A stretch of DNA of 52,288 nt from Corallococcus terminator. Its GTDB lineage: Bacteria > Myxococcota > Myxococcia > Myxococcales > Myxococcaceae. The notes under the pieces are model-generated. The model made no database searches. It had not been told where the DNA came from and was given only the letters and a program-made list of their open reading frames with translations. This document shows, in pieces, positions 1 to 52,288 of this stretch. The position numbers and the translations under genes were made by a program. Each line of letters opens with the position of its first letter. Position 1 is the first letter of the stretch. The stretch spans positions 1 to 52,288 of the forward strand of contig NZ_RAVZ01000016.1 in NCBI RefSeq assembly GCF_003611635.1. The letters run 5' to 3'.

Positions 1-23482
<23,482 letters not shown>

Positions 23483-23750
23483 GGGCTTGCGACTCCTTGG
23501 GAGGCTTCGCAGGGCACTCGGAAGCAGCGCTGCGACACGTTTCCGGGCTGCGAGGCGGCGGATAGTAGACAGCGCTTCCGACACCCGGCAGCGTTTTGCG
23601 TCCCTGCCCGGTCGTCAGCTCGCAGCGGACCCGAGGCTGCGTGGACCGCGCGGGAATTCAGCGCCACGCCCGGTGTTGGGTGCGCCGTGACAGCGGTGTT
23701 TGACCGTGGTGGTGGAACGCCCTGCGCATCCCCTTCGCAGTCGGACGACG
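23483..23750. promoter_or_regulatory. Divergent intergenic region between the megasynthase and the GNAT gene
   Basis: This 268-bp gap must hold the promoter of the megasynthase on the minus strand. A TACTAT hexamer on that strand (23567-23562) is the only AT-rich -10-like element near the start, but no convincing -35 is spaced from it. No sigma-54 GG-N10-GC element and no clear palindrome were seen. The exact promoter is a guess. Confidence 0.3.
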
Positions 23751-24230
23751 ATGCCTGACGCTGCCCCTTTCACGATGCGCGAAGCGACGTCCGGTGACGC
23801 GGGCCTCCTGTCGCGCGTGTTGCGCGAAGCGTTCGAGGAGTACCGGGGACGCCTGGATCCGCCATCCAGCGCGCACGACAAGACAGAAGCCGTGGTGACG
23901 CGGGAGCTGCGGGACGGCGGGGCCTTCGTGGTGGAAGCGGACGGACTGCCGCAAGGCTGCGTGTTCTTCCATCCAAAGGAGGACCACGTCTACCTGGATC
24001 GGCTCGCGGTGCTGCCGGCCTTCCGGGGCCGGGGGTTGTCGCTCCAGCTCATGCGCGCGGTGGAGGCCCGAACGCGCGAGCTGGGACACACGCGGGTGCG
24101 CCTGTCGGTGCGGCTCGCGCTGACGTCGCACCACGCGTGGTACGCGAGCCAGGGCTACGCCTTCCATTCCCACGGCACGCACGCGGGCTACGCATCGCCC
24201 ACGTTCCTGGTGCTGGAGAAGGCGCTCTAG
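23751..24230 (+). CDS. GNAT-family N-acetyltransferase
   Basis: This 159-residue protein has the GNAT fold signatures in order. VYLDRLAVLPAFRGRGLS holds the strand-4/loop acetyl-CoA pyrophosphate motif (RGRGLS in the R/Q-x-x-G-x-G/A position). HHAWYASQGYAFHSHG matches the C-terminal W/FYxxxGF segment. The substrate is unknown; such enzymes acetylate small amines, antibiotics or protein N-termini. The ATG at 23751 gives the usual family length; an in-frame extension to 23700 has no ribosome site and lacks conserved residues. It is transcribed away from the megasynthase and convergently with the dehydrogenase gene, with 10 bp between the stops. A self-resistance role for the NRPS product is possible but unsupported. 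Confidence 0.85.
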   Translation: MPDAAPFTMREATSGDAGLLSRVLREAFEEYRGRLDPPSSAHDKTEAVVTRELRDGGAFVVEADGLPQGCVFFHPKEDHVYLDRLAVLPAFRGRGLSLQLMRAVEARTRELGHTRVRLSVRLALTSHHAWYASQGYAFHSHGTHAGYASPTFLVLEKAL

Positions 24231-24240
24231 CCCGGGGGGG

Positions 24241-25296
24241 TCAGTCCCGGGGCAGGGTGAGGGTGATGCGCCGGCCTTCCGCGTCACTCTGGAGGGCGGC
24301 CTGGAGGACGCGCACGGTCTGGCTCGCGCTCAGCGCGGACACCGGCACCGGGGCGCCGTGCAGGATGGCGGCGGCAAGCTGGCGGTAGAAGTGGCCGTAG
24401 TCGCCGGGCGCGGTGGGCACGGTCTCCCCGGAGGTCAGCAGCCGGCCGTGGTTCGCAGGAGGCTCGCTGCCAAAGTCCGGGTGGCCGGGGCGCAGGCCTG
24501 CTTCAAGCTGACACTCCTGCGGATCCAGGCCGGACTTCACGTAGGCATCCCGGTCCCCCTGCAACACGAAGCGGGGCCACGGCGCATGCACCACCGAACC
24601 CGAGTGCAGGAGCACGCGCAGCGCGCCATACCGCAACACCAGATGGAACCAATCGGTGCCCTGTGCGCCGGGGCGCTGCCGGCCCAGGTCCGCGCCCACC
24701 GACTCCGGCACGCCGAAGAGCTGCACGGTTTGATCGACGAGGTGCGAGCCCAGGTCCCACAGCGTGCCGCCGCCGGGCACATCCTGTTCCTTCCAGCGCG
24801 CCTTCACCTCCGGACGGAAGCGGTCGAAGTGGCTCTCCAGGCTGTAGAGCGTCCCCAGCCGTCCCTGGCTCAGGAGCTGGCGCACGGTGAGGAAGTCGCC
24901 GTCCCACCGACGGTTGTGGAACACGGTGAGGCACAGGCCGCGCTCCTTCGCGAGCCCGTCCAGCCGGAGCGCTTCGTCCGCATCCAGCGCGAAGGGCTTC
25001 TCCACCACCACGTGCTTGCCCGCGCGCAGGGCCTGTTCGGCGAGTGACGCGTGGCTGTCATTGGGCGTGCAGACGACGAGCACGTGCAGGTCCGGATCCG
25101 ACAGCAGGGAGTCCACCGTGCCCGTCCGGACGCCCGGCCAGTCGCGCGCCACGACGTCGGCGCGGCGCGACGCGACGGCGGCCAGCGTGAAGGCGGGCTC
25201 CGCGGCCACCAGCGGCCCATGGAAGCGCGAGCCGGACAGGCCATAGCCGAGGAGACCCACACGCAACACGGAACCGGGGGCGGGAGCAGAAGCCAT
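24241..25296 (-). CDS. Gfo/Idh/MocA-family NAD(P)-dependent oxidoreductase
   Basis: The 351-residue protein has an N-terminal Rossmann fold with GLLGYGLSGSRFHGP (GxGxxG type), CTPNDSH after strand 4, and VVVEKPFAL with the family EKP lysine. The second domain has GGGTLWDLGSHLVDQ, the D-x-G-x-H-x-x-D segment that binds substrate. It is most like the YdgJ/scyllo-inositol-dehydrogenase branch, which oxidises polyols or sugar derivatives; the actual substrate cannot be read. The ATG at 25296 is chosen; a GTG three codons upstream (25305) is equally possible because neither has a clear ribosome site. It faces the divergent lipoprotein gene. Confidence 0.9.
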   Translation of the reverse strand: MASAPAPGSVLRVGLLGYGLSGSRFHGPLVAAEPAFTLAAVASRRADVVARDWPGVRTGTVDSLLSDPDLHVLVVCTPNDSHASLAEQALRAGKHVVVEKPFALDADEALRLDGLAKERGLCLTVFHNRRWDGDFLTVRQLLSQGRLGTLYSLESHFDRFRPEVKARWKEQDVPGGGTLWDLGSHLVDQTVQLFGVPESVGADLGRQRPGAQGTDWFHLVLRYGALRVLLHSGSVVHAPWPRFVLQGDRDAYVKSGLDPQECQLEAGLRPGHPDFGSEPPANHGRLLTSGETVPTAPGDYGHFYRQLAAAILHGAPVPVSALSASQTVRVLQAALQSDAEGRRITLTLPRD

Positions 25297-25455
25297 GCGC
25301 GGCACGTTAGCGGGAAATGGCGCTGGCGCGGACGTCCCTTCGCGCCGCGCCGCTGTCGTCCAGCCAACAGTTTTGAATCAAACACAGAAATACAGCCATA
25401 AACAGGAAAAAGCCGCATCTAGAGTCATGTCTTCACTTTGAGGGGGTATTGACAC
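25297..25455. promoter_or_regulatory. Divergent AT-richer gap upstream of the lipoprotein gene
   Basis: The 159-bp gap between the dehydrogenase and lipoprotein starts contains a stretch at about 25370-25440 that is clearly more AT-rich than its surroundings, a plausible promoter zone for the lipoprotein gene. No defined -10/-35 pair is convincing. GAGGGGG at 25440-25446 serves as the ribosome site for the lipoprotein. Confidence 0.35.
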
Positions 25456-26061
25456 ATGAAGACTCAAAAGCACGCATGCATCCGTGGGGTGGTCGTCGGA
25501 CTGCTCGTCACCACGCTGTTCGGCTGTGGTGATGAAGCGGGTTCCCCTCCCGGAATAGAAACCGCGACAAAGGAGGCGGCGAGTCACTGCACCATGATTG
25601 ACGCGACCGATCCCGAGGTCGCGCGACTTCTCAAGGGCGCGAAACGGACGCCCATCGGCCTGCCCACGGAAGAGCATGTGAATGGGCAGAGGATTTCGTC
25701 CTTGCGATTCTCTGTGGAGCCCGCGCTCACGTCGCAAGCCGTCTCGGGTGGCTCATTGGCCCCCATGGCCATGGGAATCGGGAAGGTCGTCTGCACGGGG
25801 GGATGCACGGGTAAGAACTGTGCTGCGCCCACGGGGTGCACTGCCACCCATGGAGGCTGCACCCGGGTCGAGTGCGATGCTCACTGTGATGGCTCCTGCA
25901 CCATCCGGACGGAGTACGATCCCGCAGACGCAGGTATTTCAGACGCAGGTGCCGCCGACTCGGGCACTGGCACTGCTGACGCGGGCACTGCCGATTCGGG
26001 CACTGCTGACGCGGGTACTGCTGACGCGGGCGCTTCGGACGCGGGTCCCGCCGCGTCCTGA
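25456..26061 (+). CDS. Cysteine-rich lipoprotein with an Ala/Asp/Gly/Thr repeat tail
   Basis: This 201-residue protein starts with a lipoprotein signal peptide: positive n-region, VVVGLLVTTLFGC with the lipobox cysteine at residue 24. The middle contains a Cys/Gly/Thr-rich segment (about residues 112-150) with ten or so cysteines in CTGGCTGKNC, GCTATHGGC, CDAHCDGSC arrangements, suggesting disulfide bonding or metal binding outside the cytoplasm. The C-terminus is a low-complexity tail of repeats of the type GTADA/GTADS, encoded by 15-bp units. The ATG at 25456 follows GAGGGGG at good spacing. I recognise no family. It is probably anchored in the outer membrane and stands alone, with no operon partner. 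Confidence 0.85.
   Translation: MKTQKHACIRGVVVGLLVTTLFGCGDEAGSPPGIETATKEAASHCTMIDATDPEVARLLKGAKRTPIGLPTEEHVNGQRISSLRFSVEPALTSQAVSGGSLAPMAMGIGKVVCTGGCTGKNCAAPTGCTATHGGCTRVECDAHCDGSCTIRTEYDPADAGISDAGAADSGTGTADAGTADSGTADAGTADAGASDAGPAAS
25969..26043 (+). repeat. Five 15-bp tandem units in the lipoprotein tail
   Basis: Units start at 25969, 25984, 25999, 26014 and 26029, with consensus GGCACTGCTGACGCG encoding G-T-A-D-A/S. Units 1 and 3 are identical; unit 5 is the most diverged. Copy number could vary without breaking the frame. Confidence 0.88.
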
Positions 26062-26144
26062 TGCGCGGAGGCTTCCCGACCCCCGGGCTGCCTGCGACGC
26101 GTTAGAGTCGGCGCGTCGTCCGCCCCCCGGAGGAGGAAGCCCCC

Positions 26145-27167
26145 ATGGACACCGTGCCCGTCATCGACGTCCGAGCCCTCATCGACGCCACGTCGAGCCT
26201 CGCGGCCCGCCGCGAAGTCGCCGCGAGGATGGGCGTCGCGTGTCGGCACAACGGGTTCTTCTACGTCACCGGGCACGGCGTGGACGTGGGGCTCCAGGCC
26301 CGGCTGGAGTCCCTGGCGCGGGAGTTCTTCGCGCGGTCGGAGGCGGAGAAGCAGTCCGTGCGCATGGCATTGGGAGGCCGGGCGTGGCGGGGCTTCTTCC
26401 CCGTGGGCGGCGAGCTCACGTCGGGCCGTCCGGACCGCAAGGAGGGCCTGTACTTCGGTACGGAGTTGTCACCGGAGGATCCGCGAGTCCTCGCCGGCAC
26501 GCCGCTGCACGGCCCGAACCTGTTCCCCCGGGAACCGGCGGGCCTGGGCGGCGCGGTGCTTGAGTACATGGAGGCATTGACGTCCCTGGGGCACGCGCTG
26601 ATGTCTGGCCTCGCGCTCAGCCTGGAGTTGGAGGAGGACTTCTTCGCCACGCGTTACATGACGGATCCCACGGTGCTGTTCCGCATCTTCAACTACCCGC
26701 CGGGCCCGGAGGTGGACGGGGAGGGGCTGCCGGTGTGGGGCGTGGGCGAGCACACCGACTACGGCGTGCTCACCATCCTGAAGCAGGACGACGCGGGCGG
26801 GCTCCAGGTGAAGTCGCGCCAGGACGGGCAGGTGCGGTGGATGGACGCGCCGCCGGTGGAGGGCACGTTCGTTTGCAACATCGGGGACATGCTCGACCGG
26901 ATGACCCGGGGCGTGTATCGCTCCACGCCGCACCGGGTGCTCAACCGCGCGGGCCGCGACCGTCTGTCATTGCCCTTCTTCTTCGACCCGGACTGGAAGG
27001 CGCAGATCCACGCCATTGATTCACCGGCGCTGCGCGACGCCGGCGCGGATGACCAGGCGGAGCGGTGGGACCGGCAGAGCGTGCATGCGTTCCGGGGCAC
27101 GTATGGGGACTATCTGCTCGGCAAGGTGGGCAAGGTGTTCCCGGACCTGCGCGCGGAGGTTTTGTAG
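26145..27167 (+). CDS. 2-oxoglutarate/Fe(II)-dependent oxygenase, isopenicillin-N-synthase-like
   Basis: The 340-residue protein has the DIOX_N domain first (PVIDVRALID, FFYVTGHGVD) followed by the 2OG-Fe(II) core. Iron ligands are visible as H203 and D205 in GEHTDYG and H263 in STPHRVLN, with R273-x-S275 in RDRLSLPFF for binding 2-oxoglutarate. The length and order match the family that includes isopenicillin N synthase, flavonol synthases and bacterial hydroxylases, all cytosolic. A strong GGAGGAGGA site precedes the ATG. It is convergent with the SET-methyltransferase gene, with 7 bp between the stops. Its position 2.7 kb from the megasynthase would allow a tailoring role on the peptide, but nothing links them directly and a housekeeping role is equally possible. 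Confidence 0.92.
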   Translation: MDTVPVIDVRALIDATSSLAARREVAARMGVACRHNGFFYVTGHGVDVGLQARLESLAREFFARSEAEKQSVRMALGGRAWRGFFPVGGELTSGRPDRKEGLYFGTELSPEDPRVLAGTPLHGPNLFPREPAGLGGAVLEYMEALTSLGHALMSGLALSLELEEDFFATRYMTDPTVLFRIFNYPPGPEVDGEGLPVWGVGEHTDYGVLTILKQDDAGGLQVKSRQDGQVRWMDAPPVEGTFVCNIGDMLDRMTRGVYRSTPHRVLNRAGRDRLSLPFFFDPDWKAQIHAIDSPALRDAGADDQAERWDRQSVHAFRGTYGDYLLGKVGKVFPDLRAEVL

Positions 27168-27174
27168 GCCCGGC

Positions 27175-28407
27175 TCAGTCGCGCCGCCGAGCGCGGATGA
27201 CCAGGGACGGGCTGTCCAGGGTGAAGGGCTGGCCGTCCAGGTTCCCCCAGAGACCGTCCTCCCGCAGGCCCGCCTGTTCGAGCAGGCCGAGCAGCTCGTG
27301 CGCGGAGAACAGGCGGTAGTGGATGTGCTGTTCGTACGCCTTGCCCGTCCTGGGGTCGCGTCCCTTGGAGTGGCGGTGGTTGCGGCTGGTGCGCGGCTCG
27401 AAGCGGTCCTCCTTCCACCAGAGCAGGGTCTCGGATTCACCCCACTGGCGAGGAGGCTGGCGCAGGGCGTGGTCGCGGTTGTCGACCTCGATGAGGAGCT
27501 GACCGCCGGGGACCAGGGTGTCGCGGATGGAGCGCAGCGCCTCCAGGTGGGCCGCGTCGTTCTCCAGGAAGCCGAAGGACGTGGAGAGCACGATGGCGGC
27601 GTCATGGCCCCGGCTGGGGATGCTGCGCATGTCCGACTGCACCCAGGTGATATCCACGCTCGCGCGGCCGGCGCGTTCGCGGGCCATGCCCAGACGTTCG
27701 GAGGACAGGTCCAGGCCGGTGACGCTCAGGCCACGTCGGGCCAGCTCAATTGCATGGCGACCGTGCCCGCAGCACACGTCCAGGACACTGGCGCCGGGTT
27801 TCAGCTCCATCAGGCACAGGGCCTGCTCCACCTCCGTGGCCGCGGTGGCGTCGAGCGGCAGGTACCAGACGTCATCGGTGATGGAGAAGGCGTCGCGGTA
27901 CCAAGGGGGAGATTCGGGAGGGGGCTGGAGTTGCTGCTGGATGTGCGGCAGCAATTCCAGGCGCCAGGTGTCGCGCTGGGCCGCGGTGAGGTAGCGGGCG
28001 CCCCGCACCCAGCCGACGCAGGTGGCCGCGCCACAGCCACAGGGGAAGGGCGCCACCAGGTGCCACTCGGAGGTCAGGTAGTTGAAGGTGACTTCCTGAC
28101 CGGCCGCCAGGGCCCTCCGCGCGGTGAACCGGGGCGGCTGCGTGTCGGAGCCGGGGTCGAACAGGGCCGTCGGTTCGCAGGCGTGGTTGATGAAGCGCCA
28201 GGGGGCATCCGGCGTCGCGAGGTGTTGATCCACGCCCACCTGGAGCGTGTCCCGACCGGGAGCGCGGACCCGGCTGCCCTCCATGACGAGGAGCACTTCG
28301 CCCGCCGCCACCGCCCGCGTCGTCACCATGCAGGTGCCGAAGGGACCGGACGAACGGGTGAGCAGCGCGGGCGTGGAGGGATTCAGGGAAGCGTGGGGCG
28401 TGGACAT
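27175..28407 (-). CDS. SET domain fused to a class I SAM-dependent methyltransferase
   Basis: Residues 14-134 form a compact SET domain: FINHACEPT (the N-H-x-C knot), VTFNY (catalytic-tyrosine region) and a post-SET-like CGCGAATC zinc-type cluster. Residues about 180-390 form a class I methyltransferase with VLDVCCGHGRHA (motif I), VTGLDLS (motif II acidic loop), WVQSDMRSIP and a GGQLLIEVDN strand. SET domains methylate protein lysines; the C-terminal fold typically acts on small molecules. Both halves appear to keep their SAM-binding motifs, so this could be a bifunctional methyltransferase of 410 residues. The start at 28407 is the first ATG with the full SET domain; no clear ribosome site precedes it. 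It is monocistronic between convergent and divergent neighbours. Confidence 0.88.
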   Translation of the reverse strand: MSTPHASLNPSTPALLTRSSGPFGTCMVTTRAVAAGEVLLVMEGSRVRAPGRDTLQVGVDQHLATPDAPWRFINHACEPTALFDPGSDTQPPRFTARRALAAGQEVTFNYLTSEWHLVAPFPCGCGAATCVGWVRGARYLTAAQRDTWRLELLPHIQQQLQPPPESPPWYRDAFSITDDVWYLPLDATAATEVEQALCLMELKPGASVLDVCCGHGRHAIELARRGLSVTGLDLSSERLGMARERAGRASVDITWVQSDMRSIPSRGHDAAIVLSTSFGFLENDAAHLEALRSIRDTLVPGGQLLIEVDNRDHALRQPPRQWGESETLLWWKEDRFEPRTSRNHRHSKGRDPRTGKAYEQHIHYRLFSAHELLGLLEQAGLREDGLWGNLDGQPFTLDSPSLVIRARRRD

Positions 28408-28743
28408 GGCTGTGTGAGAAGGACGTACGCGGTGGAGCCCCCCTTGCGGTTCAGGGAGAGCCGGCCTCGCGGTTCTGGCATACTATTCCAGATTTGTCGG
28501 GTGTGCACAGCAGAGAGGGACCGACATCGTCTTGGCTCCACGGGTTCGTAGGCCCGCCGGGCAGGGACGCGAACGCCAGCAGACAATGAAAGCCAGTCAT
28601 CGTCTCCCATGAAGCACAAGTCAAACCGGGATGGTCGGAGAGCCTTGGAATCCATGTCGGTGGGGATGCATGGTTTCAGGGTCCCCAGACGGGGAACGGT
28701 CATCCGGTCGTGAACGCATGACTGCATATCAAGGAGTCTGTGT
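28408..28743. other. 336-bp gap between the SET-methyltransferase and the Cys-rich secreted protein genes
   Basis: No gene is credible here. The gap is more AT-rich than its surroundings, notably around 28476-28500 and 28670-28740, and should hold promoters for both divergent genes, but no promoter pair or operator can be named. AAGGAG at 28731-28736 is the ribosome site for the downstream gene. Confidence 0.5.
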
Positions 28744-29262
28744 ATGCTCAGGGCTATCGCGAATCTCGTGGGCTTGGTTTCGTTGTTCTTCGTGGTTGGC
28801 AACGCGGATGCCGCCATCGACAAGAAGATCATCCACATGACCGTGTATGACGAAGCGGGCGAGAGCGCTGTCATGCGTGCCGTGGATGGGCAGGCGCTGC
28901 ATGCCACCAATGAGGCGCTGAAGCTGTCCTATCGCATCGTGCCGGAGGTCATCGGGCCCGACGCCGTTCGTTACAAGATCTACAATGACTATGATCTGGA
29001 TTCGGCCTCGCCCATCGAAGTCATCGAGGCCCGGGCAGACGGCCAGGTCCACAGGGGGCTCCGGGCTTCCTTCAGCGTGTCGGTGACGACCATCGACGAG
29101 CGCCCCCTGGACGTGAACCCGCTGGCGGCGCCTTCCCCTGACGAGCAGGGGATCACGTGCTGCATCACCTGTGGGAAGTGGAAGTATTGCTGCACGCCGA
29201 GTCCCGGCTATTGCTGCACCATCTCCACGTCCTGTGGCCTCGGTTGCAGAGTCTGCAAGTAG
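28744..29262 (+). CDS. Small secreted protein with a 10-cysteine C-terminal block
   Basis: The 172-residue product has a clear Sec signal peptide (hydrophobic residues 8-19, likely cleavage after ADA at residue 23). A central region (about 24-130) without cysteines looks like a beta-rich domain. The last 36 residues (137-172) hold ten cysteines in a CC-x2-C-x5-CC-x6-CC-x5-C-x3-C-x2-C pattern. This is typical of disulfide-stabilised secreted peptides or metal-binding knots, but I recognise no family. The ATG follows AAGGAG at 8 nt. Codon use is less GC-biased than its neighbours, hinting at a different history. A perfect hairpin follows 14 bp after the stop. Confidence 0.85.
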   Translation: MLRAIANLVGLVSLFFVVGNADAAIDKKIIHMTVYDEAGESAVMRAVDGQALHATNEALKLSYRIVPEVIGPDAVRYKIYNDYDLDSASPIEVIEARADGQVHRGLRASFSVSVTTIDERPLDVNPLAAPSPDEQGITCCITCGKWKYCCTPSPGYCCTISTSCGLGCRVCK

Positions 29263-29276
29263 TCCTCCCAAGACAA

Positions 29277-29311
29277 ACGGGCGATGCACGCTGTCCGCGC
29301 GCATCGCCCGT
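29277..29311. terminator. Hairpin between convergent genes
   Basis: A perfect 11-bp stem (29277-29287 pairs with 29301-29311, ACGGGCGATGC) with a 13-nt loop sits between the stops of the Cys-rich secreted protein gene and mvaS. There is no T-run on either side, as is common in GC-rich genomes; it may act bidirectionally. Confidence 0.65.
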
Positions 29312-29335
29312 GAATCCAACCCAACCCGTCCCGAA

Positions 29336-30589
29336 CTACGCGCCCGCGTACTTGCGGCGGTGCTCGACGATCTCCGCCAGCCGGAACGTGCCCGGCTCCG
29401 GCGCGATGGCTTCCGGCGCGTCGTACGGCAGGTTCATCAGCCGCTCGTACTCCTCCACCGACACGCGCTCGCGCTTCGCCAGCACGGAGTCCAGGTCCGC
29501 GCGCGCCATCCGCTCCGCCGCCTTCTCACCCACCACGCCGGAGTAGAACTCCGCGCAGCAGCCGCTGCCGTAGGACAGCAGGCCGATGCGCTGGTTCGCC
29601 AGCGCCGCGCCCTCCGCGTGCAACTGCCCCGCGAGCGCCAGGTACAACGACGCCGTGTAGACGTTGCCCACGCGCGCATTCAACCCCAGCGACTTCGCCA
29701 CCTGCGCGTCGTAGCTGGCCTGGGACTTCGCCGCCTCGTCGCGCGCCTCGGGCGTGGCCGGCCCGGGGTCCGTCGCGTCCTCCAGGTCGCACAGCCGCAC
29801 CTGCGCGTGCGCCTTGCGCGCCATCTTGCAGAAGGGCACGTGGTACAGGATGCGCGACAACTGCTCACTGGGCAGCTTGGAATCCCAACGCACCAGCCCC
29901 TGCTCCATCGCGCGCTGACGCCAGCCCCGGTACGCCCCGGCCATCGCGTCCAGGTAGCAGGTGATGGAGTAGTGCCCGTCCACCAGCGCTTCGCGGCGAC
30001 CCACCGGCCGCCAGAAGTCGTACACGTCCGACGTGCACACGCCGTTGAGCCCCACGTCCATCGCCAGCAGGTCCGGCGTCTCCGACACCAGCAGCGCCAC
30101 CGCGCCGCCACCCTGGGTGGGCTCGCCCGCCGTCTTCAGGCCATAGCGCGCGATGTCCGTGCACACCACCAGCGCCGTGCGTCCCGCACCGGCGCCGGAG
30201 GCAATCCACTCCACCGCCGCCATCAGGCCCGCGGTGCCGCCGTAGCAGGCGTGCTGCGAATCGAACGTGCGCATGGAGCGCGGCAACTTCAGCAGGCCGT
30301 GCACGTGCGACGCGATGGGCTTCGAGTGGTCCACGCCCGTTTCGGTGCCCACCACCAGCATGCCAATCTTGGACGTATCCACGGACTGCTGCTGGATGAG
30401 CCGCGCCGCCGCCGTGGCCGCCAGCGACACCGAGTCCTCACCGGGGTCGTTGACCGCCATCTCCTTCGCGCCCAGGCCCGCCGTGAACTTCGCGGGGTCC
30501 ACGCCGCGCGCGCGCGCCAGGTCCTCGATGTCCACGTACCGCCGGGGCACCGCCACGGCCAGCGCTTCGATTCCAACCCGCTTCTTCAT
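29336..30589 (-). CDS. mvaS: Hydroxymethylglutaryl-CoA synthase (MvaS)
   Basis: The 417-residue enzyme condenses acetyl-CoA with acetoacetyl-CoA to HMG-CoA. The thiolase-fold catalytic residues are visible: E83 in VGTETGVD, C115 in SQHACYGGT (acetyl-enzyme cysteine) and H254 in YHVPFCKM. It is the last gene of the aib operon, as in M. xanthus, where HMG-CoA is dehydrated to 3-methylglutaconyl-CoA and passed to AibA/AibB. The ATG at 30589 is preceded by GAGGAG; longer in-frame starts would overlap aibC. The gap from aibC is 40 bp. It would also feed the mevalonate pathway, but its operon position points to isovaleryl-CoA supply for branched fatty acids and secondary metabolites. Confidence 0.96.
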   Translation of the reverse strand: MKKRVGIEALAVAVPRRYVDIEDLARARGVDPAKFTAGLGAKEMAVNDPGEDSVSLAATAAARLIQQQSVDTSKIGMLVVGTETGVDHSKPIASHVHGLLKLPRSMRTFDSQHACYGGTAGLMAAVEWIASGAGAGRTALVVCTDIARYGLKTAGEPTQGGGAVALLVSETPDLLAMDVGLNGVCTSDVYDFWRPVGRREALVDGHYSITCYLDAMAGAYRGWRQRAMEQGLVRWDSKLPSEQLSRILYHVPFCKMARKAHAQVRLCDLEDATDPGPATPEARDEAAKSQASYDAQVAKSLGLNARVGNVYTASLYLALAGQLHAEGAALANQRIGLLSYGSGCCAEFYSGVVGEKAAERMARADLDSVLAKRERVSVEEYERLMNLPYDAPEAIAPEPGTFRLAEIVEHRRKYAGA

Positions 30590-30629
30590 GGGGAACTCCT
30601 CAAGTCCAGTTGCTGCGAATCCGAATGAC

Positions 30630-31667
30630 TCACGCCTCGGGCGGCACCAGCACCAGCCGGCCCGCCACCTCGCGGTTCTCCAACCGGAAGTGCGCGCGCC
30701 CCGCATCCGCCAGCGCCACCTCCTCCGACACGAAGGGACGCACCAACCCGGCCGCCGTCAGCCGCAGCGATTCGTCCAGCTCCTCGCGCGTCGTCGCGTA
30801 GGCGCCAAGAATCTCCAGCTCCTTCACGATGACCAGGCCCGGGTTCAGGTTCACCACCCCCGACTCCAGGTTGCCCACCACCACCACGCGGCCACCCGGC
30901 GCCATCGACTTGAGCGTCTGGTCGAAGGTCGCGCTGCCGACGATCTCCACCGCCACGTCCACGCCGTTGCCGGACGTGCGCTTGCGCGCCTCCGAACCGA
31001 AGTCCAGCCCGCGCGAGACAATCACCTCGTCCGCGCCGGCCTCCTTCAGCGCCGCCACCTTCGCCTCGCCGGAGGTGATGGCGATGACGCGCGCCCCATC
31101 CGCCTTCGCCAACTGCACGGCCGCCAGGCCCACGCCGCCGCTCGCACCGGTAATCAACACCGTCTCACCGGCCCGCACCTTGGCCCGCGTGCGGAGGGTG
31201 TGCACGGCGGTGCCCAGCGTGCAGCACACCGTCGCCGCCACCGCCCAGGGCAGGCTTGCCGGCACGCGGCCCAGGCCTCGCACGGGCGCGACCATGAACT
31301 GCGCGTAGCCGCCTTGCAGCTCCTCGCCGAAGAAGCGGTTGTCCGTCTTGCACAGGCTGTTGCGGCCCGCGAGGCACAGGGCACACTCGCCGCAGGACAT
31401 GCGCTGAAGGGTGGCCGCGCGGTCTCCCACCTTCCACCCCGGCGTGTCCGGGCCTACCTCCACCACCTCGCCCGCGGCCTCATGGCCCAGGATGGCGGGG
31501 ACGTGCGTGCGGGGCAGGTTGCCCCGGCGGTTGATGACGTCGTGGTAGCAGACGCCGCACGCGTGCACGCGCAGCAACACCTCGCCCTTGCCCGGCCGGG
31601 GCACCGGCACGGTCTCCAGACGCAGGTTCTCGGCATTCCCGAACTGGCGAAGAACGACAGCCTCCAT
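30630..31667 (-). CDS. aibC: AibC, dimethylacrylyl-CoA reductase of the MDR alcohol-dehydrogenase family
   Basis: The 345-residue medium-chain reductase has an N-terminal GroES-like domain with HACGVCYHD and GHEAAGEV, the CGECALCLAGRNSLC structural-zinc loop with four cysteines, and a Rossmann domain with VLITGASGGVGLAAVQLAK. In the M. xanthus pathway AibC reduces 3,3-dimethylacrylyl-CoA to isovaleryl-CoA, the last step of the leucine-independent route. The function is assigned from this family plus its place between aibB and mvaS. The ATG at 31667 has AGAGG 7 nt upstream; a 10-residue extension lacks a site. The gap from aibB is 44 bp, so it is co-transcribed. Confidence 0.93.
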   Translation of the reverse strand: MEAVVLRQFGNAENLRLETVPVPRPGKGEVLLRVHACGVCYHDVINRRGNLPRTHVPAILGHEAAGEVVEVGPDTPGWKVGDRAATLQRMSCGECALCLAGRNSLCKTDNRFFGEELQGGYAQFMVAPVRGLGRVPASLPWAVAATVCCTLGTAVHTLRTRAKVRAGETVLITGASGGVGLAAVQLAKADGARVIAITSGEAKVAALKEAGADEVIVSRGLDFGSEARKRTSGNGVDVAVEIVGSATFDQTLKSMAPGGRVVVVGNLESGVVNLNPGLVIVKELEILGAYATTREELDESLRLTAAGLVRPFVSEEVALADAGRAHFRLENREVAGRLVLVPPEA

Positions 31668-31711
31668 GCGGTGCCTCTTTCCGTGTTGCGAACTCAAGGG
31701 TGTGAAGGACT

Positions 31712-32461
31712 TCAGCTCCCGACGAGCGCGTCGCGGAGGTTGTGGGGATCCAACGCGCGGATGGCTGTCACCGTGCGCGCGTCCGGAAGGGAGGTGACGG
31801 GCAGGGCATCCGGCACCGCGAACTCGAAGCCCGTGCGCTCGGTGATGCCTTCCACCGACGCCCAGGGGTGCCGCGACAACAGCCGGGCGCCACGAGGGCC
31901 GCCCAGTTCAAACGTGCCCAGATCGGAGATGAGCCGCACCGGACGGCTGGGGTCCCGGGTCGTGGCCACCTGGACCTGCGGCACCAGGTTGCGGCGCGAC
32001 TGACGCGGCACCAGCAGCACCGGGTTCTTCACCCACTGGCGCAGCGTGGCGGCACCCGCGACCCCGGGGAACTTGGTGCGAGGCTTCTCCATGCTGCCCG
32101 ACGCCGTCATGTTGGTGCGGCCCGCCGGGTCCACCTCCGCCGCGCCGAAGAACACCGTGTCCACCCGGCCACGCCGCGCATGGTCGAACAGGTCCGCGAT
32201 GCTCACCTCCGCGGAGCGACCGTTCAGGTAGCGCAGATCCTCCGACGACGGGTACAGCTCCGGCAGGTCCGGATCCAACGAACCCACGCACGCCAGATAC
32301 GTCAGGCCCGGCGCATGCGTGGCCCGCGCCACGGCAATGGCCAGGATGACCAGCGGGGACGCCACGCCGGTGGCCACCACCGCGCCGTCTTCAATCTCCC
32401 GCGCGAGCAGCGACACCACCGTCTCCGCGGGCGTCGCGTCCAGCATCGTCGTCGCCGTCAT
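31712..32461 (-). CDS. aibB: AibB, glutaconyl-CoA decarboxylase subunit (CoA-transferase fold)
   Basis: The 249-residue protein has the fold of the beta subunit of glutaconate CoA-transferase. Where transferases carry the catalytic glutamate in an E-N/x-G segment, this protein reads LACVGS with Cys58, which matches AibB, whose complex with AibA decarboxylates 3-methylglutaconyl-CoA to 3,3-dimethylacrylyl-CoA instead of transferring CoA. Further conserved segments are FFGAAEVD and GRTNMTASG. Its ATG overlaps the aibA stop as ATGA, indicating translational coupling and equal subunit amounts. Confidence 0.93.
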   Translation of the reverse strand: MTATTMLDATPAETVVSLLAREIEDGAVVATGVASPLVILAIAVARATHAPGLTYLACVGSLDPDLPELYPSSEDLRYLNGRSAEVSIADLFDHARRGRVDTVFFGAAEVDPAGRTNMTASGSMEKPRTKFPGVAGAATLRQWVKNPVLLVPRQSRRNLVPQVQVATTRDPSRPVRLISDLGTFELGGPRGARLLSRHPWASVEGITERTGFEFAVPDALPVTSLPDARTVTAIRALDPHNLRDALVGS

Positions 32462-33258
32462 GCCGCGCTCCGCGTCGCGCGCAGCGACATGAGGAACTCC
32501 CGCGCCTGCCCTGCCTCGGCCGCGGCCAGGTAGGCGGCCAGCATCGCGTCGTCGTGCGGGTACTTGCCCAGACAGCCCGTGGGCAGTGCGCCGCCGGGAG
32601 CGAGCACCACGCGCTCCACCTGGAAGCCGGGGATGGTGACGCGCGACAGCTTCGGCACGCGCTCCTCCACCGTGGCCACCACGCGCTTCGCCGCGCCCGC
32701 CACGAGCAGGTCCGTGGTGGGGTCCTCGATGTAGAGGTTGCCCTTGTCGTCCGCCGCCTGCGCGTGGATGACGGCCACGTCCGGGTAGAACGCGGGCTCC
32801 ACCGGCACGCGGCGGCCGGTGAACGGATCCTCCACCGTGCGAGGCGCGTCCACCTCCGCCAGCTCCGACACGTCCGCGTCCGGCGCGGGGATGAACGGCA
32901 GCCCCATGGACGCCGCGCGCAGCCGCTGCACCACGCGGTAGCCGTCGTGCTCGCGCCAGGCGATGTCGCCCGCTTCAATCGCGCGCTTCAGGCAGGGCAG
33001 GGGACGCACCCGGTTCTCCAGCACCAGCGCGCCGAAAGGGAACTCCACCCGCTTGAGGCACCCGCCCGCCACCAGGAACTCCGCCGGCAACGGGTTGGGC
33101 AGGGAGATGAGCTGCAGGTCGCGCTTCTCCTGCGCGACGAGCTCCAGCACCAGCGCCATGGGCGCACGGCCCAGCATGAACCCTCCGGCCGCGACCCACG
33201 CGCCGTTGGGAATGGAGGCCACGGCCTCCGTCAGGGAACACCACCGGGCGCGGTTCAC
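32458..33258 (-). CDS. aibA: AibA, glutaconyl-CoA decarboxylase subunit (CoA-transferase fold)
   Basis: The 266-residue partner of AibB belongs to the CoA-transferase subunit A family. The glycine-rich VAAGGFMLGRAP near residue 21 and FYPDVAVIHAQAADDKGNLYIED near residue 165 are typical CoA-transferase alpha-subunit segments. The complex catalyses decarboxylation of 3-methylglutaconyl-CoA in the aib pathway. The GTG start at 33258 overlaps the aibR stop as GTGA and has GGAGGAG just upstream; upstream in-frame codons lie inside aibR and encode nothing conserved. Confidence 0.93.
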   Translation of the reverse strand: MNRARWCSLTEAVASIPNGAWVAAGGFMLGRAPMALVLELVAQEKRDLQLISLPNPLPAEFLVAGGCLKRVEFPFGALVLENRVRPLPCLKRAIEAGDIAWREHDGYRVVQRLRAASMGLPFIPAPDADVSELAEVDAPRTVEDPFTGRRVPVEPAFYPDVAVIHAQAADDKGNLYIEDPTTDLLVAGAAKRVVATVEERVPKLSRVTIPGFQVERVVLAPGGALPTGCLGKYPHDDAMLAAYLAAAEAGQAREFLMSLRATRSAA

Positions 33259-33938
33259 TGGGGCTCCTCCCCGGAAGCGGCGCGCGGCACCATGCGCAGC
33301 GGCGCCGAAGCATTCGCATCGGATGACGGCGTGGACGCGGCGGGCGCGGAGAGGCCCGGGAGGATCATCGCCACCATGCCGTCGGCGATCTGTTCCTCCG
33401 TCAGGCGGCCGTCCGGCTTGAACCACTTGTAGACCCAGAGGACCATGCCCAGGAACGAGAAGGCCGCGACCGTGGGGTCCACACCGGGCAGCAGGCCCTG
33501 GCGGCTCGCGTCCGCGAACGCGCCCTCCAGGAAGCGCACGTAGCGCTTCTTGCGCCGGTCGATGAACTCCCTGGGCTCACCCGTGAGCGTGGCGTGCTCG
33601 TGGAGGATGATGATGACCTCCTTGCTGCGGCCGCTCGTCACCAGGTGGATGTTGTGGCGCATGCACTGGCGCAGGCGCTCGACGGGGTCCACCACGTCCT
33701 GCACGGGCGCGAGGACCTGCTCCTCGAACACGTCCATGCCGTAGTTCATGATGGCGAAGAGCAACTGCTCCTTGTTCTGGATGTGGTGGTAGAGCCCCGC
33801 CTTCGTCATGCGGCACGCGGCGGCGATCTCCTGCATCGACGTGCCCTCGTAACCCCGCTCGCAGATGAGCCGGGCCGCCGTCTCCAGGATGGTCCGGTAC
33901 CGCTCGCCCTCGTCCGGTTTGCGCCCCGTGGGTGTCAC
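33255..33938 (-). CDS. aibR: AibR, TetR-family regulator of the isovaleryl-CoA operon
   Basis: The 227-residue protein has an N-terminal TetR DNA-binding domain (ILETAARLICERGYEGTSMQ, then IAAACRMTKAGLYHHIQNKE as the helix-turn-helix) and a ligand-binding alpha-helical C-terminus. As first gene of the operon it matches AibR of M. xanthus, a repressor whose DNA binding is relieved by isovaleryl-CoA. The GTG at 33938 is preferred: AAGGAG lies 6 nt upstream, whereas a 23-residue extension to 34007 has an Arg-rich, non-conserved N-terminus and would run across the operators. The last ~25 residues are Ala/Ser/Pro-rich and look unstructured. Confidence 0.94.
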   Translation of the reverse strand: MTPTGRKPDEGERYRTILETAARLICERGYEGTSMQEIAAACRMTKAGLYHHIQNKEQLLFAIMNYGMDVFEEQVLAPVQDVVDPVERLRQCMRHNIHLVTSGRSKEVIIILHEHATLTGEPREFIDRRKKRYVRFLEGAFADASRQGLLPGVDPTVAAFSFLGMVLWVYKWFKPDGRLTEEQIADGMVAMILPGLSAPAASTPSSDANASAPLRMVPRAASGEEPQ

Positions 33939-33984
33939 GCGTGCTCTCCTTGTCGGCGTCCGACGCCTTCGTCGGGATGGACCA

Positions 33985-34025
33985 CCTACCGACCGGTAGG
34001 TCACCACTGCCTACCGACCGGTAGG
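33985..34025. promoter_or_regulatory. Two identical AibR-type operators
   Basis: The 16-bp near-palindrome CCTACCGACCGGTAGG occurs twice, at 33985-34000 and 34010-34025, with starts 25 bp apart. Both lie 47-87 bp upstream of the aibR start and about 115 bp upstream of the divergent sensor-kinase start. Published AibR sites are 16-bp palindromes in the aib promoter, so these are very likely AibR-binding sites for autoregulation; control of the kinase gene from the same sites is possible. Confidence 0.88.
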
Positions 34026-34138
34026 TAGCACTGGCCGACGCGCTTCGTCAACGGGCAAGTACTGGAGGGCAGGTGGGACAAAAGGCCCTGTAAACAAGGA
34101 CTTGGGACGACTTGTCAGGTTAGGTTACGGGGGCGTCC

Positions 34139-36271
34139 ATGCGGTCCACCCTCCTGCCCATCCTGCTGTTGTGCGCCGCGCTGGCCAGCGTGGGGGTGGG
34201 GGTCTGGACGCTGGTGAAGCGCAGCCGAACCGCCCTGGTGGAGCAGTTCGCGGGGGACCGGCAGAAGCAGTTGGACGAGGCCGTGGGGGGCGTCACCGAC
34301 TCGCTGGAGGAGGTGGGCAAGAACCTGCGGTTCGCTGGCGAGTTGATGTCCCAGCCGGGGAGCCTCGCGGAGCACCGGAGGGAGCTGCGCGCGCTCCTGG
34401 AGGCGGTGGGGCAGTACAAGGCCATCGCGGCCTACGACGGCGACGGCGTGGAGCGGCTGTTGTTGTTGGACCGGCGTCCGGATTCGAAGGTGTCGCGCGA
34501 GGGGCTGGTGTCGGAGATGGGAGAGACGGCGCGGCGCGCGCTGCTGCGGCCTCCTGGCGACCTGACCACGTCGCCCATCCTGGACGCGGCGAACGGCGGC
34601 TGGTTGCGCATCCTCGCCACGGCGTTGCCCGCGACGGACGGCAAGCCCGAGGGCGCGGTGGCGGTGCTGGTGGACACGGAGTCCTTCTTCGCACCGCTGC
34701 GCATCGTCACGTCGGACCTGGAGGCGCGGCTGCTGCTCGTCGGCACGCACGGGCAGCCCACGCCCGCGAGCGACGCGGGGCTCGCGGAGTGGTTCGGCCG
34801 CGTGGCGCAGAAGGACGCGGGCGTGCCCGGCTTCGCGTTCCTCGTGTCGCGGTTGAAGGCCGGGGCGCGCGGCATGCTGCCCCTGTCCGAACAGGAGGCG
34901 GAGCGGCTGGGGTTGGGACGCGCGGAGGTGGTGGCCGTCTACACGCCCATCCGCATGCGCGGTGGCAGCCATTGGGCGGTGGCGACGCTGGTGTCCACGG
35001 CGGCGCTGCGTTCGCATGAGCAGTCGCTGGTGGTGCGGCTGTTGGGTGCGGGCGGGCTGGTGGCGTTCTTCCTGGTGGCCTTCGCGGTGTACGTGGTGCT
35101 GGCCCGGCGGCGAGCGGTGGCGCTGCGGGAGAGCCGGCGGCATGCGGCGCAGCTCGCCGCGCTGCATGATCAGACGCGAAAGATATTGGACCACATCCCC
35201 ACGGGCGTCCTCGCGCTGACGGCGGACGGGCGGATCCGCGCCGTCAATCAGGCGCTGCGCTCCCGCGTGCCCGGCAACGTCACCGGGTCACCGCTTTCGG
35301 CCGCGTTCCCCGGGGCTCCGGAGCCGGTGCTGGAGCGGCTCTCCGCGCTGGTGGCGTCCGCGGGCCGCGAGGACCGGCCCCTGAGCCTGCTGGGCGAGCC
35401 GCTGGCGCTCTTCGGCGAGGAGGGCACGTACAACCTGCACGCGGTGCCGCTGTCGTCCGGGGACCCGGAGGAAGAGGTCCGGGCGCTCCTGGTGGTGGAG
35501 GACCTGAGCGACGTGCGCGCGCTGGAGTCGAAGCTGCTGCGCGCGGAGAAGCTGGCCACGGTGGGCGTGCTCGCCGCGGGCATCGCGCATGAGATTGGGA
35601 CGCCGCTGGGGGTGGTGCGCGGACGGGCGGAGTACGTGCAGGGGAAGCTGGGCCCGTCGCATCCGCAGGGGCCGGGTGTGGGCGTCATCATCGAACAGAT
35701 TGATCGGGTGAGCCGCACGCTGCGCCAGTTGCTGGACTTCTCCCGCCTCCAGCCCGCGATGGTGCGGCCGGTGGCGCTGGAGCCGCTCGCCCGGAGCGTG
35801 CATGAGCTGCTGCGCGTGGAGGCGGAGCGGCGGCAGGTGTCGCTGACGCTGGATGTGCCGGAGTCGGTGCCGGCGCTGGCGGCGGACGCGGATCAGCTCC
35901 AGCAGGTGCTGCTCAACCTCACGCTCAACGCGTGTGATGCGTGCAGCGAGGGCGGCAAGGTGGAGGTGTCCGCCTCCGCGCTGGTGGGCCCGGAGGAGGG
36001 CGCCTGGGGACTGGTGGCGCTCACCGTGCGCGACGACGGGTGCGGGATTCCGAAGGAGCGCCTCAACCAGGTGTTCGACCCCTTCTTCACCACGAAGAAG
36101 CGGGGACAGGGCACGGGGCTGGGGTTGACGATGGTGGCCCACGTGGTGCGCAACCACGGGGGCCGGGTGGAGCTGGAGAGCACGCCGGGGCAGGGCACCC
36201 GCGTCACCGTGCTGTGGCCGGTGGCGCGTGCCGCGCCCGAGGAACGACATGCCGAACGACAAGCCGGCTGA
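34139..36271 (+). CDS. Membrane sensor histidine kinase (NtrB-like), PAS-HisKA-HATPase
   Basis: The 710-residue kinase has a transmembrane helix at residues 3-26, a periplasmic sensor region to about residue 300 and a second helix at about 303-325. A PAS-like domain follows (KILDHIPTGVLALTADGRIR), then HisKA with the phospho-acceptor His near residue 484 in GIAHEIGTPL and an ATPase domain with N-box LNLTLNACDAC, G1 DDGCGIP, F-box FDPFFTTKK and G2 GTGLGL. The signal sensed is unknown. Its stop overlaps the start of the next gene by 23 bp, so it forms a two-component pair with it. It diverges from aibR, and the AibR-type operators lie in the shared promoter region. Confidence 0.95.
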   Translation: MRSTLLPILLLCAALASVGVGVWTLVKRSRTALVEQFAGDRQKQLDEAVGGVTDSLEEVGKNLRFAGELMSQPGSLAEHRRELRALLEAVGQYKAIAAYDGDGVERLLLLDRRPDSKVSREGLVSEMGETARRALLRPPGDLTTSPILDAANGGWLRILATALPATDGKPEGAVAVLVDTESFFAPLRIVTSDLEARLLLVGTHGQPTPASDAGLAEWFGRVAQKDAGVPGFAFLVSRLKAGARGMLPLSEQEAERLGLGRAEVVAVYTPIRMRGGSHWAVATLVSTAALRSHEQSLVVRLLGAGGLVAFFLVAFAVYVVLARRRAVALRESRRHAAQLAALHDQTRKILDHIPTGVLALTADGRIRAVNQALRSRVPGNVTGSPLSAAFPGAPEPVLERLSALVASAGREDRPLSLLGEPLALFGEEGTYNLHAVPLSSGDPEEEVRALLVVEDLSDVRALESKLLRAEKLATVGVLAAGIAHEIGTPLGVVRGRAEYVQGKLGPSHPQGPGVGVIIEQIDRVSRTLRQLLDFSRLQPAMVRPVALEPLARSVHELLRVEAERRQVSLTLDVPESVPALAADADQLQQVLLNLTLNACDACSEGGKVEVSASALVGPEEGAWGLVALTVRDDGCGIPKERLNQVFDPFFTTKKRGQGTGLGLTMVAHVVRNHGGRVELESTPGQGTRVTVLWPVARAAPEERHAERQAG

Positions 36272-37622
36272 CGCACGCATCCTGGTCGTCGATGACCACG
36301 TGGAGATGGGGCGCATGCTCCAGGAGCCGCTGGCCGACGCGGGCTGGACGGTGGACCTGGCCACCGGCGGCGAGGAGGCGCTGACGCTCATCCGCTCGCG
36401 CGTGTACGACGCGGTGCTGACGGATTTGCGCATGGAGAAGGTGGACGGCCTGGACGTGCTGGCCGCCGCGCGCGCGGTGGATCCGGAGCTGCCGGTGCTG
36501 CTGATGACGGCCTTCGGTGGCGTGGAGAGCGCGGTGGAGGCGATGCGCCGGGGCGCCTACCACTACTTCACCAAGCCCTTCCGCCTGGACGAGGTGCGGC
36601 TGTATCTGGGCCGCGCGCTGGAGGACCGCCGGCTGCGCGCGGAGCACCGGGCGCTGAAGCAGGCGTCGCAGGAGCGCTCCGGCCTGGGCGCGCTGGTGGG
36701 CCGGAGCGCGCCCATGCGCGGGATGTATGAACTCATCGACCGGGTGGCGCACGCGGCGGCGCCGGTGCTGCTGCGCGGTGAGAGTGGCAGTGGCAAGGAG
36801 CTGGTGGCCCGCGCGCTGCACTTCCAGGGGCCTCGCGCGCCCGGTCCGTTCGTGGCCGTCAACTGCACCGCGCTGCCGGGGCCGCTGTTGGAGAGCGAGT
36901 TGTTCGGCCATGTGAAGGGTGCCTTCACGGGGGCCACGTCGGTGCGGCGTGGCCTGTTCGTGGAGGCGCACGGGGGCACGCTGTTCCTGGATGAGATTGG
37001 CGACATGCCCACGGAGCTCCAGGCGCGGTTGTTGCGCATCTTGGAGGACGGCGAGGTGCGCGCGGTGGGCTCCGACGCGCACCGCACGGTGGACGTGCGC
37101 GTGGTGGCGGCGACGCACCAGGATCTGGAGGCGCGCGTTCGGGAGGGCCGCTTCCGCGCGGACCTGTTCTACCGGCTCAACGTCGTCACGCTGCGGGTGC
37201 CTTCGCTGAAGGAGCGGCGGGAGGACATTCCCCAACTGGTGGAGCACTTCACCGCGCGCTCCCGGGCCCGCAATCCGCGCTCACGCGTGACGGCGCTGTC
37301 ACCGGAGGTGGTGGCCGCGCTGGGCGCCATGCCCTGGCCGGGCAACGTTCGCGAGCTGGAGAACCTGGTCGAGCGGCTGGTCGTGCTGGTGCCCCGGGAG
37401 ACGGTGGAGCTGGACGACCTGCGGCCCCATGCGCCCATTCCGGAGCCGGAAGCGAATCCGCTCGCCCTGGCGCAGGAGGGCGTGTGGCCCCTGCGCCGGC
37501 TGGAGGGTGAATACATCCACTGGATGGTGCAGCACTGCGGCGGCAACAAGACCCGCGCGGCGGAACTGCTGGGCATCGACGTGTCCACCATCCACCGCCG
37601 CGAGCGGGAGCGGTCGACCTGA
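36249..37622 (+). CDS. Sigma-54-dependent response regulator (NtrC family)
   Basis: The 457-residue protein has a receiver domain with acidic pair D15-D16, phospho-acceptor D59 in VLTDLRM and the conserved lysine in YFTKPF. A full AAA+ sigma-54 activation domain follows, with Walker A GESGSGKE at about residue 177, the GAFTGA loop that contacts sigma-54 and Walker B LFLDEIGDMP. It ends with a Fis-type helix-turn-helix (GGNKTRAAELLGIDVSTIHR). With GAFTGA intact it should activate sigma-54 promoters after phosphorylation by the upstream kinase. The ATG at 36249 has GAGGA just before it and lies inside the kinase gene; an extension to 36228 adds no conserved residues. Confidence 0.95.
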   Translation: MPNDKPADARILVVDDHVEMGRMLQEPLADAGWTVDLATGGEEALTLIRSRVYDAVLTDLRMEKVDGLDVLAAARAVDPELPVLLMTAFGGVESAVEAMRRGAYHYFTKPFRLDEVRLYLGRALEDRRLRAEHRALKQASQERSGLGALVGRSAPMRGMYELIDRVAHAAAPVLLRGESGSGKELVARALHFQGPRAPGPFVAVNCTALPGPLLESELFGHVKGAFTGATSVRRGLFVEAHGGTLFLDEIGDMPTELQARLLRILEDGEVRAVGSDAHRTVDVRVVAATHQDLEARVREGRFRADLFYRLNVVTLRVPSLKERREDIPQLVEHFTARSRARNPRSRVTALSPEVVAALGAMPWPGNVRELENLVERLVVLVPRETVELDDLRPHAPIPEPEANPLALAQEGVWPLRRLEGEYIHWMVQHCGGNKTRAAELLGIDVSTIHRRERERST

Positions 37623-37662
37623 TGTGAGGCGTGGCTTGGATTGTCAAAGGGGGGATGCGGAC

Positions 37663-38232
37663 TTGAATGAGCGTGCACCGTTGTCGCAAGCGCAGCGTGA
37701 AGCCGCACTGAAGGACATCGTGGGGTCGGATCTCGGCGCCATCGTTGAAGCATCGAAGCTCCTGTCCTCCGACTGTTCGACCACCGCGACGCTGCTCAAG
37801 TTGCTTGAGGCGGAGCGCCGTGTGGAGGCGCGGCAGGGCCTTCTCTACGCCCTTTGCTGGCATGGCGATCTCGGGACGTGGGACCTCATGATCCACATCC
37901 TCGCGGACCTGCAGGAGGCTCCCAAGGTGCGGGGGCAAGCCGCAGAGGGGCTCTCCTACATGTTCATGTCGGTGAGGACGGACTCGCGGGAGTTCGAAGC
38001 GGCGGTCCATGCGCTGCGCGACGCCCTGAAGGATCCCTCGCCCGAGGTCCGCTACTGCGCAGTCCACGCCCTGGGCTCGACAGGGCATCCGCCGCTCATC
38101 CCGGTACTCCAGGAGATGCGCGAGGACCGGACCCCGGTTCCTGGCTGGGTGGGGACCGTGAGCGACGAAGCCTCCAGGGCCATCGAGATGCTCGAAGGGC
38201 TGCACCGGATGCGCCTCAAGAACGGGTGTTGA
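37663..38232 (+). CDS. HEAT-repeat protein
   Basis: The 189-residue protein is all alpha with repeats of the HEAT/PBS-lyase type: EARQGLLYALCWHGD, VRGQAAEGLSYMF, PSPEVRYCAVHALGSTG. Such repeats bind other proteins; no catalytic motif is present. TTG at 37663 is chosen as start because AAAGGGGGG lies 8 nt upstream and the upstream frame crosses the response-regulator stop without useful starts. It is 40 bp downstream of the response regulator on the same strand and may be co-transcribed. The function is unknown. Confidence 0.8.
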   Translation: MNERAPLSQAQREAALKDIVGSDLGAIVEASKLLSSDCSTTATLLKLLEAERRVEARQGLLYALCWHGDLGTWDLMIHILADLQEAPKVRGQAAEGLSYMFMSVRTDSREFEAAVHALRDALKDPSPEVRYCAVHALGSTGHPPLIPVLQEMREDRTPVPGWVGTVSDEASRAIEMLEGLHRMRLKNGC

Positions 38233-38283
38233 CCTCCCACGAGGATGCGCGGCCTTCCATCGTCGTGAGCCGTCGCCAGCGCC

Positions 38284-40083
38284 TTAACTGCGCGTGAACG
38301 GCCACACGAGCGGCACCGCGAACGTCAGCAACACGAGCATCAACACCGTGAGGGGTGTGCCCACCCGGAGGAAGTCGACGAAGCGGTAGCGCCCGGGCCC
38401 GTACACGAGCGCGGCGGAGGGCTCCAGGGGCGTGAGGAACGAACACGACGCCGCCAGGCACGTCCCCAGCGCGAACGCCCTCGGGTCGAGCCCCATGTCC
38501 ATCGCGGAATGGATGGCCACGGGCAGCATGACCAGCGCCGCGGCCTGGTTGCTCATCGGGATGGAGAGCAGGACGGTGGCGCCCATGATCACGCAGAGCA
38601 CCCCGCGCGGTCCCACGACACCTGCGAGGGGCAGCACCGCGCGCGCCATGAACTCTCCCGCGCCGCTCTTCTCCACCGCCAGCCCCAGGGCCAGCAGCGC
38701 GCCAATCATGATGATGACCCGCCAGTCCACGCGAAAGACCGAGCGTGTATCGACGCAGCCTGTCGCCATCATGAGCAACAGCCCGGCCAGTCCCGCGATG
38801 GCGGGGGAGGTGATGCGCAGTCCCGCGACGACCACCGTGACAGCGAAGATGAGCACGGCGAGCAGGGCGCGCCGGTAGCGCGGTCGCTGGTAGTCCACGC
38901 TGCCGAGCACGGTCAGCTCCTCTTCCCGCGCGAGCTCCCGGATCCGCTGCTCCGGCCCGCCGACCAGCAGCAGGTCGCCCACCGACAACGGGATGTTCTT
39001 CAGGGCGTCCCCGCCGGCCAGGCTCCCCATCAGGTTCAGGTGATGGTGGGAGCCCTGCAGCGTGGGGTGGCGGTGGATGGCCAGCGCCACGAGCCCATAG
39101 CGCTGCGCGAAGCGGATGTCCCCCAGGGACCTGCCCGCCAGGGCCGACGTGGGCGGCACCGACACCTCCGTGAGGGCATGCGCCTGACGGGAGTCCTCGG
39201 GAATCCGCAGGTCGGCGCTGAGCCCGATGCTGCGCAGGTCCTTCACCCGCAGGATGTCGTCCAGGCTGCCGGCGATGATGAGGTGCTCCTGGGATTCGAG
39301 CAGTTCCTGGGGGGCGGGAGGGCGCATGATCCCCTCGCGCACGACGCCCCGCACCGGGACCCCCAGCCCCTCCGTGAGATGGCGCAGCGGCTTGCCCACG
39401 AGCCGGGAGCCGGGCGTGAGCACCGCCTCCGTCACGTATTCCCGCAGGGGCGGCGCTCCCGCGACCGGGTCACCTTCGCGCGGGGGCAGCAGCCACCGCA
39501 TGAGCAGCAGCGTCGCGCCGATGCCGATGATGGCGAGGGGAAGCCCCACTGGCGTGAGCTCGGTGAAGCCAATGCGTCCCAGCCCCCACTGCTCCATCGC
39601 CGAGCTGACGACGAGGTTGGTGGACGTGCCAAACAGGAAGATGGTTCCCCCCAACATGGAGCTGAACGCCAGGGGCATCAGCAGCCTGCGCGAGGCCACC
39701 TTCGCCTGCGCGGAGGAAGCCGTCGCGACGGGGAGGAACGCCGCCGTCACCGCCGTGTTCGAGGCGACGGAGGAGAAGGCGCAGACGGCCGCCAGCAGCA
39801 TGACGATGAAGGCCCGCGGGCTGAACCGCGCGAAGAAGAGCAGCCGCCGGCCCACGAGCTGCATCACCCCCGTCGCGCTCAGCCCCTGGGTCAGCGCCAG
39901 GAGCGCGAAGATGAAGACGACGGTCTCGTTCGAGAACCCGGAGAGGGCCTCGCGAGGCGTCAGCAGCCCGCTCAGCACCAGCAGCACGACGATGGCGAGC
40001 GAGCTCACCTCCGTGGGAATGCGGTCGATGGAGAGCAGGACGATGGCGACCACCACCACGCCCAGCGCGATTGTCACCGTCAT
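38284..40083 (-). CDS. SLC13/DASS-type permease with two RCK_C (TrkA-C) domains
   Basis: The 599-residue inner-membrane protein has about ten or more hydrophobic helices in two halves. The first half carries SNTAVTAAFLPVA and GTSTNLVV, the second SNQAAALVMLPVA: the inverted-repeat substrate/Na+ sites (SNT-type) of the DASS family. Two cytosolic RCK_C domains (about residues 210-290 and 300-385, for example SVPPTSALAGRSLGDIRFAQ) sit between the halves, an arrangement known from SLC13-like anion or sulfate permeases. Substrate could be sulfate, dicarboxylate or another anion. Its 3' end is convergent with the HEAT-repeat gene. Upstream, the M48 peptidase gene ends 84 bp before its start, so both may share an operon. 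Confidence 0.9.
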   Translation of the reverse strand: MTVTIALGVVVVAIVLLSIDRIPTEVSSLAIVVLLVLSGLLTPREALSGFSNETVVFIFALLALTQGLSATGVMQLVGRRLLFFARFSPRAFIVMLLAAVCAFSSVASNTAVTAAFLPVATASSAQAKVASRRLLMPLAFSSMLGGTIFLFGTSTNLVVSSAMEQWGLGRIGFTELTPVGLPLAIIGIGATLLLMRWLLPPREGDPVAGAPPLREYVTEAVLTPGSRLVGKPLRHLTEGLGVPVRGVVREGIMRPPAPQELLESQEHLIIAGSLDDILRVKDLRSIGLSADLRIPEDSRQAHALTEVSVPPTSALAGRSLGDIRFAQRYGLVALAIHRHPTLQGSHHHLNLMGSLAGGDALKNIPLSVGDLLLVGGPEQRIRELAREEELTVLGSVDYQRPRYRRALLAVLIFAVTVVVAGLRITSPAIAGLAGLLLMMATGCVDTRSVFRVDWRVIIMIGALLALGLAVEKSGAGEFMARAVLPLAGVVGPRGVLCVIMGATVLLSIPMSNQAAALVMLPVAIHSAMDMGLDPRAFALGTCLAASCSFLTPLEPSAALVYGPGRYRFVDFLRVGTPLTVLMLVLLTFAVPLVWPFTRS

Positions 40084-40167
40084 GACTGGAAGGTGGAGGG
40101 AAGTGGGAGTGGGAGCAATGCTTCGGGCCCCCGTCCCCGGGATGCGTCAGGCGGACGTCTGTCTGAC

Positions 40168-41121
40168 TCAGCTCAGGTAGGGAGCGGCCGGAGGACCGTG
40201 GGGCCGGACAGGAGGGCGAGTGCCCCCGGGACTGCTCGGAGGCAATCCGGGCCCCGAGCGCGAACCGCCATCCAGGCGGGCGAGCCGCTTGCCTCTCAAC
40301 GGATGGACTCGCGCCCTCCTCCCGGGGGCTTCCACGCGAGGATGGAAGCGGGAGCCTCGGTGGAGGAAGCGCCGGAGGATGGGCTTCGCGCGCCGCGCGT
40401 GCTGGGCGTCCGCCACCCGCTGGAGTCGGTGGATGCGCTCGTCGAGGACACTTCCGGCGGCCTCCTCCCCGGCGGGCGCCGTGAACGGGAGGCCCGCGTC
40501 GGCCAGCACGCCAGGTCCACTCCACGAGGCATGCGCCTTCAGCCGGTCCAGCAGCGTCGCGAGGTCCTGCGCTTCCCCCAGGAGCCGGGCGGCGACCCGG
40601 TCGGCGACGAAGTCCCGCTCAAGCGGCGTCCCGAGCCGCCTCACGCTCCTGATGAGCCGGGAGGAAAGGCCTGGCGTGCGCCCACGCCACCCGGCGCGCG
40701 TCGCGCAGCGCTCCGTCATCGCGACCAGCGCGGCGACGAGCGTGGCCCGGCGCGTGTGGCCCCGGGCGATGTGCGCGAGCTCGTGCGCGACCAGGGCGCA
40801 GAGCTCCGCCTCATCCAGCTCGTCGAGCGCGGCGCTCGTCAGGATGAGGTGGGCGGCCCGGGGGCCCGCGCCCAGGGAGAAGGCGTTGGGCTGCTCGCGC
40901 CGCACCACGTAGAGGCGGGGCGCGGGAAGCCTCGCGGCGATGCTGAGGTGGGACAGCAACGTGTACAGCCGGGGTGCCTCCTCGAAGTGGAGCCGGCGCG
41001 CGCCATGGCTGCGAAGCACGAAGGCGCCCATGCGCGTGAAGAGCCAGCGGCCGAACCCGGCCAGGAGCATCCCGCACAGCAACCAGGCCGTGAGTGAAGC
41101 GATGGCGGAGGAAATCCACAT
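40168..41121 (-). CDS. Membrane-anchored M48-family zinc metallopeptidase
   Basis: The 317-residue protein has an N-terminal transmembrane helix (residues 4-25) and the HExxH zinc motif at H113-E114-x-x-H117 (VAHELAHIARGH), with ERDFVADRVAARLL supplying the downstream acidic ligand region of HtpX/Ste24-like enzymes. Such peptidases clear misfolded membrane proteins or process secreted ones. The last ~50 residues are Pro/Arg/Gly-rich, not typical of the family and probably disordered. The ATG at 41121 is favoured because GGAG lies 7 nt upstream; an ATG two codons earlier (41127) is too close to that site. It is divergent from the histidine kinase gene. Confidence 0.88.
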   Translation of the reverse strand: MWISSAIASLTAWLLCGMLLAGFGRWLFTRMGAFVLRSHGARRLHFEEAPRLYTLLSHLSIAARLPAPRLYVVRREQPNAFSLGAGPRAAHLILTSAALDELDEAELCALVAHELAHIARGHTRRATLVAALVAMTERCATRAGWRGRTPGLSSRLIRSVRRLGTPLERDFVADRVAARLLGEAQDLATLLDRLKAHASWSGPGVLADAGLPFTAPAGEEAAGSVLDERIHRLQRVADAQHARRAKPILRRFLHRGSRFHPRVEAPGRRARVHPLRGKRLARLDGGSRSGPGLPPSSPGGTRPPVRPHGPPAAPYLS

Positions 41122-41279
41122 GGGCATGCTCCTTCCTGGCGGTGGGGATGGATGGCGACATTCCAGGGGCAACACCCCGCGCGCCGCGCCTCATCCCAGC
41201 CAGGCGGGCGCAGGGCTGCTTCAGGACCCGGAAGGCCTGACGGCTTGACGTGCGCACCAGGCGGACCCATCGCAAGAAG

Positions 41280-42701
41280 ATGCCTTCTTCTCAGCCACGC
41301 AGGACCTACGTGTCCTGGAAGATGCTCGTCCTCGCCTTCGCCGCCGTCGTGGGGAGCTTCTTCGCGACGAGCCTCGTCGTGCAGCGCTCCTCCTCCGCGG
41401 TGGGCGAGCTGTCCGAGGACATCATCTACAACTCGGCGCCGAGCATCGAACACCTGGCGATCGTTCGCAGGTCGGTCCTGGAGGTCGAACTGCTGCTCGC
41501 GCGGTTCATCAATGAGCCCCAGCGTCGGCCCGACCTGGGACGGGACCTGGACCAGGCCCTGGCCCAGGCCCGGCGGGGCCTCAGCGGGTACATGGCGCTG
41601 ACGGCCTTCCCCGGCGAAGAGGCGGTGCGGATGGACATCCAGGAGTCCTGGCTGCGCTTCGACAACGCCGTCACTCGCACGCGCACCGTCGCGGAGGCGA
41701 ACCCGGAGGCCGGAAGGGGACCGCTGTTCGACCAGGAGGTGGACCCGCCGGGCCGGCGCCTCCTGGAGGACGTCACGCGCGCCATCGAATACAACGCGGT
41801 CCGCGGCCGGGAGCTGGCGGAGCGCATCCGGGAGACCCGACGGCAGACATTGGGCCTCGCGACGGGCCTCAACGCGCTCTGCGGCATCCTGGCCGGGGTC
41901 GTGGCGTGGCTGCTCCATCGTGAGCTCCAGGCCCGGCGAGCGCTCGCTGACGAGCACACGCAGTTTCTCGAAACGCGCGCCGAGGAGATGGAGCAGTTCG
42001 CGGGCCGCGTCGCGCACGACATCCGCAACCCGCTGTCCTCGGCCCGGTTGTCCGCCGAACTCGCGGTGCGCAAGAGTCCGGATGAATCAGCCCGCGCACC
42101 CATCCAGCGCATCATCCGGAGCCTGTCCCGCGCGGACGCCATCACGGGCGCGCTCCTCGACTTCGCGCGCTCCGGCGCGAGGCCGGACCCAGGAGCCCGG
42201 AGCGAACCCAGGGCCGTGATTTCGGATCTGCTGGTCGGCTTCGAGGCGGAGGCGGAGCAGGCCGGCATCGAGCTTCATTGCGAGCCGATTCCCCCGGTCC
42301 TCGTCGCGTGCAGCACCGGGGTCTACCTGAGCCTGGTCGGCAACCTGGTCCGCAACGCCATCAAGTACATGGGGGATTCGTCCACCCGCCGCATCACCCT
42401 CCGGGTGGTGGAGGAGGGCGGCATGATTCGCACGGACATCCACGACACGGGCCCGGGAATCGCCCCGGAGAACCTGCCCTCGCTGTTCGAACCGTACTTC
42501 CGCGCGCACGGAGGCGTCGCCGAGGGGCTCGGGTTGGGCCTCGCGACCGTCAAGAAGCTCGCGGAAGGGCACGGGGGCGGCGTTGGCGTCAGGTCCGAGC
42601 GGGGGGCCGGGAGCACGTTCTGGTTCGAGCTTCCGCGCGCCGGCTCCTCCTGGGACACGGCCCCGTCACCCCCCGCCCCAGAGTCCGTTCAACGACACTA
42701 G
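41280..42701 (+). CDS. Membrane sensor histidine kinase (orphan)
   Basis: The 473-residue kinase has one transmembrane helix at residues 13-36, an extracytoplasmic helical region resembling four-helix-bundle chemoreceptor-type sensors (about 37-190) and a second helix near 190-212. HisKA follows with the acceptor His near residue 247 in GRVAHDIRNPLSSARL, then the ATPase domain with N-box LVGNLVRNAIKYMG, G1 DTGPGIAPENL, F-box LFEPYFRAHGG and G2 GLGLGLATVKKL. No full response regulator is adjacent; the next gene encodes a pseudo-receiver. The start at 41280 has AAGAAG just upstream; a GTG at 41250 is possible. A strong hairpin follows 36 bp after the stop. Confidence 0.93.
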   Translation: MPSSQPRRTYVSWKMLVLAFAAVVGSFFATSLVVQRSSSAVGELSEDIIYNSAPSIEHLAIVRRSVLEVELLLARFINEPQRRPDLGRDLDQALAQARRGLSGYMALTAFPGEEAVRMDIQESWLRFDNAVTRTRTVAEANPEAGRGPLFDQEVDPPGRRLLEDVTRAIEYNAVRGRELAERIRETRRQTLGLATGLNALCGILAGVVAWLLHRELQARRALADEHTQFLETRAEEMEQFAGRVAHDIRNPLSSARLSAELAVRKSPDESARAPIQRIIRSLSRADAITGALLDFARSGARPDPGARSEPRAVISDLLVGFEAEAEQAGIELHCEPIPPVLVACSTGVYLSLVGNLVRNAIKYMGDSSTRRITLRVVEEGGMIRTDIHDTGPGIAPENLPSLFEPYFRAHGGVAEGLGLGLATVKKLAEGHGGGVGVRSERGAGSTFWFELPRAGSSWDTAPSPPAPESVQRH

Positions 42702-42736
42702 GGAGCCCCCGCCCGCGGGGCGCTGGCGGGCCGCTC

Positions 42737-42770
42737 TGGCAATCCGCCACACCGTGCTGGCGGATTGCCA
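42737..42770. terminator. Strong hairpin downstream of the orphan histidine kinase
   Basis: A perfect 13-bp stem (TGGCAATCCGCCA at 42737-42749 pairs with 42758-42770) with an 8-nt loop begins 36 bp after the kinase stop. There is no poly-T tract, as is common in GC-rich genomes. It is most simply read as a transcription terminator. Confidence 0.65.
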
Positions 42771-42843
42771 CGGTCGGAAGGTGATCACTCGTCGGCCCCC
42801 GGGGACGGTGGTGCCGGCATGAACGTTGCTGTGGTGTGGGGAC

Positions 42844-43209
42844 GTGGCGTCCCTGCGCACAACCCGGGCCTTGCTGCTCGGTGCGGATGAGTCCCTGGCA
42901 TCGTTGCTGGCGGACGTGCTGGGCGACCTGGGCATCGCCCTGTTCCTCGACGCGGCGGACGCGGCTCGGCCGGACCTGGTGCTGGCGCACGTGGAGCGCG
43001 GGGAGGCCATCCTCCCGGTGCTGACGCGCGCCCGGGCCTGCGCCGCCGCCGTGCCCATCCTCGTCCTGCTGCCCTTCGCGGATGAGCGCCTGGTGTCCCG
43101 CGCCCTGTGTCAGGGGGCCCGTGCATGTTTCGCGCTGGGCCGTCCGCTCGAAGAGCTGCGCACCGTCCTGCGCACACAATTTCCCTCGTTGGAGACCACC
43201 CATGGGTGA
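42844..43209 (+). CDS. Pseudo-receiver domain protein
   Basis: The ~121-residue protein reads as a stand-alone receiver-like alpha/beta domain: RALLLGADESLASLLADVLG, then PDLVLAHVERG, VPILVLLPFADE and ACFALGRPLEELRTVLR. The phospho-acceptor aspartate expected after PDLVLA is a histidine, and the conserved lysine before the terminal proline is an arginine, so phosphorylation by the usual mechanism is unlikely. The start is uncertain (GTG at 42844 or TTG at 42826). It overlaps the next gene by 8 bp, so the two are translationally coupled. The orphan kinase upstream is separated from it by a strong hairpin. Confidence 0.72.
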   Translation: MASLRTTRALLLGADESLASLLADVLGDLGIALFLDAADAARPDLVLAHVERGEAILPVLTRARACAAAVPILVLLPFADERLVSRALCQGARACFALGRPLEELRTVLRTQFPSLETTHG

Positions 43210-43717
43210 ACCAATGGCCGTCGTCACCGTGCTGCACCCCGTCGTCCCCGTCCGTGAACGTGAAGTCGAGCAGCGCCGGCCGGCGTCTCCTCCGGAAGCC
43301 GTGGACGCGGGGGAGCCGTCGCTCTTCCAGGCGGGCCAGGTGCGCGTCACCCGCGAGCGGCTGCTCGTGGGCGGCCGGGCCTGGGCGCTGAGAGACGTGC
43401 GGCAGGTGGACACGGTGCGCCGCACGCCGAAGCTGTGGCCCTACCTGCTCGCGGTGGGCCTGGGCGGGGCGGTGGGGCTGCCCCTGCTGTCCTGGCTGTC
43501 CGTCACCGTCACGGCGATGCAGGGCGCCTACGAGGTGGGGCTCGCCCTCACCGCGCTGGGCCTCTTCTCCTCCATCGCCGCGCTGCTGCTGGTGGAGGAG
43601 AAGCACTACCTGGTGCTGGGCCTGCCGGGCGGAACGCGGCGCGTGTTCGGCAGCCGCGATGCCCAGCTCATCGCGCGGCTTGCGGGGACGGTGCGGCAGG
43701 CGCGTCCGCACGCGTGA
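43202..43717 (+). CDS. DUF6232-like small membrane protein
   Basis: The 171-residue protein has an N-terminal cytosolic part with [20 protein letters not shown] (beta-rich, resembling DUF6232) and then two hydrophobic helices at about residues 82-103 and 112-130. A C-terminal segment ends in an Arg-rich tail. The ATG at 43202 follows GGAG at 7 nt and overlaps the pseudo-receiver stop. The 3' end overlaps the convergent luciferase-like gene by 50 bp. No biochemical role is known; the pairing with the pseudo-receiver is the only clue. Confidence 0.75.
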
Positions 43718-44702
43718 GGCTGTCGCGCACCTGGGCGACGATTTCGAAGGAGCGCAGCCGCGCGGCGTGGTCGTGGATCTGCGCGGTCACCATCAGCTCG
43801 TCCGCGCCCGTCTGGGCGATGAGGTCCTGGAGCCCCTCGCGCACGCTGGCGGGGGAGCCCACCACGGTGCACGCCAGCATGTGTTCGATCTCCGCCAGCT
43901 CCATCTCGTTGAGCTGACCGTCCATGCTGTCCACCGGCGGCAGCAGCGGGCCCGGACGGCCCCGGCGCAGGTTGATGAAGGCCTGGAGCAGCGAGGTGAA
44001 GAGGCGCTGGCCCTCCGCGTCCGTGTCCGCCGCGAAGACGTTGACGCCAATCATCGCGTACGGCTTCTTCAGCACGTCCGACGGGCGGAACTGGGTGCGG
44101 TACAGGTGCAGGGCGCTCATCATCTGCGCGGGCGCGAAGTGCGACGCGAAGGCGAAGGGCAGGCCCATGGCGGCGGCCAGTTGCGCGCTGAAGGTGCTGG
44201 AGCCCAGAAGCCACAGCGGCACGTGGAGGCCCGCGCCCGGCACCGCGCGCACGGCCTGGCCCGGCGTGGGGTCCTTGAAGTAGCCCTGCAGCTCCACCAC
44301 GTCCTGCGGGAAGGTGTCCGCGGAGCCCATCAGGCTGCGGCGCAGCGCGTGCGACGTGCGCTGGTCCGTGCCGGGCGCGCGGCCCAGCCCCAGGTCGATG
44401 CGGCCGGGGTAGAGCGTCTCCAGGGTGCCGAACTGCTCCGCGATGACGAGCGGCGCGTGGTTGGGCAGCATGATGCCGCCCGCGCCCACGCGAATCCTGG
44501 ACGTGCCCCCCGCCACGTGCCCGATGACCACCGACGTGGCCGCGCTCGCGATGCCCGTCATGTTGTGGTGCTCCGCCAGCCAGAAGCGCTGGTAGCCCCA
44601 GTCCTCCGCGTGGCGGGCCAGGTCCAGGGTGCAGCGCAGGGCGAGCCCGGGGTCGCCCCCAGCGATGACGGGCGACAGGTCGAGTACGGAGAAGGGAATC
44701 AT
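43668..44702 (-). CDS. Luciferase-like (LLM) flavin-dependent oxidoreductase
   Basis: The 344-residue protein is a free-standing bacterial-luciferase-fold enzyme of the alkanal-monooxygenase-like group. It opens with [10 protein letters not shown], has WLAEHHNM near residue 42, [34 protein letters not shown] and a C-terminal [12 protein letters not shown]. It likely uses FMNH2/F420-type flavin chemistry in the cytosol; the substrate is unknown. It belongs to a different branch from the LLM domain inside the megasynthase (different N-terminal motif, no natural-product signature). The ATG at 44702 starts the conserved N-terminus. Confidence 0.92.
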
Positions 44703-44818
44703 CGTCGGGGTCCCGGTGGCGGAAAAAGCAGCCCTTCGATAGCCGGGGCCTTCGTGACTTTCACGCCATTGACGCATCCGACGGCCCCCGAGCGTGCTGG
44801 CGGGGGCTGGCCGTCCGA

Positions 44819-45439
44819 TTAGAAGAGCTTGACGAAGAGCAGCGTGGCGGCCCCCCGGGTGCTCGTCAGGCCCGTGGGTGAGGCGCAGCCGGCCTCCAGG
44901 TCGGCGGTGACGTAGGTCACGGTCCGGACCACGTTCGCGCCGGAGAACCTGCCCGCGGAGACGACGCCGGTGAAGGTCTGCACGGTGCGCGGTCCCTGGA
45001 CCTCCACCTTCTGCGCGCTCATCTTCAGGGTGGAGGTCTCGTTCGGCCCCCACGTCAGCGTCGTCTGGGTGGGGCCCGGGTCCAGCGGAAGGCCACAGGC
45101 GCCGCCGGGGGCCGGTCCGGTCGCGGCCAGCGTCGGTGAGCCGACCGGCCCTCCCAACAACAGCGTGCAGTCGAAATGGCCGGTGGTGGCGACCGTGACG
45201 GGCCGGGGCGTGCGGGTGAGCCCTGGCGTGTACGTCGTCTGAGTGTTGCCACCGACGGGATTCCCCTCCAGGCACACCACCACCGTCGGGCCCGGTGTCC
45301 GCGGCGGGGCCGGAGGCGTCACTGGGGAATCGGTAGGGGCCGCGCTCGCTTCGAGAAAGCCTCCCATGGCAAAGCCCGCGACCGCGCTGAGCAGCAATCG
45401 CGCCCGGAACGACGGACGGCGCTTCAGGTGCTTCTTCAT
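44819..45439 (-). CDS. Secreted hypothetical protein
   Basis: The 206-residue product has a basic n-region and a signal peptide ([20 protein letters not shown], cleavage near residue 34), then a Pro/Thr-rich linker and a beta-rich mature part. The mature part has cysteines at [22 protein letters not shown] and EAGCASP, which could form two disulfides. I recognise no family. The ATG at 45439 has GGGGGAG immediately upstream. It is monocistronic. Confidence 0.75.
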
Positions 45440-45613
45440 GGGCTCCCCCGATGTGGGACTTCGTCGGAGGTATTCCGAGGAAGCAGGGAGTCCAGGTTCG
45501 TCAGCGCAAACCCGTGGGACAAGCCGGGTCGCGAGGCCAGCGCAGTGGCGCGCGGGAGACAGACCTTCAACCGCGCACATCCTCCGGGGCCGGGGGGGAA
45601 CGCGGTGCGCGCG

Positions 45614-47413
45614 TCAGTCGCGCCCGGGGCCCGGGCTCCGGTCCGGCTTCGCGCGGGCGAGCGCTGCGTGGGCCCGGGACAGTGTGCCGTGCGGATCCTC
45701 TTCACCCTGCACCGTCACGGCGACGGAGACGCGCTCGGGCACGCCGGGCACATCGTGGAACTGCTGGCGCACCGCCTCCGCGCCCACCGCGTCCGCTCCG
45801 GGCAGCGCGAGCAGGAACGTGTCCCCGGTCCATCGCACCGCGAACCCCGGCGGGGGACACAGTCCGTCCGCGCGCCGGGCCAGCTCCCTCAGGGCGACAT
45901 CACCGGCGTCGAAGCCGCGCGTGCGGTTCAGCGCGCCCAGCTCCACCAGGTCCACCAGCACCAGGCTGAAGGGCAGGCCTTCACGGCGGCAGCGGCCAAT
46001 CTCCTTGGACAGCCGCTCCTCGCCCACGCGTCGGGTGTCCAGGCCGGTGAGCGCGTCCTGGCGCAGCAGGCCCTCGCGCTCCGCCTTCCCGTCGGAGCCG
46101 ACGCGCAGGTCCATCAGCGACAGCAGTTGCGCGACGCCACCGGGCACCACGAAGGGTCGCGCCACCCAGCGCACCACGCGCGGCCGGGGCCGCTCCAGCG
46201 TGAGCGTCAGGTGCAGTCCGCGCGAGGCCTCCGCCGCCAGGTCCAGTTGTCGCAGCGTGCCGCCTGGATCCGCGCTCAGGCTGGCCACGTGCTGGCACAG
46301 CGAATCGAAGGACATGCCCGACAGCCGCTCCTCGGGCAGCCCCATCAGCTCCGCGAGCGCCGCGTTGGCGGCGTAGGGCTTGCGGCCCGGCGCCACCACC
46401 AGCACCGGCACGTCCAGGGCGCGCGCCGCTTCACGCACCAGGGCCAGGGCGCTGGCCTCCGTGAGCACCGGTTCCGACTGGCTCCCCGTGCGCGACGGAG
46501 GCGTACGGGGCCGGTGGTTGGCCGTGGTGGACTCCAGGCTCTGCGCCACGCGGCCCGCGAGCTCGCGCAGCGCCGCGAGGTCCTCCGGGCCCAGCATCAA
46601 CGGCCGCGTGTCGATGACACACAGCGAGCCCAGCACGTCGCCACTGGCGGTGATGAGCGGGGCGCCCGCGTAGCTGCCGACGATGCCGTCGCGGACCAGC
46701 GGGTTGTCGCGGAACACCGGGTGGCGCGTGGCGTCCGGCACCACCATGGCCTCGCGGCCCTGCACCACGTGGTGGCAGAAGGCCCAGTCGCGCGGCGTGC
46801 CCCGGTCCCGGGCCAGCGACCCCGTGAGGCCCACGTGGGCCTTGAACCACTGGCGGTCGCCCAGCACCAGCGTGAGGAGCGCGACGGGGACGCCGAACGC
46901 CTGGGCCACTTCGGAGACCAGGTCCTGCAACCGCGCATCGGGCGGACCGGGATCCACCAGCTCCAGCTCATCGATGCGCGCCAGGCGCTGCTTCTCCTCC
47001 TCGGCGCTGGACTCCAGCAGACCGCCCCCGGCGAGCTGGCCCGCGAGCGCGCGTCGGACGCCGTCGCGCATCGCGTCCGGGCCCGCGCGCCGGCTCAGGA
47101 GCGCGTGGATGCCCAGCGCGTCCTTCAACTGCCACGCGCGCACGCGCAGTTCGTCGAAGGCAGTCACCACCACCACCGCCATGCCGCCCGCGTCCGAGCG
47201 TCCCCGCAGCCACGCCAGCAGCGCGAACCCGTCCACTCTCGGCAGCGCCAGGTCCGTCACCAGCAGCGTCGGGGCCCCGCGCTGCCGCACCCACTCCTGG
47301 GCCTCCGCGCCGTCGCGCGCGACCACGCCCTCCAGCCCTTCCTGGGTCGCGAGCGCGAGCAGCGCCGTGGCGCGGTGGGAGTCCGGTTCGGCGATGAGTG
47401 CGTAGCGCGGCAT
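45614..47413 (-). CDS. Receiver-GAF-PAS-GGDEF protein with a degenerate GGDEF motif
   Basis: The 599-residue protein begins with a receiver domain (ALIAEPDSHRATALLALA, phospho-acceptor in LLVTDLALPRVDG). It continues with a GAF domain (about 170-300; FCHHVVQGREAMVVPDATRH, GSYAGAPL), a PAS-like segment (about 320-430) and a GGDEF-type domain (DALTGLDTRRVGEERLSKEI). The catalytic signature reads RWTGDTFLLALPG instead of R-x-G-G-D/E-E-F, so both the GG pair and the metal-binding acidic residue are altered. Diguanylate cyclase activity is therefore doubtful; it may be a c-di-GMP or GTP sensor or scaffold. The ATG at 47413 starts the receiver; an extension to 47434 adds nothing conserved. Confidence 0.9.
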   Translation of the reverse strand: MPRYALIAEPDSHRATALLALATQEGLEGVVARDGAEAQEWVRQRGAPTLLVTDLALPRVDGFALLAWLRGRSDAGGMAVVVVTAFDELRVRAWQLKDALGIHALLSRRAGPDAMRDGVRRALAGQLAGGGLLESSAEEEKQRLARIDELELVDPGPPDARLQDLVSEVAQAFGVPVALLTLVLGDRQWFKAHVGLTGSLARDRGTPRDWAFCHHVVQGREAMVVPDATRHPVFRDNPLVRDGIVGSYAGAPLITASGDVLGSLCVIDTRPLMLGPEDLAALRELAGRVAQSLESTTANHRPRTPPSRTGSQSEPVLTEASALALVREAARALDVPVLVVAPGRKPYAANAALAELMGLPEERLSGMSFDSLCQHVASLSADPGGTLRQLDLAAEASRGLHLTLTLERPRPRVVRWVARPFVVPGGVAQLLSLMDLRVGSDGKAEREGLLRQDALTGLDTRRVGEERLSKEIGRCRREGLPFSLVLVDLVELGALNRTRGFDAGDVALRELARRADGLCPPPGFAVRWTGDTFLLALPGADAVGAEAVRQQFHDVPGVPERVSVAVTVQGEEDPHGTLSRAHAALARAKPDRSPGPGRD

Positions 47414-47608
47414 GGTCCACAACCATGCTGCCATGCCTGCCCCCCTTGCGTACCAGGGCCTCTCCGTCCGGGCAGGCCCGCGTGCACGCTTTCCAGGGAC
47501 GTGAGCTCCGGTGGCAGGCGTGCGTCCGGCTTACCCGGTACGGCGGGGGTACGCTCATCGCGCCGGGTTCGTTGCTGCTCCCGGGATGGACGCACCTTCC
47601 GAAAAGCA
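47414..47608. other. 195-bp gap between the CHASE2 and GGDEF-like genes
   Basis: No gene is seen. It separates two minus-strand genes and must hold the ribosome site and probably the promoter of the GGDEF-like gene; no element stands out. Confidence 0.4.
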
Positions 47609-49063
47609 CTACCTCCGCGAATCCCCCGGGAGGGAGCGCGAGGACTCCTCGCCCTCGGCCACCTTCGTTCCACCCGGAGGCGGGACGGAGGCCTCGCTCG
47701 GGAAGCGTCCGAAGAGGCGCTTGAGGGCGCCGCGCTGCCTTTGCAGGTCCTCGGTGCGCGCCACCGACTCCGCGAGCGTCACCAGCGCGAGCCCGATGAC
47801 TCCGGGCAGCAGCGGCACCACCCAGCCGATGTCCGCCAGCAGCCAGCCCACGAAGGCCGTGTGCGCGACGAGGAGCAGCGCGGCCTGACCCACCACCGCG
47901 CCCATGGTTCGCGCGCGTCCCCGCCGCCACAGGAGCAGTGCCAGCACCAGCGCCGTCTCCAGTACGCCCGTGAGTGCCGCCCGCCCGGAGGAGCGCAGCA
48001 CGCGTCCGGAGCGCAGGTTGTCCATCGCGAACGCGTGGATCTCCACGCCCGGCACCGCGAGCTGGCCGGGCAGGGTGCTCTGGCCATGCAACCCGGTGGC
48101 GGTGACACCCACGAAGACGGCCTTGTCGCGCAGGGCCAGGTCCAGCCCCACCGAGGAGGGCCTCGCCAGCAGCACGTCCGCCAGGCTCACGCGAGGCAAC
48201 CAGTCTGGCGAAGGCAGCCGCATCAGGGGCGCCCCGTCGTCGGTGGACGCCACGCGCAATAGCGCTTCGGACCGCTCTGGCCACAGGCGCAGCGCGGTCG
48301 CCAGCGCGAGCGACGGCCACGCGCGCCCGCCCACCTCCACCGCGTAGGGGTAGCGCCGGATGACGCCGTCCGCGTCCACCAGCACGTTCAGCGTCCCACT
48401 GCCCCAGGCCGTCATCCGCAGCGGCGCCAGGTTCGTGGTCAGCCCCTTCGCCTTCAACCGCAGGCCTTCCGCGGGCAGGGCCACCGGGGCCAGGGTGTCC
48501 CCTTCGTGGGGAATCGAACCGCCCTCGTCCGTCAGCGCCATGCTGCCCAGGACGACGGTGCCCATCCCGGAGAAGGTCTCCGCGAGCCGAGCATCCCCGT
48601 CCTGTGCATGCATCCGCGCTTCCAGCTCGGAGACCAGCTTCGAGCCCTCGGGCAGATCCGCGAGCCCCGACGTGCGCAGGCGCTCCAGCACGTCCTCGCC
48701 CAGGTCCAGCGCGTCGCGCGACTCGGGTTGGTCGAAGAGGATGTCCACCACCACCGCGGAGGGGCGCTGCGCCGCCAGCGCCTGGAAGGCCCGGGCCCAG
48801 GTGGCGCGCGACAGCGGCCAGCGCTCGCCCAGCGCCGCGAGCGCGCGGTCGTCCACCTCCACCAGCACCAGGTCCGCCGTGGTGGGCAGGGGCGACAACA
48901 GGCGGCTCACCGCGAAGTCATACAGGGCGCGCTCGCCCAGGCCGGGCGCGCCACCCATCACCGCCGAGCCCACCGCGAGCAGCAGGCCTACGCCAGCCCC
49001 CAGTCCCCGCAGCACCGCGGGAGAGGACAGCAGGGGCAGGGGACCTCGGGCAGGTGGGCTCAT
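47609..49063 (-). CDS. CHASE2-domain membrane protein without an enzymatic output domain
   Basis: The 484-residue protein has an N-terminal transmembrane helix and a periplasmic CHASE2 domain (LYDFAVSRLLSP, DDRALAALGERWPLSR, AVVVDILFDQPES, VDADGVIRRYPY, VFVGVTATGLH). Three closely spaced helices follow at about residues 365-445. CHASE2 normally feeds an adenylate cyclase, GGDEF or kinase domain; here only a ~45-residue charged tail (RTEDLQRQRGALKRLFGRFP onward) follows. It may signal through a partner. It starts 2 bp beyond the FecR stop, at the end of the OmpA-FecR-CHASE2 operon. Confidence 0.9.
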   Translation of the reverse strand: MSPPARGPLPLLSSPAVLRGLGAGVGLLLAVGSAVMGGAPGLGERALYDFAVSRLLSPLPTTADLVLVEVDDRALAALGERWPLSRATWARAFQALAAQRPSAVVVDILFDQPESRDALDLGEDVLERLRTSGLADLPEGSKLVSELEARMHAQDGDARLAETFSGMGTVVLGSMALTDEGGSIPHEGDTLAPVALPAEGLRLKAKGLTTNLAPLRMTAWGSGTLNVLVDADGVIRRYPYAVEVGGRAWPSLALATALRLWPERSEALLRVASTDDGAPLMRLPSPDWLPRVSLADVLLARPSSVGLDLALRDKAVFVGVTATGLHGQSTLPGQLAVPGVEIHAFAMDNLRSGRVLRSSGRAALTGVLETALVLALLLWRRGRARTMGAVVGQAALLLVAHTAFVGWLLADIGWVVPLLPGVIGLALVTLAESVARTEDLQRQRGALKRLFGRFPSEASVPPPGGTKVAEGEESSRSLPGDSRR

Positions 49064-49064
49064 C

Positions 49065-50243
49065 TCATCCAGGGATGTCGAAGCTGAAGATCTTCGAGGG
49101 GTAGCCTACGAAGCCGTCCGCGTCCACCGCCAGCACCCGCCAGAACCATTTGCCCGGGCCCGGCGCCGCCCCGGCCAACGTCGGCGTGGCCGACTCCTGG
49201 ACCCTCACGTCGCCCGCGAAGTCCGCCGAGGACGCCACCTCCACCCGGTAGACCTTCGCCCCGGCGACCGCCTTCCAGACGAGCGCGGGCACCGTCGGGT
49301 ACACGCCCCCGCGAGGCTGCTCCAGCGTCGGGGCCGCCAGCAGGGCCCGGGGCGCTTCCGGCGGCTGGGCAGGCTTCGCCCGCGAACCGTAGCCCGCGCC
49401 CACGTCCACCGACGCCGCGTCCACGCCCAGGGCCACCTTGCCCTCCAGCGTCTCCACGCGACTGGTGCCGTCCTCCTGCTGCACCACGCGGAAGCGCGTG
49501 CCCCGCACGCCGGCCACCGCGCCGCGCGTGCGCACCTCGAAGACGGAGCCCCGGCCTCCGGGCGCCGCCTCTGTCTCCACCGTGCCGCGCACCAGGTCCA
49601 ACAGCACCTTGCGCTGGCGCTCCGCCGTCAACTCCAGCGTGCCCAGCCGCACCGCGCTCTCCGGCGACAGGAACACGCCGCTGCCGTCCGCCAGCGCCAG
49701 CTCCGCGCGGCCGTTCTTCCCCGTCGTCACGAGCTCGCCCGCGTACAGCGAGTCACCCGCGAGGCGAGAGCGCAGCGCCGTGTCCCCCGGTCCCGCCGAC
49801 ACCTGTCCACTGGCCGTGCGCAGCCTCGCCACCGCCGGCTGGGTGGGGCGCTCCACGTACGCGAGCTGCAACTGGCCCGGCGCGTTGGGGATGCCCGGGG
49901 GCGCCACGAAGGACACCCGCGTGCGCGGAATCCCCGCCGTCACCAGCACCTCCGCCGCCGCCTTCGCCCAGGCGAGCCCCTGACCCTCCAGGCGCTGCGC
50001 GTCCGGCAGCTTCGCGGCCACGGTGAGGCTCCGGATGGCGGGACGGGCCTTCACGGCCTCCGCCACCTCGCGCAGGCACGCCTCGGTCTGGGCGCCCTGG
50101 GGCTCCAGGATGCGCCCCGTCACGAGCCGCCCGTTGTCGAACCTCAGGCCCCCGCAGGGGCCGTCCGCCTCCGCGGCGAAGCCCACGACGGGGGACGCCA
50201 ACAGCGTCAGGGTCAGCATCAACGACGGGGTGCTTGCCCTCAC
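49065..50243 (-). CDS. FecR-domain periplasmic protein
   Basis: The 392-residue protein has a signal peptide (residues 1-24). An alpha/beta segment (about 40-120) loosely resembles an OmpA-type domain (IRSLTVAAKLPD, GLAWAKAAAEVLVTAGIP), and then comes a FecR beta-roll (about 160-275; TGKNGRAELALADGSGVFLS, GSVFEVRTRGAVAGVRGTRF). A fibronectin-like C-terminal domain follows (PALVWKAVAGAKVYRVEV, WFWRVLAVDADG). FecR domains relay outer-membrane signals or bind cell-wall components. The GTG start at 50243 overlaps the upstream stop as GTGA. Between an OmpA-like protein and a CHASE2 protein it could be the periplasmic link. Confidence 0.88.
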   Translation of the reverse strand: MRASTPSLMLTLTLLASPVVGFAAEADGPCGGLRFDNGRLVTGRILEPQGAQTEACLREVAEAVKARPAIRSLTVAAKLPDAQRLEGQGLAWAKAAAEVLVTAGIPRTRVSFVAPPGIPNAPGQLQLAYVERPTQPAVARLRTASGQVSAGPGDTALRSRLAGDSLYAGELVTTGKNGRAELALADGSGVFLSPESAVRLGTLELTAERQRKVLLDLVRGTVETEAAPGGRGSVFEVRTRGAVAGVRGTRFRVVQQEDGTSRVETLEGKVALGVDAASVDVGAGYGSRAKPAQPPEAPRALLAAPTLEQPRGGVYPTVPALVWKAVAGAKVYRVEVASSADFAGDVRVQESATPTLAGAAPGPGKWFWRVLAVDADGFVGYPSKIFSFDIPG

Positions 50244-52030
50244 GGCGCCACTCCTTCCGCCGTGTCGGCGGTCTTCACGATGTTGAATTCCACGCGCCGG
50301 TTGTTCTCCCGGCCGAGCGGCGTGTCATTGGTGTCCACCGGCTTCGACTCACCGAAGCCCACCGCCTCCAGGCGCATGCCGGAGATGCCGCCCTTCATCA
50401 GCCAGTCGCGCACGTTGTTCGCGCGCCGCTGCGACAGGTCCAGGTTCTTCGCGTCGTCGCCCTGGCTGTCGGTGTGGCCTTCCACACGCACCCGCTCCAG
50501 CTCCGGATGCGTCCGGAGGATGGACACCACCTGCTGCAACAGCGGGAAGGACTTCGGCAGGATGACGTCCTTGCCGGTGGCGAAGTACACCTTGTCCAGG
50601 ATGACGATGCGCGAGCCTTCCAGGCGCACCTTGGACTCGCCCTTGTCCGGGCACCCGTCGTCGTCCTTCACGCCGTTGATGACCTCCGCCTCCAGCGGGC
50701 ATTGATCCTTCGCGTCCGGGATGCCGTCGCGGTCGTTGTCCGGATCCGGGCAACCGTCCTCGTCCTCGAAGCCATCCACGTCCTCCGGCGCCGTCGGGCA
50801 GCGGTCCTCCGTGTCCGGAATGCCATCGCCATCCGTATCCACGGGCGCGGGCGGCAGGCTGAGCGCGGGCGGGGGCGCGTTCGCGGGCGTGGCGGCATCC
50901 TCCGGGGCCTTCACCTCCGGCAGCGAGTCCGGGCAGCCGTCGTCGTCGCGGTAGCCGTTCACCGTCTCCGGATCCATGGGGCAGACATCGTTCACGTCGG
51001 GGATGCCGTCGCGGTCGTCGTCGGGATCCAGGCAGCCGTCGTCGTCCTGGAAGCCGTCGAAATCTTCCGGGCCCAGCGCGCAGGTGGGCGCGGGCTTTGG
51101 GCCTCCGGGCGTGAAGGTCAGCCCCGCGAGGATGCGGAAGGCGGGCGTGCCGTAGCCGCGCGTCAGGCCAGGGCCGGCGCCCACATGCGCGGCGAACCCG
51201 TTGGCGAAGCGGTACTTCACCGCGCCCAGGACCTCCAGGGGGACCTCCTCCGTGTTGGACTCCTTCAGGCCCACCGCGCCCGCGAGCGTGGCCTGGGCGG
51301 ACAGCGCCTGTGTCACCGGCACCTCCGCGCCCACGCCGAACGCGAACTCGTTGCCCACGCGCAGGTTGCGAAGCTGTTCCGTCTGACGAAGGTTGACGCC
51401 CACGTTGGCGAGCAGCCGCAGATGGGATGTGGCCCACTCACCGGCGATGCGCGGCTGGAAGGTGAGCCCGTCCGAGCCCAGGAAGTTCGAACCGCCCGCC
51501 GTGGGCAGGGTGAAGGGTGCCAGCACCGCGAGGTTCAGCGAGCCCCGCGACAGCAGCGCCAGCTTGGGCACCACGCGCAGGTCGCCCAGGCCCGTCTTGC
51601 CCACGCCGTTGGCGAACGACTCCGACACGGCGCCCGCGGGCTCCGAACCCGTGGTCGTCACCGGCAGCACCACGCCGATCTCCAACCGGTCGAAGAGGGA
51701 CACCGCGCCCATCAGGTCCAGGGAGAGCTGCCGCTCCACGATGTGGTAGACGAACGCGTCCTCGCGAGGGTCGTAGAAGTTGAGCGGCTGGTGCGCGTAG
51801 TTGAGCGACGCGCCCACGTTCCACGTCTTGTGCGGCGCGACGCGCGCGCTGTTCAGCCCGAGCACGTCGTAGGCACCCGGCCCCGGCTTGTACTGCTGCA
51901 CGTCGATGGCCTGCGACACCGTGGGCTGCGCGTCCGCCCGCGACGCCGCGCCCAGCGCCAGGCCCACCGCCACCATCAGTGCCAGGCCTGGGCCCGGAAG
52001 GGCAGGGCGCCGCTGTCCGAGGGACGGCAT
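50240..52030 (-). CDS. OmpA-family outer-membrane protein with TSP type-3 repeats
   Basis: Starting at the ATG at 52030 gives a normal signal peptide (ending ADAQ). It is followed by a beta-barrel-like region with alternating hydrophobic strands (about residues 50-300) and a calcium-binding thrombospondin type-3 repeat region. That region contains DDDRDGIPDVNDVCP, DTDGDGIPDTEDRCP and DNDRDGIPDAKDQCP separated by a Pro/Ala-rich linker. A C-terminal OmpA domain carries the peptidoglycan-binding motif VRVEGHTDSQGDD and LSQRRANNVRDWL. It probably bridges the outer membrane and the cell wall. The frame stays open upstream to the window edge; longer starts at 52117 or beyond would give an atypically long n-region, so the 5' end is uncertain. 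Confidence 0.88.
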   Translation of the reverse strand: MPSLGQRRPALPGPGLALMVAVGLALGAASRADAQPTVSQAIDVQQYKPGPGAYDVLGLNSARVAPHKTWNVGASLNYAHQPLNFYDPREDAFVYHIVERQLSLDLMGAVSLFDRLEIGVVLPVTTTGSEPAGAVSESFANGVGKTGLGDLRVVPKLALLSRGSLNLAVLAPFTLPTAGGSNFLGSDGLTFQPRIAGEWATSHLRLLANVGVNLRQTEQLRNLRVGNEFAFGVGAEVPVTQALSAQATLAGAVGLKESNTEEVPLEVLGAVKYRFANGFAAHVGAGPGLTRGYGTPAFRILAGLTFTPGGPKPAPTCALGPEDFDGFQDDDGCLDPDDDRDGIPDVNDVCPMDPETVNGYRDDDGCPDSLPEVKAPEDAATPANAPPPALSLPPAPVDTDGDGIPDTEDRCPTAPEDVDGFEDEDGCPDPDNDRDGIPDAKDQCPLEAEVINGVKDDDGCPDKGESKVRLEGSRIVILDKVYFATGKDVILPKSFPLLQQVVSILRTHPELERVRVEGHTDSQGDDAKNLDLSQRRANNVRDWLMKGGISGMRLEAVGFGESKPVDTNDTPLGRENNRRVEFNIVKTADTAEGVAP

Positions 52031-52288
52031 GGCCCGCGGACGCAGGTCGCGGTCTTTCCCCGTCGAGCCACCCGGAGGGGACACGGAGGCGTCGAGCGGC
52101 CCGGTGCCGCGCTTCATGTCGATGCCGCCGCGGACTCCGCCCTGCTCGCTGTCCATGTGATTCGGATCCGTTTCGTTCGTGTCGCGCGCGCCATGGGCGT
52201 TCGCGTCCAGCTCGCCGTCCAGGTGGCCGCCATTGTCGCTGTCGGGGTCGCGCGCGACACGAACGAAACGGATCCGAATCACATGGAC
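52031..52288. other. Upstream region of the OmpA-like gene with a large inverted repeat
   Basis: In-frame with the OmpA-like gene, this 258-bp stretch is open but encodes an acidic, low-complexity segment without recognisable structure, so it is treated as upstream DNA or a possible N-terminal extension. It contains the 40-bp inverted repeat described separately. Confidence 0.4.
52151..52288. repeat. Perfect 40-bp inverted repeat with a 58-bp spacer
   Basis: Bases 52151-52190 are exactly complementary to 52249-52288, spacer 52191-52248. The arms include GGATCCG and CGTTTCGTTCGTG and are less GC-rich than the surroundings. The repeat reaches the last base of the window and may continue beyond it. 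It could be a biological hairpin or an end-of-contig artefact. Confidence 0.9.

Follow-up and report, generated by a model that had tools for sequence, protein, structure and literature searches.

How can a CHASE2 receptor serve a cell when no enzymatic domain follows its last membrane helix? This question is raised by three adjoining genes near the end of the stretch of 52,288 nucleotides of Corallococcus terminator that was analysed here (the window), which encode an OmpA-family protein, a FecR-domain protein and a CHASE2 protein. How outer-membrane proteins communicate with CHASE2 domains, and what these domains sense, are open questions in the field.

Layout and conservation of the locus

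The three genes are tightly packed (Table 1), as an earlier note on this DNA had remarked: in the window sequence, the GTG start codon of the FecR gene overlaps the stop codon of the OmpA gene, and a single base separates the FecR stop codon from the CHASE2 ATG. Orthologues of all three are present in 43 of the 96 genomes of the family, in the genus of the window (14 of 16 genomes) and in two other genera (2 of 2 and 27 of 27). The check that the note had proposed, comparison of gene order across genomes, came out in its favour: the genes co-occur, with identical order and strand in all 43 genomes that have a CHASE2 orthologue. FecR adjoins CHASE2 in 42 of these, the exception being a 24-kb insertion between the two in genome G073, and in one genome (G003) a contig end splits the OmpA gene. 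Two Corallococcus genomes lack the whole trio owing to deletions; one (G010) has retained the GGDEF-family gene that lies next to it, and the other (G008) has a larger deletion. OmpA-FecR pairs with no CHASE2 match nearby also exist, namely two weaker ones in genome G124. Median dN/dS is 0.42 for each of the three genes, and that of CHASE2 is not raised over OmpA or FecR. From these comparisons, the trio is inherited as one unit.

Table 1. Features of the locus, with positions in the window
Feature	Positions	Strand	Basis
Open frame, D-rich, resembling the adhesin end fused in frame to OmpA in related Corallococcus	52031-52288	minus	Open to contig end; relatives
OmpA-family outer-membrane protein with TSP3 repeats, 596 aa	50240-52030	minus	Pfam OmpA 4.6e-23, TSP_3 9.7e-5; conserved beside FecR
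OmpA, presumed beta-barrel	about 51086-51928	minus	Kinship to TraB/MXAN_5598; barrel-family match below threshold in the relative from G170
OmpA, three TSP3-type D-rich repeats	about 50621-51058	minus	DGxxD pattern
OmpA, peptidoglycan-binding domain	50297-50587	minus	Pfam; peptidoglycan-binding pattern
FecR-domain protein, presumed periplasmic, 392 aa	49065-50243	minus	Pfam FecR 1.5e-18; alignment of 16; AlphaFold model
FecR protein, N-domain with conserved Cys30 and Cys56	49851-50171	minus	Alignment of 16
FecR protein, FecR domain	49434-49730	minus	Pfam
FecR protein, fibronectin-III-like C-domain	49068-49346	minus	Fn3 structure match, Z 11.2 (AlphaFold model, partial confidence)
CHASE2 protein without output domain, 484 aa	47609-49063	minus	PF05226 2.8e-42; hydropathy; tree
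CHASE2, periplasmic domain	47927-48937	minus	PF05226
CHASE2, most conserved stretch (residues 316-346), candidate contact or ligand site	48026-48118	minus	Windows of lowest pN/pS and highest identity
CHASE2, proximal cytosolic tail (residues 431-456), remnant of cyclase linker	47696-47773	minus	Alignments
REC-GAF-PAS-GGDEF protein, active site degenerate, reading TGDTF rather than GGDEF/GGEEF	45614-47413	minus	Pfam

Proteins of the trio

The products are predicted to reside in the outer membrane, the periplasm and the inner membrane, respectively, and would together span the layers of the envelope, as had been claimed. The OmpA protein has one signal-like segment by hydropathy, and its HTD ... 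LSxxR pattern, which we take to denote peptidoglycan binding, is kept in all 39 OmpA sequences. It had been described as a peptidoglycan-binding protein with calcium-binding repeats; the first part stands, whereas for the second the TSP_3 match falls under the Pfam gathering score (22.4 bits against 25), although three DGxxD repeats are present. The protein is related to MXAN_5598 and, at a greater distance, to TraB. It is not TraB itself: it scores 268.7 bits with NF033763 against a cut-off of 700, and the genome's own TraB, encoded elsewhere, reaches 1006 bits. Its barrel and OmpA domain are 63% identical to a paralogue in the same genome, which lies beside a frame with an FtsZ signature. 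The frame of this paralogue scores above the cut-off of the AgmC N-domain model; no literature naming AgmC, Myxococcus xanthus and gliding together was found.

The contig ends just upstream of the OmpA gene, where six related Corallococcus genomes have a giant frame that is in frame with it and that was read as an Ig-like adhesin in five of them. In these relatives, the OmpA of the trio is in frame with the adhesin and an internal MYXO-CTERM-like tag, the tag being called by eye because the NCBIfam MYXO-CTERM model is not among the best 25 families for two giant frames. MXAN_5598-type proteins combine adhesin, internal tag, barrel and OmpA domain in one frame; in the window, the upstream part of such a frame is cut by the contig end. 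The stretch that does remain upstream of OmpA is unreliable, since its last 40 bases form an inverted repeat.

The FecR protein differs from a classical FecR sigma regulator, scoring 22 bits with the NCBIfam FecR equivalog against a cut-off of 385 and having only one, signal-like, hydrophobic segment. An OmpA-like segment had been proposed for it. This receives weak support from hhalign, in which the N-domain scores 23.6 against OmpA (E 0.003), above 40 column shuffles (at most 20.8) and six other domains (at most 13.7); however, the hhalign probability is only 10, and Pfam OmpA matches weakly in 1 of 16 FecR sequences (E 0.22). Structure searches with the FecR model were filled by its Fn3 domain, and OmpA was not among the matches listed. 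Against PDB sequences there was one weak match, an antifreeze protein (E 0.0027).

The CHASE2 protein exceeds the PF05226 gathering score by far (145.5 bits against 26.3). By hydropathy, one helix precedes the periplasmic domain and three follow it, after which only 54 residues remain, in which Pfam finds no catalytic domain; the cytosolic side is indeed a short tail with no enzymatic output, in line with the earlier reading, and the catalytic domain that CHASE2-linked cyclases and kinases carry past the last helix is absent. A first dN/dS estimate of 0.15 in Corallococcus had made the tail look specially conserved. This proved unexceptional in wider tests: among 27 sequences, 266 of 459 windows are at least as conserved, and pN/pS is as low in 54 of 459 windows within Corallococcus, 147 within genus g37 and 220 overall. 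No convincing match to CHASE2 was obtained among PDB sequences (best E 0.46), and its AlphaFold model has a mean pLDDT of 41.

Loss of the cyclase

Thirteen genomes from other genera of the family have a CHASE2 gene after FecR, and in 12 of them it carries a class III cyclase domain, the thirteenth being cut by a contig end. In another family of Myxococcota, one genome (G170, 69% complete) has an OmpA-FecR-CHASE2-cyclase arrangement, and its CHASE2, on a long branch, is sister to the truncated CHASE2 proteins with support of 100/99. The truncated proteins fall into a single clade, and the sequence closest to it in the set is thus a CHASE2-cyclase; the simplest reading is therefore one loss of the cyclase, before the split of Corallococcus, Myxococcus and the third genus. 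In a tree without G170, a single clade of the trio's CHASE2 and the cyclase-type CHASE2 of the family was neither rejected (AU test, p 0.31) nor demonstrated. Furthermore, the truncated proteins end 2 to about 34 residues past a motif, LFGRFP, whose counterpart in the alignment is the linker of the cyclase-fused proteins (FGRYLTEQVV or FSHYVAPEVV).

The earlier note had held that a CHASE2 gene proving to be a truncated cyclase gene would refute its proposal. Truncated it was, in the course of evolution, as the sister CHASE2-cyclase and the linker remnant indicate, but the truncation is old and fixed, and the gene is subject to purifying selection and no broken copy. A recent pseudogene is discarded on the same grounds, the frames being intact in 43 genomes and constrained. 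Besides that of the trio, the genome of the window encodes two CHASE2 proteins, each of which has a cyclase domain; in every one of the 43 trio genomes, there are two or more additional CHASE2 matches. Among the matches listed, the short frame that was read in detail (G105 C415, 554 aa) was rejected as another output-less CHASE2 of the family: it is cut by a contig end and by eye runs into cyclase-like sequence. A further short CHASE2 frame is G021 C145, of 430 aa.

The OmpA gene of the truncated clade groups with the MXAN_5598-type paralogue and apart from its counterparts in G170 and in the cyclase-type operons, so that the outer-membrane part may have been exchanged.

The GGDEF-family neighbour

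A GGDEF-family gene lies at most 4 kb from CHASE2, on the same strand, in all 43 genomes, other genes intervening in 4. In the window, about 195 bases separate its start from the end of CHASE2, and this gap showed neither a promoter nor a terminator pattern. The GG(D/E)EF motif is lost in all 26 neighbours checked, which are thus no candidates for diguanylate cyclases, and the REC aspartate is kept in all 26; a homologue in genome G039 does have a GGEEF and RxxD site. In G010, the gene persists without the trio, with no clear rise of dN/dS. The suggestion that this protein is the signalling partner therefore survives in part: it is a regular neighbour, but the lost motif, the persistence without the trio and the intervening genes mean that it cannot be assumed to be an enzymatic one. 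By length, M. xanthus MXAN4257 (595 in the strain list, PMC4877007) would fit the 594-aa neighbour, and the M. xanthus CHASE2 protein WP_011554259.1 (PMC9257966) may or may not be that of the trio.

Possible roles of the trio

Since the cyclase was cut off and yet the genes were kept together, the set must now either pass signals by some other route or act as a scaffold. The most likely reading, given an even chance here, is a receptor-only module across the envelope, which derives from an operon of the OmpA-FecR-CHASE2-nucleotide cyclase kind and acts via its short cytosolic helix on a separate partner. In this reading, OmpA, with its barrel, D-rich repeats and grip on peptidoglycan, would report the state of the surface or cell wall to FecR, which would pass it on to the periplasmic CHASE2 domain; the signal might then cross the inner membrane as a movement of the four CHASE2 helices and the short helix behind them. 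Without a cyclase, this helix would have to act by contact on a separate partner, for which the REC-GAF-PAS-pseudo-GGDEF neighbour, then itself a non-catalytic adaptor, is the first candidate. The co-occurrence and order of the genes, the cyclase-fused relatives, the linker remnant, the purifying selection, the constant neighbour with its kept REC aspartate and the precedents in Burkholderia and S. meliloti speak for this reading. Against it count the unexceptional conservation of the tail, the neighbour's persistence without the trio and the genes that intervene in 4 genomes, the grouping of OmpA, the OmpA-FecR pairs of G124, the dispensability of smc02177 for the signal tested in S. meliloti, and the incomplete G170 genome with its long CHASE2 branch. 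A more far-reaching version is tentative and clearly less probable: both cyclase outputs, the class III domain of CHASE2 and the diguanylate site of the neighbour, would have been shed, information on envelope or contact would pass purely by protein contact, and the surface end would come from a TraAB/MXAN_5598-type adhesin.

Somewhat less probable again is a purely structural role, in which the trio anchors the inner membrane to peptidoglycan and the outer membrane, or serves an adhesin, with no signal involved. The missing catalytic domain, the invariably kept peptidoglycan pattern, and the kinship of OmpA to MXAN_5598-kind adhesin-barrel-OmpA fusions, with the giant frames of the relatives, all speak for a tether. 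However, a tether alone leaves unexplained why residues 316-346 of the periplasmic CHASE2 domain are near-invariant, why the linker remnant is kept and why a signalling-type gene is constantly nearby.

Class III cyclases require a dimer, that is, two catalytic domains. The truncated CHASE2 might therefore pair, via its helices and linker, with full-length CHASE2 cyclases made by the same cell, and lower or retune their activity. Such cyclases are at hand in the genome of the window, with the further CHASE2 matches of the other trio genomes, and the remnant sits just before the missing catalytic domain, but in the tree a long distance separates these paralogues from the truncated clade, and a regulatory subunit is considered improbable. 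Lastly, an operon disappearing after the loss of its output, which the two trio-less genomes of the genus (one also without most of the GGDEF gene) might suggest, is mostly refuted and very unlikely, given that 43 genomes from three genera have retained the reading frames and their order, and given a dN/dS of about 0.42 that is no higher in CHASE2.

The receptor-only module has a wider meaning: the receptor half is kept without its enzyme in 43 genomes, and sensing would therefore have become separated from output. The genus Myxococcus offers the trio as a clean object of study, in which an enzyme-less second-messenger receptor is directly testable.

Comparison with known systems

Among the closest arrangements are the OmpA-FecR-CHASE2-cyclase operons of other Myxococcota (L138-L150, L221), which have the same gene order and a FecR protein homologous over its full length. 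They differ in an OmpA of about 900 aa with 7-8 DGxxD repeats (nine long frames counted) and in a CHASE2 that ends in a class III cyclase.

In Burkholderia, the BiofilmReg operon of LysM-FecR and CHASE2-kinase genes was found through a biofilm-less strain in which the response-regulator gene is interrupted (PMC5192318). Like this system and the PA4035-type FecR, the trio has a FecR protein, presumed periplasmic and with a putative wall-binding part, and the very next gene encodes a CHASE2 membrane protein. BiofilmReg differs in the LysM of its FecR, in the histidine kinase on its CHASE2 and in its own response regulator, and an OmpA gene is absent from the components described. Neither LysM nor kinase was matched in the window proteins by Pfam profile search.

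In Sinorhizobium meliloti, the outer-membrane protein NsrA is required upstream of the CHASE2 cyclases CyaK and CyaD1/D2 (PMC7529298, PMC13001267), and a FecR gene, smc02177, lies near cyaD1; infection control required it, whereas the signal tested was perceived without it (PMC5498481). The likeness is that of an outer-membrane beta-barrel signalling via CHASE2 inner-membrane proteins with a FecR gene near; in contrast to the trio, these CHASE2 proteins are adenylate/guanylate cyclases.

MXAN_5598 and TraA/TraB share with the trio an OmpA protein with beta-barrel and peptidoglycan-binding domain, that of the window being far below the TraB cut-off; FecR or CHASE2 neighbours are not described in the available parts of the sources (PMC11980579, PMC3325183). 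Since its CHASE2 gene comes straight after the FecR-domain gene, the trio is a variant of already known FecR-CHASE2 operons, and it connects this module with the OmpA partner that surface adhesins have in myxobacteria.

Organization and conservation of the locus

The three genes for the OmpA/TSP3, FecR and CHASE2 proteins overlap or are separated by a single base, in agreement with the earlier note. The window is one entire contig of the genus Corallococcus, with C. praedator as named relative at 94%, and its end cuts the frame upstream of OmpA. At this contig end lies a perfect 40-base inverted repeat (52151-52190 and 52249-52288), probably an assembly artefact.

Genes of the trio and the GGDEF neighbour in the window
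Gene	Position	Strand	Remark
OmpA/TSP3	50240-52030	minus	
FecR	49065-50243	minus	
CHASE2	47609-49063	minus	
REC-GAF-PAS-GGDEF	45614-47413	minus	~195 bases after CHASE2

Of 96 family genomes, one of which is the window's own, 43 have a CHASE2 orthologue (E up to 1e-20). The window's genus contributes 14 of its 16 genomes, genera g25 and g37 all of theirs (2 and 27), and the 51 genomes elsewhere none; at the weak end of several match tables, figures are those among the matches listed. A Myxococcus sp. CA023 locus matching at 66% identity suggests that g37 is Myxococcus. The three-gene order is conserved, the best FecR and OmpA matches adjoining CHASE2 on the same strand in the 43 genomes, with two exceptions: in G073 FecR and CHASE2 are 24 kb apart, and in G003 a contig end splits the OmpA gene. 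The GGDEF-like gene, already placed just downstream in the earlier note, follows CHASE2 on the same strand in 43/43 (the copy of genome G015 is split across two contigs), within ~200 bases in 39 and at 2.5-3.9 kb in G001, G082, G086 and G094. All 26 trio-bearing genomes read closely besides the window have the order OmpA, FecR, CHASE2, GGDEF (G073 in two pieces).

The CHASE2-GGDEF gap, perhaps an insertion hotspot, holds differing extra genes in four genomes (loci L126 10101-12542, L244 2886-5696, L245 3071-6595 and L117 9835-13209), among them a SIR2-protein kinase fusion and, by eye, an NTPase/TPR-looking protein and ketosynthase-like and nuclease-like frames. In genome G004, 14.7 copies of a 126-base tandem repeat lie within a gene upstream of the trio that looks like WD40 (L116 823-2676).

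Probable loss of the cyclase domain

The family's other genera include 13 genomes in which a CHASE2 protein comes after FecR (loci L138-L150), with OmpA upstream in 12 of them, L150 being cut. Their FecR proteins are 34-40% identical where full length, with unchanged domain order. CHASE2 and class III cyclase models both match 12 of the 13 CHASE2 proteins; the thirteenth (L145) stops at its own contig end. The catalytic stretch, read in 11 loci, keeps the metal aspartates and the N/R pair, and E and S/A occupy the positions that we take to be those of the usual K and D, which makes the substrate uncertain. These proteins extend at least ~60 residues past the cyclase; among the 11 read, this stretch is similar and unnamed.

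A FecR profile search matched 61 of 195 Myxococcota genomes; those outside the family are G170 and, with a weaker match, G124. The stretches fetched from G124 contain two OmpA-FecR pairs and gave no match to CHASE2. In G170, 69% complete and from another family, OmpA and FecR are followed by a CHASE2 protein that carries a cyclase domain with intact-looking motifs. In a 55-row tree this CHASE2, on a long branch (1.68), is the sister of the truncated clade, and the family's own cyclase-type proteins are placed elsewhere; a tree joining the latter and the truncated proteins in a single clade could not be rejected (p 0.31). The LFxRxP motif of the truncated proteins aligns with the linker leading into the cyclase, and they end 2 to ~34 residues past it. 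The earlier note had held truncation of a cyclase gene against its operon: the cyclase-fused sister (support 100/99) does point to truncation, and the co-occurrence of the trio in 43 genomes stands.

Constraint on the three proteins

Pairwise medians of dN/dS among 13 Corallococcus, obtained by a simple counting method with no codon-bias correction, are 0.42 for each of OmpA, FecR and CHASE2 and 0.32 for the GGDEF protein. Residues 316-346 are the most strongly constrained part of CHASE2; its tail is constrained to an average or fairly good degree proximally and is nearly free distally.

The FecR protein consists of a signal-like segment, the FecR domain and an Fn3-like C-domain (Z 11.2), with cysteines 30 and 56 of the N-domain in 16/16. 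As to the proposed OmpA-like segment, the predicted strand-helix order of the N-domain resembles that of OmpA, but profile support is weak.

The peptidoglycan pattern is retained in 39/39 OmpA sequences. The trio's OmpA has a paralogue at 63% identity, with which it forms a joint group in the tree (86/89, not starred), apart from the OmpA of the cyclase-type operons and of G170. The paralogue's frame of 2704 codons contains Ig-like repeats, matches the AgmC N-domain and adjoins a frame with an FtsZ signature, an arrangement that fits the description of MXAN_5598 (PMC11980579). In six Corallococcus genomes (G001, G003, G006, G011, G012, G013) the trio's OmpA itself lies inside a frame of 2740-3356 codons. 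The five frames read run stop-free from TSP3 repeats through a MYXO-CTERM-like tag, seen by eye, to OmpA, with a third-position GC of at least 0.85 in every block; one of them, L251, was scanned for its Ig-like repeats. The giant repeat part upstream, in frame with OmpA and ending in these TSP3 repeats and the tag, has ~2100-2700 codons (L251-L255, from G006, G013, G011, G012 and G001, respectively). With their internal tag, these frames resemble TraA and TraB in one frame.

The GGDEF neighbour and natural loss of the trio

The GG(D/E)EF motif is absent in 26/26 orthologues of the GGDEF neighbour compared, which have TGDT, EGG or EGS forms instead. Their REC domain keeps the aspartate and threonine in 26/26, with arginine replacing the usual lysine. 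Three relatives read from genera g26 and g27, one of them scanned by Pfam, stop after the PAS part. A homologue with GGEEF and an RxxD site occurs in G039, a genome without the trio (L226 6531-8672). If MXAN4257, matched on length, is the M. xanthus orthologue, it falls outside the four of 24 genes that affect development when lost (PMC4877007).

G010 and G008, the sole trio-less members of the window's genus (2/16), are both deleted at the site. With G004 as reference, the sequence missing from G010 begins ~240 bases ahead of the OmpA start and stops ~35 bases short of the CHASE2 gene end, and the deletion leaves the GGDEF gene intact; that of G008 additionally removes most of the GGDEF gene. 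Since the breakpoints are unlike, single and two loss events are not separable. The GGDEF gene of G010 has no clear increase in dN/dS (0.29-0.45 versus 0.28-0.46 in a trio-bearing relative), which argues for a role without the trio.

A probable receptor module without its enzyme

The trio is best explained as a receptor module that was retained after losing its enzyme. We propose that it could form a sensing chain, and that it would have a signalling partner. It would work in the manner of the NsrA-CHASE2 and FecR-CHASE2 pathways, and is a variant of that kind, from which it differs by the absence of an output domain.
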